Origin: Subsaximicrobium wynnwilliamsii
Lineage (GTDB): Bacteria > Bacteroidota > Bacteroidia > Flavobacteriales > Flavobacteriaceae
DNA length: 64,000 nt
Direction of reading: 5' to 3'
Assembly (NCBI RefSeq): GCF_007997225.1
Contig: NZ_VORM01000001.1
Coordinates: 62,001-126,000 of the forward strand
The position numbers were made by a program, and so were the translations under genes. How positions within the stretch are numbered: the stretch's first letter is position 1; each line of letters starts with the position of its first letter. Positions 1-64,000 of this stretch are shown piece after piece. The notes beneath the pieces were generated by a model. The model made no database searches and was not told the DNA's origin. It was given only the letters and a program-made list of their open reading frames with translations.

Positions 1-88
1 CATGACCGCAGAGTTCGCCCATGCGCTGGCCGAGGATTAGGGAGTTGTCGGCGATGCCGAGGATGTAGTTGTATAGATTTGTGTTCAT
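1..88 (-). CDS. paaC: 1,2-phenylacetyl-CoA epoxidase subunit PaaC, N-terminal fragment
   Basis: Reading the minus strand from an ATG at 86-88 gives an open frame of 29 codons that runs off the left edge. It contains the segment ILGIADNSLILGQRMGELCG, which matches the start of PaaC, the structural subunit of the phenylacetyl-CoA ring epoxidase. The gene follows paaA and paaB in the usual order. Only the N-terminus is visible, so nothing can be said about the rest. It is separated from paaB by an inserted four-helix-bundle gene with GAAGAT arms, and its start codon is about 12 nt from the end of that insert. Confidence 0.88.
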   Translation of the reverse strand, partial: MNTNLYNYILGIADNSLILGQRMGELCGH

Positions 89-100
89 ATTATGAATTTG

Positions 101-531
101 AAATTGAAGTTGAAATCGAAGATGAAGATGAAGATGAAGACGACTTTAGTATCGTTTCAAAATCGTGACTATAATTCTTATCAACTCATCGTTTTCTTTA
201 TTTAAACTTTCTAAATCTTCTTTTTTATAAATAAGCGCTTTTGTTTGAATATTTATATTTCTAATACTCTCTCTAAGTTCCTTGAGGACAATGCGAAGCT
301 TATTTGCTTTATCTTTATCACTTGCTGCGCCTAAAAATTCTCCAAAATTAAGAGCCGCTGAACAAGAGGAACGAATCAACTGTTTAGCCAAATAATCTGC
401 CGCAAAGGTTTTTGGATTATTCGAATAAAAACGAATTATCGATGCCGCAAAGTCTTCTAATCTATCATCTAAATCAAATTGCTTCATGATATGCGATTCA
501 TCTTCGTCTTCATCTTCATCTTCGTCCTCAT
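101..531 (-). repeat. Inverted GAAGAT-type arms enclosing a four-helix-bundle gene (IVS-like unit)
   Basis: The left arm (about 101-142) is a run of GAAGAT/GAAGTT/GAAATC hexamers. The right arm (about 497-531) is its reverse complement. Between them, 124-142 and 505-523 are a perfect 19-bp inverted repeat (CGTCTTCATCTTCATCTTC on one side). The arms lie 3 nt after the stop and 17 nt before the start of the enclosed ORF, and they fill almost the whole paaB-paaC gap. In a paa transcript they would pair into a long stem closing off the ORF. This is the geometry of the intervening sequences in some bacterial 23S rRNAs, which also encode a four-helix-bundle protein. The analogy is inference; the repeats are seen directly. 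Confidence 0.8.
146..487 (-). CDS. Four-helix bundle protein (23S rRNA intervening-sequence protein family)
   Basis: This 113-residue, entirely helical protein resembles the TIGR02436/S23 four-helix-bundle family. Family features seen are an N-terminal helix around FAASIIRFYS, the central LIRSSCSAALNFGEFLGAAS helix, and the KANKLRIVLKELRESI segment. Members are encoded in intervening sequences of some 23S rRNAs, stand alone in many Bacteroidota genomes, and resemble the Avd accessory protein of diversity-generating retroelements. Their biochemical role is unknown; basic surface and nucleic-acid binding have been proposed. No reverse transcriptase is nearby, so a retroelement role is unlikely here. 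The gene interrupts the paa operon and is flanked by inverted GAAGAT arms, which suggests insertion as a unit. Confidence 0.85.
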   Translation of the reverse strand: MKQFDLDDRLEDFAASIIRFYSNNPKTFAADYLAKQLIRSSCSAALNFGEFLGAASDKDKANKLRIVLKELRESIRNINIQTKALIYKKEDLESLNKENDELIRIIVTILKRY

Positions 532-532
532 T

Positions 533-823
533 TTACATATGTTTTACCTCATCGGGCAAATCATAAAACGTGGGATGACGATAGACTTTGTCTTGAGCCG
601 GCTCAAACAATTCGCCGTTGTGGTCTGGGTTGGAGGCTGTGATATTGCATGATTCCACAACCCAAATGCTCACACCTTCGTTGCGTCTTGTGTAAACGTC
701 CCGAGCGTTTTCCATGGCCATTTCGGCATCTGCTGCGTGCAGACTACCAAAATGCCGGTGTTCTAATCCGTTTTTACTTCTTACGAAGATTTCCCAAAGG
801 GGCCAGTTTTTTTTTTGTGACAT
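533..823 (-). CDS. paaB: 1,2-phenylacetyl-CoA epoxidase subunit PaaB
   Basis: The 96-residue product has the PaaB signature: WPLWEIFVRSKNGLEHRHFGSLHA at the N-terminus, then the VYTRRNEG and SIWVV segments. PaaB is a small subunit of the multicomponent monooxygenase that epoxidises phenylacetyl-CoA, acting with PaaA, PaaC and reductase PaaE in the cytoplasm. Length is normal for the family. The gene lies between paaA and the inserted four-helix-bundle gene, all on the same strand. The right arm of the insert begins only a few bases after the stop. Confidence 0.93.
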   Translation of the reverse strand: MSQKKNWPLWEIFVRSKNGLEHRHFGSLHAADAEMAMENARDVYTRRNEGVSIWVVESCNITASNPDHNGELFEPAQDKVYRHPTFYDLPDEVKHM

Positions 824-979
824 GTGGTTTTATCTTTTAGATTATAGACGAATAGAATATAAAGGCTAGACGAATAAAATTGAGACTTATGAATGCTTCG
901 CTTTTAGACGTAAGACTTAAAACAAAAATTTAAAATCAATTGTCTTAAGTCATAAGTCATTTCGTCTTAAGTCATTTTT
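824..979. repeat. paaA-paaB gap with direct and inverted AAGTCATAAG-type repeats
   Basis: The 156-bp gap holds a cluster of short related words. GTCTTAAGTCAT occurs twice close together (about 942-975), and ACTTATGA near 892 is the inverse of TCATAAGT near 951. No ORF of interest is seen. A hairpin in the paaA-paaB mRNA is possible, but no clear terminator is present. Confidence 0.45.
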
Positions 980-1936
980 TTAGACTGCTTGCTTTTCTTT
1001 ACGCTCCTGATTTTTTGAAGCATAAGCCATAGCGGCATCACGCACCCATTCGCCACCTTCCCAGGCGTTGACTCTGGCTTTTATGCGTTCTTTATTCATT
1101 GGGCCATGACCTTTGACTACTTGCCAAAACTCGTCCCAATTGATTTCGCCGAAATCGTAGCTTTGACGTTCTTCATTCCATTTCAAATCTTTGTCTGGAA
1201 TGCTAAGGCCTAAAATATCGGCTTGCGGAACGGTCTGGTCAATGAATTGCTGACGCAGCTCGTCGTTGGATTTGCGCTTGAGTTTCCATTTCATGGATTG
1301 CTCGGTATGCACCGATTCTGCATCTGTTGGGCCCAACATCATCAAACTTGGCCACCACCAGCGGTTCAAGGCATCTTGTGCCATGTCCTTTTGCTCTGGA
1401 GTGCCTTTGCACAATTTCAACATGATTTCATAGCCTTGTCTTTGGTGGAAACTCTCTTCCTTACACACCCGAACCATGGCTCTGGCGTAAGGTCCAAAAG
1501 AGGTGCTGCACAAGGGCACTTGATTGATAATCGCAGCGCCATCTACCAGCCAACCTACGGTACCCATATCGGCCCATGTGACGGTTGGATAATTGAAAAT
1601 GGAGCTGTACTTCGCTTTGCCTGTATGCAATTGCTCATACATTTCTTCTCTTGAAATGCCCAAGGTTTCGGTTGCGGAATACAGGTATAATCCGTGACCT
1701 GCCTCATCTTGAACTTTTGCCAACAAGGCAACTTTACGTCTTAAGGACGGTGCTCTGGTAATCCAATTGCCCTCAGGCAACATGCCCACGATTTCAGAAT
1801 GTGCGTGCTGCGACATTTGCCTAATGTGGGTTTTACGGTATTTCTCGGGCATCCAATCTTTAGGTTCGATTTTCTCGTCCCTTTCGATGCGCTCGTCAAA
1901 TTGTTTTTCTAGACTTCTTACTTGTTCTTCACTCAT
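980..1936 (-). CDS. paaA: 1,2-phenylacetyl-CoA epoxidase catalytic subunit PaaA
   Basis: The di-iron catalytic subunit of phenylacetyl-CoA epoxidase. Visible motifs are VQDEAGHG and [13 protein letters not shown], supplying Glu/His ligands of the carboxylate-bridged iron centre, plus the [15 protein letters not shown] and [21 protein letters not shown] segments typical of PaaA. The frame can be extended upstream to 2029, but that N-terminus is lysine-rich and unlike the family. The ATG at 1936 (MSEEQ) gives 318 residues, the usual size, and is preferred. A 337-bp repeat-bearing gap separates it from paaE upstream. Confidence 0.94.
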
Positions 1937-2273
1937 CTTATTATCAGCTTTTAGCTTTTGGCTTTTGGCCAATAGCAGGTTGAACTTTATTTTTATTTTT
2001 CTTCGGAAAATGGATTCATAAACAATCACATTGTTCCGGATGATATCTTGTCGTTGGTTGACAGGTGCGTTAAGGATTGAGGCATTGTTGGAGCTCCTCG
2101 CAGAGAGCGACTGCCGAAAGCCTGACCACGCCTAAGCGTGGGAACGCCCTAATCAATATCAAAATCTTTATGCCTATTAAAGACCAATTAACCTTGAAGC
2201 AGCTCTACGGAAGGCACTTTTACTACATCAAAATTTGGGTGCTCATCATGAGATCCCTGCTTTCGTAGGGATG
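1937..2273. other. Non-coding gap between paaE and paaA with two small hairpins
   Basis: This gap carries no convincing gene. A CCACGC-ctaa-GCGTGG hairpin lies at 2126-2141. A TTTC-loop palindrome related to the leu/arg start-site repeats lies at 2253-2272, directly after the paaE stop. A segment near 2200 resembles, in inverse, the AGCCTTCCGTAGCT word seen twice near 48.1-48.3 kb. Such a long gap inside a catabolic operon is unusual and seems to result from repeat insertion. Confidence 0.5.
2253..2272 (+). repeat. TTTC-loop palindrome (CCCGCTTTCGCGGG family), paaE 3' end
   Basis: ATCCCTGC-TTTC-GTAGGGAT forms a stem with a TTTC loop. It belongs to the family found upstream of leuD, leuB, argH, argB and argF', but here it follows a stop codon and faces the other way relative to the gene. 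Confidence 0.6.
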
Positions 2274-3347
2274 TTAGACGTCAAAATCAACCACTACTTT
2301 CTCTGAGGTTGGTACTGATTGGCAGCTCAACACATAATTCTGCGCCACCTCTTTATCTTCAAGCGCATAATTGACCTTCATTTCAACCGAGCCTTCCTTG
2401 ACCTGGCACTTACAGGTGCTGCAAACGCCTCCTTTGCAAGCGAACGGCAAATCGGCTCCCGCGCCAAGGGCTGCGTCTAAAATATTATCGAAATCCTTGG
2501 TCATGGTAAAGGTAAATTCCTTGCCGCCATCTAAAATGGTCACTTTTACGCCTTCTACTTTTTGTTTTGAAAGTCGCGCTGTTCGCTCAATGTCTTCTTC
2601 TGAAAGTCCGCTAACAAACAACTCAAAATGAACCAAATCCTTAGGTAATCCTGCGGCTATCAAATAATTGCTCACGTAATTTACCATTTGTTCTGGGCCG
2701 CAGAGAAAGACTTCGCTGGTGTCTGGAATGTCGATAAAGGTTTTTGTGAGCACGTCCATTTTCTCATCGTCAAAACGCCCGTTGAACAGGTAGATATCCC
2801 GTTTCTCCCTAGTAAGAAAGTAGTAGATTTCCAACCTTCCGAAGAATCGATTTCGCAATTGCTCCAGTTCTTCCTTAAAGATAATGGATTTTGCGGTCTT
2901 ATTGACGTAAAACAGCTTGCAAGTGGCTTTAGGCTCTGCCAATAAATGCGTCTTTACCATAGAAAGCACAGGCGTAATACCACTGCCCGCTGCAAAGAAG
3001 AGATAGTTTTTAGCGGCTTCCGGTTGTACCGAAACCCCAAAAGTACCGCTTGGCAACATGACCTCCATGGTATCGCCGGCTTTTAATTGCTCGTTGATGT
3101 AGGTGGAGAATTTTCCGCTTGGAATCAACTTTACCGCCACTTGCCACTTTTTATCTAAGGGACTCGAGCACAAGGAATACGAACGTCTCACATCTTCGCC
3201 ATCAATCATGGTTTTAAGTGTGAGGTGCTGCCCTTGATTGAAATGGAAATCGTCCTGCAGCTCCTCAGGAATATCGAAAGTGACCACCGTGGTATCGTCG
3301 GTTTCCTTGTAAATATCGCCGATTTTTATGTTGTGAAATTCTGCCAT
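2274..3347 (-). CDS. paaE: Phenylacetyl-CoA epoxidase reductase subunit PaaE
   Basis: A 357-residue class-IA oxygenase reductase. An FAD domain carries RRSYSLCS (54-61), an NAD(P)H domain carries GSGIT (121-125) and CGPEQM (216-221), and a C-terminal plant-type [2Fe-2S] ferredoxin domain carries Cys304, Cys309, Cys312 and Cys342. It passes electrons from NADPH to the PaaAC di-iron centre. In this operon it comes first, ahead of paaA, and sits directly behind the TetR operator and a TATATTTG promoter box. Confidence 0.94.
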   Translation of the reverse strand: MAEFHNIKIGDIYKETDDTTVVTFDIPEELQDDFHFNQGQHLTLKTMIDGEDVRRSYSLCSSPLDKKWQVAVKLIPSGKFSTYINEQLKAGDTMEVMLPSGTFGVSVQPEAAKNYLFFAAGSGITPVLSMVKTHLLAEPKATCKLFYVNKTAKSIIFKEELEQLRNRFFGRLEIYYFLTREKRDIYLFNGRFDDEKMDVLTKTFIDIPDTSEVFLCGPEQMVNYVSNYLIAAGLPKDLVHFELFVSGLSEEDIERTARLSKQKVEGVKVTILDGGKEFTFTMTKDFDNILDAALGAGADLPFACKGGVCSTCKCQVKEGSVEMKVNYALEDKEVAQNYVLSCQSVPTSEKVVVDFDV

Positions 3348-3436
3348 TTTATGTTTCGCGTTGCGCGTGGTGTCTTTTTATCGTTTTGAATAGTTTTTTT
3401 TGCAAAAGGGCATTCCCGTATATTGTTTTCAATTAG

Positions 3437-3464
3437 ACCTACAAGGTTTTGGAAACCCTGCAGG
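3437..3464. repeat. Palindromic repeat, ACCTACAAGGTTTT family
   Basis: One of at least six copies in the window of an imperfect palindrome of the form ACCTACAAGGTTTT followed by AAAACCTTGCAGGT. This copy has GG in the centre and lies in the paaE 5' region, upstream of the start codon. Confidence 0.7.
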
Positions 3465-3477
3465 AGCACCCTGTCAT

Positions 3478-3495
3478 AACTAACACTTGTTAGTT
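3478..3495. promoter_or_regulatory. Palindromic operator for the adjacent TetR regulator
   Basis: AACTAACACTTGTTAGTT is a perfect palindrome of two 8-bp arms with a 2-bp centre, the usual form of a TetR-family site. It lies between the regulator gene and paaE and starts 9 bp downstream of the paaE -7 box, so a bound repressor would cover the predicted transcription start. Assignment to this regulator is inference from position. Confidence 0.75.
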
Positions 3496-3503
3496 TATAG
3501 AAA

Positions 3504-3511
3504 CAAATATA
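3504..3511 (-). promoter_or_regulatory. paaE promoter -7 box
   Basis: On the minus strand TATATTTG matches the Bacteroidota -7 consensus TAnnTTTG. No strong -33 TTTG is seen at 19 bp upstream. The overlap of the expected start point with the palindrome at 3478-3495 supports the assignment. Confidence 0.55.
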
Positions 3512-3594
3512 CAAAAATCAATTCTTAATTACTTGTTAAATATGGTGGACAGCGGGATGCGGCAAATAAGCTTTCCATTGGATGACACCATTTG

Positions 3595-4167
3595 TTATGA
3601 CTTTATTATCCCATCAATCATTATATCGCTTAAGTTTTGAGACAATTCTTGGCTATTCAACCGGCCTTTTTTTGGCATCCACAAATAGAGCGAGCGTAAG
3701 GTGGTAAGCATTGAGAACATGATGATTTCGGGATTGCTGGGTTTGATTTCTTCGGAAGCAATGCCGTGTTCAATGATGTCTAGGAAACTGGTTTCATACT
3801 CGGTTCTTAACTGAAGGTAATGCTCCAACTGGTCTTCAAGATGCATCCAATCGTTATTGAGCGCTGCCATACCATTGGTGTGTTTTGCGGTAATCTCAAC
3901 GTGTAGCGCAACGATAGCCTTCAGTTTTGCAATGTTAGATTTTTCTGAAGCTTGTATCTGCCGCATTCCGTTTGTAAATTCTTCAGCAATAAAAACCACG
4001 ATGGTTTTGAGCAGCTCCTGTTTTGAACTGATATGATTGTAAAGACTGGCAGCTTTCATATCCATCGCAGTGGCCAAATCGCGCATGGTTACAGCGCTGT
4101 AGCCTTTGCTTTTAAACAATTTAGCTGCAGTTTTTATGATGTCGTTCTTACGGGTTTCAGATTTCAT
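3595..4167 (-). CDS. TetR/AcrR-family transcriptional regulator, probably of the paa operon
   Basis: The 190-residue product has a TetR helix-turn-helix at about 8-55 (IIKTAAKLFKSKGYSAVTMR, then MKAASLYNHISSKQELL) and a divergent helical ligand-binding C-terminal domain. It lies directly upstream of paaE on the same strand. A palindromic site stands in the gap, so repression of paaE-paaA-paaB-paaC relieved by a phenylacetyl-CoA-type ligand is the likely role, as for PaaR-type TetR regulators. The ligand is inferred. Confidence 0.85.
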   Translation of the reverse strand: MKSETRKNDIIKTAAKLFKSKGYSAVTMRDLATAMDMKAASLYNHISSKQELLKTIVVFIAEEFTNGMRQIQASEKSNIAKLKAIVALHVEITAKHTNGMAALNNDWMHLEDQLEHYLQLRTEYETSFLDIIEHGIASEEIKPSNPEIIMFSMLTTLRSLYLWMPKKGRLNSQELSQNLSDIMIDGIIKS

Positions 4168-4257
4168 GAGTCTTATACCATAGTTTAAAATAAAGGGGGT
4201 TAAATCGATATTTATTGCAAGGAAAGAATTTTCGTAAATTTAGGCAAAAAGAAATCC

Positions 4258-4569
4258 ATGGGTGTTTTAGAGCTGTTATTTGGTTCGAAGAAAAAGAGAA
4301 TCAAGGCATTTTTAGATAAGGACGCCGTGATTATTGATGTGCGCACCCAGCAAGAATGGGACAAAGGCCACATCAAAACCGCCAAACATGTGCCTTTGCA
4401 CCTCCTAAAAGACAAGGTTTCTGAATTGAAAGCCCTCAACAAACCGCTCATCTTATGTTGCCAAAGCGGAGTGCGAAGCGTTAAAGCTGCCAAATATCTT
4501 CAAATGCACAATCTTGAAGCAACCGATGGAGGTGGCTGGAGGAGCCTGGAAAAGATTGTTTTGTCCTAA
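4258..4569 (+). CDS. Rhodanese-like domain protein
   Basis: A 103-residue single-domain rhodanese. IIDVRTQQEWDKGHI (25-39) is the CH2A-type motif, and the active loop is C68-QSGVR73 with the catalytic cysteine present. Such proteins carry persulfide sulfur in the cytoplasm. No signal peptide is visible. It is divergent from the TetR gene and followed by a 120-bp GAAGAT tract, with no obvious partner. Confidence 0.88.
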   Translation: MGVLELLFGSKKKRIKAFLDKDAVIIDVRTQQEWDKGHIKTAKHVPLHLLKDKVSELKALNKPLILCCQSGVRSVKAAKYLQMHNLEATDGGGWRSLEKIVLS

Positions 4570-4586
4570 TTTATCATAACCCTTTT

Positions 4587-4706
4587 TGAAGTTGAAGTTG
4601 AAATTGAAGATGAAGACGAAGACGAAGATGAAGATGAAGATGAAGACGAAGATGAAGATGAAGATGAAATTGAAGATGAAGATGAAGATGAAGATGAAGA
4701 TGAAGT
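4587..4706 (+). repeat. (GAAGAT)n degenerate hexanucleotide tract
   Basis: About twenty hexamers of GAAGAT, GAAGAC, GAAGTT or GAAATT. The opening (TTGAAGTTGAAATTGAAGAT) is like the outer part of the arm at 101-142 beside the four-helix-bundle gene. No four-helix-bundle ORF or inverted partner is found here, so this may be a solo arm left after loss of an element, or simple slippage. Confidence 0.75.
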
Positions 4707-4758
4707 AATAAAATTAGAAACTGTTTATTGGCACGACAAAGGTAATCACACACAGCTT

Positions 4759-4793
4759 TGCGCCCCCTGCCTGCCGTAGGCAGGTTTGCGAGA
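4759..4793. repeat. GC-rich repeat CTGCCTGCCGTAGGCAGG, copy 1
   Basis: The segment TGCGCC..CTGCCTG..CAGGCAGGTTTGCGAGA recurs at 40181-40214 with few changes. The core CCTGCC..GGCAGG forms a stem. Confidence 0.65.
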
Positions 4794-4903
4794 AAAAAAT
4801 CATTCCAACACCACCTTATTCAAATCAGTCCAGAAGCAATTGAAAGCGAAAGTGAATAAATGTGAACGCTAAACTTATATCTCATAAAGTTTCACAGCAA
4901 AAC

Positions 4904-5539
4904 CTACTTAAGTTTTAAAAGTTTCAGGTTTTGAAAGCGCTCTACTTCCTCAAGGGACTTGACTTGTTGTTTGTTGTATTCTAATGTCCACCCCAAGGAG
5001 TTTGTTAGAATATAGAATTTTGAGAGTTCGCTAATCAGTCTGTTTTCTGCATTGTTCTTTAAATCTGAAGCGTTGATTTTTTTCATCAAGGATTTTTTGA
5101 CGCTCTCTTTTATGTTGTTATAATCCTTGGCCTGGAACTGGTTGAGATAATCGGCCTGTACATCGTAATACTCAAAATCGGGACTGATTTTTATTTCTTC
5201 TTTGGGGATGCTAATAATGCGCAGTGTTTTTGTGGCTTCGTCAATTTCATATTCAATCTTACTTAAATCATAAGCCACGGTCACATCGGCGTTGACCACT
5301 ACCAAGGCTTTTTTTTCGACTTCGAATAGATTGCCAAATATGGCTTTTGAGTTTTTATAGCTAAAGACCTCACTAAAATGGCCTTCAGTGACCACCAACT
5401 TGCCTACATTTTTGATTTGCTCTTGAATAAGCGCGGAATGCTCCTTAAGCACAATCCGATCCTCATTTTTATCGTCACAATATTTTATAGTCAGTAGCAC
5501 GACTAAAGCAAGTAATATCCCTGTGATAATCTTTCTCAT
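4904..5539 (-). CDS. DUF4230 domain-containing protein
   Basis: A 211-residue protein with one N-terminal membrane anchor (ITGILLALVVLLTIKYC) followed by a soluble DUF4230 domain. Segments such as VTEGHFSEVFSY, VVVNADVTVAYDLSKI and LRIISIPKEEI match that family. It is probably exported and anchored in the inner membrane. The function of DUF4230 proteins is not known. It is a single gene with repeat-filled gaps on both sides. Confidence 0.8.
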   Translation of the reverse strand: MRKIITGILLALVVLLTIKYCDDKNEDRIVLKEHSALIQEQIKNVGKLVVTEGHFSEVFSYKNSKAIFGNLFEVEKKALVVVNADVTVAYDLSKIEYEIDEATKTLRIISIPKEEIKISPDFEYYDVQADYLNQFQAKDYNNIKESVKKSLMKKINASDLKNNAENRLISELSKFYILTNSLGWTLEYNKQQVKSLEEVERFQNLKLLKLK

Positions 5540-5631
5540 TGGGCTAAGTTAATTAAAATAAATGTACCGTGAAGGGCTGGTGAATATATGTGTCTTTTAG
5601 AATTCTAGCGAACCTGCAGTGAAATTGCTTC

Positions 5632-5649
5632 TCCCGATAGTTATCGGGA
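5632..5649. repeat. TCCCGAT-agtt-ATCGGGA hairpin repeat
   Basis: A 7-bp perfect stem with a 4-nt loop. The same unit recurs inside the nested element at 5895-5912, and a related form lies in the centre of the repeat at 63349-63386. Confidence 0.65.
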
Positions 5650-5680
5650 TCGTAATGACCGTTTGGTTGAGATGAGAGCC

Positions 5681-5728
5681 AAAAAAACATTAGTTTCTTC
5701 TCTGTTCGAAGCCCAACTAATGTTTTTT
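5681..5728 (-). terminator. Probable terminator downstream of gldBC
   Basis: ACATTAGTT (5687-5695) pairs with AACTAATGT (5715-5723), with flanking A and T runs extending the stem. The T-run on the minus strand favours termination of transcripts coming from gldB-gldC, although the A/T flanks would also serve the other strand. Confidence 0.5.
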
Positions 5729-5874
5729 CAATGGATTAATAGCAAGACAAATATAGAAATAATTTTCTGTGCTTGCGTTAGCTCCATATTAAGCTTGCTT
5801 TAATAAATTGCTTCTTTTAAACCGGTAAATGCTCAGGTCAAAATTATTGGAGCATAGATTTCAAAAAGAGAAAA

Positions 5875-5939
5875 ACCTACAAGGAGATTTCTTTTCCCGA
5901 TTAAGATCGGGATAAGAAATAACACCTTGCAAGTTAGGT
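5875..5939. repeat. Nested palindromes: CCCGAT hairpin inside an ACCTACAAGG palindrome
   Basis: The outer arms are ACCTACAAGG (5875-5884) and the CCTTG...AGGT segment (5925-5939). Within them ATTTCTT/AAGAAAT (5887-5893/5914-5920) encloses TCCCGAT/ATCGGGA (5895-5901/5906-5912). One repeat family appears to have inserted into the centre of another. Confidence 0.65.
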
Positions 5940-6042
5940 CGTAACAACTAAGCCTAGAACCCCTTCGAGTTTTCAAAACCTAATCGATTTGGAAAGAATT
6001 TTAATGCCTATCTAGTTAAGCATACTAAATTGAATGAACTCA

Positions 6043-6070
6043 AACCTACAAGGTTTTTAAAACCTTGCAG
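6043..6070. repeat. Palindromic repeat, ACCTACAAGGTTTT family
   Basis: ACCTACAAGGTTTTT followed by AAAACCTTGCAG. This near-perfect copy lies 13 bp after the gldC stop. Confidence 0.75.
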
Positions 6071-6083
6071 ATTTAGCCAAATA

Positions 6084-6419
6084 CTACTTTTTAAGCTCCA
6101 GTTTTTCAGCAAAATAATCACAGAAATCCTTCATGGTTGCCGTCATTTTTTCGTCTTGGGTAGCGCGCTGGAAGGTATTGCTCATCTCTACCAAAGTTTG
6201 ATGAAAAAACTGCTTCATCTCATCTACAGGCATATCTTTGGTCCAAAGGTCAATACGCAGGCTTTCCTTGGCTTTTGAATCCCAAACCGAGAGCATCAAT
6301 GCTTTGGCCTCTTCGTTATCAATACCCCCGTCTTCAGCGCTCCAACGCAGCTTTTCAGGGATTCGATTTTCGTCCAATTCTACATTAAGCTCTATTTTTG
6401 AAGTATGTGTTTTCGCCAT
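6084..6419 (-). CDS. gldC: Gliding motility protein GldC
   Basis: A 111-residue soluble protein matching GldC (KIELNVELDENRIPEKLRWSAEDGG near the N-terminus, then LSVWD and LRIDLWTKDMPVDEMKQFF). GldC is a cytoplasmic accessory of the gliding/T9SS system, and its loss in related bacteria impairs gliding. It overlaps the gldB stop by one base, so the two are translationally linked, as is usual in flavobacteria. Confidence 0.93.
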   Translation of the reverse strand: MAKTHTSKIELNVELDENRIPEKLRWSAEDGGIDNEEAKALMLSVWDSKAKESLRIDLWTKDMPVDEMKQFFHQTLVEMSNTFQRATQDEKMTATMKDFCDYFAEKLELKK

Positions 6420-7381
6420 TATTTCTCGGGTTTGTAATTAGATTTGTTGAATATTTCCAGTGCATCGGTGTCCATCATCGTATTTAAATCCACTGTATTA
6501 TTAGTCATGTAAGCTTTAACGATTTGCCAACCAATGTATTGCCCCAACCGGCCGGGTGTCTCGTTATCGATGTCGAGATAAAATTTGGTGAAAGGGGCTT
6601 CAGCAATAAAACGCGCCGATAAAGCAACATCTGTGCTAAAAAGTACTTCTTTGTTTACAAAATATGTCCAAATCATATTCTCGTTTTCTATGGCAAACTC
6701 CAATTGTTTTGGGGTGTATCCAATTTTTTCGGCATCAGTTTTAAACGGAATCACTTTATCTTTGAAGTACATTTGTTTTCCGAAGTAAATCATTTCGTCC
6801 AATAAGGTTTTTTTGAGGGATTGATGACTGTTGCGCTTGGCATATTCTGCAGCAAGATCCACAACAATCTGTGATTTGGTCATATTCGCTGTTATGTAAG
6901 CTGGAATATTTGCATAGAATTCGTGCGCGCTGCCCAAATAGTTATCCAATGCTAGCAGCACAATGGTATCGGTCACAACTACAGGGTATCTATAATCCAC
7001 ATCGTTGGTAAGCGTTATGACCCTTGGCGCAGTAAAACTCTTGTCATAAAATTTTATATGCTTGAAAAGACTTGTGATTTCTGCTTCCGTCTGTTTGAAA
7101 TCGCCAAACTGTGCATCAACCTCCTCAAATAACTGTTGCTGTAAGGTGTCTTTCATTCGCTCAAGCCACACGGTATCTTCGACCTGTTTAGAGAAGAGGA
7201 ACGGATAGGTTTTTTTTATTGACTCTAAATCTCTGGGTTTCGCTTTTGCAAACACCCTGTCAAAACGCTCTATAGAGACATTCATCTCAATTTTGGAAAT
7301 CTTGTTTTCGCCCGAATCGTCATTTTTACAACCTAAGCAAAGCAATAGCAACACAGCAAAAACGTATATTAATCTCATCAC
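6419..7381 (-). CDS. gldB: Gliding motility lipoprotein GldB
   Basis: A 320-residue lipoprotein with signal peptide and lipobox LCLGC (Cys18). The body has GldB features: NVSIERFDRVFAKAKP, the LALDNYLGSAHEFYANIPAY motif, and a C-terminal IGWQIVKAYM segment. GldB is membrane-attached and required for gliding in Flavobacterium. It is divergent from nadE, with a 101-bp shared upstream region containing an inverted TACCGT/ACGGTA pair (about 7402-7428). Confidence 0.94.
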   Translation of the reverse strand: MMRLIYVFAVLLLLCLGCKNDDSGENKISKIEMNVSIERFDRVFAKAKPRDLESIKKTYPFLFSKQVEDTVWLERMKDTLQQQLFEEVDAQFGDFKQTEAEITSLFKHIKFYDKSFTAPRVITLTNDVDYRYPVVVTDTIVLLALDNYLGSAHEFYANIPAYITANMTKSQIVVDLAAEYAKRNSHQSLKKTLLDEMIYFGKQMYFKDKVIPFKTDAEKIGYTPKQLEFAIENENMIWTYFVNKEVLFSTDVALSARFIAEAPFTKFYLDIDNETPGRLGQYIGWQIVKAYMTNNTVDLNTMMDTDALEIFNKSNYKPEK

Positions 7382-7410
7382 GACTTTTTAAAAAACTTAC
7401 TTACCGTATA

Positions 7411-7442
7411 TTTACATAAACAACGGTATGGGTTTACTTTTG
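7411..7442 (+). promoter_or_regulatory. nadE promoter
   Basis: TACTTTTG (7435-7442) matches the -7 consensus TAnnTTTG. TTTA (7411-7414) lies about 20 bp upstream in place of TTTG. The start codon is at 7483. Confidence 0.5.
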
Positions 7443-7482
7443 TTTCGCAAAGGTAGCACTCTTTACATAAAACGCTCTATAA

Positions 7483-8271
7483 ATGAAAACAGAAAAAGTC
7501 GTAGATCATATTGTAAACTGGCTGAAGGAATATGCACAAAATGCTAAAGTCAAAGGATTTGTTATTGGTGTTTCCGGAGGCGTCGATTCTGCAGTGACGT
7601 CCACACTCTGTGCTAAAACAGGCTTAGAAACGCTATGTATAGAAATGCCTATTCATCAAGCAGAGAGTCATGTGAGCCGCGCAAACGAGCACATTGCTTT
7701 TCTAAAAAAAACATTTTCAAATATTAAAGAATGGCGTGTGGACTTGACGCCGGTTTTTGAGGAATTCAAGACCGAGGTATCGCTCGAAGCCCATGAAGAT
7801 ATCGTCAACATGGCATTGGCAAATACCAGAGCGCGATTGCGCATGACAACACTATATTATTACGCCGGTCTTCACGGCCTTTTAGTGGCAGGTACAGGAA
7901 ACAAAGTGGAAGACTTTGGCGTTGGTTTCTACACCAAATATGGCGATGGTGGTGTCGATTTAAGTCCTATTGCAGATTTGATGAAGTCTGAGGTATTTGA
8001 ATTAGCTCAATTTTTAAAAGTTCCAGAATCTATTATCAATGCTGCTCCCAGCGACGGACTTTTTGGCGACTCCCGAAGCGACGAAGCCCAGATTGGGGCC
8101 TCTTATCCAGAATTGGAATGGGCTATGAACTCCAAAGACAATGGTAAAACAGCTGTTGATTTTAAGGGAAGGAAGCGCGAGGTGTTTGAAATTTTCATGA
8201 CCTACCATCAAAACAATCAACATAAAATGCTCCCAATACCAATTTGTGAGATTCCTAAAAATTTTAAGTAG
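7483..8271 (+). CDS. nadE: NAD+ synthase, ammonia-dependent
   Basis: A 262-residue NadE without the glutaminase domain, so it should use free ammonia to amidate deamido-NAD+. The PP-loop SGGVDS is at 31-36. Further family motifs are NTRARLRMT, GTGNKVEDFGVGFYTKYGDGGVD and the SDGLFGDSRSDEAQIG loop. The gldB-gldC-nadE neighbourhood is common in Flavobacteriaceae. Confidence 0.95.
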   Translation: MKTEKVVDHIVNWLKEYAQNAKVKGFVIGVSGGVDSAVTSTLCAKTGLETLCIEMPIHQAESHVSRANEHIAFLKKTFSNIKEWRVDLTPVFEEFKTEVSLEAHEDIVNMALANTRARLRMTTLYYYAGLHGLLVAGTGNKVEDFGVGFYTKYGDGGVDLSPIADLMKSEVFELAQFLKVPESIINAAPSDGLFGDSRSDEAQIGASYPELEWAMNSKDNGKTAVDFKGRKREVFEIFMTYHQNNQHKMLPIPICEIPKNFK

Positions 8272-8401
8272 TCGCTGTTATTTTATTAAAAAACAGGCCT
8301 TTGTAATGGTTTTTTTTATTAAGTTTACGATACAAATCTCCACATTCTCGACCTTAGCATTAAGTTTTGGTAACCTTTACTAACCATTTAAATTATACAT
8401 T

Positions 8402-9031
8402 ATGATTAAGGTATTAGTTGTGGACAATCATCCTATAGTTACTACTGGCTTTGAACTCTATTTTAAAAACCACAAGGATATTTCAATCATCAAAACCTTG
8501 GGCAGTGGTGTCGATATTTTTGACTTTGTTAGAAATCATGAAGTGGATGTCATTATTTCTGAAATAGAACTTCCAGAGCTCAACGGCATTACGGCTATAC
8601 GGGCCATAAAGAAAGAATATGGCCATATAAACATCATCATGTTTAGTTATCATCCTGAAGAGATTTATGCCATTAGTGTCATTAAAGCTGGTGCATCGAG
8701 CTATATCCTAAAATCAGAACCGCTGGAGGTCATTGAAAAGGCCATTTACGATGTCAATAAGGGGAAAATACATCTCAGCGAAAAAATGTCCAAACATCTC
8801 AATTACAACGACACCAAAATGTCCAAGAGCAGGATCTACAAAAGGCTTTCGGCGCGTGAAGTGGAAGTGCTTAAACTTTTATCCTCTGGCAAGAAAAATA
8901 AAGAGATCGCAGTAGAGTTGGATATCAACGAGAAAACCGTAAGTACGTATAAGGCAAGGTTATTCAAAAAGCTCAATGTCAACAACCTCATCGATTTGGT
9001 AAATCAAGGCAAGCAAATTGACTTGAATTAG
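8402..9031 (+). CDS. NarL/LuxR-type response regulator with Glu at the phospho-acceptor position
   Basis: The 209-residue protein has an N-terminal receiver domain (about 1-120) and a C-terminal LuxR helix-turn-helix (LSAREVEVLKLLSSG, KEIAVELDINEKTVSTYKARL). The residue aligned with the phosphorylated Asp is Glu54 (SEIELPELNG; codon gaa), and the acidic pair is Asp8-Asn9. The switch Ser (MFSYHP) and Lys (ILKSEP) are kept. Glu often mimics phospho-Asp, so the protein may act without phosphorylation. No histidine kinase is adjacent. It converges on dnaG with only 11 bp between the stops. Confidence 0.88.
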   Translation: MIKVLVVDNHPIVTTGFELYFKNHKDISIIKTLGSGVDIFDFVRNHEVDVIISEIELPELNGITAIRAIKKEYGHINIIMFSYHPEEIYAISVIKAGASSYILKSEPLEVIEKAIYDVNKGKIHLSEKMSKHLNYNDTKMSKSRIYKRLSAREVEVLKLLSSGKKNKEIAVELDINEKTVSTYKARLFKKLNVNNLIDLVNQGKQIDLN

Positions 9032-9042
9032 AAGCAGCTGTT

Positions 9043-11010
9043 TTATATTTTTCCGCCTACTACTTTGCCTAGTTTTCTGGACAGTAACATTTTGAGGCTC
9101 AAGTAATCCTTAACATCTTCCAAAATACTTCTCGTATTCGCATTTTCCCTCAAGGTATCATTTTGATACTCTGCCACTTTCCTATCGATTAGAAAACATC
9201 TCAATGTGAGAATGGTTTGCGTAACCAATTGTGGGATACTTTGTTTTTTTCCCTTCGGAATAATTTGATTTCGCTCCCAATCGTGCAAACGATAACGCTC
9301 ATCATCCATTAAGATCGAAGTCACATCACTGGCTAATCCCTGCTCCAACTGATTCACGAAATTTTTCGTTGAAAACTCCGGAGTTTGGTTTAAAGTATCA
9401 ATAATATTATAATAAAGCGTCTTGAAATTGGCATTGGTAAACTGCATCTCATCCTCTTGCAAGTCCATGTAAATTTTCTCAAAAACCTTGGCATGATGCA
9501 CCACAGGCTCTAATTTGAGCGCTCCATCCTCAGTTTCCTTTAAAACCAAGTCTTCAAAATCCTCGGTTTCGGTGCCATACAGCAACAAAATCTCAATGAT
9601 TTTTTTTTCCAGTTCAAATTGCAAATCCACTTTGTTGCTAGGCGCGTCGGATTTGATCACATCAAAGGATTTCTGTTTGGAGGGATAAGATTTATTGGCC
9701 TCCTGGGTTTCCTTCTTATTGAGTTGAGCCAAAGTATTGAAAAGCACTTCTTCGCTAATGGCCATTATTTTAGAGCACTCTTGGATGTAGATTTCCCTTT
9801 TGATTTGATCGGGAATTTTAGAGATGCTATTGACAATTTCACGAATGGTTTCGGCTTTTCTTATGGGATCATTTTTTGCCTCTTTCACCAACAATGAGGC
9901 TTTGAATTGAATGAAATCCTTGGCATTGGCTTCAAGATATTCAGTTAGCTCTTCCAAAGTATTTTGCTTAGCGAAACTATCGGGGTCCTCACCTTCTGGA
10001 AATCCGCAGACTCTCACATTCATACCTTGTTCCAAAATCAAATCTATCCCGCGAACTGAGGCGCGAATGCCAGCAGCATCCCCATCAAAAAGCACCGTGA
10101 TATTATTGGTCAAGCGGTTGATCAATCGTATTTGTTCGGGGGTAAGCGCAGTTCCAGAAGAAGCCACGACATTTTCAATACCGGTTTGATAAAACTGGAT
10201 CACATCGGTATAGCCTTCCACCAAATAACAATTATCCTCTTTGGCGATGGCTTGTTTGGCATGGTAAATCCCATAAAGCACTTTGCCTTTATGGTAAACT
10301 TCGCTCTCGGGAGAATTTAGGTACTTGGCCGCTTTTTTATCAGCCTTCAAAATACGTCCGCCAAAACCCAAAACGCGTCCGCTCATACTGTGAATGGGAA
10401 ACATGACCCGACCCTTAAAGCGGTCGAATTTCTTATCGACCTTTACAATCGTGAGTCCCGTTTTGTCTAGAAACTCCAACTGGTAGCCTTTTTTCAAAGC
10501 CTCATCGGTAAAGGCTTGCCAATCGTCAAGACAGTAGCCCAAATTGAACTCCTTGATGGTTTCGTTGGTAAAACCGCGTTCTTTAAAATAGCTGAGCCCT
10601 ACCGCTTGACCTTGATCGGTCTTGAGCATTATTTTTTGAAAATAGGTTTGAGCGAATTCGTTGACCAAATACATGCTCTCGCGTTCATTGGCTTCTTGCT
10701 TTTGCTCATCGCTTTGTTCGGTTTCCTCAATTTCTATATTGTACTTTTTGGCGAGATATTTTATGGCTTCCGGATAGGTAAAATGCTCATGTTCCATCAA
10801 GAAGGTAATGGCATTCCCTCCTTTTCCGCTAGAAAAATCCTTCCAAATTTGCTTTACAGGAGACACCATAAAACTGGGCGAACGCTCATCGCTAAACGGG
10901 CTCAATCCCTTGAAATTGCTCCCAGACTTCTTCAATTGCACAAAATCGCCGATAACCTCCTCTACGCGAGCAGTTTCAAATACATGGTCTATGGTGGCTT
11001 TTGCTATCAA
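9043..11010 (-). CDS. dnaG: DNA primase DnaG lacking the zinc-ribbon ligands
   Basis: A 655-residue DnaG. The N-terminal domain keeps the frame of the CHC2 motif, but every ligand is replaced: the usual CPFH reads SPFS and the CFGCG turn reads DFSSG. The TOPRIM core is intact, with LVEGYTDVIQFYQTGIENVV carrying the catalytic Glu and VLFDGDAAG carrying the Asp pair. A long C-terminal DnaB-binding region follows. It makes RNA primers at the replication fork. Loss of the zinc site appears to be a lineage feature, since the rest of the gene is well preserved. Confidence 0.93.
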   Translation of the reverse strand: MIAKATIDHVFETARVEEVIGDFVQLKKSGSNFKGLSPFSDERSPSFMVSPVKQIWKDFSSGKGGNAITFLMEHEHFTYPEAIKYLAKKYNIEIEETEQSDEQKQEANERESMYLVNEFAQTYFQKIMLKTDQGQAVGLSYFKERGFTNETIKEFNLGYCLDDWQAFTDEALKKGYQLEFLDKTGLTIVKVDKKFDRFKGRVMFPIHSMSGRVLGFGGRILKADKKAAKYLNSPESEVYHKGKVLYGIYHAKQAIAKEDNCYLVEGYTDVIQFYQTGIENVVASSGTALTPEQIRLINRLTNNITVLFDGDAAGIRASVRGIDLILEQGMNVRVCGFPEGEDPDSFAKQNTLEELTEYLEANAKDFIQFKASLLVKEAKNDPIRKAETIREIVNSISKIPDQIKREIYIQECSKIMAISEEVLFNTLAQLNKKETQEANKSYPSKQKSFDVIKSDAPSNKVDLQFELEKKIIEILLLYGTETEDFEDLVLKETEDGALKLEPVVHHAKVFEKIYMDLQEDEMQFTNANFKTLYYNIIDTLNQTPEFSTKNFVNQLEQGLASDVTSILMDDERYRLHDWERNQIIPKGKKQSIPQLVTQTILTLRCFLIDRKVAEYQNDTLRENANTRSILEDVKDYLSLKMLLSRKLGKVVGGKI

Positions 11011-11294
11011 TTCTGAAGATTTTAAGAACGGTAAAAATACATAAATTTAAGCCGAATACGGAAGGATTGAAAATTGTTAAAAGTTTTAAAAATCAAAACA
11101 CACAAGCATTTCTATGCAATACCTTTAATTTGAGCTGAAAATCAACCTTCAAATACCGTGGCCACTAAAATACCAATAGCTGGCAATGTCAAAAATGCGC
11201 AAGCAGTTATCTTAACTAAGGCAATTCATGTTTTTGGCAATGCTTAGATCAAGGCCTTAGAAGGCAACACAGAAGGTAAAATCGAAATCAATAT

Positions 11295-11393
11295 CCTCGG
11301 GGCAAGCCCACATGGCATACAATGCAAGATGTTCGTTGTGTTTCGTAGCAAGCCCAGGGGAATTAACCCTCTGAAGGGATTTAAGAATGCCTT
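11295..11393. repeat. Dispersed ~95-bp repeat (CCTCGGGGCAAGCCCACA...), copy 1
   Basis: It shares CCTCGGGGCAAGCCCACA, ATGTTC, TTTCG, GCAAGCC, GGGGAAT, CCCTCTG and AGGGATTTAA in the same order with 52291-52381. The centre is more diverged. It resembles the kind of imperfect palindromic element found with REP-associated transposases, but no transposase is in the window. Confidence 0.65.
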
Positions 11394-11446
11394 TAATAAT
11401 GGGTAAAAAGAAAAAGCTAAGGAAGGCTAAAAGGAAGCCGATTAGT

Positions 11447-11497
11447 CAAAAAACAAATTCCAAATTCCAAAATATTAGCTTTAGAATTTGGAATTTG
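11447..11497 (-). terminator. Probable terminator after the 11514-14036 operon
   Basis: CAAATTCCAAATTC (11454-11467) and GAATTTGGAATTTG (11484-11497) form a 14-bp perfect stem with a 16-nt loop. On the minus strand a T-rich run follows. It sits 17 bp after the stop of the barrel-protein gene. Confidence 0.6.
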
Positions 11498-11513
11498 GAA
11501 TCTGGACTAAAGT

Positions 11514-12602
11514 TTAGTCAAAATCAAAACGAACACCCAGTGACACGTTATTTTGGTCTATAAGTTGATCCTTGAAAACGGTATTGAGATCGTATTTGGC
11601 ATAAAGGCTTATTTCATCGATACCAATATAAGCGCTCAAACCATACACAAAGTCGGAGGTATTGTAGTTGCGTCTTATTTTTTGTTTCACACGGTCGCCA
11701 TCTTCCTTGTACTTCAATTTTTGTTGGGTGCCAATGTTAAAACCGCCATAAGCCCCAACGCCAAATTTGACCTGTTTGTGAGTAGTATATCTAAAATAAT
11801 CTTCCTTTTCAATTTTTTTGGAAGGCCCAAATTCAAAAAAGATGGGCACTACCACATTGGTTACCCTAAATTGCGACTGCCTTAATTCTGATGGAAAAGT
11901 CTCTAAAGTAGTGCTATTGCCATTCTGTTCAAAATATTGGTCATCTTTTGGAGAGAATTTATTCCATTGAAATGAAAGTCCGTACTTGAAACGAATGGCG
12001 TTACTGTTTTTAAGCACCCTCGTATTCCAGGCCACTCCCAACTCCACAAAACCAGACCCCAAAAAACTATAGGTGTCACCCAAAGACTCGCCATCTATAA
12101 TCGCGTTGTTCACACCAATGGCAAAAACCAAATTGCTGTACGTACGTTCGTCATACACTTTAGGTTTGCTTTTATTTTTTTCGATACTCCAAATCGATAT
12201 GTCTTCCTCATCGTTCTCACCGCGAAACGTAATTGTTATTGCATTTTTTTGTTCATCAGAGTCAATTTCTGGATTGCGCTCCAACAGCGCAATTTTGTTA
12301 TCGATAATAGCCAATCGGTTCTCAATATTCTGGGCGCGCTTTTGAGCCGCCTCACTTTTTAGGGCCTCAGCCTCATCTTTTGTGATTTTATCGTCTTCCA
12401 AACGTGCATTGATTGCCTCGACCTCAGACTTTAAAAACTCGCGTTCTTCGGTCTCAATGCGCTCTTTGAGCTCAACAAGCGATTTTATGCGATTTGAGGT
12501 TTGTGCGATTTTAAGGCTATCGGCTTGTTGTTCTTGTGCCGAAATTTCTAAACTGATTAGGCATAACAGGCCCAATACCACATACTTTGTAATTGTAGTC
12601 AT
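11514..12602 (-). CDS. Outer membrane beta-barrel protein with N-terminal coiled coil
   Basis: A 362-residue exported protein with a signal peptide ending near SAQEQQ. Charged heptad-rich helices follow at about 30-110 (SLVELKERIETEEREFLKSE...), then a C-terminal half of alternating beta strands ending in NVSLGVRFDFD, typical of an outer-membrane barrel. The coiled coil probably reaches into the periplasm. It is the last gene of an operon with an ECF sigma factor and an anti-sigma-like protein, so it is likely one of the regulon outputs. Specific function unknown. Confidence 0.72.
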   Translation of the reverse strand: MTTITKYVVLGLLCLISLEISAQEQQADSLKIAQTSNRIKSLVELKERIETEEREFLKSEVEAINARLEDDKITKDEAEALKSEAAQKRAQNIENRLAIIDNKIALLERNPEIDSDEQKNAITITFRGENDEEDISIWSIEKNKSKPKVYDERTYSNLVFAIGVNNAIIDGESLGDTYSFLGSGFVELGVAWNTRVLKNSNAIRFKYGLSFQWNKFSPKDDQYFEQNGNSTTLETFPSELRQSQFRVTNVVVPIFFEFGPSKKIEKEDYFRYTTHKQVKFGVGAYGGFNIGTQQKLKYKEDGDRVKQKIRRNYNTSDFVYGLSAYIGIDEISLYAKYDLNTVFKDQLIDQNNVSLGVRFDFD

Positions 12603-12619
12603 AATCTTCGATTTTTAGT

Positions 12620-12641
12620 GCTGAAAAAACAGTTTTTCAGC
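12620..12641. promoter_or_regulatory. Hairpin in the anti-sigma/barrel intergenic region
   Basis: GCTGAAAAA and TTTTTCAGC form a 9-bp stem with an ACAG loop, 17 bp upstream of the barrel gene start. It could limit read-through from the sigma and anti-sigma genes or shape the 5' end. Confidence 0.4.
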
Positions 12642-12683
12642 AGAAGTTTAAAATTGATGTTAAATTGGCTTATTAAATAATGA

Positions 12684-12703
12684 GATTCCCGCTTTCGCTG
12701 GCA
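12684..12703 (+). repeat. TTTC-loop palindrome (CCCGCTTTCGCGGG family), diverged
   Basis: ATTCCCGCTTTCGCTGGCAC is a copy with a damaged right arm, directly after the stop of the anti-sigma-like gene. Confidence 0.45.
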
Positions 12704-13486
12704 CTAATCGTTACGCTCGGCAACTGCAGTTCTTACCGTCTTATAACTGGATATTAAAGCATCGAAAACTTTTGATCGAAACGAATGGTCCAAATCGGCC
12801 TCAACGTCTTGAAGCAGGGATTGGGCACTTACCGTCATTGTGTTTCCCTTTTGTAATCGCTGTTTTGTAATATCTTTTTCGGCTTGCTTTAAAAGCCTTT
12901 CAATCTCCTCGTCGCTGGCCATCCCTGCTTTGGTTTCAAGATTTTTTATTTCTGCAGCCACCGCCATCACATATTCTTCCTCCTGTATGGTGTTAGTGCT
13001 TGAAGGAGCTCCTTTATCTTGATGGATGGATTTTGTCACTGCCAATTTTTCGTCGGAAGGCTGTCTAACTGGTTTTTGTGTGTAAAGCTTCGTAGGCGTC
13101 GTATTTAGTTTTGAAGTTGCCTTTGGTGTTTCCGTTACTTCTGAAACATTCGCTTGCGGTTGCAAAATAGACTTCTGCTCAACTTTTTTGACAGACTTAG
13201 ATTCATTTTCAGAGTTGGAAATGCTTGATGTACTTTCATTGGCCTCAGTAGCAACCGTATTTTGTCTTACCGGCAAGCCTTCCGAAGCTTTAAAAAATAA
13301 GCTGCTTACCAAAAGCACTCCCATCACACTGGCCGCGATGCCCATAAACCATATTAGCGGCTTAGACTTGTTCTTTTGCTCAGCGTCCAAGGCATGAGAC
13401 AGTTTCTCCCAAGCATCCTCGCTGGGTTGAATCTTACGCTGCTCCATGCGTTTCTTGATATCTTCCTCAAATTTTATTGGTGCCAT
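12704..13486 (-). CDS. Anti-sigma-factor-like single-pass membrane protein
   Basis: 260 residues: a short cytoplasmic N-terminus (KRMEQRKIQPSEDAWEKLS), one membrane segment at about 44-65 (LIWFMGIAASVMGVLLVSSLFF), then a low-complexity Ser/Thr/Lys-rich periplasmic region and a helical end. The 20-bp overlap with the upstream ECF sigma gene and the PSEDAWEKL motif, common in flavobacterial proteins paired with ECF sigma factors, suggest an anti-sigma role. No zinc-binding ZAS motif is present, so this is inferred from context. Confidence 0.65.
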   Translation of the reverse strand: MAPIKFEEDIKKRMEQRKIQPSEDAWEKLSHALDAEQKNKSKPLIWFMGIAASVMGVLLVSSLFFKASEGLPVRQNTVATEANESTSSISNSENESKSVKKVEQKSILQPQANVSEVTETPKATSKLNTTPTKLYTQKPVRQPSDEKLAVTKSIHQDKGAPSSTNTIQEEEYVMAVAAEIKNLETKAGMASDEEIERLLKQAEKDITKQRLQKGNTMTVSAQSLLQDVEADLDHSFRSKVFDALISSYKTVRTAVAERND

Positions 13487-14036
13487 AACTGCTGCTGTTT
13501 AATTCTTTAATCTGTTTTTGTAGCATTTGCCTCGCCTTGAATAATTGGGATTTTGACGTCCCAACTGTGATCTTCAGCATCTTTGCAATCTCATCGTGCT
13601 TGTATCCTTCGATGGCATACATCACGAAAACCATGCGATACCCTTCTGGCAAGGCGTCAATGAGCATTTGAATTTGCGCCACCTCGATCTGGGAATCGAT
13701 ATTATTGTAATACTCGGCGGGCAATTGCACTTCATCCAAGGAAAACAGGACCTGCTTTGATTGCCTCAAATATGAAATGGATTCCCTAACCATAATTCGC
13801 CTTAACCAGCCTTCAAATGAACCTTTGTTTTCAAATTCGTTAAGATTTTTAAAGGCCTTCAAAAAAGCCTTGAGCATAACCGATTCCGCATTATGGATGT
13901 CCTTTATATAATACCTACATACACTCAACATTTTTGCTGCGTGCGTATTGAACAGCGCTTGCTGTGCATCTCGCTTGCCTTTGGCTGCCTTTTTTATGAG
14001 GTCAATGTTGTTATGATGTAAATGGATGACTTTCAA
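13467..14036 (-). CDS. ECF-type RNA polymerase sigma factor
   Basis: A 189-residue sigma-70 family protein of the extracytoplasmic-function type. Region 2 is seen in AAKMLSVCRYYIKDIHNAESVMLKAFLKAFKNL (split motif at about 33-65) and FEGWLRRIMVRESISYLR. Region 4 is YRMVFVMYAIEGYKHDEIAKML followed by SKSQLFKARQML. It heads the operon with the anti-sigma-like gene and the barrel protein, an arrangement common in Bacteroidota for envelope responses. The inducing signal is unknown. Confidence 0.9.
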   Translation of the reverse strand: MKVIHLHHNNIDLIKKAAKGKRDAQQALFNTHAAKMLSVCRYYIKDIHNAESVMLKAFLKAFKNLNEFENKGSFEGWLRRIMVRESISYLRQSKQVLFSLDEVQLPAEYYNNIDSQIEVAQIQMLIDALPEGYRMVFVMYAIEGYKHDEIAKMLKITVGTSKSQLFKARQMLQKQIKELNSSSYGTNKI

Positions 14037-14441
14037 AGTTGCTTTTGTTTGGTCTTCTATTTATAAAGACGCTTAATTTCATAAAATGGTTGCCTGGGCA
14101 CATGACAATTTAAGCTTCAGTGTTTGAATTCAAAGTTAATATTTTTCAAATATTTGATAATCAATTATTTATAGCTGCGCAAAAAATAAAAGAAAATTAG
14201 CCCTACTTCGCAATGCATGAACTTTATCTGCAATTAAAATTGAGTCTGTAGCTCAAAGGGGCTTATGATGCTCATGCATCCTTTAATAGGCCTAAAATAA
14301 CGAAAGAGTCAATTTTATATTTTATTGAGCAAAGATACCAGCCTAATTGAAAGTACATTACAACACGCTTAAAAAGCAAGGTAGACTTTTAACTCTACCA
14401 ACTAAACTGGGATTCCAGTTCGAATCACAAAACACTAACCC
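14037..14441. other. 405-bp gap without a recognisable gene
   Basis: An AT-rich region upstream of the ECF sigma gene. Two short stretches (about 14248-14282 and 14378-14425) look vaguely like tRNA D-arm and T-arm words, including GTTCGAATC, but they do not fold into a tRNA. No other feature was seen. Confidence 0.5.
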
Positions 14442-14603
14442 ATGATAATAACAAAACTTTTAGGCCTTACAGGTGCCATTACCAAAGATAAAAAAGCTAA
14501 GATCATAATTCTGCTCATTGAAATCGCATTTCTTGCTTATGCCATTTCGCAACATGAAAATAATGAAAAGGATAATGATCTACCAGCCAAAAGACTAAAT
14601 TAA
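14442..14603 (+). CDS. Small predicted membrane protein, 53 residues
   Basis: An ORF of 53 codons from ATG at 14442 to TAA at 14601-14603. It has a Lys-rich start (MIITKLLGLTGAITKDKKAK), a hydrophobic helix IIILLIEIAFLAYAI (about 21-35), and a charged tail of Asn, Glu, Asp and Lys. Codon use looks natural. It stands alone between the ECF sigma gene and the ferritin-like pair. No function can be assigned, and a chance ORF is not excluded. Confidence 0.45.
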   Translation: MIITKLLGLTGAITKDKKAKIIILLIEIAFLAYAISQHENNEKDNDLPAKRLN

Positions 14604-14726
14604 GCAGCCCCACAATCACTTCTCGAAAAAAATTCAGAACTCCCATAAAAATGGGTATTCAACAGCTTTTATTATTCAAAATTCAAGTACATATTTTTTT
14701 GAACTTTTCATTTTTATTACGTTAAA

Positions 14727-14764
14727 AACGAGAAAATGAAAACCGGGTGCTTGATTTTCTCGTT
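14727..14764. promoter_or_regulatory. 11-bp stem hairpin upstream of the ferritin-like genes
   Basis: AACGAGAAAAT (14727-14737) and ATTTTCTCGTT (14754-14764) are perfect inverted repeats around a 16-nt loop, about 100 bp before the first ferritin-like gene. No T-run follows, so a regulatory or mRNA-end structure is more likely than a terminator. Confidence 0.4.
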
Positions 14765-14865
14765 AGTATCATAAATGACCCAATTCTCATGTCTCCATTG
14801 TTAAACCAAAACTAATGAAGACTAACAACCAAAAATAATCAATGTTTAACTTAAATAATAGGAAT

Positions 14866-15618
14866 ATGAAAAACGCAAGTAAAAACGAAAGTACTACAGA
14901 AGGTAAGACTTTTAAGAACCGACGCCAATTTTTGAAACTTAGCGGAATGGCGGTTTTAGGATCAGGTCTTTTAATTGCCTGTAGCGACGACGACGATATT
15001 ATCAATACGCCAGATCCCATTTTTGATTTAGGCGCAGGCAATTTAGGTATTTTAAACTACGCCTACGCTCTAGAGCAATTGGAAGCCGCTTTCTATACCA
15101 AAGTTCTTGACGGCGGTTATTGGGCAGGTGCCGCGACCAATGAAAAAATCATTATGGAAGATCTTTATAATCACGAAATAATTCATAGAGAGTTTTTTAG
15201 AACAGCAATTACTTCAGTTGCACCAGATCAAATCGTACCAGATTTGGAATTTGATTTTAGTTCTGTGAATTTTGACAGCCGCGAATCAGTCCTCAACATC
15301 TCACAAATTCTAGAAGATACCGGCGTAAAAGCTTATAATGGCGCGGGACAGTTAATTGATGTAAGTGATGATGCTGGTCAGGCATACTTATTGTTGGCTG
15401 GGAAAATAGTTTCGGTAGAGGCTAGACATGCTTCTGCAATTAGAGACTTAATTGATCCAGGATCAATGGATTTTGCAGGAGATGATATTCTTATTAATCT
15501 TGGCGGGACAGGGCTAGCTTATGACAAAGCTGCAACTCCAACAGAGGTTCTTACAGAAGTTGGTGCTACAGGATTTGTAGTGACTCCATTTACTGCAAAT
15601 AATTTACCAACATCGTAA
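14866..15618 (+). CDS. Ferritin-like (Ferritin_2) lipoprotein, Tat-type signal
   Basis: The start at 14866 (MKNASKNES; AGGAAT just upstream) is preferred to the in-frame ATG at 14842. The N-terminus has a twin-arginine-like NRRQFLKLSG motif and a lipobox LLIACS, so the protein is probably exported folded and lipidated. The body is a Ferritin_2-like four-helix fold: YALEQLEAAFYTKVL, NHEIIHREFF and SVEARHASAIRDL supply Glu/His pairs suited to a di-metal site. It is paired with a second ferritin-like gene 29 bp downstream. Function in such pairs is not established. Confidence 0.82.
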   Translation: MKNASKNESTTEGKTFKNRRQFLKLSGMAVLGSGLLIACSDDDDIINTPDPIFDLGAGNLGILNYAYALEQLEAAFYTKVLDGGYWAGAATNEKIIMEDLYNHEIIHREFFRTAITSVAPDQIVPDLEFDFSSVNFDSRESVLNISQILEDTGVKAYNGAGQLIDVSDDAGQAYLLLAGKIVSVEARHASAIRDLIDPGSMDFAGDDILINLGGTGLAYDKAATPTEVLTEVGATGFVVTPFTANNLPTS

Positions 15619-15647
15619 TCAATTAATCTTAATTTAAAAACAACATT

Positions 15648-16469
15648 ATGGATTTTATAAAACTTTTAGACAGTCTCTCAAATAAAGACCTTTTGAATAA
15701 AAAAGGCTCTAGGAGAGAATCTTTCGGACAATTTTCAAAGTTCGGGAAAAACATGGCTTTGGCCTCCATCCCTTTTGGTTTGGCAGCAACAAGCTCTAAA
15801 GCAGGCGCAGCCACTAAAAAAATGGCTTCTGCCGCATTTATGGCAGATAATAACGATGTGCTGAATTTTGCATTGACTCTTGAATATCTGGAAAGAAATT
15901 TCTATCAAATAGCTTTAGACACCAATGGATTGATTCCAGCAGAGGACAGAGTTGTTTTCGAAACTATTTACAGGCATGAAAAATCCCACGTGGACTTCTT
16001 TTCAGCAGCTTTAGGCCCAAACGCAATTGATGAGCCTACATTCGATTTTTCTGGCGCACAAGCTGGATTAGATCTACCTACATTCACTGACTATCCAACA
16101 TTTATGGCGCTCGCACAAGGCTTTGAGGATACCGGGGTTAGAGCTTTCAAGGGTCAAGCCGGAGCATTAGCTAACGATAATGAATTGCTGACATTCGCAT
16201 TACAAGTGCACTCCGTTGAGGCAAGACATGCATCACAAGTAAGGCGCATGAGAGGCAGTAAAGGATGGATCACTCAGGCTGAAAACAACTTGCCTGCTCC
16301 ATTTGCGCCTATTTATGCTGGAGAAGCAAATACTGTACAAGGTGGCGTAGATTTGGCCGGTATGTTCAGTGATTTTGGCGGCAATGACGCCGTAACCGAA
16401 GCGTTTGACGAACCTTTAACCATGGACGAAGTATTGACTATTGGTGGGATTTTTATTGTACCCGAATAA
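15648..16469 (+). CDS. Ferritin-like (Ferritin_2) domain protein
   Basis: A 273-residue partner of the preceding gene. The N-terminus has an arginine pair (GSRRESFGQFSKFGKNMALAS) that may be a weak Tat signal with a hydrophobic stretch after it. The helical body repeats the same metal-ligand pattern: LEYLERNFYQIAL, YRHEKSHVDFF and VHSVEARHASQVRRM. The duplication with the upstream gene suggests a heterodimer or complex. An intrinsic terminator follows, so the two form a small operon. Confidence 0.82.
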   Translation: MDFIKLLDSLSNKDLLNKKGSRRESFGQFSKFGKNMALASIPFGLAATSSKAGAATKKMASAAFMADNNDVLNFALTLEYLERNFYQIALDTNGLIPAEDRVVFETIYRHEKSHVDFFSAALGPNAIDEPTFDFSGAQAGLDLPTFTDYPTFMALAQGFEDTGVRAFKGQAGALANDNELLTFALQVHSVEARHASQVRRMRGSKGWITQAENNLPAPFAPIYAGEANTVQGGVDLAGMFSDFGGNDAVTEAFDEPLTMDEVLTIGGIFIVPE

Positions 16470-16500
16470 GACGTCGAATAACTTTAATGATATAATTATA

Positions 16501-16527
16501 AAACCGCCTTTTATAGGCGGTTTTTTT
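16501..16527 (+). terminator. Intrinsic terminator of the ferritin-like operon
   Basis: AAACCGCC and GGCGGTTT form an 8-bp stem followed by TTTTTTT. Confidence 0.88.
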
Positions 16528-16827
16528 ATGCCCTAATGTTTCAAAATTGTTTCAAATTGAGAATATCTTAAATATTGATAAAATTCAGTATTGTCTGGTA
16601 AAATTATTTGGGAGGGGGCGGGGCGCAATCATCCGCTATTTTAAAAAAGATTTAAACTCTCAAACATGTTGCGCTTACTTTTTGGAGATTTTCAAATACC
16701 TCAAAAATCAAATATTTATTTAAACTGTTTATCAGTCAATTACGAGCAAGTCTTTAATCTTTGTTCTTGAAGCGCTGCAATCTTAAGCCTTAAGTATAAA
16801 TCAGTCCGAAAAAATCGTATCACACTA

Positions 16828-16858
16828 TTTGGTAGTCACATATATAATCGTAAATTTG
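16828..16858 (+). promoter_or_regulatory. rplM-rpsI promoter (TTTG-N19-TAAATTTG)
   Basis: TTTG at 16828-16831 and TAAATTTG at 16851-16858 are separated by exactly 19 bp. This is an ideal match to the Bacteroidota housekeeping promoter. Transcription would start near 16865, giving a leader of about 60 nt. Confidence 0.82.
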
Positions 16859-16924
16859 CAAACTCTTTTTAAGAGAGGAATGTTTAACAAGTCGCGCTCA
16901 ACAGCGTGATGTAAATCAATAAGT

Positions 16925-17380
16925 GTGGACACATTAAGCTACAAAACGATTTCAGCAAACAAAGCTACCGTCAATAAAGAATGGGTACTTGTAGATGCTG
17001 CAGATCAAACGCTAGGTCGTTTGGCTTCTAGAGTTGCAATACTTTTAAGAGGCAAGCACAAACCTAACTTCACACCACATGTTGATTGTGGCGATAACGT
17101 AATTGTTATCAATGCAGAGAAAATCAACTTAACAGGAAACAAGTGGAATGACAAAACATACATTCGTCACACAGGGTATCCAGGTGGTCAAAAAAGTTTA
17201 ACTGCGACAGAATTGTTTGGAAAAGATCCAACGAGAGTTGTAGAAAAATCAGTAAAAGGAATGCTCCCTAAAAACAAATTAGGTGCAGAGCTTTTCCGTA
17301 ATCTAAATGTTGTTACTGGGCCAACGCACAAACACAGTGCGCAAAAGCCAAGAACAATGAAACTTAACGAAATCAACTAA
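16925..17380 (+). CDS. rplM: 50S ribosomal protein L13
   Basis: A 151-residue L13 starting at a GTG codon ([20 protein letters not shown]). Family motifs [33 protein letters not shown] and [10 protein letters not shown] are present. It assembles early on 23S rRNA. The stop overlaps the rpsI start by one base (TAATG), so the two are translationally coupled. Confidence 0.97.
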
Positions 17381-17766
17381 TGGAAGTAATTCACAAAATC
17401 GGTCGTAGAAAGACGGCTGTTGCACGTGTGTACCTTGCCGCAGGAGAAGGCAAGATCACGATTAACAAAAAAGACATGACGGATTATTTTCCATCTGCAA
17501 CCTTGCAGTACAAAGTAAACCAACCTTTAGTCATGACTAACAACGATGGCAACTTTGATATTACAGTAAACGTTTTTGGTGGTGGCATTACAGGCCAAGC
17601 CGAAGCGATCCGTTTAGCATTTTCCCGCGCCATGTGCGAGATTGATGCCGAAAACAGATTAATATTGAAGCCAGAAGGATTGTTGACAAGAGACCCACGT
17701 ATGGTGGAGCGTAAGAAATTTGGACAGAAGAAAGCCCGTAAGAAATTTCAATTCTCTAAACGTTAA
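17380..17766 (+). CDS. rpsI: 30S ribosomal protein S9
   Basis: 128 residues with the S9 signature GRRKTAVARVYL at the start, GGGITGQAEAIRLAFSRA in the middle, and the conserved basic tail ending KKFQFSKR whose last Arg contacts P-site tRNA. Coupled to rplM and followed by a strong terminator. Confidence 0.97.
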   Translation: MEVIHKIGRRKTAVARVYLAAGEGKITINKKDMTDYFPSATLQYKVNQPLVMTNNDGNFDITVNVFGGGITGQAEAIRLAFSRAMCEIDAENRLILKPEGLLTRDPRMVERKKFGQKKARKKFQFSKR

Positions 17767-17774
17767 TCTGGAAC

Positions 17775-17821
17775 ATGTTTCAGGTGCCTTCAAAGGGATC
17801 CTGAAACATATTCTTTTTTTA
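17775..17821 (+). terminator. Intrinsic terminator of rplM-rpsI
   Basis: ATGTTTCAGG (17775-17784) pairs with CCTGAAACAT (17800-17809), followed by ATTC and a run of seven or more T. Confidence 0.9.
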
Positions 17822-18004
17822 TTCCGAACGGTTTTCTTCAAAATAGAAAAATTTGAAATTGAGCTGAAACCATTTCAGTGAAACCAAAAAAATCCTGAAA
17901 ACCATAAAAAGATTCAGGCTAAAGTTTAGCATCTAAATGTTAAAGGCGAGCGCAAGCAACCACTCTAACATTGCTAATTTAAAAGAACGTAAACACATTA
18001 CAAC

Positions 18005-19048
18005 ATGGAAAAAACAACAGTAAAAGAATTATTGGAGGCTGGCGTACATTTTGGCCACCTTACAAGAAAGTGGGATCCTAACATGGCACCCTACATTTAT
18101 ATGGAGCGTAACGGCATCCATATCATCAACCTTTACAAGACTCAAGCGAAGATCAAGGAAACTGGGGAGGCATTGCAAAAGATTGCTGCTTCAGGTAAAA
18201 AAATCCTTTTTGTTGCTACTAAAAAACAGGCTAAAGACATTGTTGCCGAAAAAGCAGGAAACGTCAATATGCCATATATCACTGAAAGATGGCCTGGCGG
18301 AATGTTGACCAACTTTGTAACGATTAGAAAAGCGGTCAAGAAAATGGCCATGATCGATCGTATGAAGAAAGACGGCACATTCAACTCGCTTTCTAAAAAA
18401 GAACGTTTGCAGGTAGATCGCCAAAGAGCGAAATTGGAAAAGAACTTAGGTTCTATTTCAGACATGACCCGTTTGCCAGGAGCTTTATTCGTAGTGGATA
18501 TCAAGCGTGAGCACATTGCAATTGCAGAAGCACAGAAATTGAACATTCCAATCTTCGCAATGGTAGATACCAACTCCGACCCTCGTGAGGTGGATTATTT
18601 AATCCCTTCCAACGATGATGCTTCTAAGTCTATCGAGAAAATCATGTCTGTAGTCACTTCAGCGGTCGCCGATGGTTTAGCGGAACGAAAATCAGAAAAA
18701 ACTGAAAAGGACGCTAAAGACGAAAAATCCACTGGTGATAAAAAAGACAAAAAAGAATTGACTCCAGAGGAAAAAGCTGAGAAAAAGGCTAAAAAGGCAG
18801 AGAAAGCAGAGAAAGCTGATGATGTAGAGAAAGCAGAAGGCAAAGAAGCTAAAGCTGAGAAAAAAGAGGCTAAAGCAGGAAACAGCGAGGCAATAGTTGA
18901 ATCAACCGCAGCCAAAGCTGAAAACAGCGAAGCAAAAGTTGAAAAGACGGAAGCTAAAACTGAAAAAGTTGAAGCCAAAGACGAAAAGACTGAGGTAAAA
19001 ACTGAGAAAAAAGCAGGCACTGACGTCGCAGCTAACGAAGAAGAATAA
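18005..19048 (+). CDS. rpsB: 30S ribosomal protein S2 with a long charged C-terminal tail
   Basis: The first ~230 residues are a normal S2 (LLEAGVHFGHLTRKWDPNM, PYITERWPGGMLTNF, FAMVDTNSDPREVDY). About 115 extra residues follow, made almost only of Lys, Glu, Ala and Asp in short EKAEKAEK/EAKAEKKEAK units. Related flavobacterial S2 proteins carry similar, shorter tails. The tail is likely disordered or a single charged helix outside the 30S body. It precedes tsf, as usual. Confidence 0.96.
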   Translation: MEKTTVKELLEAGVHFGHLTRKWDPNMAPYIYMERNGIHIINLYKTQAKIKETGEALQKIAASGKKILFVATKKQAKDIVAEKAGNVNMPYITERWPGGMLTNFVTIRKAVKKMAMIDRMKKDGTFNSLSKKERLQVDRQRAKLEKNLGSISDMTRLPGALFVVDIKREHIAIAEAQKLNIPIFAMVDTNSDPREVDYLIPSNDDASKSIEKIMSVVTSAVADGLAERKSEKTEKDAKDEKSTGDKKDKKELTPEEKAEKKAKKAEKAEKADDVEKAEGKEAKAEKKEAKAGNSEAIVESTAAKAENSEAKVEKTEAKTEKVEAKDEKTEVKTEKKAGTDVAANEEE

Positions 19049-19071
19049 ATCAATAATCACACAGTATAAGG

Positions 19072-19120
19072 CAGTCGTTTAATTCTTTTCTTAACGGAAT
19101 AAAAATTAAACGACTGTTTT
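19072..19120 (+). terminator. Hairpin between rpsB and tsf
   Basis: CAGTCGTTTAATT (19072-19084) and AATTAAACGACTG (19104-19116) form a 13-bp perfect stem with a 19-nt loop, then TTTT. It may be a partial terminator setting the S2/EF-Ts ratio, or an mRNA processing site. Confidence 0.65.
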
Positions 19121-19142
19121 AAATTAAACACCTATTTAAATC

Positions 19143-20108
19143 ATGGTTAAAGTAACAGCAGCAGAAGTAAATAAATTAAGACAAGCTACAGGAGCAGGCA
19201 TGATGGACTGCAAAAAAGCATTGGTTGAGGCAGAAGGTAATTTTGACAAAGCCATTGAAGTATTACGTAAAAAAGGGCAAAAAGTTGCAGAGAAGCGTGC
19301 CGATAGAGATTCCTCTGAAGGTGCAGCTGTCTCAAAAATCAATGCCGATGAAACTGCAGGTGTCGCAATTGTATTGGGTTGTGAAACCGACTTTGTTGGA
19401 AAAAATGAAAATTTTGTGGCCTTGGCAGAACAGCTTGGCGATATTGCCTTGAACTGCAAAACTAAGGAAGAACTTTTGGATGCCGATTTTGAAGGCATGA
19501 CCGTAAGCGATAAATTGACGGAACAAACCGGCGTTATTGGAGAAAAATTAGACATCACTGCTTTTGAACGTCTTGAAGCGCCATTTGTTGGTACTTATGT
19601 ACACATCAATAAGATTGCAGCCCTAGTTGCACTCTCGGCTAAAGTGGACAAAGCAGAAACCTTGGTAAAAGACGTTGCAATGCAAGTGGCTTCTATGGGG
19701 GCAACAACTTTGTCTTTTAAGGATTTTGATCCCGGTTTCATCGCTTCTGAAACTGAAGCAAGAATCGCTGTGATTGAAAAAGACAACATTGAATTGGGTC
19801 GTTTGGGTAAAACCTTGAAAAACGTACCATCTTACATCTCAATGGCGCAACTCACGCCAGAAGTGGTTGCAGAAGCAGAAGCAGCAGCAAAAGCAGAATT
19901 GAAGCACGAAGGCAAACCAGAGCAGATTTGGGATCGCATCCTTCCTGGGAAAATGGACCGTTTTATTTCAGATAATACGACCTTAGACCAAGAAAAAGCC
20001 TTATTGGACCAAAAATTTATCAAAGATGATAAAATGACGGTTGCTAAATACATCGAAACTTATGGCAACGTTGAAGTTGTTGGGTTTAGACGTGTGAGCG
20101 TTGGATAA
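19143..20108 (+). CDS. tsf: Translation elongation factor Ts
   Basis: A 321-residue EF-Ts. The N-terminal UBA-like domain has the hallmark VNKLRQATGAGMMDCKKALVEAEGN, and the core contains VLGCETDFVGKNENF and the VAMQVASMG segment. It is the nucleotide exchange factor for EF-Tu. It follows rpsB after a hairpin and ends at a clear terminator. Confidence 0.97.
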   Translation: MVKVTAAEVNKLRQATGAGMMDCKKALVEAEGNFDKAIEVLRKKGQKVAEKRADRDSSEGAAVSKINADETAGVAIVLGCETDFVGKNENFVALAEQLGDIALNCKTKEELLDADFEGMTVSDKLTEQTGVIGEKLDITAFERLEAPFVGTYVHINKIAALVALSAKVDKAETLVKDVAMQVASMGATTLSFKDFDPGFIASETEARIAVIEKDNIELGRLGKTLKNVPSYISMAQLTPEVVAEAEAAAKAELKHEGKPEQIWDRILPGKMDRFISDNTTLDQEKALLDQKFIKDDKMTVAKYIETYGNVEVVGFRRVSVG

Positions 20109-20141
20109 TTAGTAAACCACGCATTACCTATTTCAAAACAA

Positions 20142-20177
20142 AAACCATTAGGGCATTAGCGCTAATGGTTTTTTTTA
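20142..20177 (+). terminator. Intrinsic terminator of rpsB-tsf
   Basis: AACCATTAG and CTAATGGTT form a 9-bp stem followed by eight T. Confidence 0.88.
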
Positions 20178-20216
20178 TTTAGCAACTCTTGTTTTAAAAT
20201 AAAAAAAGATATTGAC

Positions 20217-20224
20217 TATATTTG
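20217..20224 (+). promoter_or_regulatory. pyrH promoter -7 box
   Basis: TATATTTG matches TAnnTTTG. It is downstream of the tsf terminator and 73 bp before the pyrH start. The nearest TTG upstream is at a longer spacing than usual. Confidence 0.55.
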
Positions 20225-20296
20225 CCCAACTTGTGATGGTCGTTCTTTTTTTCAGGATTTCATCATAACGCAACTTAGAAAAAACCACTTCAACAC

Positions 20297-21004
20297 ATGA
20301 AATACAAAAGAATCCTTCTCAAATTATCTGGCGAGGCGCTCATGGGATCCCGCCAATATGGTATTGATCCAGAACGGCTATCAGAATATGCTCGTGACAT
20401 CAAGGAAATCACAGATCTTGGCGTTGAAGTCGCCATCGTTATTGGAGGAGGAAATATTTTTAGAGGGGTTGCTGGCGCCATGAATGGCATGGACCGCGTT
20501 CAAGGCGATCATATGGGCATGTTGGCAACCGTGATCAATGGCTTGGCATTACAGAACGCTCTAGAAGATCAAGATGTAAAGACACGCTTGCAAACCGCCA
20601 TAAAAATAAACGAGGTTGCCGAGCCTTTTATTAGACGTAAAGCCATGAGCCACCTCAACAAAGGCCGCGTGGTTATATTTGGTGGTGGCACGGGAAATCC
20701 CTATTTTACTACAGATTCCGCAGCAGTTTTACGTGCCATTGAAATTGAGGCAGACGTTATTCTAAAAGGAACGCGCGTGGATGGCATCTATGATAAAGAC
20801 CCTGAAAAAGATCTCAACGCCATAAAATTTGATCATATCACTTTTGCGGAAGTTCTAAAAAAAGGACTTAAAGTCATGGATACCACTGCCTTCACATTGA
20901 GCCAAGAAAATAATTTGCCAATCATTGTTTTTGATATGAACAAAAAAGGAAATCTTCTTAAAGTAGTTTCCGGAGAAAATATTGGCACAAAAGTGAATCT
21001 CTAA
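20297..21004 (+). CDS. pyrH: UMP kinase
   Basis: A 235-residue hexameric-type bacterial UMP kinase of the amino-acid kinase fold. Motifs are [39 protein letters not shown] and [16 protein letters not shown]. It makes UDP for nucleic acid and envelope synthesis. It is followed by frr in the classic pyrH-frr pair. Confidence 0.97.
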
Positions 21005-21068
21005 ATTTCAACCGAAATTTTTATCTTTACATCTTAAATCAGCGTCGAAATATTAAAGTTTTATAACC

Positions 21069-21626
21069 ATGAACGAAGACATTAAATTTATATTGGATTC
21101 AACTAAAGAATCCATGGATAGTGCCATCAAGCATCTAGAAAAACAATTTGTGAATATTAGAGCCGGTAAGGCAAGCCCTTCTATGTTGGGAAGTGTTATG
21201 GTGGATTATTACGGTTCAAAAACACCTTTATCACAAGTGGCCAACGTCAATACCCCAGATGGAAGAACCATCACCGTACAACCTTGGGAAAAAGGCATGT
21301 TACAGGAAATTGAGCGCGGCATCATGCACGCTAACCTCGGTTTCAATCCCATGAACAATGGCGAGACCATCATCATCAACGTACCACCACTCACTGAGGA
21401 ACGCAGAAAAACCTTATCCAAACAAGCCAAAGCTGAAACTGAGGATGCCAAAATAGGGATTAGAAGTGCCAGAAAGGATGCCAACAACGAAATCAAGGAT
21501 CTAGAGGATGCCTCTGAGGACCAGCAAAAGAATGCAGAGATTGATGTGCAACAAATGACCGACAAGTACGTTAAAAAGGCTGATGATCTCTATGATGTCA
21601 AAGAAAAAGAGATCATGACCGTATAA
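21069..21626 (+). CDS. frr: Ribosome recycling factor
   Basis: 185 residues with the RRF signature: VNIRAGKASPSMLGSVMVDYYG, PLSQVANVNTPDGRTI, and the long two-helix arm rich in Lys/Glu. It releases 50S subunits and tRNA after termination with EF-G. Length is normal. Confidence 0.97.
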   Translation: MNEDIKFILDSTKESMDSAIKHLEKQFVNIRAGKASPSMLGSVMVDYYGSKTPLSQVANVNTPDGRTITVQPWEKGMLQEIERGIMHANLGFNPMNNGETIIINVPPLTEERRKTLSKQAKAETEDAKIGIRSARKDANNEIKDLEDASEDQQKNAEIDVQQMTDKYVKKADDLYDVKEKEIMTV

Positions 21627-21633
21627 ATAGTAC

Positions 21634-21659
21634 AGCGACTGAAACATGTCGCTTTTTTT
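21634..21659 (+). terminator. Intrinsic terminator of pyrH-frr
   Basis: AGCGAC and GTCGCT form a 6-bp stem with a TGAAACAT loop, followed by seven T. An upstream ATG at 21646 for the next gene lies inside this hairpin, which argues for the start at 21691. Confidence 0.78.
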
Positions 21660-21690
21660 AGCTATTAATTTAACATATCCCTCATTGCTC

Positions 21691-22971
21691 ATGCTTAGGC
21701 ATCTCTGTCTTGTAATCTTTTTATTGTTTGCTTATGCCACGAACGCCCAAGTACCCACAACCGAAATAGATACTGTTGGCGTTGATCAAGATTCGCTGAG
21801 CAAAACCCGATTTATTAAACAATTGGGCAACGGGTATTTCCCCACACAATTCTTGGATATTGACTTGCGCTACCTGGTCAAGTTCAATCAATACGAAGGC
21901 TTCCGTACAGGGCTTGGTGGCGTGACCAATGATGCGTTTTCAGCAAAATACCGCATTAACAGTTACGTCGTATATGGCTTTAGGGACCATCGTTTCAAAT
22001 ATCGTATTGGTGGCGGTTTCAGGGTAAATGCGCCAACCAATACCTGGATCAATTTATCCTATACTGACGATTTGCAAGAAACTGGAAGTTCAGATTTTAT
22101 CACGGATAAGCGTTTTTTCTCCTTTTTTGAACCACGTTTACTAAATATCAACTTATTTCACAAATATATTACCAAAGCGGTTTCAGTAGAACACAGCATT
22201 AGCTATCATTTGCTATCGGAAACAGAATTGGCGATAAGCAAGATCGATCCCACTTATGACTACCTGTATCGACTTGATGGAATTGACTATAAAAATTGGC
22301 ACGTCTCCACCGCCAAAATCGCTTTGCAGTGGAGCCCTTACAGCACATATGAGGTTAAGGCAAACGACGCTATTGTTGAGAAAGAAGATGGTTATCCCAA
22401 ATTCACACTGCAATTGACCAAAAGCTTTAAAGATGTCGTCAAAGGTGATTTCAATTTCTTTAAAACCGATTTTAGAGCCATCCATAAATTTAAATACAAT
22501 GAACAGAGCTTTACTGAAGCGACCCTAACCACGAACATCGCTTTTGGGGATGCACCACTTTCTCATTTATACCATGCCTACCCCAACAATGTCAACAAGC
22601 CCACCATCATTAAACGGTTTTCGGTAGCTGGCATCAACAGTTTTGAAACCATGTTTTTCAACGAATTTTTTTCAGACCGTTTGGCCACCCTTCAGTTAAA
22701 GCATTATGTCAAACCTTTTGATATCGGAAAAAGATTCAAACCACAATTGGTACTCATTTCACGCTTTGCTTTGGGAAACATGAACAATATAGCGCGGCAT
22801 CAAAACATAGATTTCAACACCTTGGATCGCGGTTTTTCTGAAGCTGGGCTGGAAATCAACAAACTGTTATTCGGTTTTGGGCTTAGTTTTGCCTACCGCT
22901 ATGGCGCTTACCATCTACCAACTTTTGAAGACAACTTAGCGCTCAAATTCACCTTCAACATCAGCTTGTGA
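21691..22971 (+). CDS. Outer membrane beta-barrel protein resembling the C-terminal part of DUF5686 proteins
   Basis: From ATG 21691 the protein has 426 residues with a signal peptide (MLRHLCLVIFLLFAYATNAQ). The rest is beta-rich and ends in an aromatic strand (LALKFTFNISL), as in outer-membrane barrels. Segments such as YVVYGFRDHRFKYRIGGGF, FNEFFSDRLATLQLKHYV and GLGFSEAGLEINKLL-like words recall the barrel half of DUF5686/carboxypeptidase-regulatory proteins. The N-terminal regulatory domain of that family is absent. Function unknown. Confidence 0.65.
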   Translation: MLRHLCLVIFLLFAYATNAQVPTTEIDTVGVDQDSLSKTRFIKQLGNGYFPTQFLDIDLRYLVKFNQYEGFRTGLGGVTNDAFSAKYRINSYVVYGFRDHRFKYRIGGGFRVNAPTNTWINLSYTDDLQETGSSDFITDKRFFSFFEPRLLNINLFHKYITKAVSVEHSISYHLLSETELAISKIDPTYDYLYRLDGIDYKNWHVSTAKIALQWSPYSTYEVKANDAIVEKEDGYPKFTLQLTKSFKDVVKGDFNFFKTDFRAIHKFKYNEQSFTEATLTTNIAFGDAPLSHLYHAYPNNVNKPTIIKRFSVAGINSFETMFFNEFFSDRLATLQLKHYVKPFDIGKRFKPQLVLISRFALGNMNNIARHQNIDFNTLDRGFSEAGLEINKLLFGFGLSFAYRYGAYHLPTFEDNLALKFTFNISL

Positions 22972-23077
22972 TTTTGAAGGTTTCTATTTTGAACTGCGCG
23001 GTTTTTATGCTGAAAAAGGAGATTTTCAAAAAATAATATATCCCTAAAAACACAAGCCATTTCCCTTGCTTTTTCTA

Positions 23078-23085
23078 TACCTTTG
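23078..23085 (+). promoter_or_regulatory. Candidate -7 box for the MMPL exporter gene
   Basis: TACCTTTG matches TAnnTTTG and lies 31 bp before the predicted start. No -33 box was found at the usual spacing. Confidence 0.4.
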
Positions 23086-23116
23086 CGCTTGTCTTAAAAC
23101 TTAAACACTTAAAGCA

Positions 23117-25531
23117 TTGACAACTGGGTTTTGGAAGGTTGTTGCGCGATTGATCTTGCGTAACAAAATTAGTATTTTGATCTTCATTATATTGGCAACT
23201 TTGTTATTTAGTTCCCAATGGAAGCACATGCGCTTTACCTTTTCTGAAGCCAACCTATTGCCAGATGACCACGAAGTCAATCTCATTTACAATGATTTCT
23301 TAAAGATCTTTGGAGAAGAAGGCAATCTCATTGTGTTAGGCGTCAAGGATTCAACGCTATTTTCAGTTGAAAAATTAAACGCCTGGAACCAGCTTTCAGA
23401 AGATTTCAAAAAATTCAACGCGGTTGAATCTGTTGTTTCCATTAAGGACCTTCAAAAGTTGGTCAAAAATGATGAAGAACAGAAGTTTGATCTCGAGCCT
23501 TTTATAAAAGATTCTCTAAGTTCTATGGCTCAAATAAACCGTTTGAAAAAACAGCTATTTGAGCAATATCCATTTTACGACAATTTCCTGTTCAACAAAA
23601 AGACCGAGACGGTAAGAACCGCGATCTACATCAAAAAGGACATTGTTAATACCGAAGCCCGTAAAGATTTTATAATCAACGAGCTCGAACCTCTCATTCA
23701 AGACTTTGAGACTGCTACAGAAATGGATGTACGCGTGTCTGGCATGCCCTACATTCGCACACTCAATTCCCAATACATCGTAGATGAAATTGGTCTGTTT
23801 ATTGGTGGCGCCCTACTTGTGACCTCTTTTATCTTCTTTTTATTTTTTAGATCGTTTCGGGCAACCTTCATCTCATTGATTGTAGTTTGTATTGGTGTGA
23901 TGTGGACCTTTGGTATTTTAGGTTTGCTCGGGTATGAGATCACTGTTTTAACAGCGCTCATACCTCCATTGATTATCGTTATTGGCATCCCCAATTGTAT
24001 CTTCTTGATCAATAAATACCAGCGCGAGGTAAAATTACATGGCAATAAAGTGCGGTCGCTGCAACGGGTGATCACTAAAGTTGGCAATGCGACTTTGATG
24101 ACCAACATCACAACCGCTTCGGGTTTTGCAACGTTTATATTGACAGAAAGCACACTCTTAAAAGAGTTTGGTGTCGTGGCATCACTGAGTATTCTCTCCA
24201 TCTTTTTATTGTGCTTGCTCATCATCCCTATCATTTATACCTTTTTGCCCTACCCAAAAGAACGGCATTTAGAACATTTAAATAAGCGTTGGATTGGTGG
24301 TTTTGTCAATTGGATCGAGCACATGGTCAAAAACCAGAAGATTGCCATTTATGGCACCTCGCTACTGTTGATCATTTTGAGCATTATTGGGATTTATCAA
24401 ATAAAAGTATCAGGCAGCCTCATTGAGGACATGCCACAGGATGCCGAATTTTTTCAGGACATTCGCTTTTTCGAAGAAGAATTCAATGGCATCATGCCCT
24501 TGGAAATCATGATTGATACCAAGCGCAAGAAAGGTGTGATGAAACTAAATACCTTAGAGCGCATGGAGAGACTTGAGGAACTCATCAATGATATCCCAGA
24601 ACTCTCTAGACCAATCTCGGTGGTAAGTTTAGTGAAATACAGCAAACAAGCCTACTATAACGGGAATCCTAAATACTATCAACTCCCAACCAGGCAAGAA
24701 AATAGCTTTATTCTTTCTTATGCCAAAAACTCTTCAGGCAATGCAGATATGCTGAAGAATTTTGTGGACAGCACCGGCCAATATGCGCGCATCACGACCT
24801 TTATGAAGGATATAGGCACCGATAATATGCAGCGTATTGAAGAAGATCTTCTTACCAAAATCAACAAGGAGTTTCCTAAAGATCGCTATGATGTTATCCT
24901 AACAGGGAAAGCCTTGGTTTTTCAAAAGGGCACCAATTATTTGGTAAAAAATCTGGTGATTTCACTGTCACTCGCCATTTTCTTGATTGCGCTATTTATG
25001 GCCTATATGTTTAGATCGTTCCGTATGATTATTGTCTCACTCATTCCCAACTTATTGCCATTGCTTATTACCGCTGGCCTAATGGGATATTTGGGTGTGC
25101 CTATAAAACCCTCAACCATCTTGGTATTTAGCATTGCCTTCGGGATATCGGTAGATGACACCATTCACTTTTTGGCAAAATACCGTCAAGAATTGCAAGC
25201 CAACCATTGGAAGATTCGTAAATCGGTATTTGGCGCTTTGCGGGAAACTGGTGTGAGTATGTTTTATACCTCTATCGTATTATTCTTCGGGTTTAGTGTG
25301 TTTACCATTTCCAGTTTTGGCGGCACGGTGGCTTTAGGTGCATTGGTATCAGCAACCTTACTGTTTGCGATGTTATCCAATTTACTCTTGTTGCCTTCAC
25401 TCTTGCTGGGCTTAGAACGCAGTATCGCCAATAAGGACACCCTACGAGAACCAAGCATCAATATCATTCCAGGGGAAAATGACGAGGAAGACGACGAGGA
25501 GGATGATTCCGCAAAAAAAATAAAATCCTAG
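23117..25531 (+). CDS. RND/MMPL-superfamily exporter
   Basis: An 804-residue protein with a predicted TTG start; no earlier ATG gives the N-terminal helix. It has two halves, each with one helix, a large periplasmic loop and a five-helix bundle, the RND layout. The second half has AFGISVDDTIHFLAKYRQEL, with the paired Asp typical of proton-driven MMPL/RND pumps, and the first has GIPNCIFLINKYQRE in the same place. The tail is acidic (NDEEDDEEDDS). Related proteins export lipids or hopanoid-like compounds; the substrate here is unknown. Confidence 0.88.
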   Translation: MTTGFWKVVARLILRNKISILIFIILATLLFSSQWKHMRFTFSEANLLPDDHEVNLIYNDFLKIFGEEGNLIVLGVKDSTLFSVEKLNAWNQLSEDFKKFNAVESVVSIKDLQKLVKNDEEQKFDLEPFIKDSLSSMAQINRLKKQLFEQYPFYDNFLFNKKTETVRTAIYIKKDIVNTEARKDFIINELEPLIQDFETATEMDVRVSGMPYIRTLNSQYIVDEIGLFIGGALLVTSFIFFLFFRSFRATFISLIVVCIGVMWTFGILGLLGYEITVLTALIPPLIIVIGIPNCIFLINKYQREVKLHGNKVRSLQRVITKVGNATLMTNITTASGFATFILTESTLLKEFGVVASLSILSIFLLCLLIIPIIYTFLPYPKERHLEHLNKRWIGGFVNWIEHMVKNQKIAIYGTSLLLIILSIIGIYQIKVSGSLIEDMPQDAEFFQDIRFFEEEFNGIMPLEIMIDTKRKKGVMKLNTLERMERLEELINDIPELSRPISVVSLVKYSKQAYYNGNPKYYQLPTRQENSFILSYAKNSSGNADMLKNFVDSTGQYARITTFMKDIGTDNMQRIEEDLLTKINKEFPKDRYDVILTGKALVFQKGTNYLVKNLVISLSLAIFLIALFMAYMFRSFRMIIVSLIPNLLPLLITAGLMGYLGVPIKPSTILVFSIAFGISVDDTIHFLAKYRQELQANHWKIRKSVFGALRETGVSMFYTSIVLFFGFSVFTISSFGGTVALGALVSATLLFAMLSNLLLLPSLLLGLERSIANKDTLREPSINIIPGENDEEDDEEDDSAKKIKS

Positions 25532-25564
25532 ATATTTATATTTCTATTTAAAAAAAAATCAATA

Positions 25565-26995
25565 ATGACGTATTCTGTCTCACAATTACTAAAACAAGAT
25601 TTACCACTACAACCCATAGAAATCAACGGTTGGGTAAGAACCTTTAGAGCCAATCGATTTATCGCGCTTAACGATGGCTCAACCTTGAACAACATTCAAT
25701 GTGTTGTTGATTTTGAACAAACCGATGCAGCCATCTTGAAACGCATTACCACAGGTGCTGCCGTACACATTGAGGGAGAATTGGTGGAAAGTCAAGGCAA
25801 AGGGCAAAAGGTGGAGATCAAGGTCAATAGCATCGCAATTTTAGGCGATTCACATCCTGACGATTACCCCATTCAGCCAAAAAAACATTCCTTTGAATTT
25901 TTAAGGGAAAACGCCCACTTGCGCACAAGAACCAATACGTTTAGTGCCGTGATGCGTTTGCGCTCTTCGCTGTCTTTTGCCATTCATAAGTATTTTAATG
26001 ACAACGGCTTTTATCATGTGCACACCCCTATCATCACGGGTAGTGATGCGGAAGGTGCCGGCGAAATGTTTAGAGTAAGTAATCTCGATGCCAAAAACCC
26101 GCCTTTAAACAAGGACGGATCAGTTAATTATAAGGAGGATTTCTTCGGAAAGGAGACCAATTTAACCGTATCTGGCCAGTTGGAAGCAGAATCCTACGCC
26201 ATGTCACTGGGTAAGGTCTATACTTTTGGCCCAACCTTTAGGGCTGAAAACTCCAATACCTCTCGCCATTTGGCTGAATTTTGGATGATTGAGCCAGAGG
26301 TCGCCTTTATGGATCTTGCAGGGAATATGGACTTGGCGGAAGCTTTCATGAAATCGGTGCTAAACTACGTCTTAGAACACAACCGTGAGGATCTCGAGTT
26401 TTTGGAACAACGCCTTTTGGATGAGGAAAAAACCAAGCCTGCAGCCGATCGCTCGGAAATGAGTCTTATCGATAAAATCAAATTTGTGGTAGATAACAAC
26501 TTCAAGCGCGTGAGTTATACCGAAGCCATTGATATCTTAAAAGACAGCAAGCCCAACAAGAAAAAGAAATTCAAATACATCATCGAAGAATGGGGTGCCG
26601 ATCTTCAAAGCGAGCACGAACGCTTCTTGGTTGAAAAGCATTTTAAATGTCCCGTGATCTTATTTGATTACCCAGCCAACATTAAAGCCTTTTACATGCG
26701 TTTAAACGAAGATGGCAAAACCGTACGTGCCATGGACATCCTTTTCCCTGGAATTGGCGAAATGGTGGGCGGTTCTCAACGTGAAGAGCGTTTGGAAGTG
26801 CTTAAGGAAAAGATGAAAGCCTTGGATATTGACGAAAAGGAATTGTGGTGGTACCTCGATTTACGTAAGTATGGTACTGCGGTTCACTCCGGTTTCGGAC
26901 TCGGCTTCGAGCGATTGGTCATGTTTGCCACAGGAATGGGGAATATTAGGGACGTGATCCCTTTCCCGAGAACACCACAGAATGCGGATTTTTAA
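25565..26995 (+). CDS. asnS: Asparagine--tRNA ligase
   Basis: A 476-residue class IIb synthetase. It has an N-terminal OB-fold (INGWVRTFRANRFIALNDGS), motif 2 in FGPTFRAENSNTSRHLAEFWMIEPE, and motif 3 in GFGLGFERLVMFATGMGNIRDVIPFPRTP. The AsnRS-specific FRAE.SNT.RHL pattern separates it from AspRS. A terminator follows. Confidence 0.97.
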   Translation: MTYSVSQLLKQDLPLQPIEINGWVRTFRANRFIALNDGSTLNNIQCVVDFEQTDAAILKRITTGAAVHIEGELVESQGKGQKVEIKVNSIAILGDSHPDDYPIQPKKHSFEFLRENAHLRTRTNTFSAVMRLRSSLSFAIHKYFNDNGFYHVHTPIITGSDAEGAGEMFRVSNLDAKNPPLNKDGSVNYKEDFFGKETNLTVSGQLEAESYAMSLGKVYTFGPTFRAENSNTSRHLAEFWMIEPEVAFMDLAGNMDLAEAFMKSVLNYVLEHNREDLEFLEQRLLDEEKTKPAADRSEMSLIDKIKFVVDNNFKRVSYTEAIDILKDSKPNKKKKFKYIIEEWGADLQSEHERFLVEKHFKCPVILFDYPANIKAFYMRLNEDGKTVRAMDILFPGIGEMVGGSQREERLEVLKEKMKALDIDEKELWWYLDLRKYGTAVHSGFGLGFERLVMFATGMGNIRDVIPFPRTPQNADF

Positions 26996-27073
26996 TTTGC
27001 TCGCAATTTAGCGACGTTTCAAAATCAGAAATTTGTTTGGCGCCCACCCAACAGATAAACTAAAGCTTTAGTA

Positions 27074-27118
27074 AAACCTCAGAGTTCCCTCAATGCGGAA
27101 CTGTGGGGTTTTTAGTTT
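27074..27118 (+). terminator. Intrinsic terminator of asnS
   Basis: AAAACCTCAGAGTTCC pairs with GGAACTGTGGGGTTTT (one mismatch and one wobble) around an 8-nt loop, followed by TTTTT. Confidence 0.82.
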
Positions 27119-27225
27119 AAGCATTCTCCTTTTTACATCACTATCCTGTAAAAAGAATCTCATCAAAACCGCTACTATCAACAGTTTTTTATTAATTTTA
27201 CTTTCAAACAGGTTTACAACAGACG

Positions 27226-28692
27226 ATGCTGAAGCAATTTCTTCAATTTAAATTATCACAGAAACTCTCTCCTCAACAAATCCAGTTGATGAAGTTGATT
27301 CAACTGCCTACGCAAGCTTTTGAGCAGCGCTTAAAGCAGGAGATGGAAGACAATCCTGCCTTGGAAGGCGGTAAGGAAACTTCCGATGAGTTTGAAGATA
27401 ATTTTGAGGAGTTCGACAATTCTGAAGACGATTACAACGATAACGAAACCATTGAGGCTGAAGACATCAATGTCGATGAATATTTGAGTGATGACGACGT
27501 CCCAGACTACCGCACCAGAGCCAATAACTATAGCGCCGATGATGAGGAAAAGAATGTGCCTTACGCGGCTGGCACTTCATTTACCCAACATTTAAATAGC
27601 CAACTCAACACCTTTAGGTTGAGCGATGAGGAACGCGAGATCGCTGAATTCTTAGTGGGTAGTGTGGATGAGAGTGGTTACATCAGGCGATCCCTAAGTG
27701 ATATTATGGATGATTTGGCCTTTACCCAAAACGTATTCACTTCCGAAGAAAAAATAGAAAAAGTACTAAATAAAGTACATCAGTTGGATCCTTCGGGCGT
27801 TGGTGCACGCAATTTACAAGAGTGCTTAAGCATTCAGTTGCATCGCAAAGAAAAAAATCCCGATGTGGAATTGGCCATCGAACTCATTGATAAAGCCTTT
27901 GATCCATTTAGTAAGAAGCACTACCAAAAGCTCATCCAAAAATTTGACATTACAGAGCAACAACTCAAGGATGCCATTGACGAGATTGAGCATCTTAATC
28001 CAAAGCCAGGAGGTTCTTATGCCGGCAATAACCGTATCGTTGAGCATGTCATCCCAGATTTTGCAATAACCATTGTAGATGGGGAATTGGAGCTTACCCT
28101 GAACGGCCGAAATGCGCCAGAACTTCATGTTTCACGAGAATATAGCAACATGATGAAGGGCTACAAAGAAGCCAAGGATAAAAGCAAATCACAAAAGGAT
28201 GCCGTGCAGTTCATCAAGCAAAAATTGGATGCTGCCAAATGGTTTATTGAAGCTATCAAACAGCGGCAGCAAACGCTTTTCGTGACCATGAGTTCTATCA
28301 TGCATTATCAAAAAGCATACTTTCTGAGCGGTGATGAACGCAAATTGAGACCCATGATCTTAAAAGATATCGCCGACGAAATCGAAATGGACGTTTCAAC
28401 GGTCTCCCGTGTGGCCAACAGCAAATATGTAGACACACCCTACGGAACGAAGCTTATAAAAGAGTTTTTTAGTGAGTCTATGACCAACGACCAGGGCGAG
28501 GAAGTATCTACTAGAGAAATCAAGAAAATCCTTGAAACGGTTGTGGAAAAAGAAAACAAACGCAAACCGTTGACCGACGAGAAACTTGCCAAAATTCTAA
28601 AAGAAAAAGGCTATCCAATTGCACGTAGAACCATAGCGAAATATAGAGAGCAGTTAGACATCCCTGTGGCACGATTGCGGAAGAAGATTTGA
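27226..28692 (+). CDS. rpoN: RNA polymerase sigma-54 factor
   Basis: A 488-residue RpoN. Region I is Gln/Leu-rich (LKLSQKLSPQQIQLMKLIQLP), region II acidic, the core-binding domain follows (LDPSGVGARNLQECLSIQL), and the DNA-binding end has the HTH DIADEIEMDVSTVSRVANSKYV and the RpoN box in IARRTIAKYREQL. No sigma-54 activator is seen in the window. The stop overlaps the start of the next gene. Confidence 0.96.
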   Translation: MLKQFLQFKLSQKLSPQQIQLMKLIQLPTQAFEQRLKQEMEDNPALEGGKETSDEFEDNFEEFDNSEDDYNDNETIEAEDINVDEYLSDDDVPDYRTRANNYSADDEEKNVPYAAGTSFTQHLNSQLNTFRLSDEEREIAEFLVGSVDESGYIRRSLSDIMDDLAFTQNVFTSEEKIEKVLNKVHQLDPSGVGARNLQECLSIQLHRKEKNPDVELAIELIDKAFDPFSKKHYQKLIQKFDITEQQLKDAIDEIEHLNPKPGGSYAGNNRIVEHVIPDFAITIVDGELELTLNGRNAPELHVSREYSNMMKGYKEAKDKSKSQKDAVQFIKQKLDAAKWFIEAIKQRQQTLFVTMSSIMHYQKAYFLSGDERKLRPMILKDIADEIEMDVSTVSRVANSKYVDTPYGTKLIKEFFSESMTNDQGEEVSTREIKKILETVVEKENKRKPLTDEKLAKILKEKGYPIARRTIAKYREQLDIPVARLRKKI

Positions 28693-29297
28693 TGAACAAG
28701 CTCTTAGCCAGTATTTCCTACATATTCCATCCCTTATTGATGCCTCTGTTGGGTGTGGTCTTTTATTTTTCAAAAACACCGCGATTTGTTCCTGAGCCTG
28801 TGATCAAGGCGAAGTTATTTTCAATCGTAATACTAACGATTGTCCTACCCATACTGCTCTATGTGCTGCTGAAAACATTAAAAAAAGTAAAATCGCTACA
28901 CCTTCAAACTACTGAAGAGCGCCGCTTACCATTGCTTATCAATTGTGCCATCATACTGCTCATTGTGAATCGGGTTTTTCCGTTGGGAGAAATTCCGGAG
29001 TTATACTTTTTCTTTTTAGGTATTTTAATCTCCACAATAACCTGCCTTGCATTGGCATTGATTCAATTTAAAGCGAGCATCCATATGATTGGAGCTGCAG
29101 GATTTTTTATGTTTGCGGTCGCGGTTGGGATTCATTTTAAGATCAACATCAACGGAAGCCTTGCCTTGATGTTCATCATACTGGGCGCCATAGCAAGCTC
29201 AAGACTGCACCTCAAAGCCCACTCACCCTTGGAGCTCATCATGGGGTTTTTTGTTGGGCTACTGCCACAGTTGATCATTTTGAACTATTGGATGTAG
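28692..29297 (+). CDS. PAP2-like integral membrane protein
   Basis: The start at ATG 28692 overlaps the rpoN stop (TGATG), giving 201 residues. A TTG one codon earlier is the alternative. About six membrane segments are seen. The end SSRLHLKAHSPLELIMGFFVG resembles the last motif of PAP2-type phosphatases (SR..H....E...G), but the earlier PAP2 catalytic motifs are weak, so activity is uncertain. It is translationally coupled to rpoN. Confidence 0.65.
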   Translation: MNKLLASISYIFHPLLMPLLGVVFYFSKTPRFVPEPVIKAKLFSIVILTIVLPILLYVLLKTLKKVKSLHLQTTEERRLPLLINCAIILLIVNRVFPLGEIPELYFFFLGILISTITCLALALIQFKASIHMIGAAGFFMFAVAVGIHFKININGSLALMFIILGAIASSRLHLKAHSPLELIMGFFVGLLPQLIILNYWM

Positions 29298-29299
29298 CA

Positions 29300-30034
29300 T
29301 TATAGAATATAAAACATCAAGCCTATCTTTATGGCGTTCATCCCTACTGGCTCCTGACTACCACTAACAATGGCTTCGGGTTTAAACATTTTATTGAGCC
29401 CATAATATATGTAAAAACTGATGTTCGAATAGCCAGCACTAAACGTCAAACCGTATTGAAACCTATTGATATCTTCAACACCAGATAACTGGATATCCCC
29501 TTCCCCACTTTGAAACTTGGTTGAACTGTAAACCACATACCCAATCTTCAATCCTGTATAGATACGCCAAAAATCATAACTTGTTGCTGTTGATGTACGC
29601 CATCTAAATTCTATTGGCAACTCAAAGGCATAGTTGGTAAACTTATTTTTATCGTAAGAAACATCCTCATCGTTTAACACATTGTAGCTTAATTTTGAAC
29701 CAGCCTTAGAAATCAATAAGGTATTATTATAAGAATTGGAAGTGACACCAAGTCCCACGCCAATAGCCACATTGCGTCGTTGATTGATTGGGAAGTCCCT
29801 AATAAAACCAAAGTGATACCCACTGGAAAAACCACTCTGACTGACCCCACTGGGCTTAGCTCCCAATAGATTATAGGTAATGCCCGCATAAAACTGATCT
29901 TCGCGATACTCGGTATCAATCACTTTTATGGTATCATTTTTTACTGCTTCGGCAATAGGCGGTTTTTTATTTTGGCAAAACGCAAAGCAAGCCATCAAAG
30001 TGCATATAAAGACTAAGTAAAAGGACTTCTTCAT
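29300..30034 (-). CDS. PorT-family outer membrane beta-barrel protein
   Basis: 244 residues with a signal peptide (LVFICTLMACFAFCQN) and a barrel of short amphipathic strands: YAGITYNLLGAKPSG, YHFGFIRDFPINQRRNVAIGVGLG, NYAFELPIEFRWR, and the end MNAIKIGLMFYIL. This matches the PorT/outer-membrane-beta-barrel type. PorT itself is needed for type IX secretion in related bacteria, but several paralogues exist, so identity with the T9SS component is not certain. It follows the exbD genes on the same strand after a terminator. Confidence 0.75.
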   Translation of the reverse strand: MKKSFYLVFICTLMACFAFCQNKKPPIAEAVKNDTIKVIDTEYREDQFYAGITYNLLGAKPSGVSQSGFSSGYHFGFIRDFPINQRRNVAIGVGLGVTSNSYNNTLLISKAGSKLSYNVLNDEDVSYDKNKFTNYAFELPIEFRWRTSTATSYDFWRIYTGLKIGYVVYSSTKFQSGEGDIQLSGVEDINRFQYGLTFSAGYSNISFYIYYGLNKMFKPEAIVSGSQEPVGMNAIKIGLMFYIL

Positions 30035-30082
30035 AAAACAAATATAGCGGAATAAACACTAAAATTAAGACAGTGCCAAAAC

Positions 30083-30112
30083 AAAAAAAGCACCCATAAG
30101 GTGCTTTTTAAA
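30083..30112 (-). terminator. Terminator of the exbB-exbD operon
   Basis: AAAAAGCACC and GGTGCTTTTT form a 10-bp stem with a 5-nt loop. The minus-strand T-run continues beyond the stem, in line with the operon ending at 30132. Confidence 0.85.
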
Positions 30113-30131
30113 TTGAAATTTTTAAACTCTA

Positions 30132-30611
30132 CTAGTCCATATTCTGAGATACATCACCAGTACCAGTTGTATAATTGATTTTAAGCGCATTTGCCTTTCT
30201 AAGTTCCTGCTTCACGTCCATGACGACGCCCATATTGGCGTCTTTATCCACTTTAAGAGAGACAGTTAAATAGGGAATCATTTCTTCACGCAGTGCTAAG
30301 CGCTCTGCATTGATAAACGATTGAACTTCTGAGATTTCAGCAAATTTATCATTTAACTGGATTCTTGCAGCCTCACCAAACTTCTCGTAACCTTTCGCTG
30401 GCTGCCCCATGTAGATGTAACTTATTGGATATTTCTTGTCCAATTTTTCCACTTGATTTGCCACGGGTAAAATGTTTTCTATAAGCAATGTATCTTCTCG
30501 CATCACGGTAACAACCATGAAAAAGAATAAAAGCATAAAAACGATATCTGGTAAGGACGCAGTGTTCATTGCTGGTAAAGCATTATCTTTTTTACTCTTG
30601 AATTTAGACAT
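30132..30611 (-). CDS. ExbD/TolR biopolymer transport protein
   Basis: A 159-residue single-pass inner-membrane protein. The short Lys-rich N-terminus leads into SLPDIVFMLLFFFMVVTVM, with the conserved Asp22 in the membrane helix, followed by a periplasmic domain. With ExbB it converts proton flow into energy for TonB-type transport or a related envelope process. It is the second of two unlike exbD genes in the operon. Confidence 0.92.
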   Translation of the reverse strand: MSKFKSKKDNALPAMNTASLPDIVFMLLFFFMVVTVMREDTLLIENILPVANQVEKLDKKYPISYIYMGQPAKGYEKFGEAARIQLNDKFAEISEVQSFINAERLALREEMIPYLTVSLKVDKDANMGVVMDVKQELRKANALKINYTTGTGDVSQNMD

Positions 30612-30629
30612 CTACTAAGTGCTTTTAAG

Positions 30630-31235
30630 TTATTGTACTTCTGAAAGTTTCTCTGGGTATTCGGTTCTAATTTGATCAACAAGATCCTTCAGTTTTTCCT
30701 TATTGCCGTTAAATTTAGGATCTTTTAAATTGGTTTCCATTTCCACAAAATCCATCTCGGCAAAACCTCGTTTTGGACCAATTTCTTTGGCACGTATGTT
30801 ACGCAACGTATTATAAGCTGCTACCAATTCATTTTGAACAGAAATGTAAGCTGCATAAGAAGTCTCTCTTTCATTTTTCAAGGAGATAATCGCCTTATCT
30901 GGATTGTCTGAGGACTTTGGATCGCGCTTCCCTTTACAGTAAGAGCAACTACCGTCACCACCATTATCCAAAAATGCAATTGCAGCTGGTCTCACATCCT
31001 TGAGTTCCATAACCTGATCTTCCACCAACAATTGATCCTTATTATTGATGAGTACCGTAAAAACGTTTTTTTCCTTAATTATTACATCCTGCTCAGTATC
31101 ATCAATAGGAGGTAATTTTCTGGGGATTCCAGAGTCTTTGGGAATGGTCGTAGTCACTAAGAAAAATATAAGGAGTAAGAACGCAATATCTGCCATAGAT
31201 CCTGCATTCACTTCTGGTGCTGCTCTTTTTGCCAT
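30630..31235 (-). CDS. ExbD/TolR protein with a CxxC-bearing periplasmic insert
   Basis: A 201-residue ExbD, longer than usual. The membrane segment SMADIAFLLLIFFLVTTTI carries the conserved Asp16. The periplasmic part has an insert with Cys97-SYC100 followed by KGKRDPKSSDNP, not present in classical ExbD. The cysteines could form a disulfide or bind metal in the periplasm. The neighbouring ExbD lacks this insert, so the two probably form a mixed complex. Confidence 0.9.
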   Translation of the reverse strand: MAKRAAPEVNAGSMADIAFLLLIFFLVTTTIPKDSGIPRKLPPIDDTEQDVIIKEKNVFTVLINNKDQLLVEDQVMELKDVRPAAIAFLDNGGDGSCSYCKGKRDPKSSDNPDKAIISLKNERETSYAAYISVQNELVAAYNTLRNIRAKEIGPKRGFAEMDFVEMETNLKDPKFNGNKEKLKDLVDQIRTEYPEKLSEVQ

Positions 31236-31244
31236 AATTGATTT

Positions 31245-31688
31245 TTATTTACTGAACATTTTCTTAACTCCAAATGCAAGCATTAAAAATGCCGCCAATA
31301 GTATTAAGATATAAAATGCCTTGATACCTGCTTCAATGAGTTGAGACTGCCCTGCTGTTAAAGTAGTGCCATCACTCAATTGTCTTGCTTCTCCTGAGGA
31401 TATAAAATAGGCCACCACCAATATTACTGCAAAAACAGCAAACGATAGGAGCGACTTTTTAAGCTTGTCTGGATTACTTACCAAGTTAATAAGACTAAAT
31501 ACAACCGCAGAGAAGGTCGCTATAGCTAGTACAATGTAAGCCAATGTTGCAAAATTGGACAATACAGACTGATTAGCCACATCTGCCTCAATAGCTTCAT
31601 CACCAATCATCATTATTCTTACCAAGAAGAATATTGCGATCAATCCTATTACCAAAGCAATAATTTTGATTATTTTTTGAATAGTCAT
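31245..31688 (-). CDS. Four-helix membrane protein in the exb operon
   Basis: 147 residues with four predicted membrane helices (KIIALVIGLIAIFFLVRIMM, LATLAYIVLAIATFSAVVFSLI, LLSFAVFAVILVVAYFI, AFYILILLAAFLMLAFGV). No known domain is recognised. Its tight placement between exbB and exbD (spacings of 13 and 9 bp) suggests a structural or assembly role in the same complex. Similar small proteins occur at this position in other flavobacteria. Confidence 0.75.
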   Translation of the reverse strand: MTIQKIIKIIALVIGLIAIFFLVRIMMIGDEAIEADVANQSVLSNFATLAYIVLAIATFSAVVFSLINLVSNPDKLKKSLLSFAVFAVILVVAYFISSGEARQLSDGTTLTAGQSQLIEAGIKAFYILILLAAFLMLAFGVKKMFSK

Positions 31689-31701
31689 ATTTGTGTGTGA
31701 T

Positions 31702-32517
31702 TTATTTTATAACGGTTTTGGTTGTTTTGACCTTGTATCTTACCAACAAATCCATTAAAGTGATAGACGCATCTTCCATATCATTAACGATACTGTCAAT
31801 CTTAGCAATAATGTAATTGTAAAAGATTTGTAGGATAATCGCAACAATAAGTCCAAATACTGTAGTCAAAAGTGCTACTTTAATACCACCAGCTACAAGA
31901 GAAGGGTTCATATCACCAGCTGCTTCAATTTTATCAAAAGCATCAATCATACCTAATACCGTACCCATGAAACCAAGCATTGGTGCCAAGGCGATAAATA
32001 AGGAAATCCAAGACACATTCTTTTCCAACTGCCCCATTTGAACACCTCCATAAGCCACGACGGCTTTCTCGGCTGCATCTATGTCTTCATCTGCTCTATC
32101 CAAACCTTGGTAGAAAATTGAGGCCACAGGTCCTTTTGTATTTCTACAAACTTCCTTAGCTTCTTCCACACCACCAGAGTTAAGTGCATCTTCCACATCC
32201 TGAGTTAATTTTTTAGTGTTTGTAGTGGCAAGGTTCAAATAAATGATTCTTTCAATACAAATAGCCAATCCTAGAATCAAAGTCAGCAATACAATGCCCA
32301 TAAAGAAAGGACCACCTTCAATAAAGCGTTCTTTTACTTGTTGGGTAAATGACAACTCAGTATCAGCAGTTGTGGCTGCTTCTTCTGTTGCATCTTGAAA
32401 TGGTGTTGCCACTGCTGCAGATGTTGCAGTTTCAACTGTGAAAGCATTGGTACTTGCGTTTACAGTACCGGAGGCCATGATGGTTGCTATGGCTAAGATA
32501 GAAAATAGTCTTTTCAT
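31702..32517 (-). CDS. MotA/TolQ/ExbB proton channel family protein
   Basis: 271 residues with an N-terminal signal-like helix and an Ala/Thr-rich periplasmic stretch, then three membrane helices. The family signature lies in the APMLGFMGTVLGMIDAFDKI and GGIKVALLTTVFGLIVAIILQIFYNYI segments. It forms the proton channel with the two ExbD proteins encoded downstream. This is the first gene of the operon. Confidence 0.93.
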   Translation of the reverse strand: MKRLFSILAIATIMASGTVNASTNAFTVETATSAAVATPFQDATEEAATTADTELSFTQQVKERFIEGGPFFMGIVLLTLILGLAICIERIIYLNLATTNTKKLTQDVEDALNSGGVEEAKEVCRNTKGPVASIFYQGLDRADEDIDAAEKAVVAYGGVQMGQLEKNVSWISLFIALAPMLGFMGTVLGMIDAFDKIEAAGDMNPSLVAGGIKVALLTTVFGLIVAIILQIFYNYIIAKIDSIVNDMEDASITLMDLLVRYKVKTTKTVIK

Positions 32518-32764
32518 CGTTCTTGTTCTTAATTTGATTAGTTTAAGCGTTAAAGATATAAAAAAATTGTAATTAAAAAATAAAAATACAATTAGGTTAC
32601 TGCGGTAAAACCTGCTTTAGGCTACCTTAACCACGTTTTGTGTGGACGAATTTAAATAAAATGTTTTGGATTTCTAGGCACATTACAGGAAAATGTTTTG
32701 AAACGCCTGTAATTTATTGATTTTGTACTCATTTTTGCACAACACGCATTTTCAAAAGGACAAA

Positions 32765-33715
32765 TTATTGGGTTTCCCAAATGTCTGTTCTGTAGTTCTC
32801 ATCATCATTTTCTATAATTTGAACATAACTCTTATATCTAGAATAAGCGACCTCATCTTTATCCAATGCGTTTTTAACAGCGCAATTGGGCTCTTCAATA
32901 TGTAAACAATTGTTGAATTTGCAATCTTGTTTTAATTTGAAGAATTCTGGAAAATAATCGCCAACTTCTTCCTTGTCCATATCTACAATCCCAAACCCCT
33001 TGATTCCTGGCGTATCGATAATCTGGGCGCCAAAGCTCAAATCAAACATCTCTGCAAAGGTTGTGGTATGTTGCCCTTGTTGATGTTGCGCCGAAATAGC
33101 CTTGGTCTTAAGATCCAAGTTTGTCTCTATGGCATTGATCAAGGTAGATTTACCAACGCCTGAATGTCCCGCAAACATGCTTACCTTATCTGCCATTAAA
33201 GCTTTTACTTGATCCACATTCTTCCCTGTCTCTGCGGAAATGCCTATACACTCATACCCTATTTTTCGATACACATGCGCCAGAAAACGCACCTCATCTA
33301 AAGTATCGTTGGAATAAGTGTCTACTTTATTGAATAAAATGACCGTTTTGATGGAATAGGCTTCCGCAGTGACCAAAAACCGATCTATAAAACTTGTAAA
33401 GGTGGGCGGATTATCTATTGTGACCAATAAAAAAACCTGATCGATGTTGGACGCAATGATATGTGTTTGCTTAGATAGATTGACCGATTTCCTAATAATG
33501 TAGTTCGTTCGATCGTGAATGCGATGGATAACACCAGTAACCACATCATTATTGGTTTCCAGTTCAAAATCCACATGGTCTCCAACCGCAATGGGATTGG
33601 TGCTTTTTATGCCCTTCAATCTAAATTTACCCTTGATTCGGCATTGGTAGCTCGCACCAAGATCTGTGTTCACGGTGTACCAACTGCCGGTGGATTTATA
33701 AACGGTTCCTGTCAT
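32765..33715 (-). CDS. rsgA: Ribosome small-subunit-dependent GTPase A
   Basis: A 316-residue circularly permuted GTPase. The OB domain is at 1-75. The G motifs run in permuted order: NKVD (G4), GHSGVGKSTLINA (G1) and DTPG (G3). The C-terminal zinc finger is seen as CKFNNCLHIEEPNC. It matures the 30S subunit. Stand-alone gene here. Confidence 0.96.
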   Translation of the reverse strand: MTGTVYKSTGSWYTVNTDLGASYQCRIKGKFRLKGIKSTNPIAVGDHVDFELETNNDVVTGVIHRIHDRTNYIIRKSVNLSKQTHIIASNIDQVFLLVTIDNPPTFTSFIDRFLVTAEAYSIKTVILFNKVDTYSNDTLDEVRFLAHVYRKIGYECIGISAETGKNVDQVKALMADKVSMFAGHSGVGKSTLINAIETNLDLKTKAISAQHQQGQHTTTFAEMFDLSFGAQIIDTPGIKGFGIVDMDKEEVGDYFPEFFKLKQDCKFNNCLHIEEPNCAVKNALDKDEVAYSRYKSYVQIIENDDENYRTDIWETQ

Positions 33716-33873
33716 TGATTACTATTGAAAAACAAAATAACGAATTTTATTGTTGCCATATCCCATCTTGGTCTTATTATTCTAAAAAACCAGACGATAA
33801 AAAGTTCAGAAGACCAAGCTAAAATAAGTACACAAGCATTTATTTTTACCCTTTTAAATCAAAAGAGCACTCC

Positions 33874-34521
33874 TTAATATATAATCGCTTTTTTTGAAGC
33901 GATCTTTTCACCTTCAGCATATAGATTTACAAGATATATGCCAGCGGCTTCATTGGATAGGTCAATCCATAACTTAGCATTTGACGCGTCATAATTTTCT
34001 TCGGAAATAATCCTGCCTGAAATATTGGCCACTATCACTTTCAATTCTGAAAAAGGCGCTTCTGTTTTTATTTGGAAGAAACCGTCTTTTGAAGGATTTG
34101 GAAAAAGCTTTGTTTTGGGCGATTCCTTTAGCTCTTGAGCTTCAGAAGAATCATGAGCTACCATACAACAAATGCTGCATTGGATCGTATGACATGACAT
34201 AGTTCTGGAGCCAAAACCATAGATAACCACTTCGTCCAGGGCCTCATACTCATCCAATACAACAGTTATGCTTTCGGCTTGCCCAACAGGGATGTGCTTG
34301 GTTGCAAATCCCAAATAGGAAATAATCAAGGTATCTGCAGGTTTTGCCGAAATCAAAAACCGCCCTTCATGGTCGGTAGCTGTTCCTTTAGTTGAATGTT
34401 TTACCAAAATATTGGCCAAAGGCAAGGCGCCATTAGGGTCATAAACTGTTCCTTTAATCAATGTTTGTCCATATATAGACAAGCTCATTAAAACCGATAC
34501 AATAAGTAGTGTTTTTTTCAT
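33874..34521 (-). CDS. Small T9SS cargo: carboxypeptidase-regulatory-like domain plus sorting tail
   Basis: 215 residues. A signal peptide (LLIVSVLMSLSIYGQ) is followed by a CarboxypepD_reg-like domain (KGTVYDPNGALPLANILVKHSTKGTATDHEGRF, about 22-90) and an end like the TonB-plug linker (LDEVVIYGFGSR). Then come Cys110, Cys115, Cys118 and Cys119, and a type-A T9SS sorting domain opened by FPNPS (140-144). The mix of a SusC-type N-terminus and a secretion tail in one small protein is uncommon. Function unknown. Confidence 0.78.
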   Translation of the reverse strand: MKKTLLIVSVLMSLSIYGQTLIKGTVYDPNGALPLANILVKHSTKGTATDHEGRFLISAKPADTLIISYLGFATKHIPVGQAESITVVLDEYEALDEVVIYGFGSRTMSCHTIQCSICCMVAHDSSEAQELKESPKTKLFPNPSKDGFFQIKTEAPFSELKVIVANISGRIISEENYDASNAKLWIDLSNEAAGIYLVNLYAEGEKIASKKAIIY

Positions 34522-34621
34522 GATGGTGCTTTTTAAATTTGAATGTCAAACTTAGCAGAGTACTTGACAATTAAAAAGCAACAATGAGTGAACCGGGCAG
34601 TTCATTGCGTAAAGCGCATAA

Positions 34622-34648
34622 AAAAAGCCTCAATAACATGAGGCTTTT
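34622..34648 (-). terminator. Terminator of the aromatic amino-acid operon
   Basis: AAAAGCCTCA and TGAGGCTTTT form a stem with a short loop, and the minus strand continues with a T-run. It lies 6 bp after the DAHP synthase stop. Confidence 0.87.
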
Positions 34649-34653
34649 GATGC

Positions 34654-35736
34654 TTATCCGTTAATAACCTTTTCTTGGTGGTTAATCGATTCTTGGTGGA
34701 TGGCTTTGAAAACTCGAAGAATAAACTCCTCGCTCAAGTTTTTTTCCTCGCCTTGCAGAATCATTTTGCCCAAAATCTCATTCCAACGTTTGGTTTGCAG
34801 TACCGCAACGTTTTTCGTCTTTTTAAGTGCTCCAATCTCATCGGCAACTTTCATTCGTTTGCCCATCATATCAATAAGTTGATGGTCAACCACGTCAATT
34901 TGTGTTCTTAAGGTATTCAACTTGTTATTATAGTCGGCACCTTCCGCAGTTTCCTTTTTGATTTTAAGATCTTTAGTGATTTGAATCAAGGTCTCTGGCG
35001 TAATTTGCTGGGCGGCATCGCTCCAGGCATTGTCTGGGTCGTAATGGGTTTCCACCATCATTCCGTCGTAATTGAGGTCCAGTGCGGTTTGGCACAGATC
35101 AAAGATGATATCGCGACGTCCTGCAATGTGCGAAGGGTCTAAAATCAATGGCAAATCTGGAAAGCGATTTTGCAGATCTACTGCAATCTGCCATTCAGGA
35201 TTGTTACGGTATCTCGTTTTTTCGTAGGTTGAAAAGCCTCTGTGAATTACGCCCAAATTCTTGACATCGGCCGTGTGAAAGCGTTCTACGGCACCAAGCC
35301 ACAAAGCTAGATCGGGGTTTACTGGGTTTTTGATAAGCACTATTTTATCTGTTCCTTTCAAGGCATCTGCAATATCCTGCACAATAAACGGACTCACAGT
35401 GGTTCTTGCTCCAATCCACAAAATATCAACATCGTGTTTAAGCGCCAAATCCACATGATTGGCATTGGCAACCTCTGTAGTGGTTAACATACCGGTTTCC
35501 TGTTTTGCTTTTTGCAACCATTTGAGACCCAAAGCACCAACACCTTCAAAATTTCCTGGACGTGTTCTTGGTTTCCAGATGCCTGCACGTAAAACGGTGG
35601 CATCACTCTCTTTAAGTTGGTGCGCTATCTTTAGCACTTGTGCTTCGGTTTCGGCACTGCAGGGTCCTGCAATGACCAATGGATGGTTTAATCCGAAATT
35701 ATCTAACCAACCTCTAAGTTCTTTCTTGTTTTCCAT
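34654..35736 (-). CDS. Bifunctional 3-deoxy-7-phosphoheptulonate synthase / chorismate mutase
   Basis: 360 residues. Residues 1-255 are a short type I-beta DAHP synthase (IAGPCSAETEAQVL, RAGIWKPRTRPGNFEG, DPSHIAGRR, GMMVETHYDP). Residues about 265-350 are an AroQ chorismate mutase helix bundle (LNTLRTQIDVVDHQLIDMMGKRMKVADEIG). The mutase sits at the C-terminus, as in the Porphyromonas enzyme and opposite to Bacillus. The fused mutase may act both as enzyme and as prephenate-sensing control. It is the last gene of the leader-controlled operon. Confidence 0.95.
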   Translation of the reverse strand: MENKKELRGWLDNFGLNHPLVIAGPCSAETEAQVLKIAHQLKESDATVLRAGIWKPRTRPGNFEGVGALGLKWLQKAKQETGMLTTTEVANANHVDLALKHDVDILWIGARTTVSPFIVQDIADALKGTDKIVLIKNPVNPDLALWLGAVERFHTADVKNLGVIHRGFSTYEKTRYRNNPEWQIAVDLQNRFPDLPLILDPSHIAGRRDIIFDLCQTALDLNYDGMMVETHYDPDNAWSDAAQQITPETLIQITKDLKIKKETAEGADYNNKLNTLRTQIDVVDHQLIDMMGKRMKVADEIGALKKTKNVAVLQTKRWNEILGKMILQGEEKNLSEEFILRVFKAIHQESINHQEKVING

Positions 35737-35923
35737 GCGTTTTGTTTTTCAGATATTTCATCTTAAAATATCTTGATTCACTATTGTTTTTGAATTCTAA
35801 ATCTCTTTCTCTATTATATGCGGTCCCTTCAGGATTAGAAAATTGTATTTCGTCGCTTCGGGACTTTTGGGCCCAACTTGATTTGCACATTCCCAACCAA
35901 TTCCAAACATATACTTCTATTCT

Positions 35924-35970
35924 ACTACCCCCTACCAACTACCCACTACCAACTACCCACTACCAACTTC
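35924..35970. repeat. (CTACCAACTACCCA)n short tandem repeat
   Basis: Tandem CTACCAACTACC words in the 246-bp tyrA-DAHP synthase gap. The same word in the other orientation forms the tract at 57523-57572 after leuD. Confidence 0.7.
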
Positions 35971-35982
35971 TAAGCACCCACT

Positions 35983-36834
35983 TCACTTTATCCCCTTCAA
36001 GATCTCTTTAATATGATTGGTGTTTTTCATCTCATTAAAGATACCTTCAAAATCATCGGCCTCCATATAATTTTTGAATTGCTGTAAGTTGCTGATGTAT
36101 TCCTCCAAGGTTTCAATCACGTTGTCTTTATTCTGCTTAAAAATGGGAGTCCACATATTTGGGGAGCTTTTGGCCAAGCGCACGGTGCTTTCAAAACCAC
36201 TCCCCGCCATATCAAAAATGTCTCGTTCGTTTCTTTCTTTATCAATTACCGTTTTACCCAGCATAAAAGCCGAGATATGGGAGAGATGCGATACATAAGC
36301 GATGTGTTTATCATGAGCCACAGGATTCATGTAACGAATGCGCATGCCCAAATCACTGAACAATTGCAAGGCTTTTTCCTGCAGCTTAAACGCGGTTTTT
36401 TCAACCTCACAAATAATATTGGCTTTAGCGTTGAACAACCCGGGAATTGCCGCACTTGGCCCAGAAAACTCGGTACCTGCAATGGGGTGCGCCGCCAAAA
36501 AATTACGCCTTCTGGGATGCTGCTCCACGGCTTGGCATATTGGTGATTTTGTGGAACCTACGTCAAATACCAAAGTAGTATCAGCAATATGGTGCAATAC
36601 TTTTGGCAGTTCCAACAAGGCCACATCCACAGGAATCGCGAGCACTACCAAATCGGCATTTTGCAAATCCTCCAGTTTCGCCTCTGCATCTATGACTTTT
36701 AAAGCTATGGCTTCCTCAATATGCTTTTGGTTGTTGTCAATGCCGAAAACCGTTACGTTCTCATACTTGGACTTGATATCCAAGGCCATGCTTCCGCCAA
36801 TTAACCCTACACCTATTATATATATCTGTTTCAT
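35983..36834 (-). CDS. tyrA: Prephenate dehydrogenase
   Basis: A 283-residue TyrA. The NAD-binding start is IIGVGLIGGSMALDI. It is followed by VVLAIPVDVAL, FDVGSTKSPICQAV, the substrate motif HPIAGTEFSGPSAA and the YVSHLSHI helix. It makes 4-hydroxyphenylpyruvate for tyrosine. No ACT domain is visible. It starts one base after the aminotransferase stop. Confidence 0.95.
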   Translation of the reverse strand: MKQIYIIGVGLIGGSMALDIKSKYENVTVFGIDNNQKHIEEAIALKVIDAEAKLEDLQNADLVVLAIPVDVALLELPKVLHHIADTTLVFDVGSTKSPICQAVEQHPRRRNFLAAHPIAGTEFSGPSAAIPGLFNAKANIICEVEKTAFKLQEKALQLFSDLGMRIRYMNPVAHDKHIAYVSHLSHISAFMLGKTVIDKERNERDIFDMAGSGFESTVRLAKSSPNMWTPIFKQNKDNVIETLEEYISNLQQFKNYMEADDFEGIFNEMKNTNHIKEILKGIK

Positions 36835-36835
36835 A

Positions 36836-37981
36836 TTATCTCAATCTTGCCAATGCCTCTTCCATTTCTTCCAATTCCGCACAAAGCGAAATGCGGATAT
36901 ACCCTTTGCCATTGCTGCCAAAAATAGTGCCTGGAGCGATAAAAATAGACCGTTCTTTTAATATGGTATCGACGTAATCTTCCGCATCAATATGCTCGGG
37001 CAGTTTTGCCCAAATAAACAAACCCGTGGCATTTTTATCATAAGTGCATTTTAAGACATCGGCAATTTTCCAAGCGACTTCACGACGTTCTTGATAAACG
37101 CTGTTTAAGCTACCATACCAAAGTTCGGAACAGTCCAATGCTTCAATGGCACCGCGCTGAATGCCCAAAAACATGCCAGAATCCATATTGCTCTTCACTT
37201 TGAGCACTGCTTTTAAATAGGTCTCATGCCCCAAAAGCATGCCAACACGCCAACCTGCCATATTAAAGGTTTTGCTCAACGAATTGAGTTCGAGACACAC
37301 GTCTTTCGCCCCTTTGTATTTTAAGATGCTTCTAGGCTTTGGGTTGAGCACAAAGCTATACGGATTATCATTGACCAATAAAATATCATTACGTTTGGCA
37401 AAGCCAATCAAATCTTCAAATAATTTGTTGGACGCTGTAGCTCCTGTTGGCATGTGCGGATAATTGACCCACATCAATTTGACCTTTTTAAGACCCCTTT
37501 TTTCTAAGGCCAGCAAATCGGGATGCCAATCGTTGGTTTCAGTCAAATCATAAAATACTGGCGTGGCGCCCACCAAATTAGTGACCGAGGCGTACGTGGG
37601 ATAGCCAGGGTTTGGGATAAGCACCTCGTCTCCCGGATTTAAAAAAGCCAAGGAAACATGAAAAATACCTTCCTTGCTGCCCATGAGTGGTAAAATCTCA
37701 TTATCGGCGTTCAAATAGGTTTTGAACTGGGTTCTATAAAATTTGGCAATAGCCTCTCGAAGTTCTGGAATCCCTTGATAACTTTGATACTTATGTGCGC
37801 TGGGTTCTTCAAAAGCCTCCACCAAGCCATTGAGCACGCGCTCTGGCGGGGCAAGGTCGGGACTCCCAATACCCAAATTGATAATGGGTTTGCCCTTTGC
37901 TTTTAAGGCAGCGACTTCCCTCAATTTCTTTGAGAAGTAGTATTCTTCAACGTGCGCTAATCGGTTGGCAACAGCTATCAT
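36836..37981 (-). CDS. PLP-dependent aminotransferase of the aromatic pathway (class I/II)
   Basis: A 381-residue fold-type I aminotransferase. GSPDLAPP and NPGYPTY bind substrate and cofactor, and the PLP lysine lies in SLSKTFNMAGWRVG. The C-terminal FIWAKLP and GYIRISL motifs are typical. Its place between pheA and tyrA, with a 4-bp overlap with pheA, suggests it makes Phe and Tyr from the keto acids, or arogenate. Sequence alone does not settle the substrate. Confidence 0.9.
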   Translation of the reverse strand: MIAVANRLAHVEEYYFSKKLREVAALKAKGKPIINLGIGSPDLAPPERVLNGLVEAFEEPSAHKYQSYQGIPELREAIAKFYRTQFKTYLNADNEILPLMGSKEGIFHVSLAFLNPGDEVLIPNPGYPTYASVTNLVGATPVFYDLTETNDWHPDLLALEKRGLKKVKLMWVNYPHMPTGATASNKLFEDLIGFAKRNDILLVNDNPYSFVLNPKPRSILKYKGAKDVCLELNSLSKTFNMAGWRVGMLLGHETYLKAVLKVKSNMDSGMFLGIQRGAIEALDCSELWYGSLNSVYQERREVAWKIADVLKCTYDKNATGLFIWAKLPEHIDAEDYVDTILKERSIFIAPGTIFGSNGKGYIRISLCAELEEMEEALARLR

Positions 37982-38931
37982 AAACTTGTGTTTTTATATT
38001 CGCCCAAAATCTTAAAATCCTGCGCCATAAGCGCAACAATGGCTTTGGCCTTTTCAAAATCGGAGTAAGACTCGAAAGTCACATCAACAAAAAAGGCGTA
38101 TTTCCAAGGGGTTTCAATCTTTGGGAGGGACTGTATTTTGGTAAGGTTCAACTTGCAATCGCTTAGCACATTCAACAGCGCCGCCAAACTCCCACGTTTG
38201 TGGTCGAGTTCAAATTTTAAAGAAGCTTTGTTGAAATGAGCAGTATCCAGATTGGATACCTCTCGCTCTACAATTACAAATCGGGTTTCATTGTTTTTTA
38301 TGGTTTGGATGCTGTGCTCCAAAATCTCGAGTTCAAAAAACTCTGAAGCCAATTGAGACGCAATGGCTGCCACATTTTTCAATTGTTTTTTCTGAATGCG
38401 CTCCGCCACTTCGGCGGTATCCTTATCCTCAATAAGTTTGATATGAGGATGCTTTCTAAAAAAAGCCTTGCATTGCAACAATGCCATTGGGTGGGAATAT
38501 ACTTCCCTAATATCGGCGATTTCCTGACCAGGAAGCGCCATCAAGCAATGTTGAATGTCGAGATAATGCTCACCAATTATGTGTAGGTTATGGTCATCAA
38601 TCAAGGCGTAATTAGGCAAAATAGACCCTGCGATGGAATTTTCCAAAGCCATTATAACCGCGTCACTTTGACCAGTCAACAAACTATCGACCGCCTCAGC
38701 AAAGGTCATGCATTCATTAACCTTTACACTGGTATCAAAATACTGTTGCGAAACAATATGGTGGAATGAGCCCTTCACACCTTGTATGGCAACCGATTTA
38801 ATGGTTTTTACTGGTTGGGTTTGTTTAACCGCCGTCGTTTCAGGATGGGATTTACTCAAAATTATCGTGTTTTGTTTCAACTTAAAATTGCTTTGCAAAC
38901 TATATGGTAAAAAAAAAGTCCCGATTTTCAT
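37978..38931 (-). CDS. pheA: Prephenate dehydratase
   Basis: Dehydratase domain: VAIQGVKGSFHHIVSQQYF, the AVIMALENSIAGSI loop, and NNETRFVIVERE with the catalytic Thr-Arg-Phe. A C-terminal ACT domain (SLKFELDHKRGSLAALLNVL) should bind Phe for feedback. The start is uncertain. ATG 38931 has AGGAG five bases upstream but lies in the loop of the attenuator hairpin and adds about 50 unlike residues. A TTG at 38859 gives a more normal N-terminus. It is the first gene of the operon. Confidence 0.93.
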   Translation of the reverse strand: MKIGTFFLPYSLQSNFKLKQNTIILSKSHPETTAVKQTQPVKTIKSVAIQGVKGSFHHIVSQQYFDTSVKVNECMTFAEAVDSLLTGQSDAVIMALENSIAGSILPNYALIDDHNLHIIGEHYLDIQHCLMALPGQEIADIREVYSHPMALLQCKAFFRKHPHIKLIEDKDTAEVAERIQKKQLKNVAAIASQLASEFFELEILEHSIQTIKNNETRFVIVEREVSNLDTAHFNKASLKFELDHKRGSLAALLNVLSDCKLNLTKIQSLPKIETPWKYAFFVDVTFESYSDFEKAKAIVALMAQDFKILGEYKNTSL

Positions 38932-38938
38932 CGAGACT
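38909..38938 (-). terminator. Attenuator terminator in the pheA leader
   Basis: On the RNA, AGUCUCGAU pairs with AUCGGGACU (9 bp, one U-G) across a GAAA tetraloop, followed by nine U. It is a textbook intrinsic terminator placed between a Phe/Tyr/Trp-rich leader peptide and pheA. The upstream words CGAG, CC and UAU at the end of the leader ORF can pair with AUA, GG and CUCG in and before the 5' arm, offering an antiterminator. Confidence 0.85.
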
Positions 38939-38961
38939 CCTATTATAAATTGTTATGTCAT

Positions 38962-39036
38962 TTATACATATAAGGCCTCGCTCTTTTTGCTGAAAAAGAA
39001 ATAAAACCAGTTAAAATATGTAGTATTTGCTAACAT
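38962..39036 (-). CDS. Aromatic leader peptide of the pheA operon
   Basis: A 24-codon ORF from ATG 39034-39036 to TAA 38962-38964. Residues 7-15 read YFNWFYFFF, that is five Phe, two Tyr and one Trp within 9 codons. Another Tyr is second to last. It stops 24 nt before the terminator hairpin. This is the layout of ribosome-mediated attenuation. A ribosome stalled at these codons would leave the following segment free to form the antiterminator, and a fast ribosome would cover it and permit termination. Confidence 0.82.
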   Translation of the reverse strand: MLANTTYFNWFYFFFSKKSEALYV

Positions 39037-39165
39037 TGATTCGCTAATTGACTGCTAAAGTAATTATATTTTCAACAAATAGAAATGGATAGTTGCTATT
39101 TTTTTATTTTTTTTAGCAGTTTTAAAGAATTGTCATTAAAAACAAACCTGTTTACGAATAATCCC

Positions 39166-39173
39166 TATTTTTG
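39166..39173 (+). promoter_or_regulatory. Candidate -7 box for gldA
   Basis: TATTTTTG matches TAnnTTTG and is 16 bp before the gldA ATG, implying a very short leader. No -33 partner was found at the normal distance. Confidence 0.4.
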
Positions 39174-39189
39174 AGTAAATATCCAAATC

Positions 39190-40083
39190 ATGTCTATTGA
39201 AGTTGAAAACATCTCAAAGGTCTATGGCGAACAGCGTGCGTTAGACCATATTTCATTCAAGATCAATAAGGGTGAGATCGTAGGTTTTTTAGGCCCAAAT
39301 GGTGCTGGAAAATCCACATTGATGAAAATATTGACCACTTATAGTTCTGCTTCGGAAGGCTTTGCCATAGTAACCGGCAAAGATGTGGTAACTAATAAAC
39401 AGGCAGTGCAACAAAGTGTTGGTTATTTGCCAGAACACAACCCGCTTTATCTGGACATGTATGTGAAGGAGTATCTCAACTTCAATGCGGGCATTTATAA
39501 GGTTTCCAAAGCGAGAATCGCGGAAGTCATCACACTTACCGGATTGACCCCCGAAGTGCATAAAAAAATCGGACAACTATCTAAAGGCTATCGCCAACGG
39601 GTTGGCCTGGCTAATGCTCTGCTGCACAACCCAGATGTGCTTATCTTAGACGAACCCACAACGGGCTTGGACCCAAATCAACTGGTTGAGATTAGGCATT
39701 TGATCAAAAATGTGGGTGCCGATAAAACGGTATTTCTTTCAACGCATATCATGCAAGAAGTCGAGGCCATTTGCGACCGCGTCATTATCATCAACAAAGG
39801 CCAAATCGTTGCCGACAAGAAACTGAAGGATTTGCGTGATGACACAGAACAAACGGTTATTGTTGAATTTGATTATCGTGTAGAAGATGCTTTCTTATTG
39901 AGACTCCCCAAAGCGAAATCGGTAAAGAACACCCATGATTTTACATATGAAATCACCTTTGCCACTTCGGACGACATGCGCTCAAAGGTTTTTGACTTTG
40001 CACATGACAATGAGTTGAAAATCCTTCAGCTCAACCAGAAAAATGCGAGCTTGGAAAGTTTGTTTCGGGAATTGACGAATTAG
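39190..40083 (+). CDS. gldA: Gliding motility ABC transporter ATP-binding protein GldA
   Basis: A 297-residue ABC ATPase. Walker A is GPNGAGKST (35-43), the signature LSKGYRQRVGLANALLHNP and Walker B LILDEPTTGLD. The C-terminal extension (RVEDAFLLRLPKAKSVKN... LESLFRELTN) fits GldA, which acts with GldF and GldG; those genes are not in the window. A stand-alone gldA is usual in flavobacteria. Confidence 0.9.
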   Translation: MSIEVENISKVYGEQRALDHISFKINKGEIVGFLGPNGAGKSTLMKILTTYSSASEGFAIVTGKDVVTNKQAVQQSVGYLPEHNPLYLDMYVKEYLNFNAGIYKVSKARIAEVITLTGLTPEVHKKIGQLSKGYRQRVGLANALLHNPDVLILDEPTTGLDPNQLVEIRHLIKNVGADKTVFLSTHIMQEVEAICDRVIIINKGQIVADKKLKDLRDDTEQTVIVEFDYRVEDAFLLRLPKAKSVKNTHDFTYEITFATSDDMRSKVFDFAHDNELKILQLNQKNASLESLFRELTN

Positions 40084-40090
40084 GTTTCAG

Positions 40091-40145
40091 TTTTCAGTCT
40101 TCAGTTGGCAGTCTTCAGTCTCAGTCTCAGTCTCAGTCTCAGTAA
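40091..40145. repeat. (CAGTCT)n short tandem repeat after gldA
   Basis: CAGTTTTCAGTCTTCAG, then repeated CAGTCT units, begins a few bases past the gldA stop. A related CAGTTTTCAGTCTTC stretch restarts near 40233. Confidence 0.7.
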
Positions 40146-40180
40146 AATTATTCATTTATTCCATTGTTCCTCTGCGCCTT

Positions 40181-40214
40181 TGCGCCCCTGCCTGGCGGCA
40201 GGCAGGTTTGCGAG
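40181..40214. repeat. GC-rich repeat CTGCCTGGCGGCAGGCAGG, copy 2
   Basis: The same unit as 4759-4793 (TGCGCCCCTGCCTG...CAGGCAGGTTTGCGAGA). The GCCTG..CAGGC core can form a stem. Confidence 0.65.
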
Positions 40215-40232
40215 AACAATAAGTTTATGTCT

Positions 40233-40338
40233 CAGTTTTCAGTCTTCCTTTTTCCTTCTTTCGTCTTCGGTCTTCGGTCTTCCGTCTTCGGTCTTCCTTT
40301 TTCCTTCTTTCGTCTTCGGTCTTTCGTCTCCCATCTTC
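40233..40338. repeat. TCTTCGG/TTTCCTTC degenerate tandem repeat
   Basis: Repeated CGTCTTCGGTCTTCGGTCTTC and CTTTTTCCTTCTTTCG words fill the space between gldA and the DUF2807 gene, strongly strand-biased for pyrimidine. Confidence 0.6.
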
Positions 40339-40364
40339 CGCCTTCCAACCAACCAAAATCCAAC

Positions 40365-41117
40365 TCAATTCTCATAAATCAACTTCCCTGTATAAAACTG
40401 TTCCACCGCAACTATTGGTGGTGTGTTGACAAGTATGACGTCACCTGTACTTCGTATCTCACCCTTTAAAGATTGTTGGGCATTAATAATCATATCGTTA
40501 CTACTACGCTGAAAAATAGTCACATTTTGGGCTATAAAATTTCGACCTTCAAAACGAGCATCACCCGAAAAGAATCCAATTGTGGCATTGGTGGTTTGGC
40601 CGCTGATATAACAACTTGACAAATTATTGACCACAACCGAAAAATCGATGCAATTGACCTCCAAACGAAAATCTCCATCGGTATGAAACGTGTCTTCTCC
40701 GTTGGCGTCTTCAGAAATCAAGGCGAGCCTATCAAAATTGAGGACACCCTCATTTCTTACCGCCAATCCTGAGCTGTTGCGTATTTCAGTTAGATTTGGG
40801 ACGCTCACAAAAATCTTGGTCAAGCCATAATCACGAGTGATATTGCAGGCATTATTATTGTAGAGTTTGAGTCGGCCATTTTCAACTTTGACTTCGATAT
40901 CGTTCATGAGATATTCGCCAGTTTCAACCGTCACTTTTTGCTCGGGAGCTTGAGTAATGATGAGCTCGATACGCTCAAATACGGTAATTTGGGTAAAAGG
41001 TTCTACCGCAAATTCCTTTTGGATGAGATCCCCTGCATTTTGAAAACAATTGGGCACGTTCTCGCCATTGCAGGATAATAAAAAAATGGGCATTAGCAAA
41101 TAAAAAAAGTTTCTCAT
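40365..41117 (-). CDS. DUF2807 (head GIN domain) lipoprotein
   Basis: 250 residues with a lipoprotein signal (MRNFFYLLMPIFLLSC, Cys16). The DUF2807 beta-solenoid-like domain follows: FTQITVFERIELIITQAPEQKVTVET, VENGRLKLYNNNACNITRDYGLTKIFVSVPNL and LTEIRNSSGLAVRN. Such proteins sit on the outer membrane or periplasmic face; their role is unclear. Stand-alone gene. Confidence 0.85.
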   Translation of the reverse strand: MRNFFYLLMPIFLLSCNGENVPNCFQNAGDLIQKEFAVEPFTQITVFERIELIITQAPEQKVTVETGEYLMNDIEVKVENGRLKLYNNNACNITRDYGLTKIFVSVPNLTEIRNSSGLAVRNEGVLNFDRLALISEDANGEDTFHTDGDFRLEVNCIDFSVVVNNLSSCYISGQTTNATIGFFSGDARFEGRNFIAQNVTIFQRSSNDMIINAQQSLKGEIRSTGDVILVNTPPIVAVEQFYTGKLIYEN

Positions 41118-41163
41118 TAAATTTCTAATTCAAATAATTATAGCAGGAGTCAAATACATTTGA

Positions 41164-41658
41164 CTAATCGTTCAACAACTCTTCATCAAAAGTCTTCAAC
41201 ACCTCATTGAGAAGGCCTATGGAATAATATCTTTTATTTTCTAAGAAGCCCTTGAATATTGGTCGCAAGTCTTTTATGAAATTCCTGCGTCTGGCAGGTA
41301 TGAGTATTCCTAAAGTTCCTATGCAGTTTATTTTGGAGTTTTCAGCAATGCTTCGGGCTTTTTTATCATCAATCAAAAGAAAGTCTGCTTTGAGTTGCCT
41401 ATATAATATTAAAGCTTCTGAATCACCATAATCCATTATAAATGAAAGCTCATTAAAACCCTCAATCTCAACAACTCTCTTTTCAAGAAACCGTTCTATT
41501 ATTTCATAGCTCTCAGTTGTTTGATGAAACGTGATTTCTTGCCATACTGCTTTCGGAATAACAGCCTTATCAAATAAGGAGTCAAGCATTTCTAACCTAT
41601 TAACACTTGCCAATGAAAATATAGGGCCAGAATCTAAAATTACAAGTCCGTTTTTCAT
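41164..41658 (-). CDS. DUF3368 PIN-like toxin
   Basis: 164 residues. The PIN-like start VILDSGPIFSLASVNRL has the first conserved Asp. MDYGDSEALILYRQL and LLIDDKKARSIAEN supply the other acidic residues of a Mg-dependent RNase site, and CIGTLGILIPA completes the DUF3368 pattern. Its start touches the stop of the UPF0175 gene, the usual antitoxin partner. Confidence 0.85.
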   Translation of the reverse strand: MKNGLVILDSGPIFSLASVNRLEMLDSLFDKAVIPKAVWQEITFHQTTESYEIIERFLEKRVVEIEGFNELSFIMDYGDSEALILYRQLKADFLLIDDKKARSIAENSKINCIGTLGILIPARRRNFIKDLRPIFKGFLENKRYYSIGLLNEVLKTFDEELLND

Positions 41659-41918
41659 TATTTCAACTTCTCTAAATCTCGAAAGACGTCCTCTTTTCTA
41701 AGATTTGAAATTGAAATTTTTTGATTAGATAATTCGGTTTCAAACTCTAATCGAGACATTTCTGATAGTTGCGCAGCTTTTCCAATTGTCAACTTCTGCT
41801 TTTTATACAATTCAATGGCTAGGGTCAACTTAATCCGTTTCTTTAAATCATTCGCCGTCTCATTTAGCGCCAAAAGAATATCGTTCGGAATATCTATAGA
41901 AATATTATGCGTTTCCAT
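41658..41918 (-). CDS. UPF0175 family antitoxin
   Basis: From ATG 41918 (METHNISIDIPND) the protein has 86 residues; an upstream ATG at 41951 is less likely. It has the UPF0175 pattern: IPNDILLALNE, LKLTLAIELYKKQKLTIGKAAQLSEMSRLEFETEL, where the last part is a helix-turn-helix. It is expected to neutralise the DUF3368 toxin and repress the pair. Confidence 0.83.
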   Translation of the reverse strand: METHNISIDIPNDILLALNETANDLKKRIKLTLAIELYKKQKLTIGKAAQLSEMSRLEFETELSNQKISISNLRKEDVFRDLEKLK

Positions 41919-42030
41919 TTTGATTGCTTTTTTCAAATTTAGCCATTTCACTCAAACTTAATTCTTTTTTTAACATTATCAAACCCAAGCAATTCCTCCA
42001 AATAAAAACTCAATTATCACGTTTGACAAC

Positions 42031-43128
42031 CTACAACCGAACGCCAATCCCAAACTCAACTCCTTCCGCTTTGGCACCATGGGATTTTACAGTTATCGCT
42101 CCAAAAACGGTATCACTAAAATAACGTTTCAAGCCAATTCTATTATACACGCGCCCCTCAAAATCGTAGTCGTAGTAGGCGTAATAACCTACTTGGGTAA
42201 TTAAAGAGGTCTTATTTATAAACAGTTCGTGACCCACAAATATGCCCCAACGCCTCCAATCTTCTCTTCCGCTCACGTCTAGTTCAGGAAAACCTACCGA
42301 ATAAAAATAAATCAATTCCTTTAAAAATGTCGCGAAGAATAGATCCGTTCCCACTTGTATCGCGCTCTTTCTATTGAGCCGCTTATCGGCATACATCGAT
42401 AAATTATAAAATGGAAACTGCCCGGTACCAATCACGTCACTCTCGTTGATGCCCGCTCTAAAGACAAAATTATATTTTACGGGTTCTGTGAATTTCTTTT
42501 CTTCCGTAGAAGCGATATAGTCAGGTTCTTTTTCGTGATTGAACAAATAATTGGCACCTACATTAAACACAAATGTGTTGGTGGAATTGTTGGGCGCCTT
42601 GACATTGGCGTTGGAATAATGAATGATCGAAACCCCGCCATGAAGCCCAAATCCTTCAAAAATATTCTCTTTTTTATAATTGAGCATGATGTAAGTGGTG
42701 CTCAAAAAATCACTTCCGTAGGCATTATTGACAAAATTGGTTTCCTTATCGTAAGGTTTTGTGGCATAGGCAAGACCTTGACCAACCCTGAAATTTAAAT
42801 TACGCTTGAGTAAGTAAAAATTGAAATGCGCATACACACTGTAATTCTCGCCCAAATAATGATTTTTCAGGTCCTGATGGATGAAAGAAAATCCCCAGTC
42901 CGGATAATTATATCGGCTTTCCCAGGCCTTAAAGCCGTAAGTTTTTTTGTTGAAACTCAACATTAAACCTGTTGGATGGGCGGTAATGAGGTGCGAAATA
43001 TCGGGATTGTGCTCTAAAATGGTTCCGTAGAAATAACTGGCATCTACATTGAATATATTAGGGTCTTTGTCTTGTGAAAAGGATAGCAAACCACAAAAAA
43101 ACAGAAGAACGGATAAAAAACGTTTCAT
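42031..43128 (-). CDS. PagL-like acyloxyacyl hydrolase (lipid A deacylase family)
   Basis: 365 residues with a signal peptide (LSVLLFFCGLLSFSQ) and a beta-barrel body. The segment FGLHGGVSIIHYSNANVKAPNNS matches the PagL catalytic region, with HYSN supplying the His-Ser pair. It is about twice as long as Pseudomonas PagL, as is common in Bacteroidota. It would remove the 3-O acyl chain from lipid A in the outer membrane. It lies 34 bp after metF on the same strand, probably unrelated in function. Confidence 0.78.
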   Translation of the reverse strand: MKRFLSVLLFFCGLLSFSQDKDPNIFNVDASYFYGTILEHNPDISHLITAHPTGLMLSFNKKTYGFKAWESRYNYPDWGFSFIHQDLKNHYLGENYSVYAHFNFYLLKRNLNFRVGQGLAYATKPYDKETNFVNNAYGSDFLSTTYIMLNYKKENIFEGFGLHGGVSIIHYSNANVKAPNNSTNTFVFNVGANYLFNHEKEPDYIASTEEKKFTEPVKYNFVFRAGINESDVIGTGQFPFYNLSMYADKRLNRKSAIQVGTDLFFATFLKELIYFYSVGFPELDVSGREDWRRWGIFVGHELFINKTSLITQVGYYAYYDYDFEGRVYNRIGLKRYFSDTVFGAITVKSHGAKAEGVEFGIGVRL

Positions 43129-43162
43129 TAAAATCGATTAGGCCGCAAATGTAAAACAATAA

Positions 43163-44119
43163 TCAAAATACAGCACTTGCCACCGCTTTAATATTATCGC
43201 TTTTCCCCATAGAATAATAATGCAGAACGGGAATTCCTGCTTTTTGGAGCTCCTTAGATTGCTCAATGCACCATTCCACGCCCACTTGTCGCACTTGGGC
43301 ATTGTCTTTACATTTTAAAACTTCACTAATAAGAGCTTCAGGCAAGTCCACATGAAAGCGATGCGGCAACATATTGAGCTGTTTTTTGGTCGAAATCGGT
43401 TTCAGCCCAGGAATTATGGGAATCGTAATACCCTCCTTTTGGCACTTATCCACAAAATCGAAGAATTTTTTATTATCAAAAAACATTTGGGTCACGATGT
43501 ATTCCGCACCATTCTTGATTTTCTTCTTCAAAAAATGAAGGTCGCTGTACATGTTTGGCGCTTCCATGTGTTTTTCAGGGTACCCCGCCACACCGATGCA
43601 GAAATTAGTTTTACTGGCGTTTTCAAGTTCGGCGTGCAAATAATTTCCTTTGTTCATATCACGAATCTGTGCCACCAAATCTGTAGCATAGCAATGCCCC
43701 TCTTTTTCTGGCTTAAAATAGGTTTCACTTTTTACCGCATCGCCGCGAAGCGCCACCACATTGTCAATCCCCAAGAAATCGAGGTCAATGAGAAAGTTCT
43801 CAGTGTCTTCCCTTGTAAATCCGCCACAGAGAATGTGTGGGATAGCATCAATGTTGTACTTATTCTGCAAAGCCGCGCAAATCCCAACCGTTCCCGGACG
43901 CTTTTTAACCACTAATTTCTTCAGCAAGCCGTTTTCCAGTTCTTTATAGATGTATTCCTCACGGTGGTAGGTCACGTCGATAAATGGCGGATGGAATTCC
44001 ATCAACGGGTCTATATTATTGAATATGGATTGGATATCATGCCCTTTTAAAGGCGGCAATATTTCGAACGAAAACTGCGTCGTACTATTGGCTTTTTTGA
44101 TGTGTTCTGTTACTTTCAT
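43163..44119 (-). CDS. metF: 5,10-methylenetetrahydrofolate reductase
   Basis: A 318-residue MetF TIM barrel. Markers are FSFEILPP near the N-terminus, DVTYHREEY, HILCGGFTREDTENFLIDL, NVVALRGDA and GAEYIVTQMFFDN. It supplies methyl-THF to MetH, encoded just upstream. A CCCCTAAATCCCC palindrome ends one base before the ATG, so the repeat forms the entire start region. Confidence 0.96.
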   Translation of the reverse strand: MKVTEHIKKANSTTQFSFEILPPLKGHDIQSIFNNIDPLMEFHPPFIDVTYHREEYIYKELENGLLKKLVVKKRPGTVGICAALQNKYNIDAIPHILCGGFTREDTENFLIDLDFLGIDNVVALRGDAVKSETYFKPEKEGHCYATDLVAQIRDMNKGNYLHAELENASKTNFCIGVAGYPEKHMEAPNMYSDLHFLKKKIKNGAEYIVTQMFFDNKKFFDFVDKCQKEGITIPIIPGLKPISTKKQLNMLPHRFHVDLPEALISEVLKCKDNAQVRQVGVEWCIEQSKELQKAGIPVLHYYSMGKSDNIKAVASAVF

Positions 44120-44120
44120 T

Positions 44121-44146
44121 CCCCTAAATCCCCAAAGGGGACTTTT
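44121..44146 (-). repeat. Repeat forming the metF 5' region (TCCCCTTTGGGGATTTAGGGG)
   Basis: In the sense of metF, AAAGTCCCCTTTGGGG followed by ATTTAGGGGA runs up to the start codon. The same unit lies upstream of leuD at 56881-56906. Confidence 0.72.
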
Positions 44147-44179
44147 CTTTTTATCTTATTTTGATTTTTTTTGGGCGTA

Positions 44180-44222
44180 GTACGGACAAGTCGCGACTTG
44201 TCCGTACGCGACTTGTCCCTAC
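44180..44222. repeat. GGACAAGTCGCGACTTGTCC palindrome over the metH 3' end
   Basis: 44180-44207 is a perfect 28-bp palindrome (core GGACAAGTCGCGACTTGTCC). It is followed by a second right half (44208-44222). The second half reaches into the metH stop codon and last codon. Confidence 0.85.
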
Positions 44223-47029
44223 GTCGCCAAATTCGGACTCAACCATTTCTCGGCCTCCTCATTTGAAATCCCTCGTCGTTTCGCATAATCCTTCAATTGG
44301 TCATCGGTTATTTTTCCCAAGCCAAAATATTTCGCTTCCGGATTCCCGAAATAATACCCGCTCACACTTGCCGATGGCCACATGGCGAGACTCTCTGTTA
44401 ATTTCACACCGATACGTTCTTCCACATTGAGCAGTTTCCAAATGGTAGATTTCTCCAAATGGTCTGGGCAGGCAGGATAACCGGGTGCTGGGCGAATGCC
44501 TTTGTAACTTTCCTTTATCAAATCGGCATTGCTCAAACTTTCGTTTTTGGCATAGCCCCAATGGTTTGTTCTTACTTCTTTATGGAGGTATTCCGCAAAG
44601 GCTTCCGCCAAACGGTCGGCCAAGGCTTTTATCATTATGGAATTATAATCGTCAAGATTCGTTTGAAACTCCTTGGCCAGCGCTTCACAACCAAATCCTG
44701 TGGTCACACAGAAACAACCCATGTAGTCTTCCTTTCCAGAAGATTTAGGCGCAATAAAATCTGCCAATGCAATATTGGGGACGCCATCACGCTTTTGCAA
44801 CTGCTGTCTCAGGGTTAAAAACCTAACGTCGTGCTTGCCATCTTGACCATAAACCTCAATATCGTCATCGTTGATGCTGTTCGCGGCGAAGAGTCCGAAA
44901 ATGGCTTTTGCCTCTAATAATTCCTCATCAAAAATACGATTCAGCAAAACTTTGGCGTCCTTAAAAAGCTCCACTGCCTGTTCCCCAACGACCTCATCTT
45001 CCAGAATATCTGGATATTTTCCGTGGAGGTCCCAACTTCTAAAAAACGGACTCCAATCGATAAACTCCTCCAATTTTTTCAAATCAAAATCCTCAAGAAC
45101 CTGAATGCCTAAATGTTTGGGCTTTATCAATTCCGAAGTATTCCAATCAATCTCAAACTTGCGTTTTCGTGCATCTTCAATCGTTCTGTAATCTTTCTTT
45201 TTGCCACGCTTTAAAAATTGCTCGCGGAATTTATCATACTCTTCCCTGATTTGCTCCTTGTAAACCTTATTATTCTTGTTCAATAAATCGCCAACTACGG
45301 TTACTGCTCGCGAGGCATCATTGATATGCACCACCGTATTGCTATAATTGGGCGCAATTTTTACAGAGGTATGTGCTCGAGAAGTTGTTGCGCCACCAAT
45401 AATCAATGGGATTTTAAAACCTTGTTTCTCTAAGGATTTTGAGACATAAACCATCTCGTCGAGCGAAGGTGTTATCAATCCGCTAAGCCCAATAATATCC
45501 ACATTCTCGCGGATTGCGGTTTCCACAATTTTTTCTGGTGGCACCATCACGCCCAAATCTATAATCTCATAATTATTACAACCTAAGACCACGCTCACGA
45601 TATTTTTACCAATATCATGCACATCGCCTTTTACGGTAGCCATTAAAATCTTGCCAGCGAATTCTTGCTTGCCCCCTTTTTCGGCTTCGATAAAAGGCTG
45701 CAAATAAGCCACTGCTTTTTTCATCACTCGTGCCGATTTAACCACCTGCGGAAGAAACATTTTCCCACTCCCAAACAAATCGCCAACCACATTCATCCCA
45801 ATCATCAAATTGCCTTCAATAACCTCAATAGGCTTACCGCTGGCCAATCTTGCCTCCTCAACATCCTCAATAATAAATCCATCAATGCCTTTTACCAAGG
45901 CATGCGAAATGCGCTCCTGCAATGATGCATCGCGCCATGCATTTGCCAATTGCATGCGATCGGCATTGCGCCCGGATGCCCGCCCGCCCACGCGCCCAAA
46001 TCCGCCCGCCGATGCGCGTACGGACAGGTCGCGACCTGTCCCTACAGGCGCATCCATCAATTCTTCCGCGAAATCCAACAACTTCTGCGTGGCCTCCTCG
46101 CCTCTATCAAATAACACATCTTCCACCAACTGCAATAAATCCTTGGGAATTTCATCATAAACCTCCAACATGGCTGGATTCACGATTCCTAAATTCATCC
46201 CATGCTGAATCGCATGATATAAAAATGCTGAATTAATCGCTTCCCGCACCACGGTATTTCCTCGGAAGGAAAACGACACATTACTCACCCCTCCTGAAAC
46301 ATTGGCATAAGGCAAATTTTTACGAATCCATTTTGTGGCCTTGAAGAAATCGAGCGCATTCAAACGATGCTCATCCATCCCTGTGGCGACTGGAAAAATA
46401 TTGGGGTCGAAGATAATATCTTGGGGGGCAAAATGCACCTCATTGACCAAGATATCATAAGAACGCTTGCATATATCAATACGTCTTTGGTAAGTATCGG
46501 CTTGTCCATTCTCATCAAAGGCCATCACAATCACCGCGGCTCCATAACGTTTGACCAAAGTGGCTTGGCGTTTGAATTCTGTTTCGCCTTCCTTTAAACT
46601 TATGGAATTGACCACACATTTACCCTGAGCCACCTGCAAACCAGCTTCGATAATCTCCCATTTAGAGCTATCAATCATTAGTGGGATTCTGGCAATATCG
46701 GGTTCTGAAGCAATCAAATTCAAAAATTTGACCATTGCCTCTTTGCCATCCAGCATGCCTTCGTCCATATTCACATCGAGAATCTGGGCACCGCCTTCCA
46801 CTTGGTCTCTGGCGACCGATAAGGCCTCATCGTAATTATCGGCTTTGATGAGCCTAAGAAATTTTTTTGAACCCGTGACATTGGTGCGCTCTCCAACGTT
46901 TATGAAGTTGGATTCTGGAGTGACCACCAAAGGCTCCAGACCCGAAAGGGTCAAGTATTTTTGCACCGCAGTCTCTCGCAAACCTGCAACATCTACTTTA
47001 GTTTTTATGGCATCTTCTTCTAACATCAT
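44219..47029 (-). CDS. metH: Methionine synthase, cobalamin-dependent: pterin, B12 and activation domains
   Basis: 936 residues, covering the pterin-binding barrel (about 38-290, [14 protein letters not shown]), the B12 cap and Rossmann domains (about 300-580; DVHDIGKN at 469-476 with the axial His), and the SAM-binding activation domain (about 650-930; [12 protein letters not shown]). The homocysteine domain is a separate gene upstream. Residues about 328-357 ([20 protein letters not shown]...) form a Gly/Arg-rich linker encoded by an inserted palindromic repeat. The stop lies in another copy of the repeat. Confidence 0.96.
46018..46045. repeat. GGACAGGTCGCGACCTGTCC palindrome inside metH
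   Basis: A 20-bp perfect palindrome with GTAC and CTAC flanks lies in frame in metH and encodes about residues 329-338. Adjacent GC-rich sequence (45967-46017) extends the foreign-looking linker. A sister copy lies at 44180-44222. Confidence 0.87.
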
Positions 47030-47039
47030 CTTTCAATCA

Positions 47040-48062
47040 TTAAAAAGTCCCTTCCAAATGGGAAGAGACTAGGGCTGGTACTCGTGGTGGATAATTGGCA
47101 GCAACTTCAGCAATAGCTTTGATGTGCTCCGGATTTGTTCCGCAGCAACCGCCAATGATATTCACTAAATTTTCCTTTAAATAAGATTCAATAAAAGCCT
47201 TCATTTCTTCTGGCGATTCGTCGTATTCCCCAAAGGCGTTTGGCAAGCCAGCATTGGGATGCGCCGAGGTATAAAAATCGGTTTCTCGAGATAAGCGCTC
47301 CAAATAAGGTTGCAATTGCTCGGCGCCCAAAGCGCAATTAAAACCAACGCTCAACAATGGTATGTGTGAGACCGAGGTCAAAAAAGCTTCAACCGTTTGA
47401 CCAGAAAGTGTTCTCCCCGAAGCATCGGTAATGGTGCCGGAAACCATGATTGGGATATCGATTTGGCGCTCTTCCTTGACTTCTTCAATAGCGAACAAAG
47501 CCGCCTTGGCGTTGAGCGTATCGAAAATGGTTTCCACCAAAAGCAAATCCACACCACCATCAATCAAAGCTTCCACTTGTTGTTTGTATGCCACGCGCAA
47601 TTCGTTAAACGTGACCGCGCGATATTCTGGCCGGTTGACATCTGGCGACATACTTGCGGTCTTATTGGTGGGGCCGATACTGCCGGCGACAAAACGAGGT
47701 TTTTGCGGATTAGCATTTGTAAATTCACTGGCTACTTTTTTAGCGATTTTGGCGGACTCATAATTGAGCTCGTACACTAAACCTTCCATGTTATAGTCTG
47801 CCATCGCGATGGTGGTGCCAGAAAAAGTGTTGGTCTCCACAATATCGGCGCCTGCTTCAAAATATTTGCGATGAATGTCGGCAATGGCTTGCGGTTGGGT
47901 CAAGGACAATAAATCGTTGTTTCCTTTAAGCGAGCTCGGATACGCCTTGAAACGTTCGCCCCTAAAATGGTCTTCGGAAAAATTATAGCGCTGCAACATA
48001 GTCCCCATGGCACCATCGAGCACTAAAATCCGTTTTTTAAGTTCTTCTTTTATGTTAGTCAT
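47040..48062 (-). CDS. metH: Methionine synthase, homocysteine S-methyltransferase domain
   Basis: 340 residues equal to the first MetH module. [14 protein letters not shown] starts it, and the zinc site is in [10 protein letters not shown] and [12 protein letters not shown]. It ends 10 bp before the second MetH gene. Both halves have clean starts and stops, so this is a natural split, common in Flavobacteriaceae, rather than a frameshift. Confidence 0.95.
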
Positions 48063-48087
48063 ATATATAGGTATCGAATGAAGTTTA

Positions 48088-48106
48088 TAGCCTTCCGAAG
48101 CTACTA
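48088..48106. repeat. TAGCCTTCCGAAGCTACT direct repeat, copy 1
   Basis: It differs by one base from 48259-48276. The two copies bracket the palindrome at 48188-48227 in the metZ-metH gap. Confidence 0.65.
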
Positions 48107-48187
48107 TAAGTTAAGTTTGAATTTTTCAAGGTTTCGGATTGCATTATGTCTTGTAAACATTTTTAATTTTAACAAATTGAGTGTGCC

Positions 48188-48227
48188 AGACCTTTCAGTC
48201 CCGAAAGCTTTCGGAACCGAAAGGTCT
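48188..48227. repeat. Nested palindrome with CCGAAAGCTTTCGG core
   Basis: AGACCTTTC and GAAAGGTCT (9 bp) enclose CCGAAAGCTTTCGG. A closely related nested unit is at 62311-62350. Confidence 0.75.
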
Positions 48228-48258
48228 CAATTTCCTGCGTAGTTTCAAATAGACTTTT

Positions 48259-48276
48259 TAGCCTTCCGTAGCTACT
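48259..48276. repeat. TAGCCTTCCGTAGCTACT direct repeat, copy 2
   Basis: The second copy, 171 bp from the first, ends 14 bp before the metZ stop. Confidence 0.65.
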
Positions 48277-48289
48277 TTTTATTTTATGT

Positions 48290-49453
48290 TTACTGTTCCA
48301 AAGCTTGTTTCAAATCGGCAATCACATCTTCTACATGTTCCAGCCCAACTGAAATACGAACCATGCCGCCAGAAATCCCTACTTCCAACAATTCTTCCTC
48401 GCTCAATTTACTGTGGGTGGTTGAGGCTGGATGTGTTACAATGGTTCGGGTGTCGCCCAAATTTGCTGACAGCGAGCACATCTCGAGTTTATTTAAAAAA
48501 TTACGCCCAGTTTCCACGCCTCCTTTCAGCTCAAAAGCCACAACGTTTCCGCCCAATTTCATCTGCTTTTTGGCGATTTCATATTTTGGATGCGATTTTA
48601 AAAAGGGGTATTTCACGAGCTTGACTTTATCCTGAGTTTCGAGATACTCAGCCACTTTCAAAGCATTTTCGCAATGCTTATCCACCCGAACCGCCAAGGT
48701 CTCTAAACTTTTGGAAAGTACCCAAGCATTGAATGGCGACAATGCAGGCCCTGTGTTTCTGGAAAACAGATAGATTTCCCGAATCAAATCGGCACGACCA
48801 ACAGTAACACCGCCAAGCACTCTACCTTGCCCATCGATTAACTTCGTGGCAGAATGGATGACCAAATCGGCTCCAAATTTAATGGGCTGTTGTAAATAAG
48901 GGGTGGCAAAACAATTATCGATGACCAATAACAACTTGTGTTTTTTGGCAATCGCGCCCAAATGTTCCAAATCCAGAATGTCCACAGCGGGATTTGTTGG
49001 ACTCTCCGCATAAAGGATTTTGGTGTTTGGCTGAATCAAACCTTCAATCGTATCTATTTTATTGACATTGAAATAACTGGTCTCAATATTCCACTTCGGA
49101 AGAAATTTGGTAAATAAGCCATGCGTAGAACCAAAAACGCTTCGGGCAGAAACAATGTGGTCGCCTGCATTCAATAAGGCCGCGAAGGTTGAAAAAACCG
49201 CAGACATGCCAGTAGCAAAAGCATATCCCGCTTCGGCTTGTTCCATTTTGCAGATTTTCTCCACAAATTCCGAAGTATTGGGGTTTATAAATCGGCTGTA
49301 AATGTTGCGTTGTTTTTCTTCAGCAAAAGAAGCGCGCATGTCTTCCGCATCCTCAAAAACGAAGCTCGAGGTTAGATACAAAGGCGTCGAATGCTCCTGA
49401 AACTGGGAACGCTCGGTTTGTGTTCTTATGGCTTCGGTTTCGAAATGTTTCAA
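48290..49453 (-). CDS. metZ: PLP-dependent homoserine sulfhydrylase (MetZ-like)
   Basis: A 387-residue Cys/Met metabolism PLP enzyme. IYSRFINPNTSEFVEKI and SATKLIDGQGRVLGG (PLP Lys) are present, as is ASTTHSKLSEEE. It resembles O-succinylhomoserine sulfhydrylase, and the wider family includes cystathionine synthase and lyase. With MetX and MetY next to it, a homocysteine-forming role is likely. The exact acyl donor cannot be read from sequence. Confidence 0.82.
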   Translation of the reverse strand: MKHFETEAIRTQTERSQFQEHSTPLYLTSSFVFEDAEDMRASFAEEKQRNIYSRFINPNTSEFVEKICKMEQAEAGYAFATGMSAVFSTFAALLNAGDHIVSARSVFGSTHGLFTKFLPKWNIETSYFNVNKIDTIEGLIQPNTKILYAESPTNPAVDILDLEHLGAIAKKHKLLLVIDNCFATPYLQQPIKFGADLVIHSATKLIDGQGRVLGGVTVGRADLIREIYLFSRNTGPALSPFNAWVLSKSLETLAVRVDKHCENALKVAEYLETQDKVKLVKYPFLKSHPKYEIAKKQMKLGGNVVAFELKGGVETGRNFLNKLEMCSLSANLGDTRTIVTHPASTTHSKLSEEELLEVGISGGMVRISVGLEHVEDVIADLKQALEQ

Positions 49454-49454
49454 A

Positions 49455-50477
49455 CTATGCGGTTTTTAGAGCTTCAACATGGACTTCAAACTGATTGGTT
49501 TGCTGCTTTTTTTTGAAAATAGGTTTTAAAAATTTTGCCAATTGGTTAAATTCTATCAAAAAAGCATCATGCCCGTGCAAGGATTTAATTTCAGAAATGC
49601 TCACGTTATCCTTAACCGATTTGAGTTCTACATAGGTATTCCAGTTCTCTTCAGACTTGAAAAACAAATCGGAATTAATGGTCACTAAATGGATGTTCGA
49701 CTCAATTTTAGAGGCGATTTCCAAAAAACGCGCATTATCGCCTTGCGTAATATCAATGGTTCGCAAAATCTGGTTCATCAATTTATAGGCCGAAACCTGA
49801 AAACGCTTATTCAAAACCGTGCCGTGATGGCTCAACCAACTTTCCACATTAAAAAAGCCTTTTTCGCGTTCGGTTCTTTTAAATTTTTGGGTAAAGGATT
49901 CTGGCGTGCGGTATAAAGTCATGGCATGCAATCGCGCATCAAACAAAGGGTTGTTGGAATTGTTCAAAATACTATCCTGAATATGGCAATTTGCAATGAC
50001 CCAATCGGTCGCTTTCCAATCGGTCGCAATAGGAATGAGGTGTTCTATCAATTTTGGACGAATGGCAGCCAACTCCCAAGCGATACCACCACCCACAGAA
50101 CCGCCAATAACCGCAAACAAGGTCTTGATTTGCAATTGGTCAATCGCTTCGGAAAAAATCCGGGCAATATCAACAGCCGTAAAGGCTTTGTAATTTTCTA
50201 TAAGGTGCGATGGATTCCCGTCATAGCCGTTTCCTGGAATGTCAAAGGCCAAAACTGTATAATCCTGGGTATCGATGCATTTGTCCTTTCCAATAAGGTC
50301 GGTCCACCAGCCTTCATTGCCACAAACTGTAGAATTACCTGTAAGTGCGTGGTTAACCAAAACAATCGGCGCAGTGTTCAAGACTTTACCGAAGCTGTGA
50401 TAAGACAAGTGAATGTTGGACTTAAAGCCGCTGTTGGTCGTGAAATCCTTAAGTTCGATATATTTTAAATCTTTCAT
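49455..50477 (-). CDS. metX: Homoserine O-acetyltransferase (alpha/beta hydrolase)
   Basis: 340 residues. The oxyanion/HALTG motif is seen (VNHALTGNS), the nucleophile Ser in IGGSVGGGIAWE, and the acid and His in the C-terminal part (LHGHDAFLIE). It activates homoserine for direct sulfhydrylation. It ends one base before metZ and lies downstream of metY. Confidence 0.92.
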   Translation of the reverse strand: MKDLKYIELKDFTTNSGFKSNIHLSYHSFGKVLNTAPIVLVNHALTGNSTVCGNEGWWTDLIGKDKCIDTQDYTVLAFDIPGNGYDGNPSHLIENYKAFTAVDIARIFSEAIDQLQIKTLFAVIGGSVGGGIAWELAAIRPKLIEHLIPIATDWKATDWVIANCHIQDSILNNSNNPLFDARLHAMTLYRTPESFTQKFKRTEREKGFFNVESWLSHHGTVLNKRFQVSAYKLMNQILRTIDITQGDNARFLEIASKIESNIHLVTINSDLFFKSEENWNTYVELKSVKDNVSISEIKSLHGHDAFLIEFNQLAKFLKPIFKKKQQTNQFEVHVEALKTA

Positions 50478-50672
50478 TTGTTTATATGTTATGTTTTATG
50501 GATACACCGGCAGGCAGTCACTTGCAGTTCGCTATCAATCATTCCGCAAAGGGTTTGAAAATTTGAACATGCTTGTTTCATAATCTAATGCAGTATATCA
50601 GTTACGCCAAAGCAAACCGCAGTAATTTGCAGTTTGCTGGGGCAACTTTTAGTAAAACTTGAAATGCCTGTT

Positions 50673-51965
50673 TTAGGCCAGGACTTTTTTGTCGATATGG
50701 GCAAAGGCAGCTTTCAAATCGGCCTTCAAATCGTCGATATTCTCGATGCCTACAGATAGTCTTACCAAATCCTTGGTCACACCCGCCCCTTCTTGCGCTT
50801 CATCGCTCAATTGTTGGTGTGTGGTGCTGGCAGGATGGATGATCAGGGATTTTGTGTCGCCAATGTTCGCCAACAAGGAAAAGATTTTCGTAGTATCTGC
50901 AATTTTTTTAGCCGATTCGAAACCACCCTTGGCACCAAACGTGACGATGCCACTCTGGCCCTCAGGCAAGTATTTTTCTGCCAGAGCTTTGTAAGCACTA
51001 GATTCCAATCCTGGATAATTGACCCATTCAACTTCGTCTTGCTGCTCCAACCATTTGGCGAGGGCCAACGCATTTTCGCTGTGTTTTTTGATACGGATTT
51101 CCAAAGTTTCCAAACCTTGAATGATTTGAAACGCATTAAACGGACTCAAAGCTGCGCCATAATCGCGTAGCCCTTCAATTCTCAATTTGGCAATAAACGC
51201 CGCATCGCCAATGGCCTCGCTGTAAACCAGACCGTGATATCCGGCGGAAGGCTCTGTGAATTCAGGGAATTTTCCGTTGGCCCAGTCAAAAGTCCCCGCG
51301 TCGATAATGGCACCACCTAGAGAGGTGCCGTTGCCGCTGATGTATTTGGTTAGTGAGTGAATCACGATATTCGCACCGTGTGCAATGGGATTGGTCAAAT
51401 AAGGTGTTGCCACCGTATTATCAACAATAAATGGCACTTTATGCGCTTTGGCTGCCTTGGAAATTTTTTCAAGGTCCAAGACATCCAATTTTGGATTACC
51501 TAAGGATTCCACGAAAAAAGCACGGGTATTTTCCTTGGCGGCCTTATTAAAATTTTCAGGGTCTGAGGCATCCACAAATGTGGTGGTAACCCCATGTCTT
51601 GGCAAGGTCACACTCAACAAATTGTAAGTGCCGCCATAGAGACTGCTGGAAGCGACAATATGGTCGCCAGCCCTAAGCAAAGTCAATAAGGTTGTGGAAA
51701 TTGCTGATGCTCCTGAGGCGGTAACGACAGCGGCAATGCCACCTTCTAGCGCCGCTAAACGCTGCTCGAGAACATCGTTGGTTGGGTTGTTGAGTCTTGT
51801 GTAAATGTAACCGGGAACGGAAAGGTTGAATCGACCCGCAGCATCGTCCGAATTGTCAAATACATAAGAAGTGGTTTGGTAAATTGGTACTGCCCTTGTA
51901 CCTCCGTTTTGACTTACGTCGTGGCCTGCATGCAACGCTTTGGTTGCGAATTTTTGTGTACTCAT
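50673..51965 (-). CDS. metY: O-acetylhomoserine sulfhydrylase
   Basis: A 430-residue MetY. YIYTRLNNPTNDVLEQRLAALEGG, SLTKYISGNGTSLGG (PLP Lys) and HPASTTHQQLSDE are diagnostic. It makes homocysteine from O-acetylhomoserine and sulfide. It is the first gene after the SAM riboswitch. Confidence 0.94.
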   Translation of the reverse strand: MSTQKFATKALHAGHDVSQNGGTRAVPIYQTTSYVFDNSDDAAGRFNLSVPGYIYTRLNNPTNDVLEQRLAALEGGIAAVVTASGASAISTTLLTLLRAGDHIVASSSLYGGTYNLLSVTLPRHGVTTTFVDASDPENFNKAAKENTRAFFVESLGNPKLDVLDLEKISKAAKAHKVPFIVDNTVATPYLTNPIAHGANIVIHSLTKYISGNGTSLGGAIIDAGTFDWANGKFPEFTEPSAGYHGLVYSEAIGDAAFIAKLRIEGLRDYGAALSPFNAFQIIQGLETLEIRIKKHSENALALAKWLEQQDEVEWVNYPGLESSAYKALAEKYLPEGQSGIVTFGAKGGFESAKKIADTTKIFSLLANIGDTKSLIIHPASTTHQQLSDEAQEGAGVTKDLVRLSVGIENIDDLKADLKAAFAHIDKKVLA

Positions 51966-52041
51966 TTTTCTTGTTTTAGAAACGCCAGAATGGCGAATTA
52001 CTTAATTAATAATTAAGACAAACCAGAAAAATGTTATAAGA

Positions 52042-52069
52042 AAAAAGTAATTACAGATGGGTAATTACG
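52042..52069 (-). terminator. Expression platform terminator of the SAM riboswitch
   Basis: On the minus strand GTAATTAC, loop CCATCT and GTAATTAC form an 8-bp stem followed by six T, about 50 nt after the aptamer and about 75 bp before metY. The stem has little G+C, so its strength is uncertain. Confidence 0.6.
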
Positions 52070-52116
52070 TGTGGTTATCTATCTAACACCCGATAAATGA
52101 ATCGCGTTTATTAGTA

Positions 52117-52199
52117 GAATGTAGCACCTTCTTTGATGAATTCAAAGGGTTGCTAAGGCTTCAACGGGTCTAATCCCTCGGCCTTTCTTGATAACATTT
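52117..52199 (-). ncRNA. SAM-I (S-box) riboswitch aptamer
   Basis: The minus strand reads TTATCAAGAAAGGCCGAGGG, then ATTAGACCCGTTGAAGCC, GCAACC, a hairpin (CTTTGA..TCAAAG) and AAGGTGCTA, in the order of the S-box consensus. P1 is AAUGU (52194-52198) with ACAUU (52118-52122). It precedes the met operon and should turn it off when SAM is plentiful. Confidence 0.93.
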
Positions 52200-52537
52200 C
52201 AGTAAGTGTTTGAACTTTGTGAATACAAATATTGCAATACAAAAGTTAGAATTCCAAATTTATAGATACTTTTTTTTAAAAAATCCATTACCTCGGGGCA
52301 AGCCCACAAGGTATGAATTGAAAAATGTTCTTTGTATTTCGAGGCAAGCCTCGGGGAATAAAACCCTCTGGAGGGATTTAAAGATTATTAAAATTTGGCG
52401 CCCAAATTATGACATTCATGAAATCATCAGATTTTATGAATGTCATCCTTGAGCAGCAGTCATCAATGAAATTATGATTGTATCAAGAACACGCTTTGAG
52501 TCCTAATACAGAAGCGCTTGTACCCCTAGAAATGCAT
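52200..52537. other. 338-bp gap: candidate promoter and dispersed repeat
   Basis: TAAATTTG on the minus strand (52255-52262) is a possible -7 box for the met operon, about 45 nt before the aptamer. The repeat at 52291-52381 fills much of the rest. No gene is seen. Confidence 0.45.
52291..52381. repeat. Dispersed ~95-bp repeat (CCTCGGGGCAAGCCCACA...), copy 2
   Basis: The second copy of the element at 11295-11393. Here the inner words CGAGGCAAGCCTCGGGG and CCCTCTGGAGGG are better preserved and can form small stems. Confidence 0.65.
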
Positions 52538-54085
52538 TCAAATCTTATTTTTAGCATGAAATTTTTCCCTAATAATTTGGCCTACTGGCTTATTTTGAAT
52601 CTTACTTTCCAGCCATGAAATAATATCCAAATATAGAAAGGCACGACGTTCGTAGGGATGGTCTTCATAAGTTTTCAGCGTGGCATGCAAGCCGATAAAA
52701 GCCTTTTTGATGTCTTGCGGATAAATGTCCTGCAAACCTCTAATGAATTTTATCATCTCTTTTTGAACCTCATACAGATCGTTGATTTTTAGCAAGAATT
52801 TGTACGTGCTTCTCAACAGGGTCTCGATGTGATAATCCAAGCCAGCCTCATAATGCGCTACCAAATTGAGCACACGAGCAAAGCATTGTAAGTCCTCACG
52901 CATCAACAAGGATTTATTGCTAATTATTTTATCCAGATAAAAAATACACTCTTTATTATTGCCCGCCCCAAAATGCATGCTTGCAAATTTGTAATAGAAG
53001 ATCATCAAGTGATGCTCGTCTAAGCGGTCCTTAAAATTTTGGAGTTCCTTTTCAATCTTCGGAATGATTTTTAGACCATCATCAAAGCTTCCGTCAATAA
53101 AATAAAGATTTATGGAGTTGATATTGAGGTACAAGAAAGTAAGTGCCTGAACGTTTTCATCCTTCGGAAAGCTTTTTTCCGAAGTAATGATTTGAAATTT
53201 CAACAAGGCATTCTGGAATTTTTCCTTATTCTGAACATAAAAAAGTGCTTCCAATAAATAATTGTGACCCTTCAGAAGAAACACTGGGTTGAGCCTAAGC
53301 ATGTTGGGATGCTCATTGAACAATTCTACCCATTTAGAGGCGTATTTGTAACAGTTCAGAAAATCCTGCATCAAGAAACTGTACCATAAATTGGCATTGT
53401 ACAGCCATAATTTTTCGCGGAAACCCAATTCCTGAATGTTGTATTTTGGCAAACGCTCCTTAAAATAACTGGTTACCATTCTACTTTCATCCTCATTTTT
53501 CACGTAACCTGTTTTGAGGATAACACTGTACAATTGCAAGGACAAATTGGACAATTTACTTGCAATCACATTGAGCGAACTGATCTCTTTTGCCTGCACC
53601 GCAAGCTCATCTGCCCTGGTACTTATGCTTCGGGTAATGTACTGGGACTCGATAATTTTCTCGAGTTCGACGATTTCATAGGCTAAGTTTTTCTCTTCAT
53701 GCTGCAGTGCGACTTCCTTCGATTTATCTAAAATCTTAAGACTTTGCTTGTAAAGCCCTTTATGGTATAGAATGGATGCAAAATCCAATTGTTCCCTTAT
53801 TTGGGAGCGGATATTTTGATGCGAGGGATTCAGTTTTAAACTGATCAAAATCTGTTTATATAAATGCGCCTTGACATTTGCCAGCTGTTGTTTCTTGACG
53901 ATCTTGGTCTTTAAAATAGCAGTCTCATCATACACCGAAGCCTTATCCAAAACATTGAACAGATTCAAGAATTTAGAATCCTGATTCACATCCAAACGCC
54001 CCACATAAAGCTTGAATTGACGTTTTTCAGACTTGGTCAATGATTTAACAAGTAAAAATAGATTATCCTTTTGGTCCTTAGTCAT
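52538..54085 (-). CDS. Conserved hypothetical helical-repeat protein
   Basis: 515 residues, helical throughout, without signal or membrane segments. The start (LVKSLTKSEKRQFKLYVGR) recurs in Bacteroidota hypotheticals. The middle shows TPR-like pairs of helices (LDFASILYHKGLYKQSLKILDKSKEVALQHEE). A scaffold or adaptor role is likely, but nothing specific can be said. It is divergent from the leu genes. Confidence 0.7.
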   Translation of the reverse strand: MTKDQKDNLFLLVKSLTKSEKRQFKLYVGRLDVNQDSKFLNLFNVLDKASVYDETAILKTKIVKKQQLANVKAHLYKQILISLKLNPSHQNIRSQIREQLDFASILYHKGLYKQSLKILDKSKEVALQHEEKNLAYEIVELEKIIESQYITRSISTRADELAVQAKEISSLNVIASKLSNLSLQLYSVILKTGYVKNEDESRMVTSYFKERLPKYNIQELGFREKLWLYNANLWYSFLMQDFLNCYKYASKWVELFNEHPNMLRLNPVFLLKGHNYLLEALFYVQNKEKFQNALLKFQIITSEKSFPKDENVQALTFLYLNINSINLYFIDGSFDDGLKIIPKIEKELQNFKDRLDEHHLMIFYYKFASMHFGAGNNKECIFYLDKIISNKSLLMREDLQCFARVLNLVAHYEAGLDYHIETLLRSTYKFLLKINDLYEVQKEMIKFIRGLQDIYPQDIKKAFIGLHATLKTYEDHPYERRAFLYLDIISWLESKIQNKPVGQIIREKFHAKNKI

Positions 54086-54231
54086 CTAGCAAAAAACGAG
54101 TTATAATACTGAATATCAATTTATTGAGAATTGTTATTTCCACTGAACGTCGTAAACTTACTGCGAATCCCCTGAAAAACAAGTATCCAAAGTATAAATT
54201 CGTTAGCTAACACGAAAATAAAAGTTGATAA

Positions 54232-55407
54232 ATGTCTGATAATAACATCCAAATTTTTGACACTACCCTAAGAGATGGCGAGCAAGTGCCAGGTTGTAAA
54301 CTGAATACCAAGCAAAAACTGGTCATTGCAGAAAAACTCGATTTTTTGGGTGTAAATGTGATAGAAGCTGGTTTTCCCGTTTCAAGCCCTGGCGATTTTA
54401 AATCGGTTTCCGAAATCTCGAAATTGATAAAAAACGCTACCGTTTGCGGATTGACAAGAGCCGTGGAAAACGATATCAAGGTTGCCGCGGAAGCTTTAAA
54501 ATATGCCAAAACACCTAGAATCCATACGGGAATTGGCACCTCAGACTCCCACATCAAATATAAATTCAACTCTACCCAGGACAAGATTCTAGAACGTGCT
54601 TATGAAGCGGTAAAGTATGCTAAAACCTTTGTGGAAGATGTAGAATTTTACGCCGAAGATGCCGGTAGAACAGATAATGCCTTTTTAGCACGCATTTGCG
54701 AAGCGGCCATAAAAGCTGGTGCTACGGTGTTGAATATCCCTGATACCACTGGCTATTGCTTGCCCAATGAATATGGCGCTAAAATGAAATACCTCATGGA
54801 AAATGTCAAGGGCATTGAAAAGGCGATATTGTCCTGTCATTGCCATAACGATTTGGGGCTTGCCACAGCAAATTCAATAGAAGGCGTGATCAATGGCGCA
54901 CGTCAAATTGAATGCACCATCAACGGGATTGGCGAACGTGCGGGTAATACCGCCTTAGAGGAAGTAGTCATGATTTTGAAGCAACACCCTTACCTCAATC
55001 TAGACACCTCCATCAACACAAGACATTTATATGCACTAAGCCAATTGGTTAGTGAAAGCATGGGCATTTACACCCAACCGAATAAGGCCATTGTTGGTGC
55101 CAACGCTTTTGCACACAGCTCGGGCATTCATCAAGATGGGATGATAAAAAATAAGAATACGTATGAAATCATTGACCCAAAAGATGTTGGCGTCACCGAT
55201 TCTGCCATTGTATTGACCGCCAGAAGTGGACGTGCAGCATTGGCCTATAGAGCCAAAAATGTGGGTTATGATTTGACCAAACTTCAGTTGGATGATGTTT
55301 ACGCCAATTTCCTTCATTTTGCAGATGAGAAAAAGGAAATTGATGATAACGATATCCACCACATCATTGAAAGCAGTAAGGTGTATCAACAGATCATTTC
55401 AGCATAA
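54232..55407 (+). CDS. leuA: 2-isopropylmalate synthase, short form without regulatory domain
   Basis: 391 residues. The catalytic TIM barrel has [14 protein letters not shown], the metal-binding [11 protein letters not shown] and [13 protein letters not shown], then the [10 protein letters not shown] linker segment. The protein ends near residue 391, so the C-terminal LeuA dimer domain that binds leucine in classical enzymes is missing. It stands first in the leuA-C-D-B cluster. No leucine leader peptide was found upstream. Confidence 0.93.
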
Positions 55408-55433
55408 CTTTCAAGAATTTTGTTACAAAATCT

Positions 55434-56819
55434 ATGACTAAAAAAACACTATTTGATAAAGTTTGGGATGCACACGTGGTGGATACGATAGCAAACGGTC
55501 CTCAGATTCTCTATATCGACAAACACTTGATTCATGAGGTCACGAGTCCGCAGGCGTTTCAGGAACTGGAAGACCGGGATATTCCTGTATTCCGTCCAGA
55601 CCAGATTGTTGCTACTGCCGATCATAATACGCCCACCATCAATCAACATCTGCCCATCCAAGATGAATTATCCAGGAAACAGTTGGAGCAGCTTTCAGCA
55701 AATTGTAAAAAGAATAACATTACACTTTACGCTTTAGGCCATAAATACAACGGAATAGTACATGTAATGGCACCAGAATTGGGCATTACCCAACCAGGGA
55801 TGACCATTGTTTGTGGTGATAGCCATACCTCAACACATGGGGCTTTTGGCAGCATTGCGTTTGGTATTGGCACCAGTCAAGTGGCGCAGGTTTTTGCAAG
55901 CCAATGCTTATTATTGACTAAGCCTAAAAGTTTGCGAGTAACTGTAAATGGCCATTTGAAAAAAGGGGTTTTAGCTAAGGATGTGATTTTATACATCATC
56001 GCAAAAATAGGCACCAATGAAGGCACCGGTTATTTTTGTGAATATGCAGGCGATGTGTTTGAAAACATGAGTATGGAGGGTCGCATGACCGTTTGCAACA
56101 TGAGTATTGAAATGGGCGCTCGAGGTGGAATGATTGCACCAGACCAAACCACTTTCGATTATGTCACTGGACGCGAATTTGCACCAAAAGCTGAGACACT
56201 ACAAAACAAGATTACGTATTGGAAAACATTACCCACAGATGCTGATGCCACTTTTGACAAGGAATATCATTTTGACGCTGAAGACATTGAACCAATGCTT
56301 ACCTATGGCACAAACCCAGGGATGGGGATCAAAGTGTCTGGTCACATTCCAGAAACCAGCGATGTCTCTTTTGAAAAATCATTACAATACATGAATTTTG
56401 AAAAGGGGGAAAGCCTCATTGGCAAACCTATAAATTTTGTGTTTATAGGCAGCTGCACCAACTCCAGAATCGAAGATTTTAGGGTTGCTGCAGAGTACAT
56501 TAAAGGCAAACAAAAAGCACAAAACGTAACCGCTTGGTTGGTTCCCGGAAGCAAGCAGGTGGAATCTCAAATAATTGCCGAAGGCTTAAAAACCATATTT
56601 GACGATGCAGGCTTTGAATTGCGACAACCAGGATGCAGCGCCTGTTTGGCGATGAATGATGATAAGATCCCGCAAGGGGAATATTGCGTTTCAACCTCCA
56701 ACAGGAATTTTGAAGGCCGGCAAGGACAAGGCGCAAGAACCATTTTGGCTAGTCCTTTAATGGCGGCAGCCACTGCGGTGGAAGGCAGGATTGTGGATAT
56801 ATCGAAGCAATTGAATTGA
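55434..56819 (+). CDS. leuC: 3-isopropylmalate dehydratase large subunit
   Basis: A 461-residue aconitase-fold protein. [37 protein letters not shown] and the [11 protein letters not shown] segment supply the [4Fe-4S] cysteines. It works with LeuD. It starts 26 bp after leuA. Confidence 0.97.
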
Positions 56820-56880
56820 AAAAAACAGGCCACGAATTTATTTTATTCGTGTATTCGTGGCCAAAAAATAACTATAATTA

Positions 56881-56932
56881 AAAGTCCCCTTTGGGGATTT
56901 AGGGGCAAAAAGATACCCGCTTTCGCGGGCAC
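56881..56932 (+). repeat. Double repeat forming the leuD 5' region
   Basis: AAAGTCCCCTTTGGGG with ATTTAGGGG (the metF-type unit) is followed by GATACCCGCTTTCGCGGG (stem CCCGC/GCGGG, loop TTTC, 56916-56929) ending 6 bp before the leuD ATG. The second unit is identical to that upstream of argB. Confidence 0.8.
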
Positions 56933-56935
56933 AAG

Positions 56936-57523
56936 ATGAAGAAATTTACAACCTTAACAGCAACCGCAATACCATTGGATATCGAGAATGTCGATACCGA
57001 CCAGATCATTCCTGCGCGTTTTTTAAAAGCCACAGATAGAACAGGTTTTGGCGAAAACGCGTTTAGGGATTGGCGCTTTGATACAGATGGAAGCATCAAC
57101 GACACATTTGTTTTAAACAATGATAACTACTCCGGTAGCATCTTGGTGGCGGGCAATAATTTTGGCTGTGGCTCCAGTAGGGAACATGCGGCTTGGGCTT
57201 TGAATGATTATGGATTTAAGGTTATCGTCTCCAGTTTTTTTGCAGATATTTTCAAAGGAAATGCACTCAACAATGGCTTATTGCCAGTACAAGTTTCTGA
57301 AGATTTTTTAAAGATTTTAATGGGAACTGTGCTTAATGATGCCAAGACTAAAATAAAAGTAAATCTCATTGACCAGACGATTTCTATTGAAGACACGGCA
57401 CATTCTGAAGCATTTGAAATAGATGCCTATAAAAAGACCTGTATGATCAATGGGTATGACGATATTGATTATCTGTTGAGTAAAAAAGAAGCGATTGCGG
57501 CATTTGAAGGGAGTCTTCAGTAG
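56936..57523 (+). CDS. leuD: 3-isopropylmalate dehydratase small subunit
   Basis: 195 residues. [19 protein letters not shown] and [16 protein letters not shown] are the LeuD swivel-domain signatures. The start is taken at ATG 56936, a few bases after a palindromic repeat. It is separated from leuC by 116 bp of repeats. Confidence 0.97.
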
Positions 57524-57572
57524 GTAGTAGGTAGTTGGTAGTTGGTAGTTGGTAGTTGGTAGTTGGTAGTAA
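57523..57572. repeat. (GGTAGTT)n short tandem repeat after leuD
   Basis: Tandem GGTAGTT units begin at the leuD stop. The reverse-complement word forms 35924-35970. Confidence 0.75.
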
Positions 57573-57582
57573 GAATGAAACT

Positions 57583-57610
57583 CCTGCAAGGTTTCCAAAA
57601 CCTTGTAGGT
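57583..57610. repeat. Palindromic repeat, ACCTACAAGGTTTT family (inverse orientation)
   Basis: CCTGCAAGGTTT followed by AAAACCTTGTAGGT, in the leuD-leuB gap. Confidence 0.75.
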
Positions 57611-57762
57611 ATGATTGAAAAAATCATTCATTTCGATGAAAATAGATGCTTAATTGCAGCGTTTACTGTTGGATTTTTGACCAAATAAAGAAAAAGAGTT
57701 CCATAGAAATGGAACCTAAAATATAAAATAATAAATGGCAGGATGATTTCGAAAGCTTTCAG

Positions 57763-57777
57763 GACTGCCTTCGCAGG
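57763..57777 (+). repeat. TTTC-loop palindrome upstream of leuB
   Basis: CTGCCTTCGCAGGAA ends 4 bp before the leuB ATG. It matches the CTTTCGCAGGAATT segment upstream of argH. Confidence 0.5.
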
Positions 57778-57781
57778 AATT

Positions 57782-58900
57782 ATGAAATTAAAAATAGCTG
57801 TTTTGCCAGGAGATGGCATAGGACCCGAAGTTACCAAGGAAGCCATTAAGGTGCTAAAAGCCATTGCGCAGGAATTTGACCATTCCTTTCAATTCAAATA
57901 CGCATCGGTTGGTGCAGTGGCGATTGAAAAATTCAACGATCCCTTACCAAAAAAAACCTTGGATTTATGCAAATCCACAGATGCCATTTTATTTGGTGCC
58001 ATAGGCGACCCGAGATTTGACAACGACCCTTCGGCGAAAATTCGTCCGGAGCAAGGGCTTTTGAGATTGCGCAAAGCATTGGGCTTATTTGCAAATGTAC
58101 GCCCCGTAAAAGCTTATGATACGCTTCTAGCAAAATCCCCTTTGAAACGAGATATTATCAAGGGTACCGATATTTGTATCTACAGAGAGTTGACTGGCGG
58201 CATCTATTTTGGCGAAAAAACCTTGAGTGACGATGGCAACCATGCGACCGACTTGTGCGATTATACTCGTGAAGAAATTGAACGTGTAACCCATTTGGCT
58301 TTTAAAGCAGCACAAAGCAGAAAGCAGAAAGTAACCTTGGTTGATAAGGCCAATGTTTTGGAAACCTCACGTTTATGGCGAAAGGTTGTCACAGAGATCG
58401 CTGCGGAATACAAAGACGTCAAGCTCGAATTTCTATTTGTCGATAATGCAGCAATGCAAATCATCTTGAACCCGAAACAGTTTGATGTGATTTTAACTGA
58501 AAACATGTTTGGCGACATCATAAGTGATGAAGCCAGCGTAATTGGCGGAAGCATTGGCTTATTGGCATCTGCTTCAGTAGGTGAAAAATACGCGATGTTT
58601 GAACCCATTCACGGCTCTTATCCGCAGGCAAAAAACTTAGGCATTGCCAATCCTATCGCGTCCATTTTATCGGCCGCCATGCTTTTGGATCATTTTAAAT
58701 TGTTTGAAGAAGCAGAATTGATTCGTGAAGGCGTAGAACGTTCCCTAAAACTTAACATTACCACGCCAGACCTCAACACCAAATACGAGCATATCTCGAC
58801 GAGTAAAGTGGGTGATTTTATTGAGGATTTTATCAATAACCCGAAAGATAACAACATGAATTTTGCCAACATCCACTTGGGACAATCTACTATTATTTAA
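57782..58900 (+). CDS. leuB: 3-isopropylmalate dehydrogenase
   Basis: The start is taken at ATG 57782 (MKLKIAVLPGDGIGPEV), giving 372 residues. An ATG at 57743 would add 13 repeat-encoded residues. The NAD site and substrate motifs RPEQGLLRLRKALGLFANVRP, YRELTGGIYFG, DKANVLETSRLWR and FEPIHGS are present. It is the last gene of the leucine cluster. Confidence 0.96.
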   Translation: MKLKIAVLPGDGIGPEVTKEAIKVLKAIAQEFDHSFQFKYASVGAVAIEKFNDPLPKKTLDLCKSTDAILFGAIGDPRFDNDPSAKIRPEQGLLRLRKALGLFANVRPVKAYDTLLAKSPLKRDIIKGTDICIYRELTGGIYFGEKTLSDDGNHATDLCDYTREEIERVTHLAFKAAQSRKQKVTLVDKANVLETSRLWRKVVTEIAAEYKDVKLEFLFVDNAAMQIILNPKQFDVILTENMFGDIISDEASVIGGSIGLLASASVGEKYAMFEPIHGSYPQAKNLGIANPIASILSAAMLLDHFKLFEEAELIREGVERSLKLNITTPDLNTKYEHISTSKVGDFIEDFINNPKDNNMNFANIHLGQSTII

Positions 58901-58937
58901 TTTAATATATTGTTAGTCAATTAAAATGGTAGTAAGA

Positions 58938-58963
58938 GAAAAGCATCTTTAGGGATGCTTTTC
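58938..58963. terminator. Bidirectional hairpin between leuB and argH
   Basis: GAAAAGCATC and GATGCTTTTC form a 10-bp stem with a 6-nt loop. It includes the argH stop region and separates the converging leu and arg genes. T-runs are short on both strands. Confidence 0.55.
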
Positions 58964-60238
58964 GCGTTTTGGGAATTTCGCTTTAATCTGCTCCAAACAC
59001 AAATCCCCAATGCTGCCGGCGTGGGTATGTTGTTTTGACCTATCAGGTTCATAGGTGCCATCTTGTACTTGCTTGCCGATAATTTGATAAGCCTCTCGAA
59101 AGCTCATGCCTTCCTCTACCAAAGTGTTGATGTTATCTACTGTAAAGAGATATTGGTATTTCTCATCATTTAAATCTATGGTTTTCACTTCTATTTGCTG
59201 AATGGCATAATCGAAGATATCCAGAATATCAACCACATCATTTATAGCAATGATCATGTGCTCCTTCAGCAATTGATAATCGCGATGGTAGCCACTCGGA
59301 AGATTATTGGTAATGAGCAGCATTTCCGTTTGAAGCGCTTGTATTTTATTGCATTTTCCCCGAATGAGCTCAAAAACATCAGGGTTTTTCTTGTGTGGCA
59401 TGATGCTGCTGCCTGTGGTCAATTCATCTGGAAAACTGATAAAACCAAAATTCTGACTCATATACAAGCAAATGTCCATGGCAAATCGGGACAGTGTATT
59501 GCACAAACTTCCCAATGCCATAGAAAGCGTGCGTTCGCTTTTTCCGCGAGCCATTTGCGCTGCGACTACGTTGTATTTTAATGTAGCAAATTGCAATTCC
59601 TTAGTTGTGAATTCCCGATCAATATTAAAGGAACTTCCGTAGCCAGCAGCAGAACCTAAGGGATTTTGGTCCACGGTCTTAAATGCTGCATTGAGTAAAT
59701 AGACATCATCGACCAACAGCTCAGCATAAGCCGAAAACCAGAGTCCGAAGGAGGAAGGCATCGCCACTTGCAAATGCGTATATCCAGGAAGCACTTGCTC
59801 TTTATGAGTTTCGGCGAGCTTTAACAAGCTGTTAAAAAAGGCTTCGGTCTTATCCTGAATCAGATTTAAACTATCCTTATAATACAACTGCAAAGCAACC
59901 AAAACCTGATCGTTTCGAGATCTTGCGGTATGGATTTTTTTTCCGACCTCGCCATATTGCTTCGTGAGTTCGAACTCAATTTTAGAATGCACATCTTCAA
60001 ATTGGGCATCAATGTAAAAGGTTCCTTCGGAAATGTCTTCCGCTAAAACCTTAAGGCCCGTTTGCAACTGCTCTAATTCCGAAGCATCCAAAATCCCAAT
60101 GTTATGCAGCATTTTAGCATGCGCCATGGAAGCTCGCACATCATATTTGGCGATGTGTAAGTCCACTTCCCGGTCGTTGCCAACGGTAAACTGTTCTATT
60201 TTTTTATCGATACTAATACCTTTGTCCCAGAGTTTCAT
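58949..60238 (-). CDS. argH: Argininosuccinate lyase
   Basis: A 429-residue member of the fumarase/aspartase superfamily. The signature TTGSSIMPHKKNPDVFELIRG carries the active-site Ser loop, and TARSRNDQVLVAL and LPGYTHLQVAMP are also present. It releases arginine and fumarate. A TTTC-loop palindrome ends 2 bp before the ATG. It is the last gene of the arg cluster. Confidence 0.96.
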   Translation of the reverse strand: MKLWDKGISIDKKIEQFTVGNDREVDLHIAKYDVRASMAHAKMLHNIGILDASELEQLQTGLKVLAEDISEGTFYIDAQFEDVHSKIEFELTKQYGEVGKKIHTARSRNDQVLVALQLYYKDSLNLIQDKTEAFFNSLLKLAETHKEQVLPGYTHLQVAMPSSFGLWFSAYAELLVDDVYLLNAAFKTVDQNPLGSAAGYGSSFNIDREFTTKELQFATLKYNVVAAQMARGKSERTLSMALGSLCNTLSRFAMDICLYMSQNFGFISFPDELTTGSSIMPHKKNPDVFELIRGKCNKIQALQTEMLLITNNLPSGYHRDYQLLKEHMIIAINDVVDILDIFDYAIQQIEVKTIDLNDEKYQYLFTVDNINTLVEEGMSFREAYQIIGKQVQDGTYEPDRSKQHTHAGSIGDLCLEQIKAKFPKREKHP

Positions 60239-60240
60239 AA

Positions 60241-60260
60241 ATTCCTGCGAAAGCAGGAAT
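60241..60260 (-). repeat. TTTC-loop palindrome upstream of argH
   Basis: In the sense of argH, ATTCCTGCTTTCGCAGGAAT ends 2 bp before ATG and is a perfect 8-bp stem with a TTTC loop. Confidence 0.8.
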
Positions 60261-60315
60261 CGCTTCCCGCCATCTTTTTTTAATTAATTTCTTTTTTGAC
60301 TGAATCAGTAGTTAG

Positions 60316-60344
60316 ACCTACAAGGTTTTTGAAACCTTGCAGGT
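60316..60344. repeat. Palindromic repeat, ACCTACAAGGTTTT family
   Basis: ACCTACAAGGTTTTTG followed by AAACCTTGCAGGT, in the argE-argH gap. Confidence 0.78.
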
Positions 60345-60369
60345 CGGTAAAACCGTCTTAATTCTATAT

Positions 60370-61431
60370 TCAGAATATCCGCTCCAGCAATTCAACATAC
60401 AACCCAATACCTTCCTCAATTTCCTTTAAATAAATAAACTCATCTGCAGAATGCGAGCGTGTGCTATCTCCTGGACCCAGTTTCAATGACGGACAAGCCA
60501 ACACCGCTTGGTCCGACAAGGTTGGCGACCCATAAGTTTCGCGTCCCATGGCCAAACCTGACTGCACCAAGGGATGCTCTTTGGGAATGGAAGAGGAATT
60601 TAACCTTAAACTTCGAGGTATTATGCTATCGCAAGGCGATTCGTTTTGGAGCATTTCTGCAATTTCCGCATTGCTGTAACAATCGTTGACCCGCACATCG
60701 ATGACCAAATCCACTTCCGCCGGAATCGCATTGTGTTGTTCCCCAGCCTTGATTTGCGAGACCGTCATCTTTACCTCGCCCAAAGTCTCAGAGGTCTTTT
60801 TGAAGCTATAATCCTTAAACCATTGCAGCACCTCAATGCAATTATAAATGGCATTATCGGGATTGGGATGCGCTGCATGACTTGGCCTGCCCTTTACTTT
60901 GGCATCAAATACCACCAGCCCCTTCTCTGCAATGGCAAGTTGCATCAAAGTGGGTTCGCCCACAATGGCAACATCCACCTTTGGCATGATTTGCAGCATG
61001 CTGTTCAACCCATTTGACCCACTATTTTCCTCTTCTGCGGAAGCCACCATGACCAAATTATAATTCAAATCTTCGTGTTCATAGAAATAGGTAAACGTCG
61101 CCAACAAAGACACCAAACAACCACCAGCATCGTTGCTGCCAAGACCGAATAATTTACCATCGGCAACAATTGCCTTAAAAGGGTCTTTGGTATAGGCAGA
61201 ATTTGGTTTGACGGTGTCGTGATGCGAGTTCAACAATAGGGTTGGCTTGGCTTCCTCAAAATTTTTATTGACTGCCCAAACATTGTTTTTCGTTCTTGTA
61301 GCGTCAATGTTATGCGTTTTGAACCATTGCTCAATCAGCTCAGCCGTTTTATCCTCTTCAGAAGAAAAAGACTGGGTCTCAATTAGATTTTTCAGTAAGG
61401 CAATGGCCTCTTGTGTAAGTGTCGCGATCAT
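60370..61431 (-). CDS. argE: M20-family acylornithine deacetylase
   Basis: A 353-residue M20 metallopeptidase. LLNSHHDTVKPN, GLGSNDAGGC and VASAEEENSGS supply metal ligands and the catalytic Glu. It sits between argB and argH with a 4-bp overlap with argB, so it should remove the acyl group from N-acyl-ornithine or N-acyl-citrulline. With a carbamoyltransferase acting on acyl-ornithine, acylcitrulline is the more likely substrate. Annotation as DapE-like is possible elsewhere. Confidence 0.87.
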   Translation of the reverse strand: MIATLTQEAIALLKNLIETQSFSSEEDKTAELIEQWFKTHNIDATRTKNNVWAVNKNFEEAKPTLLLNSHHDTVKPNSAYTKDPFKAIVADGKLFGLGSNDAGGCLVSLLATFTYFYEHEDLNYNLVMVASAEEENSGSNGLNSMLQIMPKVDVAIVGEPTLMQLAIAEKGLVVFDAKVKGRPSHAAHPNPDNAIYNCIEVLQWFKDYSFKKTSETLGEVKMTVSQIKAGEQHNAIPAEVDLVIDVRVNDCYSNAEIAEMLQNESPCDSIIPRSLRLNSSSIPKEHPLVQSGLAMGRETYGSPTLSDQAVLACPSLKLGPGDSTRSHSADEFIYLKEIEEGIGLYVELLERIF

Positions 61432-62204
61432 TTGGTGATGGTTGTAAAATTAGCATTCGGGTTACTCAACATTTCGGGTTTACCGATGCATACTTTATTG
61501 ACATTCTTCTGAATCGCATAAATGCAATTAAGGAGTTTGGGCAGCATGCCTTCGGAAATGATACGTTGTTGCATCAAATCTTGATAATTTTCAGTACTAA
61601 TGTGTTTAATAACGGAAGTTTCATCGTCCACGTCTCGAAGCACACCATTTTTTTCGAAGCAATAATACAATTCTGTCTCATAGGTGTTCGCAAAAGCAAT
61701 GGCCAATTCTGAAGCAATCGTGTCGGCATTTGTGTTTAATAGTTGTCCGTTTTGGTCATGGGTCAAGGCACAGAACACTGGCGCAACCCCTTGCGTTAAC
61801 AACACTTCCAAAACAGCAGTGTTCACTTGCGCTATATCGCCAGCAAAACCATAATCAATTGGTGTTGCCGGTCTCTTTTTAGAAACAATGGTATTGCCAT
61901 CGGCACCAGAAAATCCAATCGCATTGCAATGTTTCGCCTGCAATTGCACGACGATGTTCTTGTTGATTTTACCGGCATAGACCATGGTAATGATGTCTAA
62001 AGTTGCAGCATTGGTCACGCGCCTGCCATCAATCATGTTGACCTCCATCCCTAAATCGGTCGCAAGTTTTGTGGCCAGTTTGCCCCCACCGTGAATCAGG
62101 ATTTTTGGGCCTTCCAATTTGGCGAACAGTTCTATAAATGCGGACAAGCTAGACGCATCATCAATTATATTCCCTCCAATTTTTATGATTTTTAGTGTTT
62201 TCAT
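61428..62204 (-). CDS. argB: N-acetylglutamate kinase (acyl-glutamate kinase)
   Basis: A 258-residue amino-acid kinase. IKIGGNIID, ILIHGGGKLATKL, GRRVTNAATLDIITMVYAG and GFSGADGN are ArgB motifs. It lacks the N-terminal helix tied to arginine inhibition in some enzymes. In Bacteroidota the substrate may be the succinyl form. The repeat CCCGCTTTCGCGGG ends 8 bp before the start. Confidence 0.92.
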   Translation of the reverse strand: MKTLKIIKIGGNIIDDASSLSAFIELFAKLEGPKILIHGGGKLATKLATDLGMEVNMIDGRRVTNAATLDIITMVYAGKINKNIVVQLQAKHCNAIGFSGADGNTIVSKKRPATPIDYGFAGDIAQVNTAVLEVLLTQGVAPVFCALTHDQNGQLLNTNADTIASELAIAFANTYETELYYCFEKNGVLRDVDDETSVIKHISTENYQDLMQQRIISEGMLPKLLNCIYAIQKNVNKVCIGKPEMLSNPNANFTTITK

Positions 62205-62208
62205 CTTT

Positions 62209-62229
62209 GTGCCCGCGAAAGCGGGTATC
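62209..62229 (-). repeat. TTTC-loop palindrome upstream of argB
   Basis: In the sense of argB, GATACCCGCTTTCGCGGGCA is followed by CAAAG and ATG. It equals the unit before leuD. Confidence 0.82.
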
Positions 62230-62310
62230 TTTTAATTTCAGCTCTGATTTTATAAGTAGTTCAATAGTTTCATAAATCCGACGCTAAGAGTTCCGAACAA
62301 ACCGCTCATC

Positions 62311-62350
62311 AGACCTCACAGTCCCGAAAGCTTTCGGGACGGTGAGGTCT
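62311..62350. repeat. Nested palindrome with GTCCCGAAAGCTTTCGGGAC core
   Basis: AGACCTCAC and GTGAGGTCT (9-bp arms) enclose a 20-bp perfect palindrome GTCCCGAAAGCTTTCGGGAC. It has the same design as 48188-48227. Confidence 0.82.
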
Positions 62351-62379
62351 ATAACGAAGTCCAACGGTGTTGCTCATCA

Positions 62380-63315
62380 CTACAAACCTTCCAAAATATG
62401 TTTTAGCACTACTTGCGCTGCAAAAGTGCGATTGTTAGCTTGCTTTATCACTAGGGAATTGTCGCCATCCAACACCGCGTCCTCGACCACCACATTCCGC
62501 CTTACCGGTAAACAGTGCATAAATTTTGCCTTACCCAATTTTGCTTCGGTCATCATCCAATTGGGGTCTTGGTTTAAAATTTTTCCGTAGTCCTTAAAAT
62601 TGCTCCAGTTTTTGACATACACAAAATCGGCATCTTTTAAAGCTTCCGTTTGCTTGTGATTGATGGGTGTGTTTTTCGTAATCGCTTCATCCAGTTCATA
62701 CCCCTCGGGATGCGTGATGCTAAAATCAACTTCCATCATCTGCATCATTTCCACAAAGGAATTGGCGACTGCCTGCGGCAAAGCTTTAGGATGTGGTGCC
62801 CAAGACAAAACCACTTTAGGCCTTGGTTTATCGGCCAATTCTGAAATGGTAATCGCATCGGTCAAGGCCTGAAGCGGGTGGGCGGTGGCGCTTTCCATGT
62901 TAATAATTGGCACCGTTGCATATTTTTCGAAACTGCGCAACACGTATTCAGACTGGTCTTTGGCCTTATCGGTTAAACTCGGGAATGCGCGAACCGCAAT
63001 CACATCGGCATATTGTGAAATCACTTTCGCTGCTTCCTTGATGTGTTCGGTACTGTTGGTGTTCATTATGCCGCCATCTTCAAACTCGATGTTCCAAGCG
63101 TCGTTGACGTTGAGAATGCTAACGTTCATGCCCAAGTTTCGAGCAGCTTTTTCGGTACTCAAACGCGTTCGCAAACTGGCATTGAAAAACAACATGACCA
63201 AGGTTTTATGCTTGCCCAAATGGGCATACTCGTACGGATTCATTTTCAGCAAAATGGCTTCTTTTATGAGTTCCTGTAGATTTTTGATGTCGTTGATTTG
63301 TGTGTATTTTTTCAT
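62380..63315 (-). CDS. argF': N-acylornithine carbamoyltransferase (ArgF' type)
   Basis: 311 residues. The carbamoyl-phosphate site reads FFNASLRTRLSTEKAARNLG in place of the STRT-type loop of ordinary OTCase. A proline-bearing loop VRAFPSLTDKAKDQ and ESATAHPLQALTDA follow. These fit the acetyl/succinyl-ornithine carbamoyltransferases known from Xanthomonas and Bacteroides. Citrulline would then be made as an N-acyl derivative and freed by the argE product. Confidence 0.9.
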   Translation of the reverse strand: MKKYTQINDIKNLQELIKEAILLKMNPYEYAHLGKHKTLVMLFFNASLRTRLSTEKAARNLGMNVSILNVNDAWNIEFEDGGIMNTNSTEHIKEAAKVISQYADVIAVRAFPSLTDKAKDQSEYVLRSFEKYATVPIINMESATAHPLQALTDAITISELADKPRPKVVLSWAPHPKALPQAVANSFVEMMQMMEVDFSITHPEGYELDEAITKNTPINHKQTEALKDADFVYVKNWSNFKDYGKILNQDPNWMMTEAKLGKAKFMHCLPVRRNVVVEDAVLDGDNSLVIKQANNRTFAAQVVLKHILEGL

Positions 63316-63321
63316 GCCCTG

Positions 63322-63337
63322 TCCGCGAAAGCGGGTA
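63322..63337 (-). repeat. TTTC-loop palindrome upstream of argF'
   Basis: In the sense of argF', TACCCGCTTTCGCGGA precedes the ATG by 6 bp. Confidence 0.75.
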
Positions 63338-63348
63338 TCTTTTATGCT

Positions 63349-63386
63349 TTCCCCTAACGTCGATAACTATCGGAACCTAAGGGGAA
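63349..63386. repeat. CCCCTAA...TAAGGGG palindrome with a CGAT hairpin in its centre
   Basis: TTCCCC and GGGGAA arms enclose CGATAACTATCG. The outer unit resembles the metF/leuD repeat and the inner one the CCGATAGTTATCGG hairpin of 5632-5649, so one may be nested in the other. Confidence 0.6.
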
Positions 63387-63420
63387 TGTTAATTTCGTTC
63401 TCAATTTAAAATTTTATCAA

Positions 63421-63449
63421 ACCTACAAGGTCTTTAAGACCTTGCAGGT
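63421..63449. repeat. Palindromic repeat, ACCTACAAGGT family
   Basis: ACCTACAAGGTCTTTAAGACCTTGCAGGT-type copy with compensating changes in both arms (GTCTT/AAGAC), which suggests selection or copying as a hairpin. Confidence 0.78.
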
Positions 63450-63475
63450 TGGTCGATTTGCGTGCTTTGGGGTTC

Positions 63476-63508
63476 AAACCTAACAGGTTTTAGAAACCTG
63501 TTAGGTTT
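63476..63508. repeat. AAACCTAACAGGTTT palindrome
   Basis: AAACCTAACAGGTTT and AAACCTGTTAGGTTT form a 15-bp perfect stem around a 3-nt centre. It is related to the ACCTACAAGG family and lies 12 bp after the argD stop, so it may also end argD transcripts. Confidence 0.78.
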
Positions 63509-63519
63509 AGTTTGTCACG

Positions 63520-64000
63520 TCATTTTAGTTCGTAACGAAGTGCCTCAAACAATTTATCTATGTGCTTTTCCTGAATGGTCAATGGCGGAAGAATGCGAAT
63601 CAAATTAGGATTTTTTGCACTTCCCGTAAAAATGTGATGCTCGTAAATAAGAGCTTTTCGCAATTCTGAAATTGGAAACTCAAACTCCAAGCCTAACATC
63701 AAACCTCTACCTTTGACTGATTTCAAGCCGGGCAAACCTTCTGTTTTACTTCGGAAATAGTCTGAAACACGCTTCACATTTTCCGTCAATTGTTCTGTTT
63801 CCAAAACCTTTAAAACCGATAAAGTCGCAACACAGGCGAGATGGTTACCGCCAAAAGTGGTGCCCAACAAACCAAAAGAGGCCTTAATTTCAGGATGAAT
63901 CAAAATACCTCCAACTGGAAATCCGTTGCCCATACCTTTAGCTATAGAAATGATATCTGGAGTTAAGCCATGTTTTTGAAAGGCGAAAAAATCGCCTGTT
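63520..64000 (-). CDS. argD: Acylornithine aminotransferase, C-terminal part
   Basis: An open frame from the right edge to a stop at 63520, about 160 residues. TGDFFAFQKHGLTPDIISIA and KGMGNGFPVGG carry the PLP-lysine region of class III aminotransferases. FGGNHLACVATLSVL and VKGRGLMLGLEF follow. The N-terminus lies outside the window. It precedes argF' on the same strand, as expected for the arg cluster. Confidence 0.92.
   Translation of the reverse strand, partial: TGDFFAFQKHGLTPDIISIAKGMGNGFPVGGILIHPEIKASFGLLGTTFGGNHLACVATLSVLKVLETEQLTENVKRVSDYFRSKTEGLPGLKSVKGRGLMLGLEFEFPISELRKALIYEHHIFTGSAKNPNLIRILPPLTIQEKHIDKLFEALRYELK

Follow-up and report, generated by a model that had tools for sequence, protein, structure and literature searches.

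A predicted phenylalanine/tyrosine attenuator upstream of pheA in Subsaximicrobium wynnwilliamsii and its counterparts in Bacteroidia

Described attenuators and the pheA leader of the window

In Escherichia coli, pheA is preceded by pheL, a Phe-rich leader open reading frame (ORF) that is not known to contain Tyr and that stands, together with a terminator and an antiterminator, ahead of the structural gene. Composite leaders are known from the enterobacterial ilvGMEDA and thrL systems. Attenuators in some Bacteroidetes were reportedly covered by Vitreschak et al. in 2004, and an earlier description of the element treated here is possible there. A putative attenuator before pheA > hisHb > aroA-aroQ > tyrA in Bacteroides thetaiotaomicron was tabulated in 2005 from Merino's database (PMC1173090, Table 7); it concerns the equivalent operon of another member of the phylum, but it is a database prediction, and the part of the paper that holds it describes no leader peptide, the word 'leader' being absent from the text. 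Long 5' UTRs of B. thetaiotaomicron contain short ORFs reminiscent of leader peptides (PMC7366714). In 2021, a conserved 5' element was reported to lie ahead of pheA in Flavobacterium psychrophilum and further genera of the Flavobacteriaceae, along with clues for leader-peptide attenuation before amino-acid operons (PMC9723704). It is probably the same element as the one described below, but the passages that present it do so without a peptide, amino acids, a mechanism, or a range past the family. Beyond PMC1173090 and PMC9723704, the excerpts of open-licence papers that were consulted do not describe a leader peptide for Phe/Tyr ahead of pheA in Bacteroidota, and the composite Phe/Tyr(/Trp) coding and the taxonomic range go beyond what was found in print.

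The DNA analysed here, called the window, is a stretch of 64,000 nucleotides from Subsaximicrobium wynnwilliamsii; the features of interest are collected in Table 1. The original prediction had placed a 24-codon, aromatic-rich leader ORF and a 9-bp, GAAA-looped hairpin with nine U ahead of pheA; direct reading bears out both to the base. This layout is the same as that of E. coli pheL and of the Rfam family RF01859 (Phe_leader), but the leader also has Tyr and, often, Trp codons, and the operon that follows covers both Phe and Tyr. As in ilvGMEDA and thrL, one leader codes for several amino acids of one operon, although the amino acids and the operons are different ones. RF01692 (Bacteroid-trp) is likewise a leader-peptide attenuator of the same phylum, but it has Trp codons and a trp gene, and its model (cut-off 49 bits) gives no match to the pheA leader in the window. 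The Phe_leader model stays below its 55-bit cut-off, with 24.1 bits at 38909-39032, a span that fits the element (28.7 for locus L021 and 26.5 for L188), and gives no match at the gathering cut-off in seven other loci scanned; these sub-threshold matches carry little weight, because unrelated families score alike (25.7 and 24.2 bits in the window; Thr_leader 29.4 in the scan of L188). Only one feature of the window reaches an Rfam gathering cut-off, a SAM riboswitch at 52072-52197 on the minus strand (74.4 bits).

Table 1. Leader, control and operon features of the pheA region in the window
Feature	Position	Strand	Basis or remark
Candidate Bacteroidota promoter: TTTC 39085-39082, 19 nt, TACTTTAG 39062-39055	39055..39085	minus	consensus likeness
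Leader ORF, 24 codons, MLANTTYFNWFYFFFSKKSEALYV and stop	39036 (ATG) to 38962 (TAA)	minus	direct reading; aromatic codons are 7-15
Segment 1, UACAUAU, pairs with AUAUGUA 38971-38965	39016..39022	minus	96.0% of helix cells pair
Inner stem of 1:2 hairpin, UUCUUUUU 39000-38993 / AAAAAGAG 38988-38981	38981..39000	minus	fold
Segment 2, antiterminator 5' arm, CGAGGCCUUAU (38980-38970)	38970..38980	minus	inside last leader codons
Segment 3, antiterminator 3' arm, AUAGGAGUCUCG (38943-38932)	38932..38943	minus	overlaps terminator 5' arm
Intrinsic terminator (segments 3:4), 9 bp: AGUCUCGAU 38938-38930, GAAA loop 38929-38926, AUCGGGACU 38925-38917; nine-U run 38917-38909	38909..38938	minus	sequence reading
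pheA, prephenate dehydratase	37978..38931	minus	best sub-cut-off NCBIfam match; listed ORF from ATG 38931
Aminotransferase, best models of LL-diaminopimelate/aspartate type	36836..37981	minus	below cut-off
tyrA, prephenate dehydrogenase	35983..36834	minus	above NCBIfam curated cut-off
Fused DAHP synthase / chorismate mutase	34654..35736	minus	best match below cut-off

The terminator of the leader is the one terminator-like site in 38700-39300 (shuffles: mean 0.3, sd 0.6), and its hairpin, taken alone, folds with a z of -4.5 against shuffles. An alternative pairing between the end of the leader and the 5' arm of the terminator had also been proposed; it is real, and longer than stated, with 11 pairs and one bulge between segments 2 and 3. 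This antiterminator piece folds at -13.0 kcal/mol (z -4.0 against shuffles), and the leader as a whole has a z of -2.6, with 4/200 shuffles equally good. The inner stem of the 1:2 hairpin folds barely better than shuffles (z -0.93); 98.3% of the cells of the corresponding helix are paired, with changes that are nearly all one-sided. In the near-relative alignment described below, a third stem, formed by UACAUAU/AUAUGUA and by the Phe-codon U-tract with the A-tract that follows, has 97.3% of its cells paired and one pair with 18 double changes; it is energetically weak and is possibly a pause or protector hairpin only.

Altogether, the element measures about 125 nt and consists almost entirely of leader codons, the two arms and the terminator. 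This composition bears on the idea that a ligand-binding riboswitch or a T-box senses Phe/Tyr directly and that the ORF is incidental. Such an arrangement would be in keeping with the structured, Rfam-unmatched element placed upstream of pheA in flavobacteria by PMC9723704, in the passages that present it, but it is highly improbable given how little of the element lies outside those parts, given that no T-box or other riboswitch model matches the pheA leader stretch, and given that leaders differing in nucleotide sequence retain their aromatic codons.

Among the four operon genes, tyrA is the only one to exceed an NCBIfam curated cut-off; on the other side of the leader lies gldA, in divergent orientation. 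The listed pheA ATG falls within the terminator hairpin, and the PheA-homologous part begins at 38802. The real start of pheA is thus probably further downstream, with TTG 38880 or 38859 perhaps a candidate, and automatic annotation, which takes the longest ORF, may overextend the protein. The promoter consensus of Bacteroidota is TTTG/TAnnTTTG, which the candidate promoter in Table 1 resembles; a sigma-70 promoter scan of 38700-39300 finds nothing beyond chance at this site. The best -7-like box has at least 5/6 consensus bases in 77/78 near, 35/36 family and 22/27 class loci, which are raw, uncontrolled counts in AT-rich DNA, and its distance to the leader ATG varies among loci.

Occurrence of the leader and terminator across Bacteroidota

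The near set comprises the best 80 of 481 relatives by a PheA protein search (71-78% identity), labelled as Flavobacteriaceae genera and as metagenome-assembled genomes assigned to Flavobacteriaceae, Flavobacteriales, Bacteroidia or Bacteroidetes. Leader and terminator are present in 78/80 of these loci; the remaining two, L016 and L039, lie so close to a contig end that hardly any DNA upstream of pheA is left. A common form of the leader is MxTxxYTYxNWFYFFFSKRNETLYV followed by a stop, and the terminator stem is paired in every cell of the near-relative alignment. The aminotransferase gene is present in all 80 near loci, and the order aminotransferase-tyrA-DAHPS/CM is kept in 79 of them, the remaining locus showing the aminotransferase only.

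Further upstream regions were then available from 80 loci, 36 of the family and 44 of other orders of the class. Both leader and terminator occur in all 36 family loci, in 25/25 more family loci (four of these genomes having been sampled earlier; a 26th locus beside them, L284, belongs to a class genome already counted as negative), and in the 3/3 family loci among 30 examined at the level of the order. (These 30 come from 34 matches; the four omitted are of family f5.) Loci from other families of the order have the combination in 12 of 27 cases, including L168 by way of longer loops. The 15 misses are eight loci of family f16, the four examined loci of f5 (PheA about 30% identical), L156, L158 and L173, the last of which is mis-anchored (its match begins at residue 71) and was scored as a miss. 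Family f16 has genomes of about 0.6 Mb, and all eight of its loci (L159, L161-L163, L165-L167, L169) are without a recognised leader before pheA, as if the attenuator had been lost from these reduced genomes.

In other orders of the class, leader and terminator are found in 42/59 loci (29/44 and 13/15), the 29 being made up of 27 recognised with standard terminator loops and two (L215, L216) with longer ones. In the other 17 they are absent or unrecognised. The terminator finder allowed loops of up to 9, then 14 for the later sets, and 20 for a recheck of the 17 loci first missed among the 44; L215, L216 and L168 were recovered only at the longer limits. Family f30 is mixed from genus to genus, with a leader in L205, L209 and L288 and none recognised in L181, L182, L285 and L286. 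Outside the class, 3 of 25 loci (L300-L302) have the combination, and these have the most similar PheA (44%) among the loci fetched there; the other 22 are without the element or it is unrecognised. (PheA domains within very long frames, e.g. in G1168, G1174 and G1048, were omitted from this set.) All loci were taken where the search listed coordinates and are not a random draw, so that the sample favours closer PheA.

To gauge chance, every region of the near (79), family (36) and class (44) sets was dinucleotide-shuffled ten times and scanned for an aromatic-rich ORF followed by a terminator within 600 nt; the mean number of matches per set was 0.2, 0.1 and 0.1 (maximum 1), against 78, 36 and 27 observed. 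The same scan upstream of window ORFs of at least 150 aa gives 0 matches in 56 regions, the listed pheA ORF being no match because its start lies inside the hairpin. The combination of leader and terminator is not a product of chance. The original prediction would have been refuted had aromatic codons or hairpin lacked conservation in relatives; it stands, since leader, terminator and alternative pairing all recur, with compensatory changes, from close relatives to other orders.

A covariance model, R1, finds the element and has matches in 49/395 genomes of the order, a tally that gauges neither presence nor absence well because some of the weaker matches (such as L146 and L117) resemble mere terminators by eye; in the genome of S. 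wynnwilliamsii it has one strong match and eight weak ones. Two other arrangements upstream of pheA were seen. Locus L135 (1353-1620; G419:C25) has tandem Phe-rich leaders, MNNLVSTFRFFGFFFFRKEGAMS and MNQNTQQNFSFFGFFFFKWKSEAVD, each with a hairpin and a T-run, and another family member, L224, has a Flavo-1 RNA motif at 495-572 (78.6 bits).

Conservation of this kind might also be expected if the aromatic-rich peptide were a functional, for example membrane, microprotein with its own terminator, and if pheA had a promoter downstream. The peptide is indeed conserved in near relatives, and in the window a gap of 106 nt lies between the U-run and the conserved portion of PheA. However, past the near relatives it is mainly the aromatic content and the arm-encoding tail that are kept, and several near relatives with an early stop or a frameshift retain the RNA arm. 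In addition, aligned PheA begins 3-9 nt past the U-run in 32/78 near loci, which leaves little room for a promoter in between, an argument that is borrowed from relatives; with the promoter-like box ahead of the leader, it bears indirectly on whether transcription starts downstream of 38909, the other outcome that would have refuted the original prediction. The leader was sought chiefly ahead of pheA, and its absence from other places is a result of covariance-model searches only. A microprotein is accordingly considered very unlikely, and the peptide is taken in what follows as the leader of an attenuator.

Co-variation of the alternative stems and the position of the ribosome

In the near set, the segment 2:3 stem appears in the minimum free energy fold of the piece in 79/79 sequences. 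The near alignment (A1) is weak in covariation: the 2:3 stem does not exceed shuffles on any measure, the 3:4 stem has no double changes, and the 1:2 stem lies above shuffles in paired cells, double-changed cells and score and not in pair count or types. Applied to segments 1:2 and 2:3 in isolation, RNAalifold yields short stems only. For this reason distant loci were fetched, and the support from covariation comes from these. A MAFFT alignment (A2) set segment 2 off by one column in about half of the rows, so anchored helices with swap controls were used instead.

When arms are swapped between genomes, the pairing of the two arms weakens from -13.1 to -9.95 kcal/mol in the 36 family loci and from -15.7 to -11.75 kcal/mol in the 27 class loci where the element was recognised (the other 17 being excluded), and 0/2000 permutations reach the observed energy. 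In the near set, own and swapped arms are alike (-12.1 and -12.0 kcal/mol), as would be expected of arms that show hardly any variation. With a 7-mer arm score over 116 elements, 0/2000 swaps are equally good; all seven arm pairs are present in 64 of the 116 elements, against a mean of 25.2 in swaps. The arm pairs seen include CGAGACT/AGTCTCG, CGGGACT/AGTCCCG, GAGGCTT/AAGCCTC, CAGGATT/AATCCTG and GGCAGGA/TCCTGCC, and the antiterminator arm is spelled by the final codons of the leader (KSRD, RNET and others). Because the swaps preserve relatedness only in part, there are fewer independent events than loci. In the terminator stem of 54 family sequences, 96.9% of the cells pair (89.8% in shuffles; 0/500 as high) and 43 cells differ on both sides (9.7 in shuffles; 0/500 as high); five pairs have at least one double change, which is not unusual, since 60/500 shuffles reach that number. 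Taken together, these sequence comparisons indicate that the antiterminator arm is co-varying with the terminator arm.

The spacing within the element is also consistent with a ribosome that governs the choice between the two stems. The median distance between the final aromatic codon of the cluster and the point where segment 2 starts to pair is 14 nt in the near set, 13 nt in the family set and 11 nt in the class set, within an overall range of 5-19 nt. On the assumption that a ribosome covers 10 nt past its A-site codon, one placed at any of the tested codons 7, 8 and 10-15 leaves segment 2 free, and one placed at the tested codons 20, 24 and 25 masks it; this modelled geometry supports the earlier claim that stalling at codons 7-15 would free the alternative pairing. 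With segment 2 free, the finished terminator (-16.5 kcal/mol) is more stable than the antiterminator (-14.3 kcal/mol), and control would therefore have to be kinetic; in the model, the antiterminator could form before the final terminator arm is transcribed.

The stop codon lies ahead of segment 2 in 7/142 elements (3/79 near, 1/36 family, 3/27 class), and in these a ribosome that terminates at the stop would mask segment 2 only in part. Early leader stops with the RNA arm largely kept are seen in L030, L036 and L062 (also L009, L056 and L081). L066 has a one-base deletion in its leader, a frameshift that should weaken masking, and again an RNA arm that is largely kept. Such early-stop and frameshift leaders amount to natural experiments on the distance that the ribosome has to travel.

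In all 142 elements the leader stop is 20-53 nt ahead of the start of the terminator. This distance is relevant to the suggestion that the leader acts on pheA chiefly through translational coupling or reinitiation and not by termination, as leader ORFs near structural genes may do (PMC4833913, in the section that deals with such ORFs). Since, moreover, a hairpin and U-run are part of every locus scored positive, and the arm of that hairpin co-varies with the antiterminator arm, coupling as the main mode of action is, like direct ligand sensing, highly improbable, and termination under ribosome control is the preferred reading.

The averages per leader range, by set, from 4.2 to 5.6 for Phe and from 3.6 to 4.1 for Tyr. 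All 142 leaders contain Tyr and 94 contain Trp; the tandem G419 leaders, which are not among the 142, have Phe and no Tyr. A joint Phe/Tyr sensor, in which the Phe and Tyr codons are presumably the ones that count, fits a joint Phe/Tyr operon. The Trp codons would add a third chorismate product to the sensing.

Proposed mechanism and wider meaning

We conclude, with a probability of roughly 0.9, that a joint Phe and Tyr operon is served here by ribosome-mediated transcription attenuation of the kind known from E. coli pheL and trpL. Amino-acid attenuation had been proposed at the outset, and the conservation, the compensatory changes, the geometry and the other leaders of the same genome (below) all support it. 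Built on the anatomy, the conservation, the co-variation of the alternative stems and the spacing that are observed, the model would supply stalling, read-through and the acting amino acids as follows. With ample Phe and Tyr, the ribosome would reach the leader stop and cover segment 2; segments 3 and 4 would then form the terminator, and transcription would end near 38909. A shortage of charged tRNA for Phe or Tyr (in this species also for Trp) would make the ribosome stall within codons 7-15, and the free segment 2 would pair with segment 3; the terminator would thereby be forestalled and pheA-AT-tyrA-DAHPS/CM would be transcribed.

Elsewhere in the same genome, a His-rich leader peptide, MTTIQFHHHFHTGHQAS, lies upstream of hisG (L325, G000:C88; hisG is over its cut-off), and a Trp leader, MNTILNHTWWWNFQESHS, lies upstream of a trpE-like gene (L326, G000:C50; 432 bits, trpE_most cut-off 517.7). 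Each precedes a GC hairpin and a T-run, read by eye, and the Trp leader matches Rfam Bacteroid-trp with 57.8 bits (cut-off 49). A second gene matching the trpE_most model in this genome (L327) has no such leader upstream. Given the His leader before hisG and the Trp leader before the trpE-like gene, leader-peptide attenuation seems to be a general device in this genome.

For a central operon, a candidate regulator is thus proposed, and the leaders collected, 79 in the near set and another 117 distinct ones, provide sequences for an RNA family that has no Rfam 15 match at cut-offs. The balance tips slightly in favour of an undescribed, class-wide RNA family: a composite Bacteroidota attenuator with Phe, Tyr and often Trp codons that predates the split of the Bacteroidia orders. 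Initiation in Bacteroidota largely takes place without a Shine-Dalgarno sequence. Ribosome-mediated attenuation requires that the leading ribosome stay close behind RNA polymerase and, if it is true, a class-wide attenuator implies tight coupling of transcription and translation in this phylum. The recurrence of the element across Bacteroidia orders, together with the His and Trp leaders, makes such coupling testable with a reporter of 125 nt.
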